Shown here in pieces: positions 1 to 64,000 of a stretch of 64,000 nt of DNA. Source of the stretch: Candidatus Desulfovibrio intestinavium (GTDB taxonomy: Bacteria > Desulfobacterota > Desulfovibrionia > Desulfovibrionales > Desulfovibrionaceae); NCBI GenBank assembly GCA_019118345.1, contig DWZD01000007.1, forward strand, positions 1 to 64,000, given 5' to 3'. Below the pieces are notes generated by a model that had not been told where the DNA came from, ran no database searches, and was given only the letters and a program-made list of their open reading frames with translations. The position numbers were made by a program, and so were the translations under genes. Each line of letters starts with the position of its first letter. The stretch's first letter is position 1.

Positions 1-615
1 TTTGGCGGTATCCAATTTCGCGATACTAAGTCTGGAGATTTAATAGATATTATTCAATATATCAGGCGTAGTACAAAATTTAAATTGATAAATACTATTA
101 TTTGGTATTATAAGAATGGTATGTCTGCACATAGATATTTCGCAAACAGGCATGAAGAGGTTATTTGGTTAGCAAAGTCAAATGATTATTATTTTGATTT
201 AGACGCAGTCAGAGAACCATATTCAGAGAAAGATTTAAAGCTGGCATTAAAGGATAAGCGTCTTAATCCAGAAAACACGATAAAAGGGAAAAATCCTACT
301 AATGTTTGGCAAATAGGGAGGTTAAACGGAAATAGTAAAGAGCGAGTAGGACACCCAACTCAGAAACCAATTGAGATTATTAGCCGTTTTGTCAAATCAC
401 TTTCGTATCCAGGTTCAGTAGTTCTTGACTTTTTTGCTGGAAGCGGAACTGTTGGTAGAGTGTGTATTACAGAGGGGCGGCACTGCTTAATGTGTGATAG
501 TGATCCTGCTTCAAAGGACTATTTCAATAAGCATATTGAATTGATGAAAAACCTTGAGCAAGATTCTGAGTATGAAGACATTGAAAGTACTAGTAAATTT
601 TTTAACATTGAATAA
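1..615 (+). CDS. Adenine-N6 DNA methyltransferase, M.RsrI-like, 5'-truncated by window edge
   Basis: The reading frame is open from base 1, so the start and the DPPY catalytic motif lie outside the window; about 204 C-terminal residues are present. The sequence reads FGGIQF, then NGMSAHRYFANRHEE, FDLDAVREPY, RVGHPTQKP and the SAM-binding motif DFFAGSGTVGRV near the C-terminus. That order (catalytic motif first, SAM motif last) is the beta class, and the match is to M.RsrI, which methylates GAATTC. A gene for an EcoRI-like nuclease lies 15 bases downstream on the same strand, so this is the protecting half of a restriction-modification pair. Base composition is much more AT-rich than the rest of the window, a sign of transfer. 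Confidence 0.9.
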   Translation, partial: FGGIQFRDTKSGDLIDIIQYIRRSTKFKLINTIIWYYKNGMSAHRYFANRHEEVIWLAKSNDYYFDLDAVREPYSEKDLKLALKDKRLNPENTIKGKNPTNVWQIGRLNGNSKERVGHPTQKPIEIISRFVKSLSYPGSVVLDFFAGSGTVGRVCITEGRHCLMCDSDPASKDYFNKHIELMKNLEQDSEYEDIESTSKFFNIE

Positions 616-629
616 TGGAGTACATAGAA

Positions 630-1473
630 ATGAAAAAAGGACAGTCAAATAGATTGACAGTACAGCAAAAAGGTGGACAAGGGCCTATAACAATATTTCA
701 TCAAGATGCCCAAATACATGATGAAGGAGTCGGAAATGCCTCTCTTTTTGTAAAAAAGACAACTTGAGATTGAATTTCCCATGCTTAAATTTAGATATAG
801 AAAGGACTTGTATAAAAGAGAAATCAATGAATATTTGAGAAAGATTGATGCATATCTTGGGCAAACACTTTTTGTAGAAAGCGCAAGTATAAGACCAGAT
901 GGTGGGCTCATAGAAGTACAAGACGATAAAGGTAATTGGCGTGTTGTATTAGTATCTGAGGCAAAACATCAAGGGAAAGATATTGAAAATATTAGAGTTG
1001 GCAAGCTTGTTGGCAAGAAAAATAATCAAGATTTAATGGCAGCAGGAAATGCAATCGAAAGAGCATATAAAAATGTAAATGAAATTGCTAATTTCATGCT
1101 ATCAGAACGATATTTTCCTTATATTCTGTTCTTAGAGGGGTCCAATTTTTTGACGCAAAATGTAACTGTTGTAAGACCTGATGGCAGAGAAGTGACATTA
1201 GTTTATAATGACGGTACGTTGAATAGGCTTGATAGATTAACCGCTGCAAATTACGGAATGCCCATAAATACTAATCTTTGCGAAAATAGATTTGTAAGAT
1301 GTAACGGTGTAAATATCATGCTGCAAGCTGCTTCCATTTACACAAAAGGTGAGGGCGGGCATTGGGATAATAAAGATATGGCTATAATAATGCGTGAGGT
1401 TGCAATGACTTCGTTGAAAATGTTGGGGTCTGATCTTTTTAATCAGATTACAAAACAAAATAGTCTATATTGA
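630..1473 (+). pseudogene. EcoRI/RsrI-type restriction endonuclease, frameshifted at a poly-A run
   Basis: An N-terminal part starts at ATG 630 (MKKGQSNRLTVQQ, like the EcoRI N-terminus) and runs to SLFVKK, then hits TGA at 765-767. The frame resumes one base off as KRQLEIEFPMLKFRYRKDLYK and continues to 1473. The change point is a six-A run at 752-757; with five As the frame is open and gives about 280 residues, close to EcoRI (277). Catalytic residues are intact: PDGG (the Asp), then SEAKHQGK (Glu and Lys), and the DNA-contacting DLMAAGNAIER segment is conserved, so GAATTC recognition is predicted. Either the nuclease is dead, the run is variable between cells, or the extra A is a sequencing error. 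A start at 781 would lack the N-terminal arm. Confidence 0.88.
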
Positions 1474-1528
1474 CTTTTTATAAAATATGATATAATAATA
1501 TAAAGCCGAAAAATGGCTTTCGGCTCAA

Positions 1529-1560
1529 GCCCTCTGCACTCACGCAGGGGGCTTTTCGTT
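1529..1560 (+). terminator. Rho-independent terminator after the restriction gene
   Basis: A 9-bp stem (1529-1537 with 1544-1552, one G-T pair) with loop ACTCAC is followed by TTTTCGTTT. A smaller hairpin (AGCCGAAA / TTTCGGCT) lies just before it. Confidence 0.8.
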
Positions 1561-1582
1561 TATTATAAGACAGGAGTTATTT

Positions 1583-1966
1583 ATGTCTTACACGAAAGAA
1601 ATGTGTTTGTACCTTCTCGACAACCCCGACAACATTGAAGCTGAATCTCTTACCCAGTGCGTTGAGCGGCAAGTCTTCCAAGCCATGAATAAAGCCATAT
1701 CCATGCGTGTTGGCGACAGAACGCCGTGGCGCGGCCAGTACGCGCTCGTGACCGGCGATGACGAGGAGCACGAAGAAACGTGGTTTGCCTGCGCTCATTG
1801 CCGTACAAAGCCAACAGTGATCCCCTCGTGTGCTTTCGGTTGCGGGAGAACGGGTGAAGGCCGTTTACCCGCCGAAGCAGTAGTAGAGGAAAGAGGGGGG
1901 GCGTGTCGTTTTACACGCCTCCTTTTCTTCTTTCCTGCCCAAAGAACGCTCAAGAGGTGTAGTTAA
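1583..1966 (+). CDS. Small hypothetical protein, possibly a degraded island gene
   Basis: A 127-residue ORF begins at ATG 1583 after an AGGAG ribosome site (1573 region). The first 70 residues (MSYTKEMCLYLLDNPDNIEAE...) look like a soluble acidic protein; the rest, rich in Cys, Arg and Phe, does not look like natural protein. A strong terminator hairpin (1897-1928) sits inside the 3' end of the frame, which is not expected for an intact gene, so the C-terminus may be a frameshifted tail. I do not recognise the family. It lies between the restriction gene and tRNA-Ser and probably belongs to the acquired island. Confidence 0.45.
   Translation: MSYTKEMCLYLLDNPDNIEAESLTQCVERQVFQAMNKAISMRVGDRTPWRGQYALVTGDDEEHEETWFACAHCRTKPTVIPSCAFGCGRTGEGRLPAEAVVEERGGACRFTRLLFFFPAQRTLKRCS
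1897..1928 (+). terminator. Rho-independent terminator inside the 3' end of the small ORF
   Basis: A 10-bp stem (1897-1906 with 1913-1922, one G-T pair), loop CGTTTT, followed by TTTTCTTC. Confidence 0.7.
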
Positions 1967-2088
1967 GGGGAAAGATTGAGAGCTTGGCTTCGCAAAACGG
2001 TAAAATCGGCATAGTACGCGTATAACTGTATGATAATATTATATACGGAAAAGAATTACTTTAGAGAGAGTTATATGCCAATTCGTTA

Positions 2089-2125
2089 AAAGCCGGTAAG
2101 CTACTTGCTGTAACCTACCGGCTTT
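2089..2125 (-). terminator. Terminator of the tRNA-Ser gene
   Basis: A perfect 10-bp stem, AAAGCCGGTA (2089-2098) with TACCGGCTTT (2116-2125), and a 17-base loop. Read on the minus strand it follows the tRNA 3' end and runs into TTTT, so it most likely ends the tRNA transcript. Confidence 0.75.
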
Positions 2126-2135
2126 ACTGCCTCAG

Positions 2136-2230
2136 TGGCGGAGAGGGAGGGATTTGAACCCTCGATACAGGTTTAAGCCCGTATACTCGCTTAGCAGGCG
2201 AGCTCCTTCGGCCGACTCGGACACCTCTCC
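2136..2230 (-). tRNA. tRNA-Ser(GCT), CCA encoded
   Basis: The minus strand folds as a tRNA with a long variable arm: acceptor GGAGAGG with CCTCTCC, discriminator G and encoded CCA, anticodon loop CTGCTAA giving anticodon GCT, and T-loop GGTTCAAATCC. The 95-base length fits tRNA-Ser. Its 3' end points to the AT-rich island, the usual side for tRNA-targeted integration. Confidence 0.95.
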
Positions 2231-2258
2231 ACATGTGACGAATCACACTGCGATAAAC

Positions 2259-2287
2259 ACCCTAGTCCGCACCGCAGCCTCTGTCAA
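2259..2287 (-). promoter_or_regulatory. Sigma-70-type promoter of tRNA-Ser
   Basis: On the minus strand TTGACA (2287-2282) is followed after 17 bases by TAGGGT (2264-2259), about 28 bases before the tRNA. Confidence 0.6.
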
Positions 2288-2388
2288 GCGCTTTTTCGCG
2301 GAAGCTCGCCGCCGTCGTGCAGGGGGCATGCGTTGACCCCGTGCGCGGGCTTGCGTATATTGACGCCTCATTTACTGCGAGGAATGTC

Positions 2389-4107
2389 ATGAGCGAAACG
2401 ACGCTTTTCCAGAACGCCCCGGACGAGGGCGAAGGCGCTGCCCGGGCCGGGGTGGACTTTGTCCGCGCCCGCATCATGGACGACAATGCTTCCGGTCGCT
2501 TTGACGGCAGGGTGCATACGCGCTTCCCCCCCGAACCCAACGGTTATCTGCATCTGGGGCATGCCAAGTCCATCTGCCTGAATTTCGGCGTGGCCCGCGA
2601 ATTTGGCGGCCTCTGCAACCTGCGCTTTGACGACACCAATCCCACCAAGGAAGATACGGAATATGTGGACGCCATCCGGGAGGATGTGCGCTGGCTGGGC
2701 GGCGACTGGCAGGACAGGGAGTTTTACGCCTCCGACTATTTTGAACGACTCTATGGCTATGCCGAGGAGCTGATCCGGCTCGGCAAGGCCTATGTGGATG
2801 ACCTGAGCGCCGACGAAATCCGCGAATACCGGGGCACGCTCACCCGCCCCGGGCGGGAGAGTCCCTGCCGCAACCGCAGCGTGGAGGAGAATCTCGATCT
2901 CTTCCGGCGCATGCGGGCCGGGGAATTTGCCGACGGCGAGCATGTCCTGCGGGCGAAAATCGACATGGCTTCGCCCAATCTCGTCATGCGCGATCCCACG
3001 CTCTACCGCATCCGGCATGCGCATCATCACCGCACGGGCGATGCCTGGTGCATCTATCCCATGTACGATTTCACGCATTGCCTGTCGGATTCCATCGAGG
3101 GCATCACCCATTCCCTCTGCACCCTGGAATTCGTCAACAACCGTGAATTGTACGACTGGGTGCTGGATACCCTGGGCCTGTACCATCCCCAGCAGCTGGA
3201 ATTTGCCCGCCTGAGCCTCACCCATACGGTGCTTTCCAAGCGCAAGCTCATTCAGCTGGTGCAGGAGGGCCATGTGCGCGGCTGGGACGATCCGCGCATG
3301 CCCACCCTCTGCGGCCTGCGGCGGCGCGGCGTGCCGCCCGAAGCCCTGCACGACTTCTGCCGCCGCATCGGGCTGGCCCGCGCCGATTCCACGGTGGAAT
3401 ACTCCCTGCTGGAATTTTGCATCCGTGAGTACCTCAACGCCCATACCGCGCGCGTCATGGCCGTGCTGGATCCGGTGAAGGTGGTCATTGAAAACTATCC
3501 CGAAGGGCAGGAAGAATGTTTCGACATGCCCTATCATCCCGAAGACGCGAGCTATGGCACGCGACGGGTGCCCTTTTCCCGCGAACTGTGGATCGAGCGT
3601 GACGACTTCCGGCAGGAGCCGCCCAAGAAGTACCACCGCCTTGCGCCGGGTGCGGAAGTACGGCTGCGCTATGCCTATTTCATCACCTGCCGCGAAGCCG
3701 TATATGATGCCGCCGGCCGGCTGACCGAACTGCGCTGCGTCTACGATCCGCAAAGCCGCGGCGGCCAGAGTCCCGACGGGCGCAAGGTCAAGGGCACCAT
3801 TCACTGGGTCAGCGCGGCCCACGCCCTGCCCGCTACGGTGCGCCTGTACGAGCACCTTTTCGCGGCGGAAAATCCCAATGCCATGCCCGAGGGCCAGACC
3901 TTCCTCGATGCGCTCAATCCCGACTCCCTCCGGGAAACGGCGGCCATGCTGGAACCCGCGCTGGCCGATCTGCCCGTGGGGCGCACCGTGCAGTTCGAGC
4001 GTCTCGGCTACTTCTGCAAGGATGCCGACAGCACGGCGCAGGGCGCGGTCTTCAATCGCACCGTGGGCCTGCGCGACAGCTGGGCCAAGATGGAAAAGAA
4101 CGCCTGA
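2389..4107 (+). CDS. glnS: Glutaminyl-tRNA synthetase
   Basis: Class I synthetase of 572 residues that charges tRNA-Gln with glutamine in the cytosol. The HIGH-type signature is PNGYLHLGH, preceded by RFPPEP; the KMSKS-type loop is VLSKRKL; the catalytic core has [10 protein letters not shown]. The C-terminal beta-barrel anticodon domain includes [10 protein letters not shown] and GTIHWV. I chose ATG 2389 because GAGGA lies 6 bases upstream; an in-frame upstream start at 2317 lacks a ribosome site. Possession of GlnRS means the cell need not rely on Glu-tRNA-Gln amidation. The gene stands alone between two tRNA genes. Confidence 0.97.
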
Positions 4108-4121
4108 CCCGTGCATATGGC

Positions 4122-4150
4122 TTGACAGACGGACTGTTCCGGCGTAAATG
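4122..4150 (+). promoter_or_regulatory. Promoter of tRNA-Lys
   Basis: TTGACA (4122-4127), 17-base spacer, TAAATG (4145-4150), ending 15 bases before the tRNA. Confidence 0.6.
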
Positions 4151-4165
4151 AGACAGCAATCCAAT

Positions 4166-4241
4166 GGGTCGTTAACTCAGTAGGTAGAGTATCTGCCTTT
4201 TAAGCAGAGAGTCGCAGGTTCGATCCCCGCACGACCCACCA
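4166..4241 (+). tRNA. tRNA-Lys(TTT), CCA encoded
   Basis: A 76-base cloverleaf: acceptor GGGTCGT with ACGACCC, anticodon loop CTTTTAA (anticodon TTT), T-loop GGTTCGATCC, encoded CCA. Confidence 0.96.
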
Positions 4242-4250
4242 GACACAACA

Positions 4251-4277
4251 AGCCCCTGTTCGCGCAGGGGCTTTTTT
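4251..4277 (+). terminator. Terminator of tRNA-Lys
   Basis: AGCCCCTG (4251-4258), loop TTCGCG, CAGGGGCT (4265-4272), then a T run. Confidence 0.9.
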
Positions 4278-4401
4278 GCAGGCCGTCAGCTGCAAACGCG
4301 GGCGGCGGGCCGCGCCGCAAGGGCACGACCCGCCTTGGGGGAGTTGGCTGCATGGGAAGCGCCGCCGGGCCGGAGAGTTCCGGGCCGGGAGAACGTGCGG
4401 C

Positions 4402-5763
4402 CTAGCATTCCGGAGCGGCAAAGGGGCGATAGCGGCGTTCGTACCGTTCGGCCAGCTCCAGCAGGCAGGCGTCGCTGCCCGGTTGGCCCACCAGCTGCAT
4501 GCCGCAGGGCATGCCGTCCACGAGTCCGCCCGGATAGACCAGCACCGGATTGCCCGTCATGCTGAAAAGATTCATCAGCAAGCGCGCCTCGCGATAGGTC
4601 GCATTGGGCGCATCCAGACGCGGCGCCGTCAGAAAGGCCGTGGGCAGCAGCAGGGCGCAGAGCTTTTCCCGGGTAAAGAAGGCCTGCGTGGCCTCGCCCA
4701 GTTCGCGGCGTCCGGTTTCGGCGGCGGCATGAACTTCGGGGGGCATGTCCCGCCCCGCCGCATAGTCGGCGGCCGGTATGGCGTGCATGCGGTTGCGGGC
4801 CGGGCTGCCTTCCACATCCCCGCGCACGTCGCGGTGGAATTCATGACTGCGCAGGCTGTCCACAATGCCGCCGATCCCGTCCTCCACCAGCAGGGGAAAG
4901 TCCACGTCCGTCACCTCGCAGCCCAGAGCCGCCCAGCGTTCGATGCTCGCTTCGTAGCGGTCGGCAATGGCGGCTTGCGCCTTTGCGGCTTCCTGCCGTA
5001 CCAGCGCCCGCATGACGCCCAGCCGCGGACGTTCAGGCAGGGGCGCGGCTGGCGGATCCCCCTGCAGCATGGCCCGCAGCAAAAGCTGCATGTCGGCGGC
5101 CGAGACGGTCAGCAGGCCCGGCACGTCCATGCTGGCCGCCCGGGGGTAGATGCCCCGCATGGGCAGCAGACCCCAGCTCGGACGCAGGCCGAACAAGCCG
5201 CACCAGCCAGCGGGCAGGCGAATGGAGCCGCCGGTATCCGTGCCCAGGGCGGCGCAGCACATGCCCGCCGCCACAGCCGCGGCGCTGCCGCTGGACGAAC
5301 CGCCCGGCGAACAGTGCCGCGACATGTGCCAGGGATTGACCGTCGGCCCCCAGCAGGAGGTGCGCCCGCTGACATGGGCGGCAAATTCATCCATGTTGGT
5401 CTTGCCCAGTATGATGGCCCCGGCCCGGCGCAGGCCCTCGATGACGGCGGCATCCCGCGCAGCCGCCGGCGCGGCGGCGAAGATGGGGCTGGCCACGGTC
5501 GTGGGCAGGCCTTCCACGTCGATATTGTCCTTCACGAGCAGGGGAATGCCGTGCAGGGGGCCGTAATCCCTGCCGCCGCGCAGCTCTTCCTCAAGGCGCA
5601 GAGCCGTGCTTTCCGCATCCTGCGTCAGGGTGATGACGGCATTGAGCTTGTCGTTGAGCCGGGCGATGTTCTGGCGGCAGCGGTGGAGCAGGTCAGGAAC
5701 GGTCAGGCTGCCCCGGCGAAGGGCGGCAGCCGTTTCGATCAGATTGGCGGGTGCGGAATTCAT
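4402..5763 (-). CDS. Amidase-signature family amidohydrolase
   Basis: A 453-residue amidase-signature enzyme. The Ser-cisSer-Lys triad is visible: Lys in LLVKDNIDVEG, the Gly/Ser-rich stretch SPGGSSSGSAAAVAAG, and the nucleophile region GTDTGGSIRLPA. Such enzymes hydrolyse amides to acid plus ammonia; GatA belongs to the same family, but there is no gatB or gatC here and the C-terminus is amidase-like, so a catabolic amidase or amide hydrolase is more likely. Its start overlaps the stop of the upstream transporter gene by four bases (ATGA), so the two are co-translated and the transporter probably imports the amide substrate. The substrate cannot be told from sequence. Confidence 0.88.
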   Translation of the reverse strand: MNSAPANLIETAAALRRGSLTVPDLLHRCRQNIARLNDKLNAVITLTQDAESTALRLEEELRGGRDYGPLHGIPLLVKDNIDVEGLPTTVASPIFAAAPAAARDAAVIEGLRRAGAIILGKTNMDEFAAHVSGRTSCWGPTVNPWHMSRHCSPGGSSSGSAAAVAAGMCCAALGTDTGGSIRLPAGWCGLFGLRPSWGLLPMRGIYPRAASMDVPGLLTVSAADMQLLLRAMLQGDPPAAPLPERPRLGVMRALVRQEAAKAQAAIADRYEASIERWAALGCEVTDVDFPLLVEDGIGGIVDSLRSHEFHRDVRGDVEGSPARNRMHAIPAADYAAGRDMPPEVHAAAETGRRELGEATQAFFTREKLCALLLPTAFLTAPRLDAPNATYREARLLMNLFSMTGNPVLVYPGGLVDGMPCGMQLVGQPGSDACLLELAERYERRYRPFAAPEC

Positions 5764-7169
5764 GCCGACTTCTCCGTGGTGTCCGCAGCGGTGGAATCCA
5801 CGCTGCGGCGGGCGGTTTCCTGACCCCAGATCCAGAGGGCGACAATGGCGATGCCGAAGGCCACGGCCATGAAGGTGAACACGGCCGACATGCCGCCGAG
5901 ATTGAGGAAGAAGGCCAGATAATTGGTGGCCAGCACGCCGCCCACGATGCGCGAAACGGCCTCGCCAAAGCCCGTGCCCACCCCGCGCAGTTCCGTCGGG
6001 TACTGCTCGGCCACATAGACCTTGCAGATGGGCATGATGCCCGTGCCGAAAAAGGCCACAAAGGCCCCGATGACCAGCAGGGCGGTCATGCTAGAGGTGG
6101 CGGTCAGCAGGAAGAGGGCAATGATGGTAATGATGACGTAGAGACTCCAGATGGGCTTGCGTCCGTAGCGGTCGGCCAGCGGCCCCATGACGATGGAGCC
6201 GATGCCGCCCAGCACGGTCATCACGCCGGCCAGGATGACGGAATTGGCAAGCTCGAAACCGTAGTTGGTGAGGATGGTCGGCACATAGACCAGCACGACA
6301 TACCAGGTGATGAGTCCGGCGGAAAACATGGACCATGACACAAGGGAGCGGCTCAGGTACGGCGAGCAGAACAGGCGCGTCCATTGACGGCTGCCGGCTG
6401 CCGTGGCGGCGGAGGCCTGCCGCAGGTTGTTCAGCACGTTCTCGTCGATATATCTGTCGTCGTGGGGGACGCCTGCGCTGCGTTCCAGGCGTTCCACAAG
6501 CTGCCGCACTTCCTCGTGGCGGCCCTTCTTCATGAGCCAGCGCGGGGACTCAGGCAGCCAGCGATGGAAGAAATAGAGGCAGAAAATGGGAATGCCGCCC
6601 ACGATGAAGGGAACCCGCCAGGCGGTTTCCGGCTCAAAGCTGCGGATGGCCCAGGAGCCGCAAAGGGTGGGCAGCAGATAGGCCGCAGTCAGAATGGCGT
6701 TGCAGATGCAGACGAGGTTTCCGCGCGAACGCGCAGGGGCGATTTCCGAAATCATGAGATAGGGCAGGGGAAAAACCGCCCCGGCGCCCAGACCGGCAAT
6801 GAAGCGCATGGCCACAATCCAGCCGATATGGGCAAAGAGGCTGCCGATCAGAGTGAAAAAGGTGAAGATGAACACGCCCCAGAGCAGGACGCGCTTGCGA
6901 CCGTAACGGTCTGTAAGAAAGCCCGCTGAGGCCGTGCCGATGACCACGCCCATGGTGGAGCAGGAACCCAGCAGGCCCACCATTTCCGGATCCAGATTCC
7001 AGAGTTGCTTCAGTACGGCGAGCACCTGGCCGATCATGCCGATGTCAAAGGCTTCCATGACCCAGCAGAGGGAGAGCAGGCCGACGAGCAGGCGCACTTC
7101 TTTGTTCATGGGCATCCTGTCCAGACGGGAAATGAGGTTGGCCTCCAGACGTAAACGATCTTCTTGCAT
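5760..7169 (-). CDS. MFS transporter, metabolite:H+ symporter type
   Basis: A 469-residue inner-membrane carrier with about 12 hydrophobic segments and the MFS loop motif twice: DRYGRKRVLLWG after TM2 and DRYGRKPIWS after TM8. PESPRWLMKKGR in the central loop places it in the sugar/organic-acid branch of MFS. ATG 7169 is preferred because AAGGAG lies 8 bases upstream; the frame is open to 7238 but without a ribosome site. It overlaps the amidase start by four bases, forming a two-gene operon. A perfect 11-bp inverted repeat 60-100 bases upstream is a likely operator. Confidence 0.88.
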   Translation of the reverse strand: MQEDRLRLEANLISRLDRMPMNKEVRLLVGLLSLCWVMEAFDIGMIGQVLAVLKQLWNLDPEMVGLLGSCSTMGVVIGTASAGFLTDRYGRKRVLLWGVFIFTFFTLIGSLFAHIGWIVAMRFIAGLGAGAVFPLPYLMISEIAPARSRGNLVCICNAILTAAYLLPTLCGSWAIRSFEPETAWRVPFIVGGIPIFCLYFFHRWLPESPRWLMKKGRHEEVRQLVERLERSAGVPHDDRYIDENVLNNLRQASAATAAGSRQWTRLFCSPYLSRSLVSWSMFSAGLITWYVVLVYVPTILTNYGFELANSVILAGVMTVLGGIGSIVMGPLADRYGRKPIWSLYVIITIIALFLLTATSSMTALLVIGAFVAFFGTGIMPICKVYVAEQYPTELRGVGTGFGEAVSRIVGGVLATNYLAFFLNLGGMSAVFTFMAVAFGIAIVALWIWGQETARRSVDSTAADTTEKSA

Positions 7170-7230
7170 GGGGGGCACTCCTTGTTGGTAGAGGGGGGAG
7201 GTTTGCCATGCCTTTTCAATATTCGAGCCA

Positions 7231-7271
7231 ATTTTCACAATCTGGGGAGCTTTGCGCGTTATTGTGAAAAT
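7231..7271. promoter_or_regulatory. Perfect 11-bp inverted repeat, candidate operator of the MFS/amidase operon
   Basis: ATTTTCACAAT (7231-7241) and ATTGTGAAAAT (7261-7271) are exact reverse complements, separated by 19 bases, so centre-to-centre distance is 30 bp (about three helical turns). It lies just upstream of the MFS start. The rest of 7170-7542 holds no gene that I can support, apart from the terminator at 7457-7477. Confidence 0.6.
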
Positions 7272-7449
7272 TCAGTGCATTGCATGGTTGTGTGCAAAGT
7301 GAATCTGCCCATGTGCTGCCTTGAAATGCGGACAGAATGTCTGGCTTGTCCAAAAAATCACACAGTCTGACCCGCGGCGTGGGACGCGAGCCGGGCTGCC
7401 GCCGCTGAGGCGGGCAGCAAACAGCTGTGGGACAGCAGAATATGCGCGC

Positions 7450-7477
7450 AAAAAAAGGCCGCCCCATCGGGGCGGCC
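7450..7477 (-). terminator. Terminator of the lipoprotein gene
   Basis: GGCCGCCCC (7457-7465), loop of three, GGGGCGGCC (7469-7477); on the minus strand it runs into seven Ts. Confidence 0.9.
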
Positions 7478-7542
7478 CGCAAGATGATCAGGGACGTTAT
7501 GCCGGCGGACGCGGCGCTCAGGCGCAGGCCGCAAGCGCAGAA

Positions 7543-7983
7543 CTATTTGCCTTCAACGAAGATTTCCGCCGTGCGGACGCTGAGCGGCTGCCCGCCGCCG
7601 AAGGGCATGGCGGAAACGGCGTAGACATAGCGCCGTTCCTTGCCGGCGGGGGGGCAGGGGCCGGAATAGAGTTTGGTCAGGCCGCCCTCGGGAATCTGGC
7701 CCGAGCCGTCATGGCTCCAGGTGCCGCCGCCCAGCAGGCGTTCGACGGGTTCCTGTTCCATCAGGCGCACCTCAAAATAGGCGGTTCCCCGGGGAGCATT
7801 GGTCACGATGATGTTGGGGGAGATGCGCGAACAGCGGTGCACTGGCCGGAAGTCCACTTCCACGGTCATGCCCTGGGCATCGGGAGGCAACGCTTCCTCC
7901 TTGCTTCCGCAGGCCGCAAGACCGCTGACGGACAAGAGAAAGGTCAGCACAACGCCCTGTCGGGCGGCAAAAAATTTCCGCAT
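7543..7983 (-). CDS. Lipoprotein with PEBP-like features
   Basis: A 146-residue protein with a type II signal peptide: MRKFFAARQ, hydrophobic stretch, lipobox SGLAAC, so it is predicted to be lipid-anchored. ATG 7983 has GGGAGGA 5 bases upstream; longer starts up to 8115 have none. The mature part contains SPNIIVTNAPRGTAYFEV and SGPCPPAGKERRYVYAV, which resemble the ligand-pocket segments of phosphatidylethanolamine-binding-protein (YbhB-like) folds. That assignment is from motif resemblance only. It is divergent from the aminotransferase gene and followed by its own terminator. Confidence 0.7.
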   Translation of the reverse strand: MRKFFAARQGVVLTFLLSVSGLAACGSKEEALPPDAQGMTVEVDFRPVHRCSRISPNIIVTNAPRGTAYFEVRLMEQEPVERLLGGGTWSHDGSGQIPEGGLTKLYSGPCPPAGKERRYVYAVSAMPFGGGQPLSVRTAEIFVEGK

Positions 7984-8073
7984 GAAGTCCTCCCTCGATA
8001 GGAATTGCAAAACAGAGCCTTTCCACGGTATAACCAATCCCCCACAGAATGACAACTTGTTTAGGAGATCACC

Positions 8074-9264
8074 ATGTCCATCCTTGCCGACAGCGTTACG
8101 GGCTATCTGGAACACGCATCATGGATTCGTCGGATGTTCGAGGCCGGGGGCCAGCTCAAGGCCAAATACGGCGCGGACAAGGTCTATGACTTCAGTCTGG
8201 GCAATCCTGATCTGCCCGCGCCCCCGGCTGTGGGCGAGGGCTTGCGCGCCTTTGCCGAACATGCCGGGGAACCCTTTGCCTTCGGCTACATGGCCAATGC
8301 CGGTTTTCCCTGGGCACGGCAGAAGCTGGCCGAGCATCTGAGCGCGGAACAGGGCTGTGCGCTGGATGCGGATCATGTGCTGCTGAGCTGCGGCGCGGCC
8401 GGCGGCCTCAATGCCTTTTTGCGGGCGATCCTCAATCCCGGTGAGGAAGTGCTGACCTTTGCCCCCTATTTCGTGGAGTACGGTTTTTATGTGGCCAATC
8501 ATGGCGGTTCGCTGCGCGCGGTGAACAGCCTGCCCGAGACCTTTGCCCCGGACATGGCCGCGCTGGAGGCCGCCATCAGCGAAAAGACGCGCGTTCTGCT
8601 CATCAATTCGCCGCACAATCCCACGGGGGTCGTTTACAGCCGGGCGCAGATCGAGGCCATTGTCGCGCTGCTCAAGGAAAAGAGCCGGGAATACGGCAAG
8701 CCCATCTGGCTCATTGCGGACGAACCCTACCGTTTCCTTGCCTATGACGGCGTGGAAGTGCCGTCCGTCCTGCCGCTCTATGCGTATGCGGTGGTCATCA
8801 GCTCCTTCTCCAAGAGCCTTTCCCTGCCGGGCGAGCGCGTGGGCTATGTAGCCGTTTCGCCGCTGCTCGAGGAACACGCCCAGCTCATGGCCGCGCTGAC
8901 GTTGACCAACCGCATCCTCGGCTTTGTCAATCCGCCGGTGGTGGGGCAGCACATCATGGTGGCGGCCCTGGGCAGTCAGGTGGATCTCGCCGTGTATGCG
9001 GCCCGGCGCAAGGCCATGAGCGAGGTGCTCTCCGCCGCCGGTTACGACTATCTCATGCCCGCCGGGGCCTTCTACTTCTTCCCCAAGGCGCCGGGCGGCG
9101 ACGATGTGGCCTTTGTGAATCGCCTGCTCGAAGAACGGGTGCTGGCCGTGCCGGGCAGCGGCTTCGGCTATCCCGGGCATTTCCGCTTGGCCTTCTGCGT
9201 GGAGGAAAGCGTCATCCGCCATGCGGCGGACGGCTTCGCGGCGGCGCGGGCCGCCTTCAGGTAG
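8074..9264 (+). CDS. Class I/II PLP-dependent aminotransferase
   Basis: A 396-residue fold-type I aminotransferase, aspartate-aminotransferase-like. Visible motifs: SLGNPDLP near the N-terminus, NSPHNPTGVVYS, ADEPYRFLAYDG (the PLP-ring Asp and Tyr), and SSFSKSLSLPGERVGY, whose Lys forms the Schiff base. The C-terminal LAFCVEE replaces the usual RISY-type arginine segment with HFRLAFC, keeping an Arg for the substrate carboxylate. AGGAG precedes the ATG by 6 bases. The amino-acid substrate cannot be fixed from sequence. The rhodanese gene follows after 8 bases. Confidence 0.88.
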   Translation: MSILADSVTGYLEHASWIRRMFEAGGQLKAKYGADKVYDFSLGNPDLPAPPAVGEGLRAFAEHAGEPFAFGYMANAGFPWARQKLAEHLSAEQGCALDADHVLLSCGAAGGLNAFLRAILNPGEEVLTFAPYFVEYGFYVANHGGSLRAVNSLPETFAPDMAALEAAISEKTRVLLINSPHNPTGVVYSRAQIEAIVALLKEKSREYGKPIWLIADEPYRFLAYDGVEVPSVLPLYAYAVVISSFSKSLSLPGERVGYVAVSPLLEEHAQLMAALTLTNRILGFVNPPVVGQHIMVAALGSQVDLAVYAARRKAMSEVLSAAGYDYLMPAGAFYFFPKAPGGDDVAFVNRLLEERVLAVPGSGFGYPGHFRLAFCVEESVIRHAADGFAAARAAFR

Positions 9265-9272
9265 GAGAGCGC

Positions 9273-9722
9273 ATGACCATGCTGTGCCGTGCCCTTTCCT
9301 GCTTCACCCTGTTGCTTGCGCTGGTCTGCCTTATGCCTCATGACATCCTTGCCCACAAGGAAGTCAGCAACGCCGAGGCCAGGGAGCTGCTCGCTTCACC
9401 CCCCGACGGCCTGATCATCCTTGACATTCGTACCCCTGATGAATTTCGCGCCGGGCACATTCCCGCTGCGGTCAACCTGGACTTCTTCAGTCCCCGTTTT
9501 GAATTGAAACTGGCCGAGCTGCCCAAAAATACCCCCATTCTCCTGTACTGCCGTTCGGGCAACCGCTCCGCGCAGTCACTGGAGTATTTCGAGGCAGCCG
9601 GACTCGGCCCCGTCTACCACCTGACCCGGGGCTTCAGGCAATGGCAGGCCGATGGCCTGCCAGTGGACGTGCCGGAGGCGCCGGATGCGGCGGACAAGGC
9701 GGGCCGGGGCGCAACCCCGTAA
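9273..9722 (+). CDS. Exported single-domain rhodanese
   Basis: A 149-residue protein with an N-terminal hydrophobic signal sequence (to about residue 25) and one rhodanese domain: ILDIRTPDEFRAGHIPAAVN, active-site loop LLYCRSGNRSAQS (catalytic Cys), and RGFRQWQADGLPV. It would move sulfane sulfur or bind thiols in the periplasm. The ribosome site AGGAG overlaps the stop codon of the aminotransferase gene, so the two are likely co-transcribed. Confidence 0.88.
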   Translation: MTMLCRALSCFTLLLALVCLMPHDILAHKEVSNAEARELLASPPDGLIILDIRTPDEFRAGHIPAAVNLDFFSPRFELKLAELPKNTPILLYCRSGNRSAQSLEYFEAAGLGPVYHLTRGFRQWQADGLPVDVPEAPDAADKAGRGATP

Positions 9723-9746
9723 CGGGCATGAATGTTGCATGACATG

Positions 9747-9777
9747 ACGGCGGGAGGAATGTTTTTCCTCCCGCCGT
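9747..9777. terminator. Perfect 13-bp hairpin between rhodanese and flgE
   Basis: ACGGCGGGAGGAA (9747-9759) pairs with TTCCTCCCGCCGT (9765-9777), loop of five. No T run follows, so it may be a weak terminator or a transcript-end stabiliser. Confidence 0.55.
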
Positions 9778-9833
9778 CCGCATTTCACAGGGGGGGAACG
9801 CCCGCCCGCGGGCGAAACAACAAGGAGTCGCCT

Positions 9834-11381
9834 GTGAATTCCGCTCTTTATATAGGCGCTACCGGCATGAAGGCCCTGAGTACGGGCATGCAGGTGGTCA
9901 GCAACAATATCGCCAATTCCAGCACCATCGGCTACAAGCAGCAGGACATCCTGTTCTCCGATCTCATATCCACCACGCAGGCGGGCATGGGCGACTGGTG
10001 GGACGCGCAGGATGATTCCAAGGTGGCGCTGGGGCAGCTCGGCCACGGCGTACAGGTGGATACCATCCGTACCATCTTCACCCAGGGCGGTCTGCAATCG
10101 TCCAATACCCTCACCGACCTGGCCCTCAACGGCAAGGGCTACTTTCAGGTGGTGGATCAGACGACGGGCAACGCCTATTATACCCGTGCCGGGGACTTCA
10201 TTACCGACAACGAGGGCTATCTGCGCAATCCGCAGGGCTATTCCGTCAGCGGCTACCGTTACGATGCGCAGGGCAACCTCTCGGGCACGGTGGAACCCAT
10301 CCAGATCAGCGCCTTTGACGTACTCACGGCGCAGGCCAGCAGCAATATCCAGTGGCAGTTCAACCTCGGCTCCGCCGAGGACAAGAGCGTCAGCGACGAC
10401 AATCCCTATTTTGCCCTGCAGCAGTCCTACCGGGCCGACGTCAATCCGCCCATCAGCGCCACGGGTACCGGCTATGAAATGCCCATCACCCTCTATGACG
10501 CCAACGGCAATGCCGTGGAAGTGACGGCCTATTTCGACCGTGCGCCCTCAGATGCCAACGAGATCATCATGGAATTCGTGCTGGCCAGCTCCACCGTGGC
10601 CGAGCAGATGGCCGACGCCGTCGAGGAGGCCAACCGGGCCGATCCCGACAACCCGCAGACCTTGCCCGAGGGCGCGGGCCTGCTCATGAGCGGCACCCTG
10701 CATTTCAACAGCGACGGCACGCTCAAGAGCATGTCGGCCTTCACGCCCACCGAGGCCGGCAACAAGGATCTGACCACCTGGACGCCCGCCGCCCTGGTCA
10801 ACGGCGTCCCGCAGTTCAGCATCAACGGGCAGTCCGTGGGCGTGAACTTCGGCATCACCTCGGGCGGCTGGGAAAATGCGCCGACCAGCGCGGCCGAGGT
10901 CGGCACGGACAAGCGCCTGCTGCCGGGCATGGGCGACAATGCCGTGGTCAGCACCAAGGCCACCACGGCCTACGCGGGCAATTCCTACCTGACCTATTCC
11001 GATCAGGACGGCTACCCCGAAGGGCGTCTGAGCGCCTATGACATCACCACCGAAGGCGACATCATCGGCACCTACTCCAACGGCGAGGAGCGCAAGCTGT
11101 GGGAAATCCCGGTCTGCCGCTTCACGGCCGAGGACAACCTCTACCGCGAGGGCAACAACCTCTTTTCCGCTACCGCCGAATGCGGGCAGATGGAAATGGG
11201 GCGCGCCGGCACCGAAAATTACGGTACCATCCACGCCTACAACATCGAACTCTCCAATGTGGATCTGACCACCGAAATGGTGAACATGATCATCACCCAG
11301 CGCGGTTTCCAGTCCAACAGCAAGGCCGTGACCACGGCCGACGCCATGCTGCAGAAGGCCATGGAAATCAAGCGCTCCTGA
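9834..11381 (+). CDS. flgE: Flagellar hook protein FlgE
   Basis: A 515-residue hook subunit, exported through the flagellar type III system. The N-terminal rod/hook signature is ALYIGATGMKALSTGM followed by VSNNIANSSTIGYK; the C-terminal coil ends NVDLTTEMVNMIITQRGFQSNSKAV...MEIKRS. The middle is the variable D1/D2 domains. GTG 9834 is chosen because AAGGAG lies 6 bases upstream and the conserved N-terminus begins there; the frame is open to 9732. No other flagellar gene is nearby, and terminators flank it, so it is monocistronic. Confidence 0.95.
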   Translation: MNSALYIGATGMKALSTGMQVVSNNIANSSTIGYKQQDILFSDLISTTQAGMGDWWDAQDDSKVALGQLGHGVQVDTIRTIFTQGGLQSSNTLTDLALNGKGYFQVVDQTTGNAYYTRAGDFITDNEGYLRNPQGYSVSGYRYDAQGNLSGTVEPIQISAFDVLTAQASSNIQWQFNLGSAEDKSVSDDNPYFALQQSYRADVNPPISATGTGYEMPITLYDANGNAVEVTAYFDRAPSDANEIIMEFVLASSTVAEQMADAVEEANRADPDNPQTLPEGAGLLMSGTLHFNSDGTLKSMSAFTPTEAGNKDLTTWTPAALVNGVPQFSINGQSVGVNFGITSGGWENAPTSAAEVGTDKRLLPGMGDNAVVSTKATTAYAGNSYLTYSDQDGYPEGRLSAYDITTEGDIIGTYSNGEERKLWEIPVCRFTAEDNLYREGNNLFSATAECGQMEMGRAGTENYGTIHAYNIELSNVDLTTEMVNMIITQRGFQSNSKAVTTADAMLQKAMEIKRS

Positions 11382-11430
11382 CCGGCGCATCCCGGCAGGC
11401 TGAGGCCGCCGGACGCGACAGGAACAACAG

Positions 11431-11462
11431 GCGCTCCCCCCTTCGGGGCGAGCGCTTTTTTT
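11431..11462 (+). terminator. Terminator of flgE
   Basis: GCGCTC...GAGCGC stem with inner CCCC/GGGG pairs and a TTC loop, followed by seven Ts. Confidence 0.88.
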
Positions 11463-11586
11463 GTCCGCTTCCACGCCCGGACAGGCCGGCACGGGCCTCG
11501 GGAAAGGGGCGCGGATCGGCAAGGCGCGGGCTTGTACTCCGTCGGCGAAGAGGATATACTGCGCTTCTGCCTGCGGAGTGTCATTC

Positions 11587-12441
11587 ATGCTGCAATCCCC
11601 GTTTCTTCCCGCTGCCCTTTACGGCGTCATCGGCTGGCCGCTGGCCCAGAGCCTGAGTCCCCTTGTGCACAACACGGCCTTTCAGGCCCTGGGCATGGCT
11701 GCCGTCTACATGCGCTGGGAAATCGCCCCGGAAAGGCTGGCTGCCTTTGTGGCCGCCTTTCGGCTGCTCGGCCTGCGCGGCTGTTCGGTGACCATCCCGC
11801 ACAAGGTGGCCGTCATGCCCCTCCTGGACGAGGTCAGCCCGCTGGCCCGGACGGTGGGGGCGGTCAATACCCTCTATTGGCGCGAAGACCGCCTGTGCGG
11901 CGAAAATACCGACGTGGCCGGCTTCATGTCGCCGCTGCTGGCCCGCGATCTGCCCCGCGAGACGCCCGTGCTTCTGCTGGGCGCGGGGGGCGCGGCCCGC
12001 GCTGCCGCCGCCGGTCTGCAGGCGCACGGTTTCAGGGAAATCAGCGTGTGCACCCCCTCAGACCGGACGCATGTGGCGCTGGCCGAAGCCTTCGGCCTGC
12101 GGGCCGTGCGCTGGCAGGATCGGCATGAAGCGCCCGCGGGACTGGTGATCAATGCCACGCCGCTGGGCATGCGGGGCAAGGCCGAGGAGGAAACGCCCTA
12201 CGACTTCGGAACGGCCGCCGCTGCCGGACGGGGGGGGCTGGCCTACGACATCGTGTACAATCCCCTGCGGACGCGCTTTCTGCGCGAGGCCGGGGAAGCG
12301 GGCTGGCAGGCCGTCAGCGGGCTGGACATGTTTCATGCGCAGGCGGATGCGCAGTTTCGGCTCTGGACGGGCAGGGGACTTCCGTCCGAGGCCCGCGCGG
12401 CGCTGGAAGCCGCCCTGGGCAATGACGGAGCGCGGAGGTGA
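11587..12441 (+). CDS. aroE: Shikimate dehydrogenase
   Basis: A 284-residue NADP-dependent enzyme reducing 3-dehydroshikimate to shikimate. N-terminal substrate domain: GVIGWPLAQSLSPLVHN, SVTIPHKVAVM (catalytic Lys) and GENTDVAGF (Asp). Nucleotide domain: LLGAGGAARAAAAGL. C-terminus: INATPLGM and DIVYNPLRTRFL. ATG 11587 has GGAG upstream; the longer frame to 11461 overlaps the flgE terminator and is not used. The stop overlaps the aroQ ribosome site, so aroE and aroQ are co-translated consecutive steps of the same pathway. Confidence 0.95.
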   Translation: MLQSPFLPAALYGVIGWPLAQSLSPLVHNTAFQALGMAAVYMRWEIAPERLAAFVAAFRLLGLRGCSVTIPHKVAVMPLLDEVSPLARTVGAVNTLYWREDRLCGENTDVAGFMSPLLARDLPRETPVLLLGAGGAARAAAAGLQAHGFREISVCTPSDRTHVALAEAFGLRAVRWQDRHEAPAGLVINATPLGMRGKAEEETPYDFGTAAAAGRGGLAYDIVYNPLRTRFLREAGEAGWQAVSGLDMFHAQADAQFRLWTGRGLPSEARAALEAALGNDGARR

Positions 12442-12443
12442 GC

Positions 12444-12917
12444 ATGCACGACTATCTGATCCTGCACGGCGTCAACCTCAATATGTTCGGGCGGCGCGAT
12501 CCGGCGCATTACGGCACCAGCACCCTGGCGGACATCAATGCCGCGCTGGGGGCCTTGGCCGCCGAACTGGGGGTCGGGCTGGACATCTTCCAGACCAACC
12601 ACGAAGGCGAGATGGTGGAGCGCATTCACCGGGCGCTGGATGACGGCACGCGCGGCATCGTCATCAATGCCGGGGCCTGGACGCATTGCAGTTATGCCAT
12701 CATGGACGCCCTCGGCATGGTGTCCGTGCCGGTGGTGGAGGTGCACATGTCCAATGTGCATGCCCGCGAGGCCTTCCGTCACGAATCGGTGCTGGCGCGG
12801 GTGAGCGCGGGCAGCATCGCCGGCTTCGGGCCGCAGAGCTATCTGCTGGGACTGCGCGCGGTGCATGCTCTGGCCGCCGAGCGGGCGGCAGCGGCGGCCC
12901 GAGAAATTTCCTCGTGA
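12444..12917 (+). CDS. aroQ: Type II 3-dehydroquinate dehydratase
   Basis: A 157-residue dodecameric-type dehydroquinase making 3-dehydroshikimate. LHGVNLNMFGRRDPAHYG carries the catalytic Arg and Tyr; FQTNHEGEMVERIH, INAGAWTHCSYAIMDAL and EVHMSNVHARE are the other conserved segments. GGAGG (12434-12438) lies 5 bases before ATG 12444; a GTG at 12438 would overlap that ribosome site, so ATG is preferred. It makes the substrate of AroE encoded just upstream. Confidence 0.95.
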   Translation: MHDYLILHGVNLNMFGRRDPAHYGTSTLADINAALGALAAELGVGLDIFQTNHEGEMVERIHRALDDGTRGIVINAGAWTHCSYAIMDALGMVSVPVVEVHMSNVHAREAFRHESVLARVSAGSIAGFGPQSYLLGLRAVHALAAERAAAAAREISS

Positions 12918-12966
12918 AAAAAACGGCAGAGGCGGGCAGAAGGCTGGATTTTTTCCTCTCCTTGCG

Positions 12967-12980
12967 TTAGGACAACCTAA
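12967..12980. promoter_or_regulatory. Small inverted repeat upstream of the hdr-flx operon
   Basis: TTAGG-ACAA-CCTAA (12967-12980) in the 109-base gap before hdrC, followed by AT-richer sequence that should hold the promoter. A regulator site is possible but unproven. Confidence 0.3.
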
Positions 12981-13026
12981 ATTTGGCTACGCCCCAGACC
13001 TTCAGACTTTAACCCTGTGAGATCCC

Positions 13027-13611
13027 ATGAACGACGCCATTGAACTAAGCCGGATGCGCGATGCCGACTTCACGGCGGCAGTGGACGCCCAGAGCGGTCA
13101 GAGGATTTCCACCTGTTACCAGTGCGGCAACTGCACTGCCGGTTGCCCTGCGGGCTTTGTCTATGACCTGCAGGTCAATCAGGTCATGCGCAGCGTGCAG
13201 CTGGGCCTCAAAAACAAGGTGCTGAATTCCCGCTCCATCTGGATGTGCCTCTCCTGTTCCACCTGCAGTCAGCGTTGCCCCAACAACATCGATGTGGCCG
13301 GTGTGATGGAGACCCTGCGGCACATGGCCCGCAAGGAAGGCATTGTCACCGTGCCCAAGGTGGACAAATTCTGGACATCCTTCCTTGCCACGGTGCGCAA
13401 GTACGGCCGCACCTACGAAATCGGCACCATGGTGCTCTACATGCTGCGCTCCATGCGGGTATTCACCGACGTGGATCTGGCGCCCACCGCCCTGGCCAAG
13501 GGCAAGCTCGGCTTCAAGCCCCACAAGACGCCTGAGGAAGGCGCCGAGGCCGTGGGCCGCATCTTCAAGCGCTATCAGGAACGCGCCAATCGACAGGGGG
13601 TGCGCGCATGA
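13027..13611 (+). CDS. hdrC: Heterodisulfide reductase-like subunit C
   Basis: A 194-residue iron-sulfur protein with two 4Fe-4S motifs, CYQCGNCTAGCP and CLSCSTCSQRCP, that carries electrons between HdrA and the HdrB active site in the cytoplasm. It opens a six-gene operon whose members overlap or nearly touch (hdrC stop and hdrB start share ATGA). The ribosome site is weak (GAG 8 bases upstream). In Desulfovibrio such Hdr proteins work with Flx subunits rather than with methanogen coenzymes. Confidence 0.93.
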   Translation: MNDAIELSRMRDADFTAAVDAQSGQRISTCYQCGNCTAGCPAGFVYDLQVNQVMRSVQLGLKNKVLNSRSIWMCLSCSTCSQRCPNNIDVAGVMETLRHMARKEGIVTVPKVDKFWTSFLATVRKYGRTYEIGTMVLYMLRSMRVFTDVDLAPTALAKGKLGFKPHKTPEEGAEAVGRIFKRYQERANRQGVRA

Positions 13612-14516
13612 AAATAGCCTACTATCCCGGCTGCTCGGCCACGGGTTCGTCGGCCGACTACGAAAAGTCCACCCAGGCCGTCTGCGCCGCGCTGGGCATG
13701 CAGATGGAAGAAATCCGCGGCTGGAGCTGCTGTGGTTCCACCCCGGCCCATGCCGTGGACACCCAGCTTTCCGGCGCGCTGAGCGCGCGCAATCTTGACC
13801 TTGCCGCCCGCCAGAAGGCCGACATGGTGCTCACGCCCTGTCCGAGCTGTCTTTCCAATCTGCGCCACGCGGCCAAGCGTCTGGAAAACCCCGAGTTCCG
13901 CGCCGGCGTCAATGAGCTGCTGGACGAACCCCTGCCCGAGAAGCTGCCCGAGGCCCTCTCGGTCATGCAGGGCATTGCCCGCACCTATGATATGGACGCC
14001 ATTGCCTCGCGGGTGCGCAAACCGCTGGCCGGGCTGAAACTGGCCGCCTATTACGGCTGCCTCATGAGTCGGCCGCACGAGGTCATGGAATTCGGCGATC
14101 CCGAAAATCCCACCCTCATGGAAAGCCTGCTCACTGCCTGCGGCGCGGAAATGGTGGATTTCCCGCTGAAGACCGAATGCTGCGGCGCTTCCTACGGCAT
14201 TCCCGAGCGCGCCATGACGGCCCGCCTGACCGGCCGCATCCTCAATCTGGCCACCATGCTGGGCGTGGATGCCGTGGTCGTGGCCTGCCCGCTCTGCCAG
14301 ATGAACCTTGACCTGCGCCAGCAGCAGGCGGCCAAGGAAGCGGGCGTCGCCTTCAGCATGCCGGTGCTCTATTACACCCAGCTCATGGGCATCGCCTTCG
14401 GCCTCGCGCCCAGCGCGCTCGGGCTGGATAAACTCTGCGTCAGCGCCGACAATCTGCTGCGCAAGCTGGATCAGCCTGCTGTCTGCAGCAAGGCTCCCGA
14501 AGGAGACAAGGCATGA
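13608..14516 (+). CDS. hdrB: Heterodisulfide reductase-like subunit B
   Basis: A 302-residue protein with the paired CCG-domain motifs that hold the noncubane 4Fe-4S clusters reducing a disulfide: RGWSCCGSTPAH and CPSC in the first half, TECCGASYGIP and ACPLCQMNLDLRQ in the second. The physiological disulfide in sulfate reducers is not certain; DsrC trisulfide or a similar thiol has been proposed. It overlaps hdrC and hdrA by four bases each. Confidence 0.94.
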   Translation: MKIAYYPGCSATGSSADYEKSTQAVCAALGMQMEEIRGWSCCGSTPAHAVDTQLSGALSARNLDLAARQKADMVLTPCPSCLSNLRHAAKRLENPEFRAGVNELLDEPLPEKLPEALSVMQGIARTYDMDAIASRVRKPLAGLKLAAYYGCLMSRPHEVMEFGDPENPTLMESLLTACGAEMVDFPLKTECCGASYGIPERAMTARLTGRILNLATMLGVDAVVVACPLCQMNLDLRQQQAAKEAGVAFSMPVLYYTQLMGIAFGLAPSALGLDKLCVSADNLLRKLDQPAVCSKAPEGDKA

Positions 14517-16474
14517 GAATAGGCGTTTTCATCTGCCATTGCGGCAGCAATATCGCCGGCACCGTGGACTGTGCCAAGGTGGCCGAGAATGCGCGTATGT
14601 TCCCCGACGTGGTGCTGGCCCAGGACATCATGTACACCTGCGCCGAACCGGGGCAGGCGGCCATTGAGGCGGCCATTCACGAGCACAAACTCGACGGCGT
14701 GGTTGTTGCCTCCTGTAGCCCCCGCATCCACGAGCCGACCTTCCGCCGGACGGTGGAACGCGCCGGCCTGAACCGCTACATGTTCGAAATGGCCAATATC
14801 CGCGAACATGTGTCGTGGATCGGCAAGGACAAGGACGCCAACACCAACAAGGCGACCGAACTGGTGCAGATTGCCGTGGCCAAGCTGCGCAACGACAAGC
14901 CCCTCAAGGCCAAGTCCTTTGACATCAACAAGCGCGTGCTGATCATCGGCGCGGGCGTGGCCGGCATCCAGGCCGCCCTGGACTGCGCCGAAGGCGGCAT
15001 CCAGGTGGTGCTCGTGGAACGCGAAGCCACCATCGGCGGCAAGATGGCCAAGCTGGACAAGACCTTCCCCACGGTGGACTGTTCGGCCTGCATCCTCGGC
15101 CCCAAGATGGTGGACGTGGCCCAGCATCCCAACATCACCCTGTACGCCAAGTCCGAGGTGGAAGACATCTCCGGCTACGTGGGCAACTTCAACATCAAGA
15201 TCCGCAAGCGCGCCACCTATGTGGACTGGGACAAGTGCACCGGTTGCGGCGCCTGCACCGAGAAGTGCCCGGCCAAGAAGACCCCGGACACCTTCAATGA
15301 ACTGGTCGGCCCCACCACAGCCATCAACATCGCCTTCCCCCAGGCCATCCCGAAGAAGGCGGTCATCAATCCCGAGCACTGCCGCCAGCTCACCAAGGGC
15401 AAATGCGGCGTGTGCGCCAAGGTCTGCCCCACCGGCGCCATCAACTACGAACAGCAGGATGAGATCGTCACCGAGGAAGTGGGCTGCATCGTGGCCGCCA
15501 CCGGTTATGACCTCATGGACTGGACGGTCTACGAGGAATACGGCGGCGGACGTTACCCCGACGTGGTGACTTCCCTGCAGTACGAGCGCCTGCTCTCGGC
15601 TTCCGGCCCCACCGAAGGCCACATCAAGCGGCCTTCCGACGGCAAGGAACCCAAGAACATCGTGTTCATCCAGTGCGTGGGCTCGCGCGACCGCTCCATC
15701 GGCCGTCCGTACTGCTCCGGCTTCTGCTGCATGTACACCGCCAAGCAGGCCATCCTGACCAAGGACCACATCCCGGATTCCAAGTCCTATGTCTTCTACA
15801 TGGACATTCGCGCCAACGGGAAGATCTACGACGAATTCACCCGCCGCGCGGTGGAGGAATACGGCACGGAATACATCCGCGGCCGCGTGTCCAAAATCTA
15901 CCCTGACGGCGAAGGCCACCTCGTGGTGCGCGGCGTGGATACGCTGCTCGGCGAAGGCGTGGAAATCAAGGCCGACCTCGTGGTGCTGGCCGTGGGCGTG
16001 GAAGCGGCCAAGGGCTCGCCCAAGCTGGCCGAAAAGCTGCGCATCTCCTACGACAGCTACGGCTTCTTCCTCGAAAGCCACGTCAAGCTGAAGCCCGTGG
16101 AAACCAATACCGCCGGCGTCTATCTGGCCGGCGTCTGCCAGGGCGTCAAGGACATTCCGGCCTCCGTGGCCCAGGGTTCCGCCGCCGCCGCCAAGGTGCT
16201 GGCCCTCTTTGCCAAGGACAAGCTGGAAAACGACCCGCAGATCGCCAGCGTGGACATGAAGCGCTGCGTGGACTGCGGCAAGTGCATCCGCTGCTGCCCC
16301 TTCGGCGCCATCAAGGAAGTGGAGTTCCGCGGCAAGATGTACGCCCAGGTCATCGAAACCGTCTGCCAGGGCTGCGGTCTCTGCACCTCCACCTGCCCGC
16401 AGGGCGCCATCCAGCTCTCCCACGCCACCGACAACCAGATTCTTGCGGAGGTTAACACGCTATGCCAGTGCTGA
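14513..16474 (+). CDS. hdrA: Heterodisulfide reductase-like subunit A, FAD electron-bifurcating subunit
   Basis: A 653-residue flavoprotein. Domains: N-terminal region with CHCGSNIAGTVD; FAD-binding VLIIGAGVAGIQAAL with TVDCSACILGPKM; ferredoxin inserts CTGCGACTEKCP and CGVCAKVCPTGAI; C-terminal two-cluster ferredoxin CVDCGKCIRCCPFGAI and CQGCGLCTSTCPQGAI. It is the flavin site expected to split electron pairs between ferredoxin and HdrB. Starts at ATG overlapping the hdrB stop by four bases; ends 13 bases inside the next gene. Confidence 0.95.
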   Translation: MRIGVFICHCGSNIAGTVDCAKVAENARMFPDVVLAQDIMYTCAEPGQAAIEAAIHEHKLDGVVVASCSPRIHEPTFRRTVERAGLNRYMFEMANIREHVSWIGKDKDANTNKATELVQIAVAKLRNDKPLKAKSFDINKRVLIIGAGVAGIQAALDCAEGGIQVVLVEREATIGGKMAKLDKTFPTVDCSACILGPKMVDVAQHPNITLYAKSEVEDISGYVGNFNIKIRKRATYVDWDKCTGCGACTEKCPAKKTPDTFNELVGPTTAINIAFPQAIPKKAVINPEHCRQLTKGKCGVCAKVCPTGAINYEQQDEIVTEEVGCIVAATGYDLMDWTVYEEYGGGRYPDVVTSLQYERLLSASGPTEGHIKRPSDGKEPKNIVFIQCVGSRDRSIGRPYCSGFCCMYTAKQAILTKDHIPDSKSYVFYMDIRANGKIYDEFTRRAVEEYGTEYIRGRVSKIYPDGEGHLVVRGVDTLLGEGVEIKADLVVLAVGVEAAKGSPKLAEKLRISYDSYGFFLESHVKLKPVETNTAGVYLAGVCQGVKDIPASVAQGSAAAAKVLALFAKDKLENDPQIASVDMKRCVDCGKCIRCCPFGAIKEVEFRGKMYAQVIETVCQGCGLCTSTCPQGAIQLSHATDNQILAEVNTLCQC

Positions 16475-17910
16475 ACGGCAAAGAACTGCGAATTGTGGGT
16501 TTTCTCTGCAACTGGTGCTCCTACGGCGGTGCCGACACCGCCGGGACGGCCCGTGCGGGACAGCCCACTGACCTGCGAATCATCCGCGTCCCCTGTTCGG
16601 GCCGCATCGATCCGCTCTTCATCGTGAAGGCCCTGCTCAACGGCGCCGACGGCGTGCTGGTTTCCGGCTGCCATCCGCGCGACTGCCACTATGCCGCGGG
16701 CAACTTCTATGCCCGCCGCCGTCTGGAAGTGCTCAAACAGTTCCTGCCCGTGCTCGGCATCGACGACCGCCGCTTCGAGTACACCTGGGTGTCCGCTTCC
16801 GAAGGCCAGCGTTGGCAGCATGTGGTGCAGACCTTCACCAAGCGCATCCATGACCTCGGCCCCGCGCCGAAGCTGGAAGATCCCGAACCGCTGCTCAAGG
16901 TGGTGGACATGGCGCTGACCTCGCTGCGTCCGCTGGGCACCGGCCAGAAGAACAAGCTGGACGAGCTCAAGGCCGCCATCAAGGCCAAGCTGCCTGAACT
17001 GGAGCTGGTCATCGGCTGGCAGCAGGGCTATGACGCCGCCCGCACGGTGCCGCTGTTCATGCGCACGCCCGAAGATGTGGACAAGCTCGTCTGGGGCCCG
17101 TTCAACGTCAACAACCCCGCTGTCTACCTGCCCCAGTACAAGGGCAAGAAGGTGGGCATCGTGGTCAAGGGCTGCGACGCCAAATCCGTGGTGGAACTGC
17201 TGCAGGAAAACCTGATCAACCGCGAGGATGTGACCATCTTCGCCATGCCCTGCGAAGGGACGCTGGACATGGCCCGCGTCAATCAGGAACTGGGCCGCTA
17301 TACCACCATTGACAAGGTGGAATATGACGAGGCCGGCGTGACCATCACCGCCGACGGCAAGGAGCATCGCTTCTGCATGAACGATTATGCGCAGGGCAAA
17401 TGCTACGGCTGCACCATGCCCACCGCCGTGCTGTCCGATACCCTCATCGGCACGCCCACGGAAGTGAAGCCCGGCCCCTACACCCCGCCGGAACTGGCCC
17501 TGCTCGATTCCATGAGCCTGGACGAGCGCCTGGCCTTCTGGCGCGGCCAGATGGAGCGTTGCATCCGTTGCTACGCCTGCCGCAACGCCTGCCCCATGTG
17601 CGTCTGCCGCGACTACTGCATTGCCGAAAGCCGCGAACCGCACTGGATCTCGCAGGATGACAGCACCCGTGAAAAACTCTTCTTCCAGACCATCCACGCC
17701 ATGCACCTGGCGGGCCGCTGCACCGGCTGCGGCGAATGCCAGCGCGCCTGTCCCGTGGGCATCCCGATTCTGGCCCTGCGCCAGCAGATCGCCCGCGCCG
17801 TGGGTCAGCTCTTTGACGGCTACAAGTCCGGCGTCGATCCCGAGGCCGTGCCGCCGCTGCTGGGCTACGAAGTGGAAGAAAAGAACATTCATGAGAGGGA
17901 GTGGAAATGA
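16462..17910 (+). CDS. Fused FlxD/FlxC: MvhD domain plus ferredoxin-type iron-sulfur domain
   Basis: A 482-residue fusion. Residues about 1-130 are an MvhD-type 2Fe-2S domain (FLCNWCSYGGAD, VPCSGR, SGCHPRDCHY) that passes electrons to HdrA. The rest resembles the FlxC/FrhB-like iron-sulfur subunit, ending with CYACRNACPMCVC and CTGCGECQRACPVGIP. In D. vulgaris these are described as separate FlxD and FlxC; here one frame encodes both, which fits the presence of only two further flx genes. GGAGG lies before ATG 16462, which overlaps hdrA by 13 bases, so translation is coupled. Confidence 0.85.
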   Translation: MPVLNGKELRIVGFLCNWCSYGGADTAGTARAGQPTDLRIIRVPCSGRIDPLFIVKALLNGADGVLVSGCHPRDCHYAAGNFYARRRLEVLKQFLPVLGIDDRRFEYTWVSASEGQRWQHVVQTFTKRIHDLGPAPKLEDPEPLLKVVDMALTSLRPLGTGQKNKLDELKAAIKAKLPELELVIGWQQGYDAARTVPLFMRTPEDVDKLVWGPFNVNNPAVYLPQYKGKKVGIVVKGCDAKSVVELLQENLINREDVTIFAMPCEGTLDMARVNQELGRYTTIDKVEYDEAGVTITADGKEHRFCMNDYAQGKCYGCTMPTAVLSDTLIGTPTEVKPGPYTPPELALLDSMSLDERLAFWRGQMERCIRCYACRNACPMCVCRDYCIAESREPHWISQDDSTREKLFFQTIHAMHLAGRCTGCGECQRACPVGIPILALRQQIARAVGQLFDGYKSGVDPEAVPPLLGYEVEEKNIHEREWK

Positions 17911-18974
17911 GCATCACCCGTTTTGTAAAGCCTGAGGGCCTCCCGGCGTTTCTGGCTCACCTCTCCAAGGAAGCCCGCGTGCTGGCCCCTGTGGTGAAGC
18001 CCGCCGACAAGCGTTCCGTGATCTTCGAGCCCTGGAAGGAAGGCAAGGAATTCACGCTGGAAAAGGCCACCGTGCCCGCCAAGGCCGCGGTGCTGCCCCA
18101 GTGCGAAACCCTTGTCAGTTACCGCAAGGTCAAGGATCCGGCCAATCCCCAGAATGTGAAGCTGGAACTGGACGATACCCCGCAGGCCGAAACCACGGTG
18201 GTCTTTGCCGCCCGTCCCTGCGACGCCCGCGGTTACGCCACGCTGGATCGCCCCTACCTGCAAGGCCCCATCGCCGACCCCTACTACAAGGCCCGGCGGG
18301 AAAAACTCACCGTCATCACCCTGACCTGCAACAGCGGCTGCAATACCTGCTTCTGTCACTGGGTGGGCGGCGGGCCTTCCTCGCCCGAAGGTTCGGACAT
18401 CCTGATGACCGAACTCAAGGACGGCTACATCCTGCAGGGCATCACCCCCAAGGGCGACGCCCTGCTGGAAGGCAGCGGCCTCGATGACGGCGCGGATCGC
18501 TTCAAGGAAATGGAAGACGTGCGCAAGGCGGCCTGGGGCACCCTCGTCAAGGCCCCCAACCTCAAGGACGCTCCGGCCAAGGTGGCGGCCAAGTTCACGG
18601 ACGTGGACTTCTGGACGCGCGAAACCGACCGTTGCCTCTCCTGTGGCGCCTGCACCTACTTCTGCCCGACCTGCTACTGCTTCAACATTACTGACGAGGG
18701 CGAAGCCACCAGCGAAAAGGGCGGGCGGCGTCTGCGCAGCTGGGACAACTGCATGTCGTCCCTGTTCACCCGCGAAGCCAGCGGGCACAACACCCGTGTG
18801 GAAAAGGCCCTGCGCATGCGCAACCGCGTGTCGCACAAGTTCTCCACCTATCCCGAGAACTGGGGAACCTTCTCCTGCAACGGTTGCGGCCGCTGCATCA
18901 GCAACTGTCCCGTGAGCCTTGACATCCGCCAGATCGTGCTGGATGCCATCAACGCCGACAAGGCCGCCAAGTAG
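17907..18974 (+). CDS. flxB: FlxB-like 4Fe-4S subunit
   Basis: A 355-residue iron-sulfur protein resembling the beta subunit of sulfhydrogenase/anaerobic sulfite reductase A families. The C-terminal half has two clusters, CLSCGACTYFCPTCYC and CNGCGRCISNCPVSLD; an inner CNSGCNTCFCHWVGGG motif binds another centre. It should relay electrons from the flavin subunit FlxA to the FlxD/C fusion and HdrA. ATG 17907 follows AGGGAG by 5 bases and shares ATGA with the upstream stop; a GTG two codons earlier is less well placed. Confidence 0.85.
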   Translation: MSITRFVKPEGLPAFLAHLSKEARVLAPVVKPADKRSVIFEPWKEGKEFTLEKATVPAKAAVLPQCETLVSYRKVKDPANPQNVKLELDDTPQAETTVVFAARPCDARGYATLDRPYLQGPIADPYYKARREKLTVITLTCNSGCNTCFCHWVGGGPSSPEGSDILMTELKDGYILQGITPKGDALLEGSGLDDGADRFKEMEDVRKAAWGTLVKAPNLKDAPAKVAAKFTDVDFWTRETDRCLSCGACTYFCPTCYCFNITDEGEATSEKGGRRLRSWDNCMSSLFTREASGHNTRVEKALRMRNRVSHKFSTYPENWGTFSCNGCGRCISNCPVSLDIRQIVLDAINADKAAK

Positions 18975-18983
18975 AGGTAAGAC

Positions 18984-19871
18984 ATGGCGACGCAAAGCAA
19001 AAAGGAAGGGATGCTGCGCGAGCTGACCCCCCGTCCGCTCCCGCAGGGCAATCCCTACAAGCCCATGCCGGCCACTGTGCTGGAAACCATTCAGGAAACG
19101 GGCAACATCAAGACCATTCGCGTGGTGCTTGACGACCCGGAACAGATGGCCAATTTCAAATATGAACCCGGTCAGGTGGGGCAGCTCTCGGTCTTCGGGG
19201 CCGGGGAATCCACCTTCGTCATCAACTCCCCGCCGTCCATGAAGGATTACCTCCAGTTCTCCGTCATGCAGGCCGGGGAAGTGACCTCCACCATCCACCG
19301 GCTGTCCGCCGGGGACAAGGTGGGCGTGCGTGCCCCCCTGGGCAACTTCTTCCCCTACGAGGACTGGAAGGGCAAAAACATCTTCTTCGTGGGCGGCGGC
19401 ATCGGCATGGCCCCCATCCGTACCATCATGCTGCACATCCTCGAGCGCAAGAAGGATTACGGCAAGGTGAGCCTGCTCTACGGGGCCAAAAGTCCCAGCG
19501 ACATGGCCTTCAGCTACGAGCTGCAGGGCTGGCTGGACAATCCCGATCTGGATTGCCACCTCTGCATCGACAATCCGGCCGAAGGCTGGCAGCACAAGGT
19601 GGGCCTCATCCCCAACGTGCTGACCGAGATCGGCCCCAAGCCCGACAACTGCGTGGCCGTGCTCTGCGGCCCGCCGATCATGATCAAGTTCACGCTGCAG
19701 GCCCTCGAAAAGCTGGGCTTCCAGCACGAGAACATCGTGACCACGCTGGAAAAGCGCATGAAGTGCGGCATCGGCATCTGCGGCCGCTGCAACATCGGCA
19801 GCCACTACGTCTGCATTGACGGCCCGGTGTTCACCCTCAAGCAGCTCAACGGCCTGCCGCCGGAACTCTAG
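18984..19871 (+). CDS. flxA: FlxA-like NAD(P)H/FAD oxidoreductase subunit
   Basis: A 295-residue ferredoxin-reductase-type protein: FAD domain (PGQVGQLSVFGAGE), NAD(P) domain (FVGGGIGMAPIRTIM) and a C-terminal 2Fe-2S motif (MKCGIGICGRCNIG...YVC). It is the entry point for NADH (or exit for NAD+), completing a cytoplasmic Hdr-Flx complex thought to couple NADH, ferredoxin and a disulfide carrier. It starts 9 bases after flxB and is followed by a terminator, so it ends the operon. Confidence 0.88.
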   Translation: MATQSKKEGMLRELTPRPLPQGNPYKPMPATVLETIQETGNIKTIRVVLDDPEQMANFKYEPGQVGQLSVFGAGESTFVINSPPSMKDYLQFSVMQAGEVTSTIHRLSAGDKVGVRAPLGNFFPYEDWKGKNIFFVGGGIGMAPIRTIMLHILERKKDYGKVSLLYGAKSPSDMAFSYELQGWLDNPDLDCHLCIDNPAEGWQHKVGLIPNVLTEIGPKPDNCVAVLCGPPIMIKFTLQALEKLGFQHENIVTTLEKRMKCGIGICGRCNIGSHYVCIDGPVFTLKQLNGLPPEL

Positions 19872-19900
19872 TCCGGCCCGGTCGTCCACGGCTCATTCAT

Positions 19901-19930
19901 GGCGGCGGAGCACGGCTCCGCCGCCATTTT
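19901..19930 (+). terminator. Terminator of the hdr-flx operon
   Basis: Perfect 11-bp stem 19901-19911 with 19915-19925, loop ACG, then ATTTTG. Confidence 0.75.
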
Positions 19931-20069
19931 GCATGGCAGCCGCTGCGCGAACCGGCGGCTTGATCGCCGTGGGGCGGCGGCATGGCATGGCACAGGGAAA
20001 AGGCTCGGGCAGCAGAGACGCGGAAGGCATGTCTCTTTACAGAAGGCCGCCCGTGAAATAGACTGAGAT

Positions 20070-20753
20070 ATGCGTAAGAGAACAAGCGTTGCCGTGCTTG
20101 CGATCGGCCTTCTGCTGCCGCTCGCTCCTGTTGCGCCCGTTCCCTGTGGCAGCGGGGCGGAGCGGGGGCGGCAGCCGTGCGTCAGCCTCGTCGGCGGAAC
20201 GGCTCTGGCGGCGGACAGGGGACAAACAAGCGCCGTGTCCGCGCGCAAAGCGCGGAAAAAAGTCGCCGCCAAGGGCAAGCAATCATCCCTGCATGGGCAG
20301 CCTTGGGCCTTTGGTTCCTCAGACGCCAGCAAGGAAGCACTCTGGCAGGACGGCGTGGGCGGCGAGACCCTGCAACACCGGGCCACGGGCGGTCGGGGCA
20401 AGGCCATCGGCAATACCGCCAGCATCGAAGCCTCGTTGCGGCGCGAAGCCGCGGATCAGAAGAAGCGTGAGGAGCGAAAGAAGCGGGGCGGACTGGGCAT
20501 GAGCCTGGACACGGACGAGTCCGTGTGGCGGCATGAGACGCCCACGAATATGGGCAGACCCGACGAAACTCTGTCCATCGGCAGCTCGCGGCATACCCTG
20601 CGGGCCTTTGGCGGCGTGGAAAGCGATGACCTGAGCATTTCCGTCGGCCCGGAAATCACGGTCAAGGATCGGGACAATCAGGGCCATTTTGCCCGCAGCG
20701 ACGAACCCGATTCCGCTGTGGGCATGGGCATGCGTTTCTCGCTGGATTTCTGA
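20070..20753 (+). CDS. Exported protein of unknown function
   Basis: A 227-residue protein with a Sec signal peptide (MRKRTSVAVLAIGLLLPLAP...). The mature part is rich in Arg, Lys, Gly and Ser, with a charged stretch EAADQKKREERKKRGG and a C-terminal half that alternates like beta strands and ends in FSLDF, a terminal Phe often seen in outer-membrane proteins. I do not recognise the family. It has its own terminator and stands between the hdr-flx operon and queA. Confidence 0.6.
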   Translation: MRKRTSVAVLAIGLLLPLAPVAPVPCGSGAERGRQPCVSLVGGTALAADRGQTSAVSARKARKKVAAKGKQSSLHGQPWAFGSSDASKEALWQDGVGGETLQHRATGGRGKAIGNTASIEASLRREAADQKKREERKKRGGLGMSLDTDESVWRHETPTNMGRPDETLSIGSSRHTLRAFGGVESDDLSISVGPEITVKDRDNQGHFARSDEPDSAVGMGMRFSLDF

Positions 20754-20797
20754 GCAGGCGGCAGCCTGCGTGGTCGGGGCAGCCGGCGACGGCTGGC

Positions 20798-20834
20798 AGG
20801 TTCCCGCCCCACGGGGCGAGAACCTCTTTTTTTT
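20798..20834 (+). terminator. Terminator after the exported protein
   Basis: A 12-bp stem with one mismatch (AGGTTC...GAACCT outside, GCCCC/GGGGC inside) followed by eight Ts; it abuts the convergent queA stop. Confidence 0.88.
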
Positions 20835-21955
20835 CAACAAATCAGCATGGCGTCGCCATAGGAAAAGAAGCGGTAGCCCTGCCGCACGGCCTCGGCATAG
20901 GCCGAGAGAATGCGATGCCGACCGGCAAAGGCCGAAACAAGCAGCAGCAGGGAGGATTCGGGCAGGTGGAAATTGGTGATCATGCCGTCCACCACCCGGA
21001 AGCGCCGGCCCGGATACATGTAGAGATCCGTCCAGCCGGTATAGGGCTGCAGGCTGCCGCACATTTCCGCCGCGCCTTCCAGCGCGCGCACGCTGGTGGT
21101 GCCCACGGCAATGATCGGACGCCTTTCGGCGCGAGCCTGCTGAATGGCCGTTACCGTCGCTTCCGGCACTTCGATATATTCGCGGTGCATGCGGTGCTGG
21201 CGAATATCCTCGCAGCGAACGGGGCTGAAGGTGCCGTAGCCCACATAGAGGGTCACTTCCGCCCACTGCACGCCCTGCCCGGCCAGACGCTGCCGCAGCT
21301 CCTCGGTGAAATGCAGGCCCGCCGTGGGCGCGGCCACGGAACCGAGCTTGTCCTCGCGGGCGTAGACCGTTTGATAACGGCTCAGATCCTCGGCGTCGTC
21401 GCTGCGCTTGATGTAGGGGGGCAGGGGGATGTGTCCGGTGGCGGCAAAGGCGGCGGCAAGATCGCCCTCCCAGTCCAGCCGCACCCGGCGCTGCCCGAAG
21501 GGGCCGGACTCCAGCACCGTGACCGTGATGCCCGCCCCGAAGGCAACGCTCTCGCCTTCGCGAATGCTGCCGCCGCTGCGCACCAGACCGCTCACCTCGG
21601 CTGTCCAGCCGTCAGCCGTATCCTTGCGGCGGCGGGCGCTTTCCCGCACCAGGGGCAGGGGCGTCAGCAGCAGAAATTCCACCTTGCCGCCCGTGCCGCG
21701 CGTGCCCAGCAAGCGGGCCTGCAATACGCGGGAATTGTTGGCAATCAGCAGCGCACCCGGGGGCAGCAGATCCGGCAGCTCCGCAAAGAGGTGGTGTTCC
21801 AGCCGAAATTCGCCCTGCCGGGGCAGCATGAGCAGGCGTGAGGCCCCGCGTTGCTCAGGCGGGAACTGGGCAATCTGATCCGGCGGCAGATCATAGCGAT
21901 AGGCGGCCAGGGAAAAGTCTTCATCATGAACGGGCGGAAAGGCAGGCTGGGGCAT
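20834..21955 (-). CDS. queA: S-adenosylmethionine:tRNA ribosyltransferase-isomerase
   Basis: A 373-residue enzyme that transfers the ribosyl part of SAM to preQ1 in tRNA, forming epoxyqueuosine. Conserved segments: YDLPPDQIAQFP at the N-terminus, LLIANNSRVLQARL, GHIPLPPYIKR, GSVAAPTAGLHFTEEL, VGYGTFSPVR, VGTTSVRALEG and MITNFHLPESSLLLLVSAF. GGAG lies 8 bases before ATG 21955. Single gene convergent with 20070-20753. Confidence 0.97.
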   Translation of the reverse strand: MPQPAFPPVHDEDFSLAAYRYDLPPDQIAQFPPEQRGASRLLMLPRQGEFRLEHHLFAELPDLLPPGALLIANNSRVLQARLLGTRGTGGKVEFLLLTPLPLVRESARRRKDTADGWTAEVSGLVRSGGSIREGESVAFGAGITVTVLESGPFGQRRVRLDWEGDLAAAFAATGHIPLPPYIKRSDDAEDLSRYQTVYAREDKLGSVAAPTAGLHFTEELRQRLAGQGVQWAEVTLYVGYGTFSPVRCEDIRQHRMHREYIEVPEATVTAIQQARAERRPIIAVGTTSVRALEGAAEMCGSLQPYTGWTDLYMYPGRRFRVVDGMITNFHLPESSLLLLVSAFAGRHRILSAYAEAVRQGYRFFSYGDAMLIC

Positions 21956-22101
21956 AGGGTTCTCCGAAAAAAACAGGGCGGCCCGGCAGCAAAAGCCGCC
22001 GACGCGCGGCTCCGCGCCGGACTTGTCAGGGCGGGCGGGAGAGGCTATCGTTTTGCGTCGCTCCCCGAGGGGGCGACCACCATTGCCGCAGGAGTATAGC
22101 C

Positions 22102-22683
22102 ATGCCTCGCCACTTTGTCATCTTGTGCCTTTGCGCCCTCTGCGCCCTTGCCGGGGGCTGCTCCACCCTGGGTATCGACAATCCTTTCGGCTCCGGCGAA
22201 AGCGCGCGGCAGAGCCAGCTGCTGGGCGTGCCGCTGCCGGCGGGCATGTCCCTTTCCGGCGATCATTCGCGGCGCAGCGGCAATGAAGGGGTGGAGGTCG
22301 CCTACGGGCAGATAAATGCGGCGGTGGCGGCGCAGCAGATGTTCAACAGTCTGCAGGCCGCCGGCTGGCAGCTGCGCCTGCAGCAGAGCCGGCCGGGCAG
22401 GGGCATCTATGTCTACGACAATGGCGAGCGCGTGGCCGTGATCCATGTGGAGGCCCAGACCATTCAGACCGTGCTGACCATTTGCGCGGGCAACCGTCTG
22501 CCCGACGGCAGCATGCTCAACCTGCCCGTGGCCGATGAGGGCGCAGGGGACGGCGGAACGGACGATGCCTCCGGCGCCGAGGGGCTGGACACGACGCCGC
22601 AGAGCGGCGGCACGCCGCCGGTGGGCACATCCGAAAGCTGGGGCGCGCCCACGTCCGGGGGGCTGCAGGAGCGCAGCCTGTGA
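22102..22683 (+). CDS. Lipoprotein of unknown function
   Basis: A 193-residue protein with a lipobox signal (CALAGGC). A small domain, about residues 40-130, reads GVPLPAGMSLSGDHS, QQMFNSLQAAGW and IHVEAQTIQTVLTICAG; it is followed by a low-complexity Gly/Asp/Thr-rich tail. I do not recognise a family. Its stop overlaps the GTG start of coaBC (GTGA), so the two are translated together. Confidence 0.7.
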   Translation: MPRHFVILCLCALCALAGGCSTLGIDNPFGSGESARQSQLLGVPLPAGMSLSGDHSRRSGNEGVEVAYGQINAAVAAQQMFNSLQAAGWQLRLQQSRPGRGIYVYDNGERVAVIHVEAQTIQTVLTICAGNRLPDGSMLNLPVADEGAGDGGTDDASGAEGLDTTPQSGGTPPVGTSESWGAPTSGGLQERSL

Positions 22684-23915
22684 GTCTGGACTGCCTGTTC
22701 AGCCGCAGCGGCAAATTCGCGGGCAAGCGGCTGCATCTGGGGGTCAGCGGCTCGGTGGCCTGCTATCGGGCGCTGGACGTGCTGCGCGCCCTGCGGGCGC
22801 TGGATATGCATGTGTCCGCGACCCTGACCGGCGGGGCGCGGCAATTCGTGACGCCCCTGCTGTTCGAGGCCCTCGGGGCCATGCCCGTCTACGGCGATAT
22901 GTTCGCCCCGGGCGAGGAAGCCTTTGCCCATCTGGAGCCGGGGCAGCACGCACAGGCCATGCTGGTGGCCCCGGCCAGTGCGGACACGCTCTCGCGGCTG
23001 GCGCAGGGGGCGGCCTCGGATATGCTGTCGGCGCAGGCCCTGGCCTTTGACGGGCCGTTGCTGCTGGCGCCGGCCATGAATCCGCGCATGTGGCAGCATC
23101 CGGCCACGCAAGCCAATGTGGCGACCTTGCGGGAGCGCGGAGCGCGCATCATCCTGCCCGCCTGCGGCCGGGCCGCCTGCGGCGATGCGGGCGAGGGCCG
23201 GCTTGCCCCGCCGGAGGAACTTTTCTGGCAGGCCCTGCGCGCCCTTGCGCCGCAGGATATGGCGGGCAAGCGGGTCATGGTGACCGTTGGCCCCACCCGC
23301 GAGCCGTGGGACGGCGTGCGTTACTGGAGCAATCCTTCCAGCGGTCGCATGGGCGGCGCGCTGGCTGTGGCCGCCTGGCTGCGGGGCGCCACGGTGACGG
23401 CGGTCTGCGGGCCGGGTTGTCCGGGGCTGCCGTCGGAAATCCGGCGTCTGGACGTGGGCACGGCGCGCGAGATGTTCGAGGCGGCGGCGGACATCTGGCC
23501 GGATATGGACTGCGGCTGCTTCTGCGCGGCGGTGGCCGACTTTTCGCCCGTGCCGCACGGGCCGGAAAAATTCAAGAAGGAAGGCGCTGAGGCGGGCTTC
23601 AGCGTCAGCTTTGCGCCCAATCCTGACATCCTGCGTACGCTGGCCGCCCGACGGCGTGCGGATCAGCGGCTGCTGGGCTTTGCCGCCGAGACGGCCCCGG
23701 ACATGGACAGCCTGCTGGCGCTGGCCCGGGCCAAGCGCGCCCGCAAGGACGCCGACCTGCTGGCGGGCAATTGCGTCAACAGTGCGGGCTGCGGCTTCGG
23801 CTGCGCCACCAACAGCATGGCGGTCACGGACAGGCACGGCCATGAAGAAATCTGGCCGCAACAGAACAAAGCCGACGTGGCCTGGGATCTGCTCACATGG
23901 CTTTTGCGTATCTGA
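22680..23915 (+). CDS. coaBC: Phosphopantothenoylcysteine decarboxylase / phosphopantothenate-cysteine ligase
   Basis: A 411-residue bifunctional enzyme for two steps of coenzyme A synthesis. N-terminal FMN decarboxylase CoaC: GVSGSVACYRALD, APAMNPRMW and ACGDAGEGRL. C-terminal ligase CoaB: VTVGPTREPWDGVRY, NPSSGRMGGALA, AAVADFSP and FKKEG...SFAPNPDIL. The catalytic His of the usual decarboxylase lies in the first third (HLEPGQHAQAML region). GTG start overlaps the upstream stop; the downstream frame overlaps its 3' end by 19 bases. Confidence 0.95.
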   Translation: MSLDCLFSRSGKFAGKRLHLGVSGSVACYRALDVLRALRALDMHVSATLTGGARQFVTPLLFEALGAMPVYGDMFAPGEEAFAHLEPGQHAQAMLVAPASADTLSRLAQGAASDMLSAQALAFDGPLLLAPAMNPRMWQHPATQANVATLRERGARIILPACGRAACGDAGEGRLAPPEELFWQALRALAPQDMAGKRVMVTVGPTREPWDGVRYWSNPSSGRMGGALAVAAWLRGATVTAVCGPGCPGLPSEIRRLDVGTAREMFEAAADIWPDMDCGCFCAAVADFSPVPHGPEKFKKEGAEAGFSVSFAPNPDILRTLAARRRADQRLLGFAAETAPDMDSLLALARAKRARKDADLLAGNCVNSAGCGFGCATNSMAVTDRHGHEEIWPQQNKADVAWDLLTWLLRI

Positions 23916-24724
23916 ATCCGCAGACGGCTCCCTGGCGCTCCCTCGGGGTGCGTTATCTGCTGGCGCAGGGCGACCTGCCGCCAGAGTTGTCACTGTGCGC
24001 GGACAGGGGAGACCCCCTTCCGTCACAGGCGCGCCATGCCGCATCCCGGCCTGCCGCACAGGCCGCGCCCCGATTCAGGGACGGGGGGGCGCAGGCTCCG
24101 GGCCGTCCGGGCCGTGTGTCCGTCCCTGCCGCCCGGCCCCGTCCGCCGGCTTCCCCTCCCGCGGCATCCGTCCCGCCCGCGTCCCGTGCGGAACAGCCGC
24201 CGCGCGCCCCGACAGCGCCGGAGTCCTCCGCCGCGTCATGGCAGCCGCTCGCGCCCGCGCTCTGGCCCGCGCCGTGGCAGGAGCTTCTTGCCCGTACCCG
24301 GCCTGGCCTGGTGGCCTGGACATACTGGCATCTGGGCAGTGACCTTCAGGACGGTGCGCAGGCCGGCAAGGCCGAACGGCGGGATTTTTTCCGGCGGATC
24401 CTGCAGGATCTCGCCTGCCCGCAGGGCACGCACACCTTCTGGCCGGTCTGCCTGCCCGCTGCGGCGGGCGAGCCGCAAGCCGACGCCGGCATGTTCTGGT
24501 CGGGGCTGCAGGCCCTGCGCTCGCGGGGCGTCATCATCATGGGTTCCGCGGCAGCCCGGGCCTCGGGTCTGCCCGGGCCGCTTCAGCCGCTGACCCAGCG
24601 CATGGTTCGCGGGCGGCTGGTCTGGATTCTCCCGGATGTGGACAGACTGATTGGCGATGCCTCAGGCTATGCCACGATGCGGGCCTTTCTTCGCAAGGCC
24701 CTGCATATCCTTTTTCCGAGGTAG
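23897..24724 (+). CDS. Protein of unknown function with disordered Pro/Ala-rich N-terminus
   Basis: A 275-residue frame overlapping the end of coaBC by 19 bases. Residues about 35-125 are Pro/Ala/Arg-rich and probably disordered. The C-terminal 150 residues form a plausible globular domain: TYWHLGSDLQDG, RRDFFRRILQDL, FWSGLQALRSRGVIIMGS, WILPDVDRLIG. The pattern loosely recalls a uracil-DNA-glycosylase fold, but no active-site motif is visible, so no function is claimed. Position suggests co-expression with coaBC. Confidence 0.6.
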   Translation: MAFAYLNPQTAPWRSLGVRYLLAQGDLPPELSLCADRGDPLPSQARHAASRPAAQAAPRFRDGGAQAPGRPGRVSVPAARPRPPASPPAASVPPASRAEQPPRAPTAPESSAASWQPLAPALWPAPWQELLARTRPGLVAWTYWHLGSDLQDGAQAGKAERRDFFRRILQDLACPQGTHTFWPVCLPAAAGEPQADAGMFWSGLQALRSRGVIIMGSAAARASGLPGPLQPLTQRMVRGRLVWILPDVDRLIGDASGYATMRAFLRKALHILFPR

Positions 24725-24726
24725 GC

Positions 24727-25137
24727 ATGTATACGCCCATCGGTCTCATGTTTCTGGGGCTGGCGCTCGGCTTCGGCCTGCGCAAGGTGTCCTGTCTGGC
24801 GCGGGTGCCGCGCGCCATCACGCCCACCATCCTGCTTATGCTCTTTGTGCTCGGTTTGGCCGTGGGCGGCAACAAGGCCCTTGTGGCCAACCTGCCCACC
24901 CTGGGCGGTCGGGCGCTGGCCCTGACCCTGGCGGGCGTGGCGGGCAGCCTGATCGGCGTGCTGCTCATCCGCCGCCATTTTCCGGGAGCCGGGCCGGGAG
25001 GCCGGGCCATCGCCGCGGCAGAGCAGAAGGAACGCGCGGGCAGCCCGGCGGATGCCGCCGGCCTGGCCACGGCGTTCAAGGATGCGCCCCTGCCCCCGCG
25101 CGGCACGGCATCGGGAGGGGCGGACGATGGGCGGTAG
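24727..25137 (+). CDS. LysO-type exporter, N-terminal half protein
   Basis: A 136-residue membrane protein with about three hydrophobic helices ([49 protein letters not shown]) matching the first half of the DUF340/LysO family, which exports lysine. The C-terminal 45 residues are hydrophilic linker. The partner half is the next gene, which overlaps by 11 bases; E. coli LysO is a single chain of about 300 residues. Confidence 0.75.
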   Translation: MYTPIGLMFLGLALGFGLRKVSCLARVPRAITPTILLMLFVLGLAVGGNKALVANLPTLGGRALALTLAGVAGSLIGVLLIRRHFPGAGPGGRAIAAAEQKERAGSPADAAGLATAFKDAPLPPRGTASGGADDGR

Positions 25138-25726
25138 TCTGGTCATTCTCGCCTGCTTCTGTCTGGGGGCGGCGTGCGGCTGGCTGGGCTGGGCGCCGCA
25201 ATACCTGCTGGAGCATGACGTCACCCTGTATGTCCTGTACCTGCTCATGCTGCTGGTGGGCTTTTCCATCGGCTACGACCGCCGCCTCGGCGAGATCCTG
25301 CGCACCCTGCGCCCCCGCGTCCTGCTGCTGCCGCTGGCCACCACCCTGGGCACCTTTGCCGGGGCCGCGCTGATCAGCCTGTTTCTGGTCTACAGCGCAA
25401 GCGAATGTCTGGCCGTGAGCGCGGGCTTTGCCTACTATTCCCTGTCGTCGGTCATCATTTCCATGTACAAGGGGCCGGAACTGGCGACGGTGGGCCTCAT
25501 GGCCAATATCATGCGCGAGTTGCTGACCCTGCTCGCCGCGCCGCTGCTTGTGCGCCGGATCAGTCCGCTGGCTCCCATTTCCTGCGGCGGCGCGTCCACC
25601 ATGGACACCACCCTGCCCGTCATCGCCCGCTGCGCCGGGCAGCAATGGGTCTTCGTGTCCATTGTCCACGCCATCATCCTTGATGTCAGCGTGTCGTTCT
25701 GGGTATCGCTGTTCTGTACATGGTAA
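25127..25726 (+). CDS. LysO-type exporter, C-terminal half protein
   Basis: A 199-residue membrane protein with about six hydrophobic helices and the family signatures LLVGFSIGYDRR, SAGFAYYSLSSVII, ATVGLMANIMRELLTL and CGGASTMDTTLPVI. It matches the second half of LysO. ATG 25127 lies within the end of the preceding gene, so the two halves are probably made in equal amounts and assemble together. Substrate lysine is known for E. coli LysO and is only inferred here. Confidence 0.8.
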   Translation: MGGSLVILACFCLGAACGWLGWAPQYLLEHDVTLYVLYLLMLLVGFSIGYDRRLGEILRTLRPRVLLLPLATTLGTFAGAALISLFLVYSASECLAVSAGFAYYSLSSVIISMYKGPELATVGLMANIMRELLTLLAAPLLVRRISPLAPISCGGASTMDTTLPVIARCAGQQWVFVSIVHAIILDVSVSFWVSLFCTW

Positions 25727-25738
25727 GGAGGAATCATC

Positions 25739-26413
25739 ATGGCCCGTATGCGATCCGTCAAGACGCGCCTGCGTCAGCTGCTTGAAGCCGAGGACTGGCG
25801 CAGCCACCTGCCCGCCATTGCCGCCGAGGGCCTTGCCGCCGTGGGGCCGTTGCTGTCCTTCCTGCTGCTGGAACCGCGCACCCGGCACCGGGCCGCCGTG
25901 GCGCTGGGCGCGGTGGCCGCCGCGCTGGAAAGGACGCAGCCCGAGGCGGTGCGCAACCTCATGCGCCGCTTCATGTGGCACATGAATGAGGAATCGGGCA
26001 ATATCGGCTGGGGCATTCCCGAAGCCTTCGCCGAAGCCTGCTGCGCCTCGGGGCTGGCGGCGCGGGAGTTTCACCGCGTACTCATCTCCTATGTCATCGA
26101 GCTGGAAAAGGATGACAATTTCTGCGATCATGACGTGTTGCGGCGCTCCTGCTTCTGGGGCATCGGCAGACTGGCGCAGGTACGGCCCGAGCTGGCCGAA
26201 TGGGCGCGGCCCTGGCTGCGCCGGGGGCTGGACGATCCCGACCTCATCTGTCGCGGCATGGCGGCTTGGGCCTTGCGGCAGCTGCCCGCCGACATGATGG
26301 ACGCGCCCCTGCTGCGCCGTCTGGCCGACGACGGGCCGGATGCGGCCTGCGAGATTTTTGACGGCAATGACATGCGCGCCACCAGCGTGCGCCGTCTGGC
26401 GGCGGGGGACTGA
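25739..26413 (+). CDS. HEAT-repeat-like protein, DVU0298-type
   Basis: A 224-residue alpha-helical protein with repeated helix pairs (GLAAVGPLLSFLLL, RHRAAVALGAVAAAL, CFWGIGRLAQVRPELAEWA, CRGMAAWALRQLPADM), typical of HEAT/PBS repeats. It resembles a family known from Desulfovibrio (DVU0298). Such proteins usually act as scaffolds; the partner is unknown. AAGGAGG lies 7 bases before ATG 25739. It follows the LysO pair by 12 bases and may share its transcript. Confidence 0.75.
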   Translation: MARMRSVKTRLRQLLEAEDWRSHLPAIAAEGLAAVGPLLSFLLLEPRTRHRAAVALGAVAAALERTQPEAVRNLMRRFMWHMNEESGNIGWGIPEAFAEACCASGLAAREFHRVLISYVIELEKDDNFCDHDVLRRSCFWGIGRLAQVRPELAEWARPWLRRGLDDPDLICRGMAAWALRQLPADMMDAPLLRRLADDGPDAACEIFDGNDMRATSVRRLAAGD

Positions 26414-26431
26414 ACGCGCGGCAAGGGGCGG

Positions 26432-26460
26432 TTGACAGGAAGGCCTCGATCCGCTAGTGT
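26432..26460 (+). promoter_or_regulatory. Possible promoter of the adhesin gene, long leader
   Basis: TTGACA (26432-26437), exactly 17 bases, TAGTGT (26455-26460). If used, it leaves about 355 bases of untranslated leader before ATG 26825. The gap 26414-26824 holds no ORF that I can support. Confidence 0.45.
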
Positions 26461-26824
26461 CGCTCTACACGCTTTCATTGATGAGAGAGCGTGCAGAGTT
26501 CCTGCCAGGATGAGGAACTTGCGTGGTTGTGACCCTTTGTTGTTGCACGCAATCCAGTCCGTGAGCAGGTTTTTTCATGCCTCTTTGCAGCAGCTGTTTC
26601 CAGACGTTCCACGGTCATGCCGTTTTCCGCGGCATGGCGCGTTCCGCAAGGCTCCGTTCCGGCAATGTCCGGCGCGGAGTCTTTTGCCTTCTGTGAAGCG
26701 GCGGCCTGCCGGCGGCTTCGGGCGCAAGGCCGCTCCGCCGCATCGGCCATGCTGACCCCCTGACGCATTCCGGGCTGCGAACCTGCCACCTTGTTCAGGC
26801 ATCCTTTTTCATGGAGAAGTTGCT

Positions 26825-29800
26825 ATGGCCGATATCCGCCTTGCCAAACCTGCTGCCGGTAGCGCGCAAATTGTCCCCAGCGCGCCGGACGGCCGTTTCG
26901 TCTTTGATTTTCCCGCTGATGCGGCAACCCTTACCCGTAGCGGCGACAATCTTGTCCTGACCTTTGAGGATGGTTCCTCCATTCAGATTCAGGGCTTCTA
27001 CGCCACCTACTCCAAGGAGGAAATGCCTTCCTTCCAGGTGGACGGCGTGGAAATTTCCGGCGCGGACTTCTTTGCGGCCCTGGGCGAGGATTTGATGCCC
27101 GCCGCCGGGCCAGCCGCCGGCAATGCCGCCCGTAACGGCCGCTATAACGATTACGGCGGGGGCAATCTGCTGGAAGGCATTGACCATCTGGACGGGTTGG
27201 ATATCGGTTTTGACGGTGAACCGCAGACCGTGGACGCCAAGCTGTTTGCTCTTGGCGGCACGTTGCCCGGGGCCAGTGACGGCGGCATCACGTCGTCCGA
27301 TGCCTCAGGCCCGGCTCCCGACTCGGACGGCGACGATGACACGCCGACGCCGCCCGACCCGGACGGTGACGATGATACGCCGACGCCGCCCGACCCGGAC
27401 GGCGACGATGATACGCCGACGCCGCCCGATCCGGACGGCGATGACGACACGCCGACGCCGCCCGACCCGGACGGTGACGATGACACGCCGACGCCGCCCG
27501 ATCCGGACGGCGACGATGATACGCCGACGCCGCCCGATCCGGACGGCGATGACGACACGCCGACGCCGCCCGACCCGGACGGCGATGACGACACGCCGAC
27601 GCCGCCCGACCCGGACGGCGACGATGACACGCCGACGCCGCCCGACCCGGACGACAGCGGCTCCATCTACAAGGCGTCGGTCACCAGTTCCGATAATGAC
27701 ACGCTGCAGACGAACACGCCGTCGCACAGCGTGGCCGTGTCCGGCATGTCCGATATTGCGGCAATTACCGAAGGGGCAAAGGTCTATCAGGGCGATACGC
27801 TTATCGGCGAGTTCACCCTGTCCGGCGGCAAGCTTTTCTTCACCCAGTCCGGCGCGTATGCGCATGAGGCGGGCAGCGACAGCGCCGTACTGAGCCATGA
27901 GCTTGCCATCACGGACAGCTATGGCAACGCCCACACCGTTGCCGTGGAGCTTACCATTGAGGACAGCCTCCCCTACGCCAAGAACGATACCATCGAGCTG
28001 AAAGACCATGCCGCGGATGGCGCGGACGCCGCCGGCAACGTGCTGGCCAACGATACGAGGAGTGCCGACGGGGAGACGCTTGTCACAAGTGTGCGGAACG
28101 CCGAGGGCACAAGCGTCTCTGTCGATGGCGGCGAAGGCTTCACGACAATCAAGGGCACGCTCGGCACCCTGCTCATCAAGGCCGACGGCTCCTACGAATA
28201 CACGCTTGATGACGGCATCAGCATTCCTGATAACTCCATCGTGCGGGAAGAGTTCTCCTATACCATCGCGGATGGCGACGGCGACACCTCCACGGCGGCC
28301 GCGCTGACCATCCTGGTGGGCAAGGGCACCGTGCGGGTGAAGGAATCGGGCATCGGCGTCAATGAAAACGGCGAGGAAATCGACATCGCCGGTACGCCGG
28401 TGGCCAGCGGTTCGGTGAAGGGCGAAGTGACGGATGTTTCGCTCGGCGACACGCAGTACACGGATGCGAACCTTCCCGATCAGTACAAGCTGAAGGTCGA
28501 AAGTACGGAGTCCGACGACAGCAGCATCACCTTCCACACGAACTACGGCGATTTTGTCGTGGACAAGGCCAGTGGCGAGTATTCCTTCCATCTGGATGAC
28601 AATGCCGCCAATCCGCTGCCCAACGGCTTCGAGATCACGCAGGGCTTCAACTTCACCACAACGGTGGAGGGCGTGAGCACCGTGCAGGAAGTGGTCGTGG
28701 TCATCGAGGGAACCAACGATGCCGGCCAGCTCAGCGAAGCCGGCAACAGCACCCATTCGCTCGGCAAGCTGTGGATGGATGCCAAGGCCGAAGGCGCCGA
28801 CAGCGTCGAACGGGTCTATGACGCGATGGATCATCCCAATATCGGCTCGCAGGCGCACGATCTGAACCAGTCCGCCAACGGCACGGCTCGTCCCACGGCC
28901 TGGCTGCCCTTTACGCTGGAGGATCCGGACTTCGGCGACAGCCTGACCTTCCAGGCGGTGTTCAACGGGGCCAGCAACAACCCCAATACCACGGCAAGCA
29001 TGCAGGGGGACACCTTTGTTTCCTATCAGGAAATATTGGCCGGCATGGAGTCGGATCCGCTCAGTGTGGCACTTTCCGTGGAATGGGCAAAATTCCAGCA
29101 GAACTTCAGCTCCGATCAGGTGGACAATATGCTGTTCTTCCGCAACGAATACGGCATATTCGTCATCACCAACGAGGCGGTTGAGGTGACGGCCAACAAT
29201 CAGGAGGGCGCCCAGTACTGGCTGACCTTCCTGGTGGATTCCGATGCCGATGTCGTCCGCCAGATGGCGGAAGGGACGGGCACGAGCGCCAGCAAATACG
29301 GCAAGCTCCTGCAGTTCTCCTTCCAGGTCACGGACGCCACGGGCAATACCGTCAAGACGGAGGCCGGCACCGGGGACTATGTTGCGACAAATCAGGTTCT
29401 TGTACATGTGTACGGTTCCAACGACACCCCCGAGGTGGCCCTGTCGGGCGGCGCGCTGCAGGTGCATGACGACGACATCAGCAATGCCAACCGGAACGGC
29501 GCCAAGGGCGGCGATACGGAATACCATACCATATCCGTCGTCCACGACGGGGAAACCTATACCGGGCGTCTGACCGGCGACGGCGGCAGGCTCGTCCTGT
29601 TCAGCGACGGTTTTGGCGCCATAACCTGCGCCGTTGCCGCCGCCATGACGGACGGCACCAACTTCACCCTGAGCGATTTCCAGCTCGGCGACGGCAGTGC
29701 CCTGAGTGGCGATCTGGCGATTACCGTGACGGACAAGCACGGCAATTCCGCCCTCTATCAGGCCAGCGCCGAAGACGGCAAATTGGTGGAGGTCGCCGAA

Positions 29801-30712
29801 GGCTTCACGCAGTCGGGTACGGCAGAGTCGGAAAACCTCTACGGCGGCAGCGGCGACGACACCCTCCACGGCGAGGGCGGCAACGATGCCCTGTGGGGCG
29901 GTGAGGGCAACGATCAGCTCTTCGGCGGCGACGGCAATGACCGGCTGTATGGCGAGGCCGGCAATGACACGCTGGACGGCGGCGACGGCAAGGATATCCT
30001 TGTCGGCGGCGAAGGACATGACACGCTGTATGGCGGCGACGGCGACGACGTGCTTGTCGGCGACGGCCAGGGCGAGCTGCAGTCCCTCATCGAGGGCACG
30101 GTCAATACCGAAACCGCGCACGACTTCCTGTCCCTCAAGTCCCCCGAGGAGCTGGACAACTACATCGCCCAGTTTGAAAAGCCGGATGACGGCGATGATC
30201 AGCTTTTCGGCGGAACCGGTGACGACCTGCTGTTCGGCATGGGCGGCAACGACTACCTTGACGGCGGCGAAGGCGCGGATGCCATTTTCGGCGGCTCCGG
30301 GCATGACATCATCGTCTATGACCACAATGACTACATGGTCAACGGCGGCAGCGGCATCGACTTCATCGTTTCCGACGACGCCACGCTGAAGCTGGATGCG
30401 CTGCTCGCGGGCACGGGCGAAAACGGCCCCATCGTGGACAATGTCGAAGTGCTCATCACCGGCGCAGATGCCCTGAGCCTGACCAGTGTGGAACAGCTGG
30501 CCAAGGATTACGGCATCAGCATCAACGACAGCACCGGCAGCATCGAGCTGAACGAGTCGCTGTGGAGCCAGGGCGAGAACGGCAGTTACGACTTCCACGG
30601 CAATGGTGACTTGCACATGCAGGTTTCCGGCGACGTTGACGTCAATCTGGTGAGCGCCGATCCGGCAAGCGAAGCCGCGCAAAAGGCGGCAGTGGAAGCC
30701 AGCAACGGCTAA
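26825..30712 (+). CDS. Large RTX adhesin with LapA-like retention module
   Basis: A 1295-residue surface protein predicted to leave by a type I system. Residues 1-90 form a small beta domain like the retention module of LapA-type biofilm adhesins, followed at 92-99 by PAAGPAAG, matching the di-alanine LapG-type protease site. Residues 168-275 are nine copies of DGDDDTPTPPDP. Residues about 280-500 and beyond are VCBS/cadherin-like beta repeats (NDTLQTNTPS, ANDTRSADG, DGDGDTSTAAALTI). About 1005-1080 and 1120-1176 are RTX nonapeptides of GGxGxDxLxG type that bind calcium. The C-terminus is the uncleaved secretion signal region. No type I exporter or LapD/LapG gene is in the window. GGAGAAG precedes the ATG. 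Confidence 0.9.
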   Translation: MADIRLAKPAAGSAQIVPSAPDGRFVFDFPADAATLTRSGDNLVLTFEDGSSIQIQGFYATYSKEEMPSFQVDGVEISGADFFAALGEDLMPAAGPAAGNAARNGRYNDYGGGNLLEGIDHLDGLDIGFDGEPQTVDAKLFALGGTLPGASDGGITSSDASGPAPDSDGDDDTPTPPDPDGDDDTPTPPDPDGDDDTPTPPDPDGDDDTPTPPDPDGDDDTPTPPDPDGDDDTPTPPDPDGDDDTPTPPDPDGDDDTPTPPDPDGDDDTPTPPDPDDSGSIYKASVTSSDNDTLQTNTPSHSVAVSGMSDIAAITEGAKVYQGDTLIGEFTLSGGKLFFTQSGAYAHEAGSDSAVLSHELAITDSYGNAHTVAVELTIEDSLPYAKNDTIELKDHAADGADAAGNVLANDTRSADGETLVTSVRNAEGTSVSVDGGEGFTTIKGTLGTLLIKADGSYEYTLDDGISIPDNSIVREEFSYTIADGDGDTSTAAALTILVGKGTVRVKESGIGVNENGEEIDIAGTPVASGSVKGEVTDVSLGDTQYTDANLPDQYKLKVESTESDDSSITFHTNYGDFVVDKASGEYSFHLDDNAANPLPNGFEITQGFNFTTTVEGVSTVQEVVVVIEGTNDAGQLSEAGNSTHSLGKLWMDAKAEGADSVERVYDAMDHPNIGSQAHDLNQSANGTARPTAWLPFTLEDPDFGDSLTFQAVFNGASNNPNTTASMQGDTFVSYQEILAGMESDPLSVALSVEWAKFQQNFSSDQVDNMLFFRNEYGIFVITNEAVEVTANNQEGAQYWLTFLVDSDADVVRQMAEGTGTSASKYGKLLQFSFQVTDATGNTVKTEAGTGDYVATNQVLVHVYGSNDTPEVALSGGALQVHDDDISNANRNGAKGGDTEYHTISVVHDGETYTGRLTGDGGRLVLFSDGFGAITCAVAAAMTDGTNFTLSDFQLGDGSALSGDLAITVTDKHGNSALYQASAEDGKLVEVAEGFTQSGTAESENLYGGSGDDTLHGEGGNDALWGGEGNDQLFGGDGNDRLYGEAGNDTLDGGDGKDILVGGEGHDTLYGGDGDDVLVGDGQGELQSLIEGTVNTETAHDFLSLKSPEELDNYIAQFEKPDDGDDQLFGGTGDDLLFGMGGNDYLDGGEGADAIFGGSGHDIIVYDHNDYMVNGGSGIDFIVSDDATLKLDALLAGTGENGPIVDNVEVLITGADALSLTSVEQLAKDYGISINDSTGSIELNESLWSQGENGSYDFHGNGDLHMQVSGDVDVNLVSADPASEAAQKAAVEASNG
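27326..27649 (+). repeat. Nine 36-bp tandem repeats in the adhesin gene
   Basis: Nine near-identical in-frame 36-bp units encode DGDDDTPTPPDP, differing only at synonymous positions. Being a multiple of three, copy number can change without a frameshift, altering the length of an acidic proline-rich stalk. Confidence 0.95.
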
Positions 30713-30721
30713 ACGCAACAT

Positions 30722-30761
30722 GCGGAGCGGCCCCCTCGCGGGACCGCTCCGCTTTTTTTTT
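30722..30761 (+). terminator. Terminator of the adhesin gene
   Basis: GCGGAGCGG (30722-30730) with CCGCTCCGC (30744-30752), then nine Ts. Confidence 0.92.
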
Positions 30762-30776
30762 GCCGGAGCCTCTTGA

Positions 30777-31955
30777 ATGCGCATTCTCTTTGTCAACCAT
30801 GTCTTTCCCGGCATCTTCGGGCCGCTGGCCGCCGCCCTGGCGGCAGAACCCGGCAATGAAGTGCTGTTTGCCTCCATTTACAGCAAACGCGATTTTACCC
30901 TGCCGGGCGTGCGCCACATGGTGCTGCCCCCGGTCAGAGGCGACCGCGGCAGCCGTTCGGGGAAAAACGCCCATACCGATGCGGGCATGGCGCTGAACGT
31001 GGCCCTGAACGTGGGAAGGCAGAGCCTGCGTGCCTTTTTGCGCCTGCGTGAGAGCGGCTTTGTGCCGGACATGGTTCTGGCCTTTTCGGGGGAGGCTGCC
31101 GCCCTGTACTGGGAGGAGGCCTTCCCTGAGGCCTTCCGGGTCAGCTGGAATGACGGCGAATCGGCCCTGCCGGGCCATGCGGCCCGGGGCAGCGGCCTTA
31201 CCCGCCACCTCCTGCAATGCCGGCAGGCCCTGGGCAGCGATCTTGCCGTCAGTCTGACGGCCGGCCTGCGCAGCCTGTTCGACCTTCGCCTGAAGGGCGG
31301 GGCCGATCTGCCCTTTGCCGTGGATACGAGTCTGTTCTCTCCCGGTGCGGTTTCGGCACGGGAACTCCCCGGCCCGGAACGGACGCCGGACGAAGTGGTC
31401 ATTTACGGCGTCGGCGGGCACAGTCTGGCTGACGACGCCCTGCCCGGCAGAATGGCCGCGCTGCTGGATGCCCGCCCGCACTGCCATCTCTTTTTGCTGT
31501 GCGGCAGCCCGGCGCTGGCCGAGGCCTGGGCCGAGATCCGCGCCGATATGCCGCAGCGGGAACGCCTGCACCTGCCGGGGGGGCTGTCCCTGGCGGCGTA
31601 CAGGACGCTGCTGCGCGCCGCCCGCCTGCTCGTCATTCCCCATGCGGGAGACATTTCCCCCGCGCTCATGCTGGAAACCATGAGCTGCGGCACGCCCGTA
31701 CTCCTGCCCGGCGATCTGCCTGCCTCCTCCCTGCTGCAGGCGGGGCGGGACATCCTGCTGGCCGAGGGGCCGTGCCCCGAGCCGGCCCTGCTGGCCAATG
31801 CGCCGCTGCTGGAGGCTGCGGGCAGACATGCCCGGCAGGCCGTGCTGAATTCCTTTGATCGTTCCGTGGTCATCGGGCGGCAGGTGCGCTTCCTGCAAGA
31901 AGCCTGGGCGGCCTGGCGGGATGGGGCCGCCTGCGTCGGCGGGCACGAGGCCTGA
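30777..31955 (+). CDS. Glycosyltransferase, GT4-like
   Basis: A 392-residue GT-B protein. The N-terminus MRILFVNHVFPGIFGPLAAAL is the first Rossmann strand and glycine loop; the C-terminal donor domain has HLFLLCGSPAL, RLHLPGGLSLAAYRTLLRAARLLVIPH and ALMLETMSCGTPVLLPG, the E-containing nucleotide-sugar motif of the GT4 family. Its position right after the adhesin suggests that it could modify that protein or a surface polysaccharide, but the gap contains a strong terminator, so it has its own promoter or relies on read-through. Confidence 0.8.
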   Translation: MRILFVNHVFPGIFGPLAAALAAEPGNEVLFASIYSKRDFTLPGVRHMVLPPVRGDRGSRSGKNAHTDAGMALNVALNVGRQSLRAFLRLRESGFVPDMVLAFSGEAAALYWEEAFPEAFRVSWNDGESALPGHAARGSGLTRHLLQCRQALGSDLAVSLTAGLRSLFDLRLKGGADLPFAVDTSLFSPGAVSARELPGPERTPDEVVIYGVGGHSLADDALPGRMAALLDARPHCHLFLLCGSPALAEAWAEIRADMPQRERLHLPGGLSLAAYRTLLRAARLLVIPHAGDISPALMLETMSCGTPVLLPGDLPASSLLQAGRDILLAEGPCPEPALLANAPLLEAAGRHARQAVLNSFDRSVVIGRQVRFLQEAWAAWRDGAACVGGHEA

Positions 31956-31956
31956 C

Positions 31957-31987
31957 AAAAAGGGGGGACGCCGTAGCGTCCCCCTTT
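31957..31987. terminator. Bidirectional terminator between glycosyltransferase and chemoreceptor genes
   Basis: GGGGGACGC (31963-31971), loop CGTA, GCGTCCCCC (31976-31984); flanked by AAAAA on the left and TTT on the right, serving the two convergent genes. Confidence 0.85.
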
Positions 31988-32053
31988 CGTTCGCAGGCGG
32001 CTGCCGTATCCGGCGGCCATATGTCCGTACAGGCGTCTTTCGGGCCTCGGGGC

Positions 32054-34144
32054 CTAGCCCTGTTTCATCTTCTCAATGAGGGCGTTGAGCTTTTGCGCTT
32101 CGGCGGCCATTTCATTGACGGCCTGGGCCGCCTGTTCCATGGCGGCGGCATTCTGCCCGGCAATTTCGTTGATCTCACTGATGGATCGGTTGATTTCCTC
32201 ACTGGTGGCGGATTGCTCCTCGCTGGCGGCGGCAATGGCCCGCACCTGATCGGCGGCGTGCTCGGCCAGGCTGACAATCTCCTTGAGGGCTTCGCCCGAG
32301 CGACCGGCCAGCTCGGTAGCGGCATTGACGCCCTCCACGGAGATTTCCACCTGACGGATGGACTTTTCCGCACTTTTCTGAATGGCGTTGATGGCGTTGG
32401 CCACCTCAGAGGTGGACGCCATGGTCTTTTCAGCCAGCTTGCGCACTTCATCCGCCACCACGGCAAAGCCCCTTCCCGCCTCGCCGGCGCGCGCGGCCTC
32501 AATGGCGGCATTGAGGGCCAGCAGATTGGTCTGGTCGGCAATATCAGAAATGACGCTCATGATCCGGGTGATCGCCGTGGCATTTTCCCCCAGTCGCGAC
32601 ATATCCTCCTTGAGGGTCAGGGACATATCGTGCAGGCTCTGGATGCTGCGCACCACCTCGCTGACAATCCCGGCTCCCTCTTCGGCCTTGCCGCGCATAT
32701 TTTCCGACACTTCGGCGGCGTTGCCCGCATTGCGGGCCACCTCCAGCACGGTGGCATTCATCTGGCCCATGGCCGTGGCGGTTTCGGCGGCGCGTTCGGC
32801 CTGATGCTGCGCCCCCTGCGAGGATTGGGCGATCTGATCGGACAGCTGCCCGGCCGCGCCGTGAATGACGCCGGTGGATTCCTCCAGATGGTGGGCGGCT
32901 TCGGTCATGCCCTCGCGGCGGGCATTTTCCGCCGCACGGCGGGCTTCCTCGGCGTGGCGCATGGCCTCCTCAGCCCGGGCCGTATGCCGCTCAGCTTCCT
33001 CGGTCTTGCGCTTGGCTTCACCAAGCAGGCGGCCCAGCGCTTCAATCATGCTGGCAATGCTGTCGTGCAGCAGGGCAAGTTCCCCAAAGAAACGGCAGTT
33101 GTTGACGCGGGCTTCCAGATTGCCGCCCGCCACCTCCTGCGCGTTCCTGACCAGCGCATTGAGCGGGCGCACGATGGAGCGCACCATGAAAAGGGCCACC
33201 ATCAGCACCAGCAGGGCAATGACGACGGCAATGATCGTCACATGGCGCATGGCCGTATTGCTGCGTGCGTTGATCTCGGCCGCGGACTCCAGGGCCACGA
33301 TCTTCCAGCCGAAGTCGGTGGTCAGGACGTTGGCTTCATAGGCTTCGCCGCCGAGGCTGACATCCACCATGCCGCCGCTCGTGTTCATGAGCGTTTGCAG
33401 CGCCGGATCCTGCACATCCTTGCCGATGATCTTGCCCACCAGCTCCTCGTCATTGGGGTGACAGATAATGCGCCCGCTGTTTTCCAGCAGGAGAAAGAAG
33501 CCGGTCTCGCCAAAGCTCAGGGCCGCCACCCGCTGCGACAAATCCGCCAGGGAAATGTCGATGCCCACCACCCCGGCCAGTTCACCCCGCGCATTGAGCA
33601 GCTTGTGGGTCACGGCCACCACCATTTCGCCGGTCACGGAAAAGTAGGCCGGGGCCAGACCGGCAACGGCGGTGTCGGACGCCCGCTGGCGATACCAGTC
33701 CTTGGTGCTGAGATCGTGGTGCGGGGGGATCTTCATGTCGTCGCAGCTGCTGGCATAGCTGCCGTCGGCAAAGCCCACATAAATCTCGAGATAATCATGA
33801 TTGGCGCGACCGACCCGCAGCAGGGGTTCGGTCAGGGCCGTGGCCTCGGGGCCGAGTTCGGCCTGCAGGTAGCGGCTTTCCTGCGGGTTGTCCACAAAGC
33901 GCGGAAAGGCGTCCTGGGCATCGGCCAGCCCCGGCTGCTCGGCAATGATCTGGGCATTGTGGATGGCGCCGTTGACAAAGCTGCGGATGCTCTGCTCCAT
34001 GAGCTGCAGCTGCTGATTGGACGAGGTGACGAAGTAGCCCCGGGCATCTTCGCGCATCTGCCAACCGGTATAGCCGATGACGCAAACCGCCACCACGGCG
34101 ATGCTGCACAAAAAACCGAGGGTGATACGAAGTTTGATGGTCAT
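32054..34144 (-). CDS. Methyl-accepting chemotaxis protein
   Basis: A 696-residue inner-membrane chemoreceptor. TM1 is near residues 8-30; a dCache-type periplasmic sensor follows ([35 protein letters not shown]); TM2 is near 285-310 ([18 protein letters not shown]); HAMP is [22 protein letters not shown]; then a long coiled coil and the signalling hairpin tip [40 protein letters not shown]. The tip is fully conserved, so it should control CheA. Ligand is unknown; dCache domains often bind amino or organic acids. ATG 34144 follows GGAG; a TTG three codons earlier is possible. Confidence 0.93.
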
Positions 34145-34448
34145 ATGCTCCAACTCGACAGGCTAGGGGAGAGGACTCGAAACCGGCAGGCCCACGGCGG
34201 CAGGCCGGGCGCCATAATTATCTATCGTCATGTTATGTCAGGAGATTAGGCCTGGAAGGCGGTTCCGGCGGTCTCGCGGGAAGGGACAGAGCCGCGCAAG
34301 CGCGCGTTTCGCCGAACCATGACGCACTCAGGGCGTCCGCCGGCGGGACGGGCATCGTCCTTTCCCCCGACCGCCTCCGGCAACCGCCATTGGTTGCCGG
34401 TGATGACTTCAGGGGGCAATGGTTCAGCACAACATGCTGTTATTCTTG

Positions 34449-34534
34449 TGGTGCCCGGAGCCGGGCTTGAACCGGCACGGCCAAAGGCCGAGGGATTTTA
34501 AGTCCCTTGTGTCTACCAATTTCACCATCCGGGC
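34449..34534 (-). tRNA. tRNA-Leu(TAA), CCA encoded
   Basis: Minus-strand cloverleaf: acceptor GCCCGGA with TCCGGGC, anticodon loop CTTAAAA (anticodon TAA), long variable arm, T-loop GGTTCAAGCC, encoded CCA; 86 bases. The 304-base gap between the chemoreceptor start and this gene shows no other gene. Confidence 0.95.
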
Positions 34535-34551
34535 AGAATGTAGCGGCAATG

Positions 34552-35049
34552 TCAGGCCTGCGCGTCCTCCGGCCCGGCTGGGGCCGGTTGCGGGGGGGCG
34601 GCAGCGGGCACGGCGTCATCCGCTTGTTCCGGGGGCGCGGGCAGGGGCCAGATCGGCGCGGACGCCACTGCATGGCGCGGCAGATGCGCCGGAGCGTCTT
34701 GCGGCAGGCGGCGTTCCTCCTCCTGCCAGCTGCCGGCGCTCAGCCAATAGGTATGCTGCACAAGGAGATCCTTTTGCAGGAAAAAGAGATTGCCGCGCAC
34801 GGCTTCCGGCAGAAGCCCGGCCAGCTCCTGGGCCAGCTTGCGAAAGATATAGAGCTTGTAGGCCTCAAAGACGCATTGCGTCAGCAGCACATCGCCCGTG
34901 GGCGTAAAATCCACATGGGCGGCCCCGGCCTGTTGCAGCAAATCGTCAAGGCGCGGGATGAGCAGGCCCTCCACCTCCTGCAGCTCCTCATAGGTCAGGA
35001 TGTCGCCGTAATTGAGCTGTCCGAACATTTCGCACTGATATTTGCTCAT
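34552..35049 (-). CDS. Conserved-looking protein of unknown function
   Basis: A 165-residue soluble protein. The first 115 residues are compact and mixed alpha/beta (MSKYQCEMFGQLNYGD, LLIPRLDDLLQQAG, DVLLTQCVFEAYKLYIFRKLAQELAGLLPE); the last 50 are a Pro/Ala-rich, probably disordered tail. AGGAGG lies before ATG 35049. I do not recognise a family. It lies immediately upstream of tRNA-Leu on the same strand and divergent from pgpA. Confidence 0.65.
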   Translation of the reverse strand: MSKYQCEMFGQLNYGDILTYEELQEVEGLLIPRLDDLLQQAGAAHVDFTPTGDVLLTQCVFEAYKLYIFRKLAQELAGLLPEAVRGNLFFLQKDLLVQHTYWLSAGSWQEEERRLPQDAPAHLPRHAVASAPIWPLPAPPEQADDAVPAAAPPQPAPAGPEDAQA

Positions 35050-35204
35050 GACACAACCTCCTGATGGATATACGGGAAAAGGCGGCAGCTGGCAATGCCG
35101 TACCCCGCGAATGCCGCCGGGCCGCCTCGACAGGCAGGCCTTTTTTGCGGCATGATGAGCGGGCCGCGAGCGTCCTTGAGGCGCAGGCGGCGGGGAGGTG
35201 CGTG

Positions 35205-35696
35205 ATGCCGCAATGGATCATTCTGGGCTTTTGCCGGCTGGGGGTGGCGGGGCTTTCGCCGATCATGCCGGGAACCTGCGGCACGGCGCTGGCCTGTCTG
35301 CTGGCCCCGTGGTGCTTTCTGCCCCTGCCGCCGTGGGCGCGTCTCGGCCTGCTGGCGCTGCTGTTCGTGCTGGGCGCGCTGGCCGCCACGCGGGCCGAAA
35401 TCCTGCTGGGCCGCAGCGATCCCGGGGAAGTGGTCATCGACGAACTGGTGGGCGTCTGGCTGGTGCTGCTGCCCTTTGCCTACTCGGCCAAGAGCGTGCC
35501 GTGGGATCTGCTGCTGGCGGCCTTTCTGCTGTTCCGCTTTTTCGACATGGTCAAGCCGTGGCCGGTGCGGGCATCGGAACGCTGGTTGCCCGGCGGCTGG
35601 GGCGTCATGCTGGATGACGTGGTGGCGGGCTGTCTGGCGCTTGTCTGTCTGACCCTGCTGTGCTGGCTGCTGGGCATCGTGCCGGGGAGAGGCTGA
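35205..35696 (+). CDS. pgpA: Phosphatidylglycerophosphatase A
   Basis: A 163-residue membrane phosphatase making phosphatidylglycerol from phosphatidylglycerophosphate. Signatures: GLSPIMPGTCGTALA, DPGEVVIDELVGVW (acidic metal site), RFFDMVKPWPV and GWGVMLDDVVAGC. Four hydrophobic helices. ATG 35205 has GGGGAGG 6 bases upstream; the frame is open to 35064 but that part is not protein-like. Confidence 0.93.
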   Translation: MPQWIILGFCRLGVAGLSPIMPGTCGTALACLLAPWCFLPLPPWARLGLLALLFVLGALAATRAEILLGRSDPGEVVIDELVGVWLVLLPFAYSAKSVPWDLLLAAFLLFRFFDMVKPWPVRASERWLPGGWGVMLDDVVAGCLALVCLTLLCWLLGIVPGRG

Positions 35697-35832
35697 GACC
35701 GTTGCCGTGCCCGGTCTGCCGCCGTGTCGATGATATGCCGGGCGCGCTCGCTCCTGTGAGCGCAACGACGAAAAGCGCACCGCCTGCCCGGCAGGGCAGA
35801 GGGTGCGCTCCCCGTAAAAGCGGCGCGGGAGG

Positions 35833-36051
35833 CTACTTCATGCGGTAGGTGATGCGACCGCGCGTCAAATCGTAGGGGGAAAGCTCCACCTTCACGCGGT
35901 CGCCCGGCAGGATGCGGATGTAAAATTTGCGCATCTTGCCGGAAATGTGGGCCAGCACTTCGTGCCCGTTTTCCAGTTCGACCCGGAACATGGCATTGGG
36001 CAGGGCTTCCTGCACCACGCCATCCACTTCAAAGGAACCTTCTTTGGCCAT
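35833..36051 (-). CDS. infA: Translation initiation factor IF-1
   Basis: A 72-residue OB-fold protein: [40 protein letters not shown] and [22 protein letters not shown]. Normal length. The ATG at 36051 gives the family N-terminus; an upstream ATG at 36069 adds six non-conserved residues and overlaps the ribosome site. Here infA is not linked to other ribosomal protein genes. Confidence 0.97.
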
Positions 36052-36141
36052 GACGCCTCCCGATTGCATCTGTGTATCCGTTTAGACTAGCCGGAAAGCG
36101 GCTTGTCTGTCAAATGGCAAGCCGGGCCGGCGCATCGGGGA

Positions 36142-36930
36142 TCAGCGGGGCTTTTCCCCGTTGTGGGCGCGCCAGAGCAGCCAGGCTCCCACGGCCATGA
36201 GCGGCAGGCAAAGCACCTGCCCCATGGTCAGCCAGCCGAAGGCCAGATAGCCGAGCTGCACATCCGGCACGCGCACGAATTCCACACCAAAGCGGAACAG
36301 GCCGTAGAGCAGGGCAAAAAGGCCGGACACCGCGCCCGGCGCGCGTTTCTTGGCCGAGAAAATCCAGAGCACCGCAAAAAGAACGAGGCCTTCCAGCAGG
36401 GCTTCGTACAGCTGGGAGGGGTGGCGCGGCCACGGCCCGCCGTGGGGAAAGATCATGGCCCAGGGCAGGTCGCTGGGCTTGCCCCACAATTCGCCGTTGA
36501 TGAAGTTGCCCATGCGCCCGAAAAAGAGACCCTGCGGCACCAGCGGCGCAATGAAGTCCGCCACCTCCAGAAAGCGGCGCTTGCGGGTACGGGAAAAATA
36601 CCAGAACGCGCCCACCACGCCCAGCAGGCCGCCGTGAAAGGACATGCCGCCGTTCCAGACCCGGAAGATTTCCAGCGGATCGCGGATGTAGTCCGCCAGA
36701 TCGTAAAAGAGCACATAGCCGAGGCGCGCGCCGAGGATGACGCCCAGCATGACGAAGGTCAGCAGATCGTCCACGTCGCGCGGCTGCCAGCCCGAGCCGG
36801 GCCGGGCGGCCCGCAGGCGGCCCAGAATCCAGCCGCCCACAAAGGCAAAGAGATACATGAGGCCGTACCAGCGCAGTTGCAGCGAACCGATGCTGAAGGC
36901 CACGGGATCGATCCGGGGAAAGGTCATCAT
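36142..36930 (-). CDS. lgt: Prolipoprotein diacylglyceryl transferase
   Basis: A 262-residue inner-membrane enzyme that adds diacylglycerol to lipobox cysteines, needed for the lipoproteins of this window. Conserved: [56 protein letters not shown] and [13 protein letters not shown]. Start overlaps the moaC stop by four bases, so they form an operon. Confidence 0.96.
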
Positions 36931-37445
36931 GCCTCAGCCCCCCGCAGGTCGGCGGGCAGACAGGCGTCCGGGGCCTCGAAGCGTCCGCTCTTGCCGCCGT
37001 CCTTGAGCAGCAGGCGCACGCGTTCGATGACGATATCGCGCTGCACGGCCTTGCACATGTCGTAAATGGTGGCCGCCGCCATCTGTGCGGCCACGATGGC
37101 TTCCATTTCCACGCCGGTGGGGCCGTCGGTGCGGGCCTCGCTCAGGATGCGGATGGTGGACGCGCCTGCGTCGATCTCGAAACGCACGTCCGCAAAGCTC
37201 AGGCCCAGCGGATGACACATGGGGATGAGTTCCGCCGTGCGCTTGGCGGCCATGATGCCGCCGATCTTGGCGCAGGTCAGCACGTCGCCCTTGGGCAGGG
37301 CCGCGCGCCGCAGCAAGTCCAGCGTTGACGGCGACAGGCGCACAAGCGCCTCGGCCACGGCCACGCGCCGGGTGGCGGGTTTGTGTCCGACATCCACCAT
37401 GCAGACGTTGCCGCGGCTGTCCAGATGGGAAAAGGCGTTGTCCAT
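36927..37445 (-). CDS. moaC: Cyclic pyranopterin monophosphate synthase
   Basis: A 172-residue enzyme making cyclic pyranopterin monophosphate in molybdenum/tungsten cofactor synthesis. Conserved: [55 protein letters not shown] and [12 protein letters not shown] (catalytic Lys and Asp). ATG 37445 is used since GAGGA lies 6 bases upstream; the frame is open far beyond but that part is not protein-like. The cofactor need fits the modABC transporter further along. Confidence 0.95.
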
Positions 37446-37578
37446 GCAGTCCTCGATGGTATTGGTGTGGCTGTTCTCTTTACCGGAGGCCGGGCGCGGC
37501 GTCCAGTCCCGGCGCGGGCCGTGCCGCCGGAACGTCCCGGGCATACGGCGGCAACAGCCCTGCGCGCGTCGGCAGGCT

Positions 37579-38727
37579 TCAGCGCAGGCCCAGCCACCAG
37601 TCCAGCCCCTGCGCGGAGCGGGGCGGGGTGGGCGTCTGCCAGCCGGTATCGCGGCCGCTGTCCGGCAGATGGAAGCGCTCGCGCAGCAGGCGTGGCCCGC
37701 TGTCGCCATAGCCCAGTTCCACAAAGAGCTGGAAGGGCGCGCCGCCGCCTCTGGCCCGCAGGCGCATGATGCGACGCACCAGCCGCAGGCTGCTGCCGAA
37801 GCGATCGTCCGCAATGTCCAGATAGCCGCGCAGGGCCTGCGGCTGCGAGACGGTCGCGGCCTGACCGTCCGGCGCGGACACGGCATCGGCGGGGAGCAGG
37901 GCCGGCGGCAGGGGCCGGGTGAAAGGCAGCAGGCTGAAATCGAGAAATTCCCGGCAGACGTTGGACTGTTCCCGCAGGCTCGCGGCCAGCTGCGGGCTCA
38001 GGGCGGGCTGCGGCATGCCCCGTTCATGCACCCGCCCCAGGGCGGTCAGGCCGTCGGCGCGCACCACAAGGCCGTTGGGCTGCTCTTCCTCATAAAGCGC
38101 CCGCCAGTAGAAGGGGGCAAAGGCGTCCGGCAGCACCACCAGCCGCTCGATAGTCCGGCCCTGCGCGGTCAGATCCGCCCGGTAGGCGGCGGCAAGGTGA
38201 CTGTTCAGGGCGAGGGCGCAGCCGGGATAGAGCAGCAGCCAGAGCAGGGCCAGCCGCGCCGGGCGCGTGCTGCCCCGGCGCAGGGCAAGGAAGGCCGCCG
38301 CCAGCAGGGGCAGAACCAGCAGGAGATCCACGATGAATACCCCGTTGAGGCGTATCCGTTCCGCCGAGAAGGGCAGAAAGATCATGGTGCCGTAGGTGGT
38401 GATGCAGTCCAGCCAGATATGCAGGAGGATCAGCCCGCCGAAAAAGAGCCAGACCAGTGGCAGCGGCCAGCGGTCTGGCGTGTCCCGCTTCCAGAGGGGG
38501 CGGGCCGCCAGCGCCGCCAGCAGGGCCAGCAGCGGCAGGTAGAACAGGGAATGGGTGATGCCGCGATGCAGTTGCAGAAATTGCAGCGGCCCGCGAATGA
38601 AGGCGATGTCGATATCGGGCAGGGCGGCCACCAGCGCGGCCAGGGGCACGGCCCAGCGGGTAGCGGGACGGCGGGGCAGGGCCAGCAGGGCCACGGCCCC
38701 GGAAGCGGCATGGGTTACGGGATCCAT
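37579..38727 (-). CDS. Membrane-bound metal-dependent hydrolase-like protein, YdjM/DUF457 type
   Basis: A 382-residue protein. The N-terminal 190 residues hold about five membrane helices with family His/Asp positions: [44 protein letters not shown] and [13 protein letters not shown]. The C-terminal 190 residues are soluble. Members are called metal-dependent hydrolases from these residues, but the reaction is not known. Single gene. Confidence 0.82.
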
Positions 38728-38760
38728 TGTTTCCTCGAACGGAGTCGTTGTGACGGCTGA

Positions 38761-39210
38761 TCAGCGGCATGGCGGCACGAGAAAGCCGTGTTCTCGTGCG
38801 TTTTGCGGCGGGAAGGGCGGGCGCTTTCCCGGTCTGCGCCTCATGTTGTCGTGTCCCTGTGTCGGCGGGGCTGCCGCCGCCGGATCTCGCAGCGGCAGAC
38901 TCGCGACCGTTTCCGGCTCTTCCGGCAGCGGGGCGTCCGTCGCGCCCGCCTCAAGCCGGAGGGCGTACCACGCCGTATCCTCTGTCAGCGGCCGCCGCAG
39001 CGCAAAGACGGTAAACAGGCGCTGCGGCGCCATGCGCAATTGGAGCTTGAACAACTGCCACCGACTGCGCCGCAGGCGGGAACTCTCCGGCGCCGGGGCA
39101 CAGAAAAAGAGGGTCAGCGCGACGAACGTTGTGACGTCCGTCAGCAGGAGGCAGACGGCAGCCCCCGTCAGGAAAACACCAAGCACTTGCAGCAGCGTCA
39201 GCAATTCCAC
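38761..39210 (-). CDS. Unknown membrane protein, last gene of an envelope operon
   Basis: A 149-residue protein from a GTG start with GGAG 6 bases upstream: one or two N-terminal membrane helices (ELLTLLQVLGVFLTGAAVCLLL, TTFVALTLFFC), a basic segment with LFKLQLRMAPQRLF, then a Pro/Ala-rich tail. The frame is open to 39393, but the upstream part overlaps the preceding gene and lacks a ribosome site. I do not recognise it. It follows three other unknown envelope proteins on the same strand. Confidence 0.5.
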   Translation of the reverse strand: MELLTLLQVLGVFLTGAAVCLLLTDVTTFVALTLFFCAPAPESSRLRRSRWQLFKLQLRMAPQRLFTVFALRRPLTEDTAWYALRLEAGATDAPLPEEPETVASLPLRDPAAAAPPTQGHDNMRRRPGKRPPFPPQNAREHGFLVPPCR

Positions 39211-39268
39211 GAAATCTCCGTTTGCCGGGCCGTGTTGCGGCCGGCGGGCGGCACGGCGCTGCCCGGCC

Positions 39269-39868
39269 TTATTCGAGCTTGTCCCTGCGGGCCAGTCGCT
39301 GCCGTTTCCACGCCGCATACTGTGCCCTCCGCGAGTCCGCGCGGGAGTCGGCGTCATCCCTGCGGCGCGCGCGAGCGGGCCGAATGGCGCCAAAATAGAG
39401 GGCGAGAACCAGCGCGATGAACAGGCCCGGGCCGAATATCCTCATGTCCTGGAGCAGGGACATGAGGGTCTCGGCCACGGAGGGACGGGCCTCCTCCGCA
39501 AAGGCGCCGGCCGCTGTGTGCGGGAATCGCGGGGGAGCCGCAATGTCGCGCAGGACGTCTTCCCTGTCGTCCGGCTCGGCGTAGTTGCGGCCTGCCGCCT
39601 GCTTGCGCCGTGCCGCCGCCTGCTCCGCCATGTCCACGAGCTGGAACAGCTGCTGAATCCGCTGCAGCCTGACCAGTTCCTCCACAGTGGCCTGTTGGGC
39701 GGCGCTCATGTCCGCCTCGTCGGCCTGCGCCGTTGAAGCCGCCGGGAAAAGGCAGAGCATGAGCAGCGGCAGACAGGCAAGGCCGCGCGGCAGGAACCGG
39801 CGGTCGATGGTACGGCGGGGCAGGATTGCCCGGGCGGCGTTGCCGATGGTGGGGCGGGATGGGGATTT
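39269..39868 (-). CDS. Unknown exported, single-pass membrane protein
   Basis: A 199-residue protein. An N-terminal hydrophobic signal (LACLPLLMLCLFPAASTAQA), a helical segment (ATVEELVRLQRIQQLFQLVDMAEQAAARR), a membrane helix (IFGPGLFIALVLALYFGAI), and a basic tail ending QYAAWKRQRLARRDKLE. The tail resembles that of the adjacent gene product (RYAAWLRQRRLHMNRKS), so the two may share a binding partner or ancestor. ATG 39868 has GGGAG 8 bases upstream. Family not recognised. Confidence 0.6.
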   Translation of the reverse strand, partial: KSPSRPTIGNAARAILPRRTIDRRFLPRGLACLPLLMLCLFPAASTAQADEADMSAAQQATVEELVRLQRIQQLFQLVDMAEQAAARRKQAAGRNYAEPDDREDVLRDIAAPPRFPHTAAGAFAEEARPSVAETLMSLLQDMRIFGPGLFIALVLALYFGAIRPARARRRDDADSRADSRRAQYAAWKRQRLARRDKLE

Positions 39869-39956
39869 CATGCGGCTTCTCCCTGGCATTCGGACTGTGG
39901 CTGAGCGTGAAAAACGGGTGCGCGGCAATCATGCGGCCCGGCGGCGGCACGCGGCA

Positions 39957-40742
39957 TCATGACTTCCTGTTCATATGGAGCCGGCGCTGCCGCAACCATG
40001 CCGCGTAACGGCCTTCCATCGCCTGTCCGGCAGGGGGCGGCGTCGCGCCGGACTGCGGCGGGACGGCACGGTTTGCGGCTTCCGTCGCTTGCGGCGTTCC
40101 CGTCGCGCCGGGCTGCGGCACATCGTCCTGTCGGGCGGCGGGTGTTCCCCAAGCCTTCCACTTGCGCACCAGCCGCAGTATCCATTTGACATAGAGCGGA
40201 AGTTCCTCTTGCCAAACGACGTACTTCGTATGGGGATGCTCCATCATGTATTTTTCGATCTTTTTTTTGGCGGCGGCCTGACGCTGCAAATCCTCAGCGC
40301 CATTATCCTCATTTGTCCAAATGGTGAGCGGGAATTTTCCGCTTCTGAAGACCGCCCAAGGGCCCGCCCCGAACTTGAAGGCGTTATAGAAAAGGAATGC
40401 CATAAAAGCAAGGAAAAGCAGTGTCTTGGCTGCTTCCCAGGTCTGGTGGCGGCGTTCGGCCGCCCTTTCCTCGAAGTCGAGCGAGGCCAGCCTTTCCTTC
40501 TCGGGCCGGTACCATTCGGGGCAGTCGTCAGGGGCGTCGCGGGGCGGTTCGGACGGTTGTGCCGCCGCCGTGTCCTGCGGGCCCGTGCCCGGGAGCGGCT
40601 GCGCCAGCTCTTCGCGCAGCTCCCTGAGCCGTCCGGCCATGTCCGCCATCCCGGCCGGTTCCGCGACCGCGACGGACGCCGGAGCCAGGCAGAGGCAGAG
40701 CGCCCACAGGCAGAGGAGCAGTCCCGGCAGTCGCACGGCCAT
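39957..40742 (-). CDS. Unknown exported, single-pass membrane protein
   Basis: A 261-residue protein with a signal peptide (LLLCLWALCLCLAPASVAVA), a periplasmic helical/Pro-rich segment, one membrane helix (TLLFLAFMAFLFYNAFKFG), a cytoplasmic domain (IWTNEDNG...KKKIEKYMMEHPHTKYVVWQEELPLYVKWILRLV), a Pro/Ala-rich linker and the basic tail YAAWLRQRRLHMNRKS shared with its neighbour. Starts 4 bases after the lipoprotein stop, so operonic. Family not recognised. Confidence 0.65.
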   Translation of the reverse strand: MAVRLPGLLLCLWALCLCLAPASVAVAEPAGMADMAGRLRELREELAQPLPGTGPQDTAAAQPSEPPRDAPDDCPEWYRPEKERLASLDFEERAAERRHQTWEAAKTLLFLAFMAFLFYNAFKFGAGPWAVFRSGKFPLTIWTNEDNGAEDLQRQAAAKKKIEKYMMEHPHTKYVVWQEELPLYVKWILRLVRKWKAWGTPAARQDDVPQPGATGTPQATEAANRAVPPQSGATPPPAGQAMEGRYAAWLRQRRLHMNRKS

Positions 40743-40746
40743 CCCC

Positions 40747-41076
40747 CTACTGCCGGAAGGGACTGCGCTGGCGCGGCACTTCGCGGTATTCCGGGGACTC
40801 GGGATTCACGCGGTTGTGGTAGCGGTTGATATAGTTGCGGTAGGCATCCAGCCGGGCTTGCTGCATCTGCATCATGATGTTCGGTTGATTGTAGTAATAG
40901 AGGCGCCGCTGTATGGGATTGGCCCCGGTAAAAGGCTGGCGCAGGCTGTCCACCGAGCTGACGCCGAGGGCTTCGCCGTCCGGCTCGGACGTGCCGGTGC
41001 CGATATCCTTCGGCCCGCAGGCCGGGAGCAGGGCGAGCGTCAGCAGCAGGGGGAGCAGAATGGCAATGCGTCTCAT
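40747..41076 (-). CDS. Small lipoprotein, first gene of the unknown envelope operon
   Basis: A 109-residue lipoprotein: MRRIAILLPLLLTLALLPAC gives the lipobox LLPAC. The mature part is Gln/Asn/Tyr-rich: YYYNQPNIMMQMQQARLDAYRNYINRYH. ATG 41076 is chosen because it starts the signal peptide, although no good ribosome site is visible. Together with the three downstream genes it may form an envelope-spanning assembly, which is inference from the lipoprotein plus single-pass proteins. Confidence 0.65.
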   Translation of the reverse strand: MRRIAILLPLLLTLALLPACGPKDIGTGTSEPDGEALGVSSVDSLRQPFTGANPIQRRLYYYNQPNIMMQMQQARLDAYRNYINRYHNRVNPESPEYREVPRQRSPFRQ

Positions 41077-41264
41077 GGCATGAGCATAGCCGCAGACGCT
41101 GCAGGAGGCAAGCGGCGCGCGACCGCCGGAAAGGCGGCGGACGGGCGGGCGAGTTGACCTTTGCTCGGCCTGCGGATATAATCGTTCATTACGGTGACGG
41201 GGCTGCCCGTCGTGTACCGGAACCACATCAAGCGTCGGATATTCCGCAAGGGAGCGGCCAGCGT

Positions 41265-42053
41265 ATGGACAAAACCGTGGAGAACGGCACACCGCAACAT
41301 GGAGGCAAGGCTCCGCACAAGGGGGTCTACGTTCTGCCCAATCTCATTACGTCCCTGAGCATGTTCATGGGCTTTCTCTGCATGGTCTGGGCCGTGCAGG
41401 GCCGCTTTGAGGCGGCGGTCTGCGCCATCTTCCTCTCCGCCCTGCTGGACGGCATGGACGGCAAGGTGGCCCGCCTCACCGGCACGGCCAGCGAGTTCGG
41501 CGTGCAGTATGACTCCCTGGCCGATCTGGTGGCCTTCGGGGTGGCGCCGGCCATGCTCATGTGGCAGTGGCAGCTGGGCTGCTTCGGTCGCTGGGGCGTG
41601 GCCGCGGCTTTCCTCTATGCCGCCTGCGGCGCGCTGCGTCTGGCGCGCTTCAACGTGAGCACCACCTTCGTGAGCAAGCGTTTCTTCATCGGGCTGCCCA
41701 TTCCGGCAGGCGGCTGCACGCTGGCGACCTTCGTGCTCTTTGCCGGCGCGCTGCCGGATGTTTTCGCGCCCGCCATTCCCGTCCTCAGCTTTTTGCTCGT
41801 CATTTTCATCGGCCTGCTCATGGTCAGCAAGGTGCGGTATTTTTCCTTCAAGGAATATGACTTCCTGCGCGCCCATCCCATTCGCTCGCTGGTGGGCGCC
41901 CTGCTGGCCCTCGGGCTGGTCTATGCCCAGCCGCGCATTTTCGGCTTTCTGCTCTGCGCCGTCTATATCGTGGGGGGCATCGTCTATACCCTCGTGATCC
42001 TGCCCCGGCGCAATCGCCAGATTGCGCGCGCCCTGTCCTCGCCGGAGGAGTAG
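41265..42053 (+). CDS. pssA: CDP-diacylglycerol-serine O-phosphatidyltransferase
   Basis: A 262-residue membrane enzyme that makes phosphatidylserine. The CDP-alcohol phosphotransferase motif DG-x2-AR-x8-G-x3-D-x3-D is present as DGMDGKVARLTGTASEFGVQ then YDSLAD. About seven membrane helices; LRLARFNVS and GLPIPAG are family segments. Start at ATG 41265 with GGGAG about 12 bases upstream. It precedes psd, the next step to phosphatidylethanolamine. Confidence 0.95.
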   Translation: MDKTVENGTPQHGGKAPHKGVYVLPNLITSLSMFMGFLCMVWAVQGRFEAAVCAIFLSALLDGMDGKVARLTGTASEFGVQYDSLADLVAFGVAPAMLMWQWQLGCFGRWGVAAAFLYAACGALRLARFNVSTTFVSKRFFIGLPIPAGGCTLATFVLFAGALPDVFAPAIPVLSFLLVIFIGLLMVSKVRYFSFKEYDFLRAHPIRSLVGALLALGLVYAQPRIFGFLLCAVYIVGGIVYTLVILPRRNRQIARALSSPEE

Positions 42054-42166
42054 CCCGCGCGGCCCGGGACAGGCAAGGCCCGCCGTGAGGCGTTCCCCGG
42101 CGAAGGGCCGGGCCCGCCGAGGGGCGTCCCCGTCCCCCCCCCGTTTCAGCACCCCAAGGAGAATCT

Positions 42167-42820
42167 ATGCATCCCGCCCGTTGCGGCATCACGCCCGAAG
42201 GCTGGCCGGTCATCGGCCTTACCGCCCTGGCCGCCCTCGTCCTTGCCCTGCTGGATTGCGGCCTGCCTGCCGTGCTCCTGCTGCTGCTCTGCTGGTTTTC
42301 TCTTTTCTTCTTCCGCGATCCCGAGCGCGTCGTGCCGCAGGAAAAAGGGGCTGCCGTGAGTCCTGCCGACGGGCGCGTCATCCGCATCGAGGAGCGCCCG
42401 GATCCCGTCACCGGCGAGCGCCGCCAGTGCCTGAGCATCTTCATGAACGTCTTTAGCGTGCACGTGAACCGCAGCCCCGTCGAGGCCGCCCGGGTGGAGG
42501 AAATCCGCTACTGGCCGGGCAAGTTCCTCAATGCCGCCTACGACAAGGCCGCCGAGGAGAACGAGCGCTGCGCCCTGCGCCTGTCGCATTCCGTGGACGG
42601 CTCGTCGTGGACGGTGGTGCAGATCGCGGGCCTCATTGCCCGGCGCATCGTCTGCCGGGCCGAGGAGGGCGACCGGCTGGCGCGCGGCGAGCGCTTCGGC
42701 ATGATCCGCTTCGGTTCCCGCGTTGACCTTTATCTGCCCGAAAGCTATGCTCCTGCCGTTTTTGTCGGGGAGCGCGTCTTTGCCGGGCAAAGCATCGTGG
42801 CCCGGCGCAAGACCCCGTAG
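42167..42820 (+). CDS. psd: Phosphatidylserine decarboxylase, short type
   Basis: A 217-residue decarboxylase precursor producing phosphatidylethanolamine. [16 protein letters not shown] holds the Gly-Ser self-cleavage site that makes the pyruvoyl group; [35 protein letters not shown] and NERCALRL are family segments. AAGGAG lies 6 bases before the ATG. Length fits the short bacterial class II form. Confidence 0.95.
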
Positions 42821-42835
42821 GCCCGTCCCAGCCTT

Positions 42836-42909
42836 GGCGCGGAACGGACGCGCGGAAGGCGCCGCGGCGTCCCGGCTGACCGGCAGCTGAAGGCTGCCCG
42901 TTCCGCGCC
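42836..42909 (+). promoter_or_regulatory. Structured leader upstream of leuA
   Basis: A perfect 12-bp inverted repeat, GGCGCGGAACGG (42836-42847) with CCGTTCCGCGCC (42898-42909), encloses a smaller GGCAGC/GCTGCC hairpin. It lies 30 bases before leuA. It may end psd transcripts or regulate leu. Confidence 0.45.
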
Positions 42910-42938
42910 GGTGCGCCGCCACCAGAGGAGATACCGAT

Positions 42939-44486
42939 ATGGACAACATGGTTTATTTCTTCGATACCACCCTGCGCGACGGCGAACAGTCGCCGGGCGC
43001 GACCATGAACTTGCAGGAAAAACTCCGTCTGGCCCATCAGCTGGAAGTGCTGGGCGTGGACATCATGGAGGCGGGCTTCCCGGCCTCCAGCCCCGGCGAC
43101 TTTGCATCCGTGCGCACCATTGCCGAACAGGCGGGCGACATTCAGGTGGCCGGTCTGGCCCGCTGCGTGGATGGGGACATCGACCGCTGCTGGGAGGCCG
43201 TCAAGGTGGCCCGGCGGCCCCGCATCCATACCTTCCTTTCCACTTCGCCCCTGCACATGAAGCACAAACTGCGCAAGGAACCCGAGGTGGTATTGCAGAT
43301 GATCGAAGCCGGGGTGCGGCGCTGCGCGAGCTATACGGACAATGTGGAGTTTTCCGCCGAGGACGCCTCCCGCTCGGACAGGGACTTCCTCTGCCGGGTG
43401 GTGGAAACGGCCATCAAGGCCGGGGCGACCACCATCAACCTGCCGGACACCGTGGGCTATGCCCAGCCCGACGAATTTGCCGCGCTCATCAAATACGTCA
43501 TCGAGAACACGCCCAACAGCGACAAGGCCATTTTCAGCGTGCACTGCCACAATGACCTCGGTCTGGCCGTGGCCAATACCCTGGCCGCCCTGCGCGTGGG
43601 CGCGCGGCAGGCCGAGGTGACCATCGGCGGCATCGGCGAGCGCGCGGGCAATGCCGCGCTGGAAGAGGTGGTCATGGCCCTGCGCGTGCGCCATGACCTC
43701 TATCATCTGGAGCATCATATCCATACCGAACAGCTCTATCCCTCCTGCCGCCTGCTCTCCATGACCATCGGCCAGCCCATTGCCAACAACAAGGCCATTG
43801 TGGGGGCCAATGCCTTTGCGCACGAGTCGGGCATCCATCAGGATGGCATGCTCAAGAACCGCGAAACCTACGAGATCATGACCCCGCAATCCGTGGGCCG
43901 CACGGAATCCAGTCTGGTCATCGGCAAGCATTCGGGCCGCAACGCGGTGCGCAACAAGTTCGAGAGCATGGGCTACAAGCTGGACGACGAGCAGCTGCAG
44001 CTCGTGTTCGAGGCCGTGAAGAAGCTGGCCGACTGCAAGAAGACCCTGCACGACGACGACCTCATGGCGCTGGTGCAGGAAGAGGTCTACCGCATGCCCG
44101 ACCGCTTCCGGCTGCGCCATGTGAGCGTGCAGAGTTCCGACGCGGGCGGCGTGCCGCCCACGGCCGCTGTGCTCATGGACATCGACGGCATGGAGCGCAG
44201 CGGCGCGGGCTTCGGCGTGGGGCCGGTGGATGCCATCTTCAATGTCATCAATGACATGCTGGGCCGCGAACCGGAGCTGGAACAGTATGCCATCAATGCC
44301 ATCACCAGCGGCACGGACGCCCTCGGCGAAGTGACCGTGCGCTTGGGCGAGGGCAATTTCAAGGCCGTGGGCCGGGGGGCGCATCCCGACATTCTCGTGG
44401 CCAGCGCCCGGGCCTATGTGAACGCGCTCAACAATCTTGCCAAGAAGGAAAAGGAAGGCGAACGCCTGCATTGCCAGCACGGCTAG
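42939..44486 (+). CDS. leuA: 2-isopropylmalate synthase
   Basis: A 515-residue enzyme that condenses 2-oxoisovalerate with acetyl-CoA, the first step of leucine synthesis. Signatures: FDTTLRDGEQSPGATM, VHCHNDLGLAVANTLA (metal His), IGGIGERAGNAALEEV and AFAHESGIHQDGMLK. The C-terminal 120 residues (about 395-515) are the leucine-binding regulatory domain, so feedback inhibition is expected. GAGGAG lies 7 bases upstream. Confidence 0.97.
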   Translation: MDNMVYFFDTTLRDGEQSPGATMNLQEKLRLAHQLEVLGVDIMEAGFPASSPGDFASVRTIAEQAGDIQVAGLARCVDGDIDRCWEAVKVARRPRIHTFLSTSPLHMKHKLRKEPEVVLQMIEAGVRRCASYTDNVEFSAEDASRSDRDFLCRVVETAIKAGATTINLPDTVGYAQPDEFAALIKYVIENTPNSDKAIFSVHCHNDLGLAVANTLAALRVGARQAEVTIGGIGERAGNAALEEVVMALRVRHDLYHLEHHIHTEQLYPSCRLLSMTIGQPIANNKAIVGANAFAHESGIHQDGMLKNRETYEIMTPQSVGRTESSLVIGKHSGRNAVRNKFESMGYKLDDEQLQLVFEAVKKLADCKKTLHDDDLMALVQEEVYRMPDRFRLRHVSVQSSDAGGVPPTAAVLMDIDGMERSGAGFGVGPVDAIFNVINDMLGREPELEQYAINAITSGTDALGEVTVRLGEGNFKAVGRGAHPDILVASARAYVNALNNLAKKEKEGERLHCQHG

Positions 44487-44561
44487 CGTCCGCGATGACG
44501 CACGGGCGAACGTATTTTCTCATATCCGGCGGCCGGGAGCCGCCGCAAAGGAGTTTCGGGT

Positions 44562-45824
44562 ATGCCTCAGACGCTTGCACAGAAAATTTTGCAGGCCCAT
44601 ACGGACGACGTCATCGAACGTGACGGACAGATTGTGCAGTGCCGCCTTTCTCTGGTGCTGGCCAACGACATCACCGGCCCGCTGGCCATCAAGTCCTTTC
44701 GCGGCATGGGCGCGAAAAAGGTTTTCGACAAGGACAAAATCGCGCTGGTGATGGATCACTTCACCCCGCAGAAGGACATTGACTCCGCCAATCAGGTCAT
44801 GGTGTCGCGTCAGTTCGCCGAGGAAATGGGCATCACCCATTATTACGAGGGCGGCGATTGCGGCGTGGAACACACCCTGCTGCCCGAACGCGGCCTTGTG
44901 GGCCCCGGCGACGTGGTCATCGGCGCGGACAGCCACACCTGCACCTATGGCGGTCTGGGGGCCTTTGCCACGGGCATGGGCTCCACGGACATCGCCGCGG
45001 GCATGGCCCTCGGCGAAACCTGGTTCAAGGTGCCGTCCACCATCCGCGTCAACGTCACGGGCGACATGCCCCGCTGGCTGCGCGGCAAGGATCTCATGCT
45101 CCTGCTCATCAAGACCATCGGCGTGGACGGCGCGCTGTACAAGGCCCTGGAATTCGGCGGCAACGTCATTGACGATCTGCCGGTGGAAGGCCGCCTGACC
45201 ATTGCCAACATGGCCATCGAGGCCGGCGGCAAGGTGGGCCTCTTTGCCGTGGACGAGCAGACCCGCCGCTACTGCGCCGAACACGGCCGCCCCGGCGTGA
45301 CCCTGGAACTGGCCGCCGATCCCGGCGCGCAGTATGAGCGGGTGGTGGATATCGACGTCACCGGGCAGGAACCGGTGGTGGCCTGTCCGCATCTGCCCTC
45401 CAACGTGAAGAACGTCTCCGAGGTGCGGGATACGCCCATCCAGCAGGTGGTCATCGGCTCCTGCACCAACGGCCGCATCAGCGACATGCGCGACGCGGCG
45501 GAAATTTTGCGCGGCCGCAAGGTGGCCAGGGGCGTACGCTGCATCGTCCTGCCCTCCACGCCCGCCGTCTGGAAGCAGAGCCTCAAGGAAGGCCTGCTGG
45601 AAACCTTCATGGATGCGGGCTGCATCGTCGGCCCCTGCACCTGCGGCCCCTGCCTCGGCGGCCACATGGGCATCCTCGGCGACGGCGAACGCGCCGTGGC
45701 CACCACCAACCGCAATTTCCGCGGCCGCATGGGCAGCCTGCAGTCCGAAGTCTATCTCGCCAGCCCGGTGGTGGCCGCCGCCAGCGCCGTGGCGGGCTGC
45801 GTGGCCGGGCCGGATCAACTGTAA
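44562..45824 (+). CDS. leuC: 3-isopropylmalate dehydratase large subunit
   Basis: A 420-residue aconitase-family subunit binding a 4Fe-4S cluster. SHTCTYGGLGAFATGMGSTD, VIGSCTNGRISDMR and GPCTCGPCLGGHMG supply the cluster cysteines. It is the single-domain archaeal-type form (HacA/LeuC2-like length). AAGGAG precedes the ATG. It acts with LeuD encoded 18 bases downstream. Confidence 0.96.
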   Translation: MPQTLAQKILQAHTDDVIERDGQIVQCRLSLVLANDITGPLAIKSFRGMGAKKVFDKDKIALVMDHFTPQKDIDSANQVMVSRQFAEEMGITHYYEGGDCGVEHTLLPERGLVGPGDVVIGADSHTCTYGGLGAFATGMGSTDIAAGMALGETWFKVPSTIRVNVTGDMPRWLRGKDLMLLLIKTIGVDGALYKALEFGGNVIDDLPVEGRLTIANMAIEAGGKVGLFAVDEQTRRYCAEHGRPGVTLELAADPGAQYERVVDIDVTGQEPVVACPHLPSNVKNVSEVRDTPIQQVVIGSCTNGRISDMRDAAEILRGRKVARGVRCIVLPSTPAVWKQSLKEGLLETFMDAGCIVGPCTCGPCLGGHMGILGDGERAVATTNRNFRGRMGSLQSEVYLASPVVAAASAVAGCVAGPDQL

Positions 45825-45842
45825 GCCAGAGGGGACACGACA

Positions 45843-46343
45843 ATGAAATTCACAGGCAAGGCCCACAAGGTGGGCGAACATATTGATACGGACGCCATCA
45901 TTCCCGCGCGCTTTCTGGTGACCACCGACCCCAAGAAGCTGGGGGAAAACTGCATGTCCGGTCTGGAACCCGACTGGGTGAAGCGCGTCGCGCCCGGCGA
46001 CATCATGGTGGCGGGCCGCAACTTCGGTTGCGGTTCTTCCCGCGAGCACGCGCCCATCGCCATTCTCGGCGCGGGCATGCCGGTGGTGGTGGGGCACAGC
46101 TTTGCCCGCATCTTCTACCGCAATGCCTTCAACATGGGCCTGCTCCTGCTGGAAGTGGGCGATGACGTGGACAGGATCGCCGACGGCGATCAGCTGGAAA
46201 TCGACGCCGCCGCCGGCGTCATCCGCGATCTGACCAACGGCGCGGAAATCGCCTGCCCGCCGCTGCCCGCCTCCATGGCGCGCATTGTGGAAAAGGGCGG
46301 TCTGGTCAATTACGTCAAGGAACGGCTGGCCGAAAAGGGCTAG
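45843..46343 (+). CDS. leuD: 3-isopropylmalate dehydratase small subunit
   Basis: A 166-residue swivel-domain partner of Leu[41 protein letters not shown] and [17 protein letters not shown] carry the substrate-binding residues. A strong terminator follows at 46351-46383, so part of the transcripts probably end here. Confidence 0.96.
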
Positions 46344-46350
46344 CCGCTTT

Positions 46351-46383
46351 GCCCGGAGTCCGCGCGGCTCCGGGCCTTTTTTT
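46351..46383 (+). terminator. Internal terminator between leuD and leuB
   Basis: GCCCGGAG (46351-46358) with CTCCGGGC (46368-46375), then C and seven Ts. Confidence 0.85.
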
Positions 46384-46418
46384 CCCGCAGCCGGGGCATG
46401 GCCCCGCGAGGTACAGCG

Positions 46419-47492
46419 ATGAAAAAGACAATCTGCCTGCTGCCGGGCGACTTCTGCGGCCCGGAAATCATGGAGCAGGGCGTGGCCGTGCTCAAGGCCG
46501 TGGCCGCCAAATTCAACCATGAATTCGTGTTCGAGACCGCACTTATCGGCGGTGCGGCCATTGACGCCACGGGCGGCCCCCTGCCCGAGGCCACCATCGA
46601 AGCCTGCCGCAAGGCCGACGCCGTCTTTCTGGCCGCCGTGGGCGGGCCGAAATGGGATAATCTTGATCCCTCCATCCGCCCGGAAAAGGGCCTGCTGGGC
46701 ATCCGCAAGGCCCTCGGCCTCTTTGCCAACCTGCGCCCGGCCATGCTCCTGCCCGAACTGGCCGGGGCCTGCCTGCTGCGTCCCGACGTGGCCGCGCGCG
46801 GCCTTGACCTCATCGTGGTGCGCGAACTGACCGGCGACATCTACTTCGGCGAGCCGCGCGGCATCGAAACCCGCGACGGGCAGCGCGTGGGCTTCAACAC
46901 CATGATCTACAGCGAGGAGGAGGTGCGCCGCATCGCCAAGGTGGCCTTCGAGGCCGCCCGCCTGCGCCGCAAGAAGGTCTGCTCCGTGGAAAAGAGCAAC
47001 GTCCTCGAGACCTCCCGCCTCTGGAAAAGCGTGGTGGAGGAAACCCACAAGGACTATCCCGACATCGAACTCAGCCACATGTACGTGGACAACGCCGCCA
47101 TGCAGCTGGTACGCGATCCCTCGCAGTTCGACGTCATCGTGACCGGCAACATCTTCGGCGACATCCTTTCCGACGAGGCCTCGGTCATCACCGGTTCGCT
47201 GGGCATGCTGCCCTCGGCCTCCCTGGGCGCGTCCGGCCCGGGCCTTTTCGAGCCCATTCACGGTTCGGCCCCGGACATCGCCGGACAGGACAAGGTCAAT
47301 CCGCTGGCCACCATCCTTTCGGCCGCCATGCTCCTGCGCATGGCCTTCGGGCTGGAAACGGAAGCCGCGGCCGTGGAAAAGGCCGTGCGCGCCGTGCTGG
47401 CCGACGGCTACCGCACCGGCGACATCATGGAAGACGGCAAGACCCTGGTCGGCTGCAAGGAAATGGGCCGTCTGGTCATCGAACGCCTGTAA
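46419..47492 (+). CDS. leuB: 3-isopropylmalate dehydrogenase
   Basis: A 357-residue NAD-dependent dehydrogenase completing the leucine-specific steps. Conserved: [79 protein letters not shown] and [23 protein letters not shown] 46419 has GAGG 8 bases upstream; an ATG at 46398 adds seven unconserved residues. The usual order leuA-leuC-leuD-leuB is kept. Confidence 0.96.
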
Positions 47493-47500
47493 AACGACAT

Positions 47501-47535
47501 CCTGTCGCGGCGGGGGCCTGCCTCGCCGCGACAGG
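47501..47535 (+). terminator. Perfect 12-bp hairpin after leuB
   Basis: CCTGTCGCGGCG (47501-47512) with CGCCGCGACAGG (47524-47535), loop of 11; no T run follows. Confidence 0.6.
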
Positions 47536-47615
47536 CGGACGGAACACGGCTCTTTGTCCGCCCCGGCGCGCCGTCCCCTGCGGATGGGCGGGGACATTTT
47601 TCGGGAGGCAGGCGC

Positions 47616-48092
47616 ATGGACTGGGATGGATGGGAAATCTGCGCCGTCGTGGCGGGCCTCTGTCTGGCCCTGCTGGGCCATTTTGTCGTTTCCGGCCTGG
47701 CCATCCGCCATTTGTGGCGTCTGCCGCCGCAGACGTCTCTTGACAAGGTGCTGCTGGGGACGCTGATCTTCCGCCTGCTGCTGGATGGCTCTCTGGTGGC
47801 GGCCCATTTCCTGCTGCCGGGCGAGATCCCGGACCCCGAGCGGCTGGGCGGCATGACCATGGAACGCTTCCTGCTCAACCTGGCCCCGCTGAGCGTGCTG
47901 CTGAACGGCGTCATCATCTTTGCCGCCTGGCGTCATCGGCGGAACATGCCGCCCAAAGGCCCCATCGTGCTGTTCATGTGTCTGTCCGCCTTCGCCTGGC
48001 TGGAACTGGGGCTGGGGCTGCTGACCATCTTCATGCCGCTGTTCCTGTTTGCCCTGTTCATGTATCTGCTCTATCAGGTCATCGACAGATAG
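47616..48092 (+). CDS. Small four-helix membrane protein of unknown function
   Basis: A 158-residue protein with about four membrane helices (CAVVAGLCLALLGHFVV, VLLGTLIFRLLLDGSLVAAHF, NLAPLSVLLNGVIIFAAW, LGLGLLTIFMPLFLFALFMYLL), starting at ATG 47616 after GGGAGG. The last nine residues, YLLYQVIDR, are the same as the end of the next gene product, because the 3' end of this gene lies inside a tandem duplication. Family not recognised. Confidence 0.65.
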   Translation: MDWDGWEICAVVAGLCLALLGHFVVSGLAIRHLWRLPPQTSLDKVLLGTLIFRLLLDGSLVAAHFLLPGEIPDPERLGGMTMERFLLNLAPLSVLLNGVIIFAAWRHRRNMPPKGPIVLFMCLSAFAWLELGLGLLTIFMPLFLFALFMYLLYQVIDR

Positions 48093-49020
48093 GAACAGAA
48101 GGTGCGGGCGGTCGGACGCCCGGAGGAGCGTCGAATGGATATATGGGGCGTATTGGACTGGGCAAGCCTGCTGCTGATTTGTGCCGGCGCCGCCGGGGCG
48201 GCATACGTCCTGTGGGAACGCCCGACGAAGCGCTGGGGCCTCTGGCAGGCGATCATGGTCGCGGGGGGCTGTTGGCTCCTGCTGAAATGGCTGCGCTTGT
48301 GCCTGCTGCTGCATAGGGGAAGCGAGATGCTGTTGCGCCAGGAGGGCGAGATGCCGGCGCAGGGCGTGGCATCGGCGCTGATCGACTGCGCGGACATGGT
48401 GTTGACCCTGTTTATCTGCCTGCTCGGCATCCGCTACCTGTGGCAATGCCTGCGGGGCAGGCGGGAACGTTCGCTGTGGCGCATGCTCCCTGTCGGCTTC
48501 TTCACCTTGCTGAGCCTGTCGGTAGTGTTGAATATCGTGGCGGGCATCGCCGGGTATCTGCTCTATCAGGTCATCGACAGATAGGAACAGACGGTGGGGG
48601 CAGGCGGACGCCCGGAGGGGTGTCGAATGGATATATGGGGCGGATTGGACAAGGCAAGCCTGCTGCTGATTTGTGTCGGCGCCGCCGGGGCGGCATAGGT
48701 CTTGTGGGAACGCCCGACGAATCGCTGGGGCCTCTGGCAGGCGATCATGGACGCGGGGGGCTGTCTGCTCCTGCTGAAATGGCTGCACATGTGCCTGCTG
48801 TTGGGCTGGAGGAGCGAGATGCCGGCGCTGGGCGTGGTGTCGGCGCTGATCGCCTGCGCGCAAACGGTGTTGGCCCTGTTTATCTGCCCGCTCGGCATCC
48901 GCTACCTGTGGCAATGCCTGCGGGGCAGGCGGGAACGCTCGCTGTGGCGCATGCTCCCTGTCGGCTTCTTCATCTGGCTGAGCCTGTGGGAAGTGTTGAA
49001 TATCGTGGCGGTCATCGCCG
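48063..49020 (+). repeat. Tandem duplication of a membrane-protein gene
   Basis: The block from 48063 (TATCTGCTCTATCAGGTCAT...) recurs from 48555, an offset of 492 bp, and the two copies stay clearly alike to about 49010. The second copy carries a short internal deletion and several substitutions. Confidence 0.85.
48135..48584 (+). CDS. Small membrane protein, intact copy of a tandem duplicate
   Basis: A 149-residue protein with about four hydrophobic helices (ASLLLICAGAAGAAYVL, GLWQAIMVAGGCWLLLKWL, MVLTLFICLLGIRYLW, LPVGFFTLLSLSVVLNIVAGI). ATG 48135 has GGAGGAG 7 bases upstream; the frame is open to 48102. The protein ends YLLYQVIDR as in the preceding gene. Family not recognised; it is the intact version of the broken copy that follows. 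Confidence 0.65.
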   Translation: MDIWGVLDWASLLLICAGAAGAAYVLWERPTKRWGLWQAIMVAGGCWLLLKWLRLCLLLHRGSEMLLRQEGEMPAQGVASALIDCADMVLTLFICLLGIRYLWQCLRGRRERSLWRMLPVGFFTLLSLSVVLNIVAGIAGYLLYQVIDR

Positions 49021-49037
49021 CGCTGGGCGCGCGCTGA
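48627..49037 (+). pseudogene. Broken copy of the small membrane protein (in-frame stop)
   Basis: ATG 48627 follows the same GGAGG-type site as its intact paralog and opens MDIWGGLDKASLLLICVGAAGAA, then TAG at 48696-48698 stands where the paralog has TAC (Tyr). After the stop the same frame continues to 49037 with WERPTNRWGLWQAI and the rest of the protein. A restart at TTG 48702 is possible, but no ribosome site is visible. Confidence 0.8.
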
Positions 49038-49098
49038 GCGGACGCGAAAAACGGGCCCGCACAGGGCGGGATGACCACGACTGCCGGGAGGAGCACCT

Positions 49099-49335
49099 GT
49101 GTACGTCATACTTTCGGGACTGATTCTGCTCTGCGCGGTGGGCTTTCTGGCCGTGCGCTGGACGGCGGGCAGGCAGGGCGTGATCAACCTGCTCATCCGC
49201 TTCATTCTGGCGGCGGCCATCGGCGTTTTTGTCGGATATGCGGCCCTCTGGCTCTGCCGCATCGTGGTGCTGGCCGCCCTGCTGGGACTGGCGGTCTTTC
49301 TGCTGGCCTTCAAGAAACTCTTTGACTTGCGCTGA
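49099..49335 (+). CDS. Very small membrane protein of unknown function
   Basis: A 78-residue protein from GTG 49099 with GGGAGGAG about 7 bases upstream. Two or three hydrophobic helices (VILSGLILLCAVGFLAVRW, IRFILAAAIGVFVGYAALWL, VVLAALLGLAVFLLAF) and a short basic end. Some SigmaK-controlled BofA-type proteins have a similar look, but the resemblance is only general. Confidence 0.6.
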   Translation: MYVILSGLILLCAVGFLAVRWTAGRQGVINLLIRFILAAAIGVFVGYAALWLCRIVVLAALLGLAVFLLAFKKLFDLR

Positions 49336-49367
49336 GCGGGCGGCATCCCGCCGGGAAGGAGGCTGGC

Positions 49368-50333
49368 ATGCGGATTTTGCTGGCGTGCGTCAATACGGCG
49401 GTATCGCTCATCGGCTATAATACGGAAAAACGGCAGGTCTTCTGGTACTGTCCCGGCAATGTGCTGCGCGCCTGCGGCGCCTGCTGGCACGACGGCGCGC
49501 TGTACGTCGTGACGGACAATGTGCTGCAGCGGCTGGACGCCTCGGGCATACGGGTCTCGGGCCTGCCCGGGCCGCACGCCAATCTCGCCCACAGCGTGAA
49601 AGCCCTCGGGCCGTCATTGCTCGGGGTGGCCGATACGGGCAATTCCCGCATCCTCCTGTACAGCGGCGGCGCAAGCAGCCTGAGCCTCTCGCCGCTGGAG
49701 GGCTGGGGAGACAGCCTGCCGCCGGACGCCATTCATCTCAATGACCTTGTGCCGTGGCGGGACGGGGTGCTGGCCACGGCCTTCTGTCATCAGCCTTTTG
49801 CGCACTGGAAGCGATCCTCCCTGCGCTGGAAGGAGGAAGGCTGGGGGCTGATCTTCCATCTGCGGCGGCATCAGGGCCGCACCGTGACGCGCATTGTGGC
49901 CAGCGGCCTGAATTGCCCGCATTCCCTGACCCTGCATGAGGGCGACGTGTACTGCTGCTCCTCGGCGTCGGGCACGTTTTTCCGCTATCAGGCGGATGCG
50001 CACGGCCTGCTGCGGGAGGCGCAGCGCTGGAACATCACGGACAGTCATTTTTTGCGCGGCTGCCTGCGTCTGCCCGGCGGCTGGCTGCTGGGCGGCTCCT
50101 CGCAGCGGCATCAGGCCGAGGGCGGCGGCATCATGCTCTATCATCTGGCCGATGCGGGGACGGTAACGCCCCTGCCCGTGGGCAGGCTGGGCGAAATCTA
50201 CGACATCCTGCCGTGGGATGACGCCCTCATGCCCGGCATCAGCGCCATGCTGGCCCGGCAACCGCTGCTGGATCTCGAGGGCGAATTCCCGCCCCGCTGC
50301 GTCCTGCCGCCTGACTATGGCGGCCCGGCATAA
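49368..50333 (+). CDS. Beta-propeller-like protein of unknown function
   Basis: A 321-residue protein with repeated strands of the WYxxGNVLRACGACWHDGALYVVTDN and LLGVADTGNSRILLY kind, pointing to a six-bladed propeller of the NHL/SMP-30 type. HLNDLVPWRDGVLATAFC and NCPHSLTLHEGDVYCC hold conserved-looking Asn, Asp and His that could line a metal or ligand site. No signal peptide, so cytoplasmic. The reaction, if any, is unknown. Ribosome site AAGGAGG is 8 bases upstream. Confidence 0.6.
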   Translation: MRILLACVNTAVSLIGYNTEKRQVFWYCPGNVLRACGACWHDGALYVVTDNVLQRLDASGIRVSGLPGPHANLAHSVKALGPSLLGVADTGNSRILLYSGGASSLSLSPLEGWGDSLPPDAIHLNDLVPWRDGVLATAFCHQPFAHWKRSSLRWKEEGWGLIFHLRRHQGRTVTRIVASGLNCPHSLTLHEGDVYCCSSASGTFFRYQADAHGLLREAQRWNITDSHFLRGCLRLPGGWLLGGSSQRHQAEGGGIMLYHLADAGTVTPLPVGRLGEIYDILPWDDALMPGISAMLARQPLLDLEGEFPPRCVLPPDYGGPA

Positions 50334-50374
50334 GGCCCTCCCGACCGGCGGCGCGCGGCCGCCCGGAACGGCAC

Positions 50375-50403
50375 TTGACACGGCGGCGGGAATTGCGTAT
50401 GGT
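50375..50403 (+). promoter_or_regulatory. Sigma-70-type promoter of the str operon
   Basis: TTGACA (50375-50380), 17-base spacer, TATGGT (50398-50403), about 80 bases before rpsL. Confidence 0.7.
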
Positions 50404-50486
50404 TCGCCGCTCTGGACGGTATCGGCATGGTGCCCGCCGTCCCGCCCCCCTTGGGGCAACGTGGTCAAGATCATCTGGAGGAATTC

Positions 50487-50858
50487 ATGCCTACTATCAA
50501 CCAGCTTATCCGCATCGAGCGGAAGGCGGTGGTGAAGCGCAGGAAAACCCCGGCCCTGCAGGCCTGCCCGCAGCGCCGCGGCGTGTGCACCCGCGTGTAC
50601 ACCACCACCCCCAAGAAGCCGAACTCAGCTCTCCGCAAGGTCGCCCGCGTGCGCCTGACCAACGGGATCGAAGTGACGGCCTACATCCCCGGCGAAGGTC
50701 ACAACCTTCAGGAACACTCCGTGGTGCTCATCCGCGGCGGCCGCGTCAAGGACTTGCCCGGCGTGCGTTACCACATCGTGCGCGGTACCCTTGACACCTC
50801 CGGCGTGGCTGATCGCCGCAAGAGCCGTTCCAAGTACGGCGCCAAGCGTCCGAAGTAG
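50487..50858 (+). CDS. rpsL: 30S ribosomal protein S12
   Basis: A 123-residue decoding-centre protein. [20 protein letters not shown] carries Lys43 (PKKPNS) in the streptomycin-sensitive form, and [13 protein letters not shown] holds the second decoding loop with its Lys. GGAGG lies 6 bases before ATG 50487. It opens the str gene string rpsL-rpsG-fusA. Confidence 0.98.
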
Positions 50859-50963
50859 TTTTTTTGCGCACGGCGTACGCCATGCACCGTCAGGCCGCGC
50901 CCCGGCGCGCCGACGCTGCGGGGCTGGTGACGCCGCAACTGCTGCCTTTTCAAGGAGAATATC

Positions 50964-51434
50964 ATGCCCCGTAAAGGTCCTGTCCCGAAGAGGGAAGTTC
51001 TGCCCGATCCGCTGTACAACAGCCGCCTCGTGACCAAGTTCGTCAACCGTCTCATGTACGACGGCAAGAAGGGCGCGGCTGAAAAGATTTTCTACAGCTC
51101 GCTGGAAAATCTCGCCGAAAAAACCGGTGAAGATCCCATGCGCGCCTTTGAAAAGGCGCTGGAAAACGTCAAGCCGCATCTGGAAGTCAAGGCCCGCCGC
51201 GTGGGCGGCGCCACCTATCAGGTGCCGATGGAAGTGCGTCCTGAACGTCAGGTCTCCCTGTCTATCCGCTGGCTGATCAACTATGCCCGCTCGCGCGGCG
51301 AGAAGGGCATGACCTCCAAACTTTCCGCCGAACTGCTGGACGCCTACAACGGCCGTGGCGGCGCGGTGAAGAAGCGCGAGGACACCCACCGCATGGCCGA
51401 AGCCAACAAGGCCTTCGCCCACTATCGCTGGTAA
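50964..51434 (+). CDS. rpsG: 30S ribosomal protein S7
   Basis: A 156-residue 16S-rRNA-binding protein: [56 protein letters not shown] and [20 protein letters not shown]. Normal length. AAGGAG upstream. Confidence 0.98.
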
Positions 51435-51530
51435 TTCGCGTTCCCGTTCCACGTAGAGCACGCCGCGCCCGCAAGGGCGCGGTGTTGATTCAAGCCCCCA
51501 ACAGCCATAATCCCCTCAGGGAGGAAGACC

Positions 51531-53609
<2,079 letters not shown>

Positions 53610-53639
53610 TGCGCACTTGCTGAAACGGCTGTGAAACCG

Positions 53640-53690
53640 GAGGCGGGGATTGTGTCCGAAAGGGCGGAATTCCCGCCTCTTATGCCTTTT
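53640..53690 (+). terminator. Terminator-like hairpin after fusA
   Basis: GAGGCGGG and CCCGCCTC arms with a loop of about 20 bases, followed at a short distance by CTTTTTCCTT. A GAATTC site lies in the right arm. Confidence 0.6.
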
Positions 53691-53716
53691 TCCTTCAACC
53701 GCAAGCAGGGTCAAGG

Positions 53717-54904
53717 ATGAAACAGGATTTGCCTCGGGGCTTCCGGGTCGGCGTGGCCGCCGCCGGATTCAAAAAGCCCGGCCGCAACGATATCGGCCTG
53801 ATTGTTTCCGACCGCCCGGCCGTCATGGCCGCGCTCTTTACCACCAATGCCTTCAAGGCCGCCCCCGTGCAGGTGGGACAGGAAATTCTGGCCCGCTACG
53901 GCACGGCCCGCGCCGTTCTGGCCAATTCCGGGCAGGCCAACGCTTGTACCGGCCGGGAAGGGCTGGAAAACTGCCGCGAGACGCAGCGTCTGGTGGCTGA
54001 GGCCGTGGGCCTTGCGCCGCACGAGATTGTGCCCCTGTCCACGGGCGTCATCGGCGCACAGCTCAAGATGGACTTGTGGCGGGCCGCCGTGCCGGCACTG
54101 GCGGCAAGCCTCGGCACGCAGGATGCCGAGGGCTTCACCCGGGCCTTCATGACCACGGACGCCTTTCCCAAGTTTGTTACCCGCACGGTGCGCCTTGGCG
54201 GCGGCGAAGTGCGGCTGGCGGGCATGGCCAAGGGCGCGGGCATGATCTGCCCCAACATGGCCACCATGCTGTCCGTGGTGCTCACCGATGCCGCTGTGGA
54301 CGGCGAAGCCTGGCAGGACATGTTTGCCCGTGCCGTGGCCAAGACCTTCAACCGGGTGTCCGTGGACGGGGATACCTCCACCAACGACACCGTGCTCGGG
54401 CTGGCCAATGGCGCATCGGGCGTTTCGGCGGCAGCCGGGGACGACGCGCGGCGGCTGGAGGATGCCCTGACCGATGTGCTGGGCCGCCTCGCCCAGATGC
54501 TGGTCAAGGACGGCGAAGGCGCGACCAAGGTCATGCATATCAGCGTATGCGGCGCGGCCAGCAATGCCGACGCCGAGCAGGTGGCGCGCACCGTGGCGCA
54601 TTCCCAGCTGGTCAAGACGGCCATTTACGGTCAGGACGCCAACTGGGGCCGCATTGTGGCCGCTGTGGGCCGCAGCGGCGTGCCGGTCGATCCTGACGCC
54701 GTACGCCTGACGCTTTGCGGTATTGAGCGCTTCCGCGACGGCCAGCCGGTCAATGATCATCTGGAAGAACAGCTGGCCGAGCTGCTCAAGGGCAAGGATA
54801 TTGAAGTGGGCATCGAGTTGGGCGACGGCCCGGGCGAGGCCGCTGTGCATGCCTCTGACCTCAGCCACGACTATGTGAGTCTGAATGCGGACTACCGTTC
54901 CTGA
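53717..54904 (+). CDS. argJ: Bifunctional glutamate N-acetyltransferase / amino-acid acetyltransferase
   Basis: A 395-residue precursor of the cyclic arginine pathway, moving the acetyl group from N-acetylornithine to glutamate. KGAGMICPNMATMLSVVLTD contains the Ala-Thr self-cleavage site whose Thr becomes the nucleophile; VDGDTSTNDTVLG and AIYGQDANWGRIVAAVG are other signatures. The C-terminus ends NADYRS as expected. Stands alone between fusA and convergent genes. Confidence 0.96.
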   Translation: MKQDLPRGFRVGVAAAGFKKPGRNDIGLIVSDRPAVMAALFTTNAFKAAPVQVGQEILARYGTARAVLANSGQANACTGREGLENCRETQRLVAEAVGLAPHEIVPLSTGVIGAQLKMDLWRAAVPALAASLGTQDAEGFTRAFMTTDAFPKFVTRTVRLGGGEVRLAGMAKGAGMICPNMATMLSVVLTDAAVDGEAWQDMFARAVAKTFNRVSVDGDTSTNDTVLGLANGASGVSAAAGDDARRLEDALTDVLGRLAQMLVKDGEGATKVMHISVCGAASNADAEQVARTVAHSQLVKTAIYGQDANWGRIVAAVGRSGVPVDPDAVRLTLCGIERFRDGQPVNDHLEEQLAELLKGKDIEVGIELGDGPGEAAVHASDLSHDYVSLNADYRS

Positions 54905-54936
54905 TCGTTGCGAATGACGGCCTGATCGGGCAAAGC

Positions 54937-54967
54937 GGGGGGCAAAGGCCGCGGGCCTTTGCCCCCC
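54937..54967. terminator. Convergent 14-bp hairpin between argJ and the radical SAM gene
   Basis: GGGGGGCAAAGGCC (54937-54950), loop GCG, GGCCTTTGCCCCCC (54954-54967), placed between two convergent stops. Confidence 0.7.
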
Positions 54968-55018
54968 CGCCGTGTTTGCCGGAAGCGCTTGCCGGAACGG
55001 ACGGTGCATTGCCCGCTC

Positions 55019-55909
55019 TCAGCCAAAAAAGAAATCGTGCTCCATACCGGCATCCTCGGCCTGGCGGACAAAGAATTCGGCAAGCGGATAATACGGCTCC
55101 CACGGCCTGTCGGTAATGTCGAAAGCGTACAGGACTCTTTTGATATCCAGTCGGCGGCAGGTGTCGAAAAAGCGCTGTATGGCGTGCGGATGGGCTGAAT
55201 CGCGATTGATGATGTACTTGATTTCCAGCGCGTCGGGCCGCACAAGCTGCTGCCGGTAGCGGCCGAGATTTTCAATGACCTGATCCCAGGCGTCAATGCC
55301 CTTGATACGGGCGTAACCCGCGGCGTCTCCGCTGTCCAGACTGACATTGACCACGGCCTGTCCCCGACGCAAGACCTCGGCAATGGCCGGGGAGAAGCGC
55401 ACGGCGTTGGTGTGGATAAACTGGCGGTAGCCCCGTCCGGCAAGCAGGATGACCTGTTCGTCGAATTCCGGCAGCAGGGTGGATTCTCCGCCGCCCCAGG
55501 CAAAGGTGCAGGCGTCGGCAATGACCTCCTGCGCCATGAGGCTTTGCAGGATGTCCGCAATGGAAAAAAGGGGCGGCTTGGGTTTGACGTTCCAGAAGGG
55601 GCAGTAGGTGCAACGGCAGTTGCAGTAGTGGCGATGGTGGTTGATGAGCACCTGAGAGAAGGAAAGACGGGGCGGAAAGGGCGTGAGGCTGTCGTCGGGC
55701 ACCTGCGCAAGGCGATTGCAGGTAGGGGAGCAGGTCGGGCGCTGCTGCCGGAAGCGGCGCTGCATGAGCTGCAGATAACGCAGATAGCCCGCAACCGGAA
55801 ACGGGCCTCCGTGGTAATCAAGCCGAAAGCCGCACTGCGCCGTACAGCAGGGAAGCAGGGCCTCGGGTTCGATATTCAGCGTGGAAAACATGTCCCGGCA
55901 GGTCAGCAT
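55019..55909 (-). CDS. Radical SAM protein of unknown function
   Basis: A 296-residue protein. The radical SAM cluster motif is at about residue 95 as HYCNCRCTYCPFW (C-x3-C-x2-C), followed by FAWGGGESTLLPEF (the GGE SAM-contact motif), HTNAVRFSP and NVSLDSGD. Extra cysteines upstream, CCTAQCGF and CSPTC, could bind a second cluster; no C-terminal SPASM cluster is seen. The substrate is unknown. ATG 55909 is preferred since the residues before it are not protein-like. It lies about 100 bases after phnX on the same strand and may belong with it. Confidence 0.8.
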   Translation of the reverse strand: MLTCRDMFSTLNIEPEALLPCCTAQCGFRLDYHGGPFPVAGYLRYLQLMQRRFRQQRPTCSPTCNRLAQVPDDSLTPFPPRLSFSQVLINHHRHYCNCRCTYCPFWNVKPKPPLFSIADILQSLMAQEVIADACTFAWGGGESTLLPEFDEQVILLAGRGYRQFIHTNAVRFSPAIAEVLRRGQAVVNVSLDSGDAAGYARIKGIDAWDQVIENLGRYRQQLVRPDALEIKYIINRDSAHPHAIQRFFDTCRRLDIKRVLYAFDITDRPWEPYYPLAEFFVRQAEDAGMEHDFFFG

Positions 55910-56011
55910 CTGTGTTCCCCATCTCCCTTGCATGGCGTTTGGCCCAAGGCTGCCCGGACGCTCCGTTGGTGCGGAAAGCCCCGGGCGGGCTTCCCGCAGC
56001 ATCGGAATGCT

Positions 56012-56848
56012 CTACCAGGGGCGCTGGCCCTGCCGCAGGCGTTCTTCCACAGCGGGCACAAGGCCCGGCAGCTCGGCCACGCTGTGCAGCACATAGTGTG
56101 CGCCCGCACTGCGCAGCACATCGGCAAAGGCCGCTTCTTTCGCCGCCAGTTCCCCGGCGGGCATGGCGGCAGCTTCCTCCTCGGTAAGGCCGAGGGCATT
56201 GCTGGTGCGGGTCACGCCCACAACCCACATGCCGGCGTTGATGCCTTCTTCAATGTCGGCCACGGTATCGCCCACCTTGATGCAGGCTTCCAGCGGGTGC
56301 ACCCCCAGACGCTGGCAGTTGAGATAGGCCATCCAGGGCCAGGGCCGGCCCACGGGCACCTCGTCCGAGGTCACAAAGGCGTCGGGCACATAACCCAGCT
56401 CAGCCGCGCGAGGTTCGAGACGAACCACCATATCCCGGGTATAGCCGGTGCAGGAGCCGATTTTTATGCCGCGCGCCCGCAGGTCGCGGCAGGCCTCCAC
56501 CCAGCCCGGCACGGGCGTGGCATAGTCGGCCAGGGTCTCGGGCATGAGTTCCTGAACCAGGGCATAAATCTTGTCGGTGGCGGCCTCGTCGGGCAGGGAG
56601 CCGTACTCTTCCTTCCAGAGGGCCGCAATGCGCTCCATGCCCAGCATGCACTGCACATGCTCGCGTTTGTCCTTGCCCATGGGGCCGCGCACTTCCTCCA
56701 CAGTGGGCGTGATGCCGTAACGCTCAAAGGCCCGTGAGAACACGGCCACCGGCCCACGACAGCCATGATCCACGGTCGTTCCGGCCCAGTCCAGAATAAT
56801 GGCTTGAACAGGGCCGGTATAGGGCTGACGCTTCAGAAACGGTTTCAT
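56012..56848 (-). CDS. phnX: Phosphonoacetaldehyde hydrolase
   Basis: A 278-residue HAD-family phosphonatase that cleaves the C-P bond of phosphonoacetaldehyde to acetaldehyde and phosphate. The nucleophile motif is ILDWAGTTVDHG; the Schiff-base lysine of the cap lies in GPMGKDKREHVQCML; IKIGSCTGYTRDM and ACIKVGDTVADIEEGINAGMWVVGVT are the remaining HAD motifs. ATG 56848 has AGGAGG 8 bases upstream. No transaminase PhnW is nearby, so the source of substrate is open. It follows xsc on the same strand after strong hairpins. Confidence 0.92.
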   Translation of the reverse strand: MKPFLKRQPYTGPVQAIILDWAGTTVDHGCRGPVAVFSRAFERYGITPTVEEVRGPMGKDKREHVQCMLGMERIAALWKEEYGSLPDEAATDKIYALVQELMPETLADYATPVPGWVEACRDLRARGIKIGSCTGYTRDMVVRLEPRAAELGYVPDAFVTSDEVPVGRPWPWMAYLNCQRLGVHPLEACIKVGDTVADIEEGINAGMWVVGVTRTSNALGLTEEEAAAMPAGELAAKEAAFADVLRSAGAHYVLHSVAELPGLVPAVEERLRQGQRPW

Positions 56849-56952
56849 CTCATTCCCTCCTGCAGGCTGTGCCCATCTCGTCAGATCCGGCACCGCATCA
56901 ACGGCGCTCGCGGATTCCTGTCGTCGGCATCAGCCGCCCGTATGCAACAAGG

Positions 56953-57005
56953 AGGGCGGGAATTTCTTCCCGCCCTATGGGCGGCCCCGCCCGAAGCGGG
57001 GCCGC
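56953..57005 (-). terminator. Two strong hairpins between xsc and phnX
   Basis: AGGGCGGGAA (56953-56962) with TTCCCGCCCT (56967-56976), and GCGGCCCCGC (56981-56990) with GCGGGGCCGC (56996-57005), both perfect. No T run follows, so they may lower but not stop phnX transcription from xsc. Confidence 0.6.
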
Positions 57006-57022
57006 GTGCAGTCGCAATTCGC

Positions 57023-58765
57023 CTACTTCGCGAAGTGCTTCTTGTCCAGGTGTTCGTACTTGGGCAGGAAGCGGGTGGGCAGGGCCAGAGCGTCGCGACG
57101 GAAAGGCGGAGCCAGACGGGTACCGTCGGTCATGATTTCGATCACGGCCGGACGACGGTTCTTCTTGGCGGCGTCGAGGGCTTCGGCCAGGTCCTTCTGG
57201 GTGTTGACGGTGTAGCCGTCGGCGCCCATGGCTTCGGCGATTTTCGCGTAGGACTTGGACCAGATGTCCGCGCCCACGAAGCGGTTGTTGTAGAAGTCCA
57301 CCTGGTTCTTCTTTTCCGCGCACCAGGCACCGTTGTTGTACACGGTGGCGATGACGGGCAGGTTGAACTGGCAGGCGGTGGGCACTTCGAAGAGGCTCAT
57401 GCCCCAAGCGCCGTCGCCGGCGATGGACAGCACGGTGTCTTCGGGGCAGGCCAGCTGCGCACCAAGGGCGGCCTGATAGGCGAAGCCGGTGTTACCGAAG
57501 GTCAGGGTAGCGATGTGACGTTTCGGATTCTTGAAGCGCAGGTAGCTGTTGGCGGTGGAGGAGGTGTTGCCGATGTCGGTGGTGGCAATCACGTTGTTGT
57601 CGGTGACGAACTTGCCGACCACTTCGAGGGCCTTGCGGGGATGCATACGGCCTTCGATGGTGGATTCGTTGGCGATTTCGTCGATTTCCTTGTACCACAC
57701 GTCCAGTTCGGACTTCACGCGATTGTACACGGAGGTCAGGTCGGCGCAGGGCTTGGTGGCTTCACGCAGCTGCTTCAGCAGTTCCACGGAGGCGTCGCCG
57801 GCGTCGGCGCACAGACCCACGGTGATCGGGTGGGTTTTGGCGATGTGCAGCGGGTTGATGTCGATCTGCACGATCTTGGCGGTCTTCGGGAAGTAGTTGA
57901 TGCCGTCCTGGGGCAGGGTGCCGAAGTAGGACAGACGGGTGCCCACGGCCAGGATGACGTCGGCGTCCTGCATGATGCGCATGGCGGCATGGGAACCCAT
58001 GTAGCCGATGGGGCCGGTCCACAGCGGATGGTCGCAGGGGAAGGCGTCGTTGTGCAGGTAGGTGCAGGCAACCGGAGCGCCGAGGTGTTCGGCCAGGGCT
58101 TTCACGGTTTCCACGCAGTCGGCGTCAACCACGCCGCGACCGGCCACGATCACGGGTTTCTTGGCGCCCTTCAGCACTTCCACGGCGTGCTTGAACTGTT
58201 CCGGGTTGCCGATGCCGCCGGGGGCCACGCGATACTGGCTGGGCTTCAGGATTTCTTCATCCAGTTCGCCGTAGAAGTAGTCGCGCGGAACGTCCACGAG
58301 CACGGGGCCACGCAGGGCATAAGCGGTGCGGAAGGCGGTGCGCAGGACGTCAGCGGCGCGTTTCGGATGGGGCACGCGCAGGGAAGCCTTGGTCACGGGC
58401 TTGAACAGGTTCCACGTGTCGCATTCCTGGAAGCCGTCCCAACCGATGGAAGCGGAGCCGGCGCTGGGGGAGATGATGATCATCGGGGTGTGGGCCATGT
58501 TGGCGGTGGCCACGGCGGTCACGTAGTTGGTGATGCCGGGGCCGTTCTGGCCGATGACCACGCCGGCTTTGCCGGTCAGGCGGCAGAAAGCGTCTTCCAT
58601 GTGACCAGCGGTCTGCTCATGACGCACGGAGATGAAATCGATGCCGGCGGCGGGGAACAGGTCCAGAAGGTCCATGTAAGCGGAACCGAGGATACCGCTG
58701 ACGTGTTTGACGCCTTCTTCCACCAGGACTTCGGCCATCGCCTCACTGGGAGTCATCTTGGGCAT
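57023..58765 (-). CDS. xsc: Sulfoacetaldehyde acetyltransferase
   Basis: A 580-residue thiamine-diphosphate enzyme that converts sulfoacetaldehyde plus phosphate to acetyl phosphate and sulfite. N-terminus [19 protein letters not shown] then [32 protein letters not shown] (catalytic Glu), [16 protein letters not shown]-terminal cofactor motif GDGAWGM...TVYNN. These match Xsc better than acetolactate synthase. In a sulfate reducer the sulfite could feed respiration and acetyl phosphate could yield ATP. AAGGAG lies 8 bases before ATG 58765. No taurine or sulfolactate enzymes are in the window. Confidence 0.92.
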
Positions 58766-59154
58766 AATTACGCTCCTTATGCACACTGTTTATTGTGAAC
58801 ACAACCACGCGTCTGCGAACGGAACCGCAGAATGCGTGGAACCCGAACTCGTTGACTGTCTCCCGGGTTGGCGCGTGCCAACCGGATCCCACCGGGGTGG
58901 GAAATGGGATGACTCTTCATACGACGGAAGCGCCGATCATGTCAACCATCGCACTAAAAATGGCGGGCAGCTTCTCGAGATCACAGATAAAATTTTTTTT
59001 CACAGACGCATCGCCGCAGAGGCGGCATATGGCCATCCCCTTGAAAGCATGGCGCTTTGCCTCCCTCAGGCTGATGCCGCCGGCCGCGCACGGGGCGCAG
59101 CATGATCGTCCGGTGCGGCTCTGCCACGAACTGACCGGCGCGCGCACGGGAGGC
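58766..59154. other. 389-base gap upstream of xsc
   Basis: I see no gene here. It holds the xsc leader with small inverted repeats (GGTTGGC-GCGT-GCCAACC near 58865 and CCCACC-GG-GGTGGG near 58890), an imperfect palindrome TGTTTATTGTGAACA (58787-58801) close to the xsc ribosome site, and a direct repeat TCACAGA (58981 and 59000) flanking an AT-rich tract. Promoter and operator of xsc probably lie here. Confidence 0.4.
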
Positions 59155-59916
59155 TCATGCCTGCTCGCCGTCTCCGGCGGCGGCCAGCAGGGCCGCCAGA
59201 CAATGGCGGGTATCGGCAAAGCCGCGCCGGGTCGCCGCGTAATCCGGCGTCACGCAGGCCCGCCCGCCGGCATAGACCACCAGCCCCGAAGCAAAGAATT
59301 CCACGTCCAGGGGATCATGGGTAATCATCAGCAGGGGGATGCCCGCCGCCCGCAGGTGCCGGGCCAGTTCGTGGCGCATCCGTTCGCGCAGGAGCGGATC
59401 CAGCGCGGAAAAGGGTTCATCCAGCAGGAGCAGGCGGGGATGGGCGAACAGGGCACGCGCCAGCGCCACCCGCTGCCGCTGGCCGCCGGATATTTCGGCG
59501 GGCTTGCGTTCGGCCAGATGCGCAATGTCCAGGCGTTCCAGGGAATGCAGGGCCTCTTCGCGCAGGGCGGGAGGAATGCGCCATGCCGCATGCCCGCTGC
59601 GGGCATAGGCCACATTGGCCAGCACCGAGAGATGGGGAAACAGGGCATAGTCCTGAAACATGTAGCCCAGACGACGCTGCCGGGCGGGCAGGCAGATGCC
59701 TTGTGAAGCATCGAACAGGATATCGCCGTCGAGGGCTATGCGTCCGCCGTCGGGGCGCATGAGACCGGCAAGGCATTGCAGGGTCAGGGATTTGCCCGAA
59801 CCCGATGCGCCGAACAGCACCACCGGCCCGTGCCGCAGATCAAGGGCATAGTCCACATCCAGACAAAAGGCGCTGCCGCCGCTTGCCAGCTCCAGATAGA
59901 GACGCAGTTCCAGCAT
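59155..59916 (-). CDS. modC: Molybdate/tungstate ABC transporter ATPase
   Basis: A 253-residue ATPase: Walker A GASGSGKS, signature SGGQRQRVALARAL, Walker B LLLLDEPFSALD and switch His in ITHDPLD. It lacks the C-terminal Mop/TOBE domain of E. coli ModC (about 350 residues), so it has no anion-sensing domain of its own. Starts 7 bases after modB on the same strand. Confidence 0.93.
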   Translation of the reverse strand: MLELRLYLELASGGSAFCLDVDYALDLRHGPVVLFGASGSGKSLTLQCLAGLMRPDGGRIALDGDILFDASQGICLPARQRRLGYMFQDYALFPHLSVLANVAYARSGHAAWRIPPALREEALHSLERLDIAHLAERKPAEISGGQRQRVALARALFAHPRLLLLDEPFSALDPLLRERMRHELARHLRAAGIPLLMITHDPLDVEFFASGLVVYAGGRACVTPDYAATRRGFADTRHCLAALLAAAGDGEQA

Positions 59917-59923
59917 GGGCAGG

Positions 59924-60691
59924 CTACCTGTCGCCGGTCGTCAGGCCGCAGGCGGCCGGGCAGGGCGTCTGCGCGGGAGCGACAGGACGGTTGCCGCGCG
60001 CGTGTCGCGCCGTCCGCCCCTTGTGGCGGCGCCGAAAGCGGACGAGCAGTTCCGCTCCGGCCAGCAGGCCCATGCACAGGGCCGAGGCCACCAGCACGAG
60101 CAGGGTGGCGCGGGCGTCATTGCCCGCCTGAAAGGCGTCGTAAATGGCCAGGGCCAGGGTTTGCGTCTTGCCGGGAATGTTGCCCGCCAGCATGAGGGTA
60201 GCTCCGAATTCGCCCATGCCTCGCGCAAAGGCCAGCATGAGTCCGGCAAAGATGCCGCGCCAGGCCAGCGGCAGGGAAATGGTGAGAAAGACGCGCCATT
60301 CCCCCGCGCCGAGGGTGCGGGCCGCGTTTTCCAACCGGGTGTCCACCTGTTCGAGCGCGGCGCGCGCCGATTTGTAGATCAGCGGAAAGACCACCACCGT
60401 GGCCGCCACCACGGCCCCCTGCCAGGAAAAGATGAGGCTGATGCCCGCCTCGGCCAGCCATTGGCCCAGCAGGCCGTGCCGGCCCAGCAACAATATAAGA
60501 TAGTAGCCCACGACGGTGGGCGGCAGCACCAGCGGCAGGGCGCAAAAGGCGTCCAGCACGGCAGGCAGGGGGCCGCGCCGGCGGGAGAGCTTCCAGGCCA
60601 GGAGCAGCGCGCCCGCCGTGGAAAAGAGCGTGGCCAGCGCCGCTACCCGCAGGGAAAGGAGCAGGGGATCGAGCAGGGAAAAATCGTTCAT
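59924..60691 (-). CDS. modB: Molybdate/tungstate ABC transporter permease
   Basis: A 255-residue permease with about five or six membrane helices. The coupling loop is ARTLGAGEWRVFLTISLPLAWRG, followed by the ModB-typical MGEFGATLMLAGNIPGKTQTL. It should transport oxyanions delivered by ModA, driven by ModC. Confidence 0.94.
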   Translation of the reverse strand: MNDFSLLDPLLLSLRVAALATLFSTAGALLLAWKLSRRRGPLPAVLDAFCALPLVLPPTVVGYYLILLLGRHGLLGQWLAEAGISLIFSWQGAVVAATVVVFPLIYKSARAALEQVDTRLENAARTLGAGEWRVFLTISLPLAWRGIFAGLMLAFARGMGEFGATLMLAGNIPGKTQTLALAIYDAFQAGNDARATLLVLVASALCMGLLAGAELLVRFRRRHKGRTARHARGNRPVAPAQTPCPAACGLTTGDR

Positions 60692-60783
60692 GCCGCACCC
60701 GGAAAGGAGGGGGCGGGGGGCATCCCGGAGAGAAGGACGCCGCCCCGCGTGACACGTCGCGTCAGGCCGGTAAGGCGAAGCGG

Positions 60784-61557
60784 CTACGGCCGGGAGAAGC
60801 CGTAGCGGGACAGCACCGCCTCACCTTCGGGCGAAAGCAGAAAGTCCACAAAGGCCTTGCCCTGCGCGGCGTTCTTGCCGGTGGTCGCCACGGCCACGGG
60901 GTAGAGTACGGGCTTGTGGCCCCCCGCCACGAGCGCCACGTCCACCTTGTCGGCCATCTGGCGGGCGTCTGTCGCGTAGACGAATCCCGCATCCACCTCG
61001 CCGCGCGCCACATAATCCAGCACCTGACGCACGCTGTTGCCCATGATGAACCGGGAGGAGAGCGTGTCCCACAGTCCGGCATGGGTCAGGGACTCCCGCG
61101 CATAGCGGCCGGCGGGAACGGAGTCGGGATTCCCTATGGCTATGCGCTGGCAGTCCGAAAGTTGCGACATTTCGGAAGGCTTCCTGCTGCCCTTGGGCAC
61201 AATGAGCACCAGTTTGTTGCAGACGAAGTCCCGCCGGGTCGCAGGATCGATGAGACCGGCCTTTCCGGCCTTGTCCATGGTCTCCTGATCGGCTGAGGCA
61301 AAGACATCCACGGGCGCGCCTTCCTGCATCTGCTTGAGCAGGGGATTGGAGGCCGCGAAATTGGTATGCACGGTCACCCCGGGATGGGCTTTTTCAAACA
61401 GCGTCTTGATTTCTCCGAAGGCATTGGTCAGGCTTGCCGCGCCGGAAACGAACAGTTCTTCGGCCTGCGCCGTGGCGCAGCCCAGCCCCAGCCACATGGC
61501 AGCCAGCAGGATGCCCAGCCGCCGTTTCCACGAAAAGTGTCTGCCCATTGCGTTCAT
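60784..61557 (-). CDS. modA: Molybdate/tungstate-binding periplasmic protein
   Basis: A 257-residue binding protein with a Sec signal (RRLGILLAAMWLGLGCATAQA). Oxyanion ligand segments: FVSGAASLTNAF, NFAASNPLLKQMQEGAPVDVFASAD, and FVYATDARQMADKVDV with a conserved Tyr. ATG 61557 (or 61560) follows GGAG on the minus strand; the frame is open to 61641, but that part overlaps the regulator-site region. First gene of modABC, divergent from tunR. Confidence 0.93.
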   Translation of the reverse strand: MNAMGRHFSWKRRLGILLAAMWLGLGCATAQAEELFVSGAASLTNAFGEIKTLFEKAHPGVTVHTNFAASNPLLKQMQEGAPVDVFASADQETMDKAGKAGLIDPATRRDFVCNKLVLIVPKGSRKPSEMSQLSDCQRIAIGNPDSVPAGRYARESLTHAGLWDTLSSRFIMGNSVRQVLDYVARGEVDAGFVYATDARQMADKVDVALVAGGHKPVLYPVAVATTGKNAAQGKAFVDFLLSPEGEAVLSRYGFSRP

Positions 61558-61625
61558 CATATGCTCCGTTTGCTGTCGGTGTCGTGCCTCATTCGGCCAC
61601 TCCACCCTGCCCGTTGCGGCAATTT

Positions 61626-61664
61626 TTGACAAACCCTTCACGCTTCAACAGAAAATCGTGACAA
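61626..61664. promoter_or_regulatory. Candidate TunR operator in the modA-tunR gap
   Basis: Between the divergent genes lies an AT-rich patch with the inverted pair TTCACG (61637-61642) and CGTGA (61657-61661), 14 bases apart, and the direct repeat GACAA (61628-61632 and 61660-61664). It is the natural place for the regulator to bind; the exact motif is not proven. Confidence 0.45.
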
Positions 61665-61693
61665 CAAAAATATTTGCATCCAGCTGATTTTTC

Positions 61694-62809
61694 ATGCTAA
61701 CAGCAAGAACTATGACAGATAACGCACGAGATCGTGAGCGATTGGAAAATCTTTGGCGTTCCCTGAGCCTTCAGGACAGGGAGTGGTTGCGGCGGCGTCT
61801 TTTGCCGCGCGGGGAGGCACGCGCCGATGCCGGCGGCCCGCTCCTCTCGGAAAGCGAATGCCGGGCCGCCGAACGCTGGTTCGAGGCCCGCTGCTCCCGG
61901 GCACGAACCGCGCGCGACGCCCAGGCCCGCCTGCGGCTCTGGTGCATTTTCCTGCTCCTGCGCTACGGCGGTTTGCGGCTGGTGGAAATTTTCGCCCTGC
62001 GCGCCGAGGACTGGGATTGGACTCAGGGCTGTGTTCATGTGCGGGGCCGGGCCGGGCGCGGCGTGCCGCTGCCCCTGCCGCTGGTTCGCCGCTTGCGCGA
62101 CAGGCTGGCCGAACCGGCCTTTCTCGCCGTGCTGGCCCGCCCGGTCTGCGACGACAGTCTGGTGCGGCGCAGTCTTGCCGCATGCGGCCGGGCCTGCGGC
62201 CTGCCGTCCGGCCTGCTCTCGGCGCGCAGCCTGCGCCGCAATCGCGAGCGCGAATTGCTGCGTCTGGGCTTGTCTCCTGAACAGGTGGACGGCTTTCTGG
62301 GCCGCAATCTGCGCGGGGCCGCCGACGGCAATCTGACGCCGCCCGCCGTCCTGAAGGCCCTGCGGGAGCGCATTCAGGGCGACGACATCTCCTTCCGCAG
62401 CAGCGCGCGCAACACCTTTGCCGGACGGGTGCTGCAGTGCGCCCCCTGCGGGCTGGCCTGCCGGGTGGAGCTGCTCACGCCGGGCGGAATCCTGCTGACG
62501 GCCATCATCACCGAGACCAGCCGGCGTCAGCTCGATGTGCGCGAGGGCTGCCGCCTTGTGGCGCAGGTCAAGGCCCCGCAGGTGCATCTGGCCGGGGACG
62601 GCTGCCCGCCGCCGCCCGAGGCAACCCATTTTGGCGGCGAGGTGGAGAGCCTGCGCAGCGACGCCCGCTGGCGCGAGGTATTGTTGCGGCTGGCCGACGG
62701 CAGCCGCGTCTGCATTCTGCAGGACGGCGTGCATCAGCCCTTCCTGTGCGTGGGGCTGGAGGTGCGGGCCTGGTTCGGCGCGCTGTCCGTGATCCTCGCC
62801 CCGGAGTAG
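61694..62809 (+). CDS. tunR: TunR-type tungstate/molybdate-responsive regulator
   Basis: A 371-residue protein. Residues about 20-220 resemble the tyrosine-recombinase catalytic domain (LLLRYGGLRLVEIFALRAEDW, HVRGRAGRGVPLPL, LRRNRERELLRLGLSPEQVDGFLG), but the box-II histidines and the catalytic Tyr are missing, so it cannot recombine DNA. Residues about 240-300 (NTFAGRVLQCAPCGLACRV...IITETSRRQLDVREG) and 310-371 are two Mop domains that bind molybdate or tungstate. This architecture is the TunR family known from Desulfovibrio, which controls modABC in response to tungstate. ATG 61712 is an alternative start; neither has a strong ribosome site. Confidence 0.88.
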   Translation: MLTARTMTDNARDRERLENLWRSLSLQDREWLRRRLLPRGEARADAGGPLLSESECRAAERWFEARCSRARTARDAQARLRLWCIFLLLRYGGLRLVEIFALRAEDWDWTQGCVHVRGRAGRGVPLPLPLVRRLRDRLAEPAFLAVLARPVCDDSLVRRSLAACGRACGLPSGLLSARSLRRNRERELLRLGLSPEQVDGFLGRNLRGAADGNLTPPAVLKALRERIQGDDISFRSSARNTFAGRVLQCAPCGLACRVELLTPGGILLTAIITETSRRQLDVREGCRLVAQVKAPQVHLAGDGCPPPPEATHFGGEVESLRSDARWREVLLRLADGSRVCILQDGVHQPFLCVGLEVRAWFGALSVILAPE

Positions 62810-62917
62810 ACGGGGCGCGGGCGAACTTGCCAGCCGGGCGTTTTCAGGCTAGAAAAACGGCGGCGCACGGCGCAAATGTTGCCGTCGCACCCCCTCATCC
62901 CCTGCCAAGGAAACACC

Positions 62918-64000
62918 ATGAGCGAGCACGCCTCCGACAATCGTCCCCGCAAGAGCCTGCGGGAATCCGTCTGCGAAATCGACCGTGATATTCTGCGCCT
63001 GCTGCTGCGCCGCCACAATCTGCTGCGGCGCATGCACACGGCCAAGGGGCACCTTGACCCCGCCGAGGAAAAATTTTTGCGCGAGGCCTGGGAAGCCGCC
63101 GCTTCCCGCGTCAGCCGCGATCCGCGTCTGAGCAGCCGCCTTTTCTCGCTCATGCAGGAGGTGGAGTTCCTGCCCCGGCCTGAGGATGAACCCGCGGACA
63201 AGCGCCCGGCTTTCAATCTGGCCCCGGTCGCCGCGCCGGTGAAGCTGGACATGCGCGCGCCGCTGGCCTGCCGCGAAGCCCGCGCCTGGCTTTATCTGGC
63301 TGCCGCGTCCGGCAAGGCCCTGCGTCTGGAACCCTGCCTGATGAACGACCCCCTTGTGGACTGCGTCAAGATGCTCAATCAGCTGGGCGCATCCCTCACC
63401 CGCGAGAACGACGGCGTGAGCGCCCTGCCCGCCGCCCCGCTGGCCGCCCCCGACAAGGTGGTGCATGTGGGCGGCAGCGCCTGGAATTTTTATCTGGCCC
63501 TCGGGCATTATCTGGGGCGGCCCTCGCGCGCCAAGTTCGTGGGCGATGCCGACCTGCGGCTGGCGGATTTTTCCGTGGCCCGTCATTTCGTCGGGCAGAT
63601 GGGCGCGCGTCTCGTGCAGGCCGTGCCCAAGTCCGACGGCCTGCCCGTACGTCTCGAATGCTCAGGCGTGCTGCCCGACAGCATTCGCCTGCCCGCCGAC
63701 GCCCCGGTGGAGCTGGCCGAGGGCATCCTGCTGGCCGCACCCTTCTACAGCACGCCCCTGCGGCTCAATCTGGCGGACATGCCCGAGCGGGAAACGGTCT
63801 ATGCCCGGAGTCTGGCCCTTCTGGAGCAGGCGGGCGCCCGTGTGCGCCGCGAGGGCGATGTGATCTGCGTGACGCCCGGCCTTGCCGCCCTGCCGGAACG
63901 GCCCCGCTTGCCGCAGGAAGCTGAACTGTCCCTGCCGCTGCTCGGCCTCGCCCTCTCGCTGGGGGGGCAGGTGCGCCTGCGCGGCCTTTGGCCGGAAACG
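62918..64000 (+). CDS. Chorismate-mutase-like / EPSP-synthase-like fusion, 3'-truncated by window edge
   Basis: The frame is open to the last base (361 residues seen). AAGGA lies before ATG 62918. Residues about 10-88 look like a chorismate mutase helix bundle (LRESVCEIDRDILRLLLRRHNLLRRM...). From about 105 on the chain follows the EPSP synthase (AroA) repeat pattern: CREARAWLYLAAASGKALRLEPCLMNDPLVDCVKMLNQLGA, then GDADLRLADFSV, LPVRLECSG. Key AroA residues are not visible: no DKS lysine motif, no NxGT, and no SSQ segment. It may be a degenerate or re-purposed enzyme in aromatic amino-acid synthesis. The C-terminal half with the remaining catalytic residues is outside the window. Confidence 0.7.
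   Translation, partial: MSEHASDNRPRKSLRESVCEIDRDILRLLLRRHNLLRRMHTAKGHLDPAEEKFLREAWEAAASRVSRDPRLSSRLFSLMQEVEFLPRPEDEPADKRPAFNLAPVAAPVKLDMRAPLACREARAWLYLAAASGKALRLEPCLMNDPLVDCVKMLNQLGASLTRENDGVSALPAAPLAAPDKVVHVGGSAWNFYLALGHYLGRPSRAKFVGDADLRLADFSVARHFVGQMGARLVQAVPKSDGLPVRLECSGVLPDSIRLPADAPVELAEGILLAAPFYSTPLRLNLADMPERETVYARSLALLEQAGARVRREGDVICVTPGLAALPERPRLPQEAELSLPLLGLALSLGGQVRLRGLWPET

Follow-up and report, generated by a model that had tools for sequence, protein, structure and literature searches.

The left end of the window, by which we mean the whole 64,000-nucleotide stretch of DNA analysed here (bases 1-64000 of the 81,090-bp contig C42), carries an EcoRI/RsrI-type restriction-modification (R-M) pair whose endonuclease gene is split between two reading frames at a run of six adenines. 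The membership of this gene in the EcoRI family and the break of its frame in the assembled sequence are both far beyond chance. The best reading of the locus, to which we attach a probability of about 0.6, is a strain-level loss of the nuclease within a decaying element. On this reading the pair is the cargo of a small integrative element inserted into the 3′ end of tRNA-Ser(GCT). The element is a relic, its integrase gone and both genes flanking the cargo frameshifted. The frame change at the six-A run would have knocked out the endonuclease gene in this strain, leaving it without a full-length nuclease, and intact copies persist in closely related strains. The methyltransferase would continue to mark GAATTC with no nuclease to cut it, provided that its gene is whole across an assembly gap. 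The host genome (2.53 Mb in 54 contigs) encodes a dsrA gene scoring above the NCBI cut-off, indicating that the host is a sulfate reducer, presumably Desulfovibrio-like.

The interrupted endonuclease gene

The features of the endonuclease gene are as follows:
630..767, + strand: endonuclease gene, first piece (ATG at 630, 45 codons, then TGA at 765-767)
752..757, + strand: six-A run, site of the frame change (from the reading frames and the PF02963 matches)
757..1473, + strand: endonuclease gene, second piece, read in the following frame (230 aa from its first ATG, at 781; holds the catalytic and DNA-reading residues; PF02963, e-value: 2e-128)
1457..1466, no strand: right edge of the cargo (homology to the congeners G006, G091 and G090 starts at 1458, 1466 and 1464, respectively)

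In the open reading frame analysis the second frame is open from 757 to a TGA at 1471-1473. The Pfam EcoRI profile (PF02963) matches 675-764 with its positions 1-30 (e-value: 4.9e-4) and 757-1446 with its positions 28-257, and as these are consecutive parts of the profile, the change of frame occurs at the six-A run. The first piece scored 20.1 bits in one scan, below the 22-bit cut-off of the profile, and 22.5 bits in another. The downstream piece shares 152 of 224 residues with EcoRI (1ckq), and all eight of the residues that were checked are kept, namely the catalytic D91, E111 and K113 and the DNA-reading N141, A142, R145, R200 and R203. The original prediction of an EcoRI-type gene with its key residues, broken at 752-757, is thus borne out by matches on both pieces. 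EcoRI and RsrI themselves are reported to be clear relatives, about 50% identical (PMC4081073). The gene differs from both in its broken frame and in being chromosomal island cargo. Translation from the ATG at 630 would yield 45 residues, and the product is expected to be inactive, with no cutting anticipated.

The C-terminal residues read KQNSLY, as against KQK in the sister copies described below, which points to another small difference, at about 1457-1466. A second homopolymer error may be its source, but an effect of the junction is as likely, given that congener homology starts at 1458-1466. The DNA around the nuclease gene has a GC content of 35%, compared to 64% for the contig.

The adjoining methyltransferase

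The left end of the window is the contig edge, which falls inside the partner gene:
1..615, + strand: M.RsrI-like adenine methyltransferase, 3′ part (codons 106-309 and stop; PF01555, e-value: 5e-39; the contig edge cuts the gene)

The translated product is 100% identical to residues 106-309 of a sister protein, P0122 (309 aa), for which the best solved relative is M.RsrI (1eg2; residues 5-305; e-value: 2.9e-99). With an EcoRI/RsrI-type nuclease and a methyltransferase whose best solved relative, judged from its sister, is M.RsrI, both members of the pair are RsrI-like, and GAATTC is the likely recognition sequence. The start of another contig of the same genome, C1, when reversed, encodes the first 11 codons of this methyltransferase by comparison with P0122, and position 1 of C42 corresponds to codon 106, indicating that C1 and C42 are neighbours across about 280 unassembled bp. 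Unlike M.RsrI, the putative enzyme is therefore represented by 204 + 11 of its 309 codons, with about 93 codons in the gap, including those for the DPPY motif (residues 66-69 of P0122). The suggestion in the original prediction that the methyltransferase is retained is accordingly borne out only in part, by the visible codons 106-309, whose frame stays open through two A5 and two T6 runs.

GAATTC occurs 23 times in the window, three of these sites being those at 4837, 13224 and 53667. Across the 81,090-bp contig, 27 sites were observed and 23.9 were expected under a Markov model, so that this contig displays no avoidance of the sequence. It had been argued that such sites (the first placed near 4836) require either methylation or loss of cutting. 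The sites are present, but as a host with a live R-M system would carry them too, they do not discriminate between the readings.

A relic integrative element at tRNA-Ser(GCT)

To the right of the pair lie the following features:
1583..1966, + strand: remnant (127 aa) of the 205-aa right-end gene of the element, frameshifted by one base and lacking ~317 bp by deletion
2136..2230, - strand: tRNA-Ser(GCT), integration site (tRNA gene call)
2136..2201, no strand: 66-bp attachment repeat, recurring exactly on the minus strand of C1 (1138-1203) of this genome

The repeat comprises the last 66 bp of tRNA-Ser(GCT), and its copies form direct repeats at both ends of the element. The island between them is ~3.55 kb in size (1137 + 280 + 2135 = 3552 bp, where 280 is derived from the size of the sister protein). 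A 264-aa gene at its left end is split here over two frames at C1:390-393. No integrase-sized open reading frame is present in C42:1-2135 or C1:1-1137, and the integrase of the congener G091, used as query, found no match in C1:1-6000 or C42:1-2400. As the integrase is absent and could not be accommodated in the 280-bp gap, the element is a relic.

The same 66-bp repeat, with the 264-aa gene at the left end and the 205-aa gene at the right end, marks an element in two congeners, where, unlike here, both flanking genes are full length and an integrase is retained. Between the repeats of G091 are found the 264-aa gene, the methyltransferase (PF01555) and restriction gene (PADLOC REase_II) of a Type II system, the 205-aa gene, further genes and, beside the tRNA, a PF00589 integrase. 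The integrase of G090 is 97% identical to that of G091, and its element is without the G091 R-M pair, holding a TetM/TetW-family gene as cargo instead. A third congener, G006, has other genes at the slot and, within the stretch fetched, only the tRNA copy of the repeat. The DNA rightward of about 1458-1466 is common to G090 and G091 (both 94%) and G006 (92%), and the same congeners are 82-83% identical in the neighbouring glnS region, below the 92-94% of this shared DNA. Among 79 congeneric genomes, positions 1-1580 of the window find matches in four, namely the genome itself and three in which the match starts no earlier than 1458-1466. Judging from this arrangement, the EcoRI-type pair occupies a cargo slot of the tRNA-Ser element. 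The earlier interpretation of the locus stands in part; this mobile-element setting did not figure in it.

Several further observations were made at these slots. The G090 gene (L137, C71:1-20000, 15418-17337) encodes a 639-aa ribosomal protection protein of the TetM/TetW/TetO/TetS family, with NF033148 above its cut-off. At the G091 locus (L134, G091:C1:1199001-1219000, 12318-19892) the integrase of the element is intact and the slot is taken by another Type II R-M pair, and a second, larger integrase gene (457 aa) just outside the left repeat suggests that elements are arranged in tandem. Of the open reading frames at the G006 slot (L136, C1:2206501-2226500, 16077-18564), one was read as Fic-like and one as a 300-aa membrane protein.

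A plasmid or phage origin of the pair was considered and rejected, the plasmid collection yielding 18 records at 65-70% identity and the phage collection a single Helicobacter phage at 69%. The latter, H. pylori phage PQ159904.1, carries an EcoRI-annotated gene, the match pairing positions 18505-18880 of the record with 980-1355 of the window. Viral contigs hold eight relatives, the best of them 86% identical. EcoRI-type genes of ~69-70% identity also occur at L059, L073, L074 and L075, in genomes of Patescibacteria type according to their record titles. Among human-gut D. piger, one report records R-M systems in all strains studied and places 13 of 18 prophages in or beside tRNAs (PMC12724379). 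No paper on this island was recognised among the titles and abstract openings returned by a literature search.

Intact sister proteins and related loci

A protein search returned 5,518 matches, of which the best 120 are considered here. The first, P0001, is the broken 230-aa form and is recorded on three contigs, the longest being 81,090 bp as is C42, although contig counts are not sample counts and these three may represent one assembly entered three times. Three further proteins of 277 aa are full length, namely P0002 (two contigs, the longest 61,391 bp), P0003 (one contig of 3611 bp) and P0004 (three contigs, the longest 3611 bp). They share 100% amino acid identity with the downstream piece over 98% of its length and derive from the single open frame that is absent here, showing that not every member of this lineage has the break. 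P0003 differs from the present copy only in the frame and the last residues. Both have Gly15, a residue that is Asp in P0002 and P0004 and Glu in P0006 and P0015, and the frame change, if real, is thus probably no older than the Gly15 change.

The 127-aa remnant recurs with one residue changed as P0241, found on three contigs of which the longest is 3611 bp. As this maximum is the same as for the intact P0003 and P0004, the sisters would appear to share this decayed island but to have kept the nuclease intact in it. A contig ending in the repeats in an assembly graph of k = 31 would be about 3612 bp in length, close to the observed 3611 bp, and the 3611-bp contigs are likely to be this island.

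Only four of the 120 best proteins (P0001, P0005, P0013 and P0077) lack the N-terminus, the remaining 116 being near full length. Of the endonuclease loci of relatives, six of the 87 assessable are broken and 81 are intact, with one further locus at a contig edge, indicating that real loss of the endonuclease is not rare. A stop codon in one of them (L016) lies close to the homologous position of the present break. Besides the sisters, the closest homologues among the best matches listed are genes of gut Firmicutes. In pairs such as L003 and L004 the endonuclease is 89% identical, the gene order is the same and the methyltransferase is 90-91% identical over the visible 203-204 residues; these pairs differ from the present one in their Firmicutes hosts and intact nuclease copies. 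PF02963 was detected in only one of 61 genomes scanned, which is the genome itself, and in none of its 60 relatives.

Alternative explanations of the frame break

The main alternative, which we regard as possible though considerably less probable than loss, is that the nuclease is intact in the cell and that the consensus gives the A run a wrong length, close to a contig end that is AT-rich and poorly assembled. The position of the gene, close to the contig end and beside the ~280-bp gap in the methyltransferase gene, in DNA of such low GC content, is the likeliest place for a consensus error and counts against the loss reading. The existence of the intact and otherwise identical P0003 fits an error equally, as does the second, single-A-sized difference at the 3′ end of the nuclease gene relative to the KQK ending of the sisters. 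Against this, no break was accepted in 34 further genes, which together cover 37,200 bp of the contig and contain 92 homopolymers of at least five bases, one of them of eight; these genes represent 36 congener-matched entries less two short and doubtful ones (58707-59105 and 77293-77616), and some were aligned only in part (e.g. 131 of 165 aa). Signs of a generally error-prone contig were not seen in these genes: twelve congener open reading frames were flagged as split, and were judged to be overlapping or antisense frames because better-matching, unbroken frames cover the same five places. The A5 and T6 runs of the visible methyltransferase part likewise leave its frame open. The recurrence of the neighbouring 127-aa form in another assembly, with a changed residue, argues that at least that frameshift is real, and the record of P0001 on three contigs also speaks against an error.

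Strain-level loss of the nuclease fits best, as intact sister copies exist and both open reading frames flanking the cargo are also frameshifted, and the frame break is accordingly likely to be present in the living DNA. Among the three readings offered in the original prediction, loss is hence the favoured one, a sequencing error retains a share of the probability and phase variation is left with little.

Phase variation, in which slippage at the A run would switch the nuclease on and off within a population, is improbable. It would account for the broken P0001 and the intact P0003 being otherwise identical, and the protein letters of P0005, from another lineage, look as if one base had been inserted in or next to the homologous A run. 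The run consists of only six adenines, however, and A runs of at least this length number 17 on the contig. Known phase-variable switches use longer tracts. Runs of at least six at the homologous codons were found in only four of 84 loci of relatives (L003, L004, L020 and L022), all four with intact genes, showing that the run is not conserved; the long or conserved simple repeat expected of a phase-variable gene is thus not present. A related and similarly improbable proposal is a slow switch, in which the A run of EcoRI-type nucleases would slip recurrently, in this lineage and in that of P0005. If true, a marked majority and a cutting minority would be kept, in a tRNA-Ser slot that swaps restriction systems and other cargo.

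Least probable, and very unlikely, is that the 230-aa product is made from the ATG at 781 and is functional, for instance in binding GAATTC without cutting. This ATG lies 13 nt past the stop codon with a weak GAGA upstream, and the four N-terminally shortened proteins noted above also speak for it. The restart product would, however, lack the disordered dimerisation loop, alpha1 and alpha2, and near full-length proteins prevail among the best matches. Programmed -1 frameshifting at A-AAA-AAG, a dnaX-like motif, would provide no rescue, as the third frame is entered and stops after 26 codons. Five peptides spanning residues 2-60 of EcoRI were all reported to be inhibitory (PMC11755562).

Implications

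That a nuclease is lost and its methyltransferase kept has been seen before and constitutes ordinary biology; as such, it will not surprise the specialist. The locus would provide a snapshot of decay in a horizontally acquired R-M pair, with the nuclease broken here and intact in near-identical sisters and the integrase already gone. The tRNA-Ser(GCT) site would furthermore represent a cargo slot in the genus, which in different species holds an EcoRI-type pair, another R-M pair or a tetracycline-resistance-type gene.
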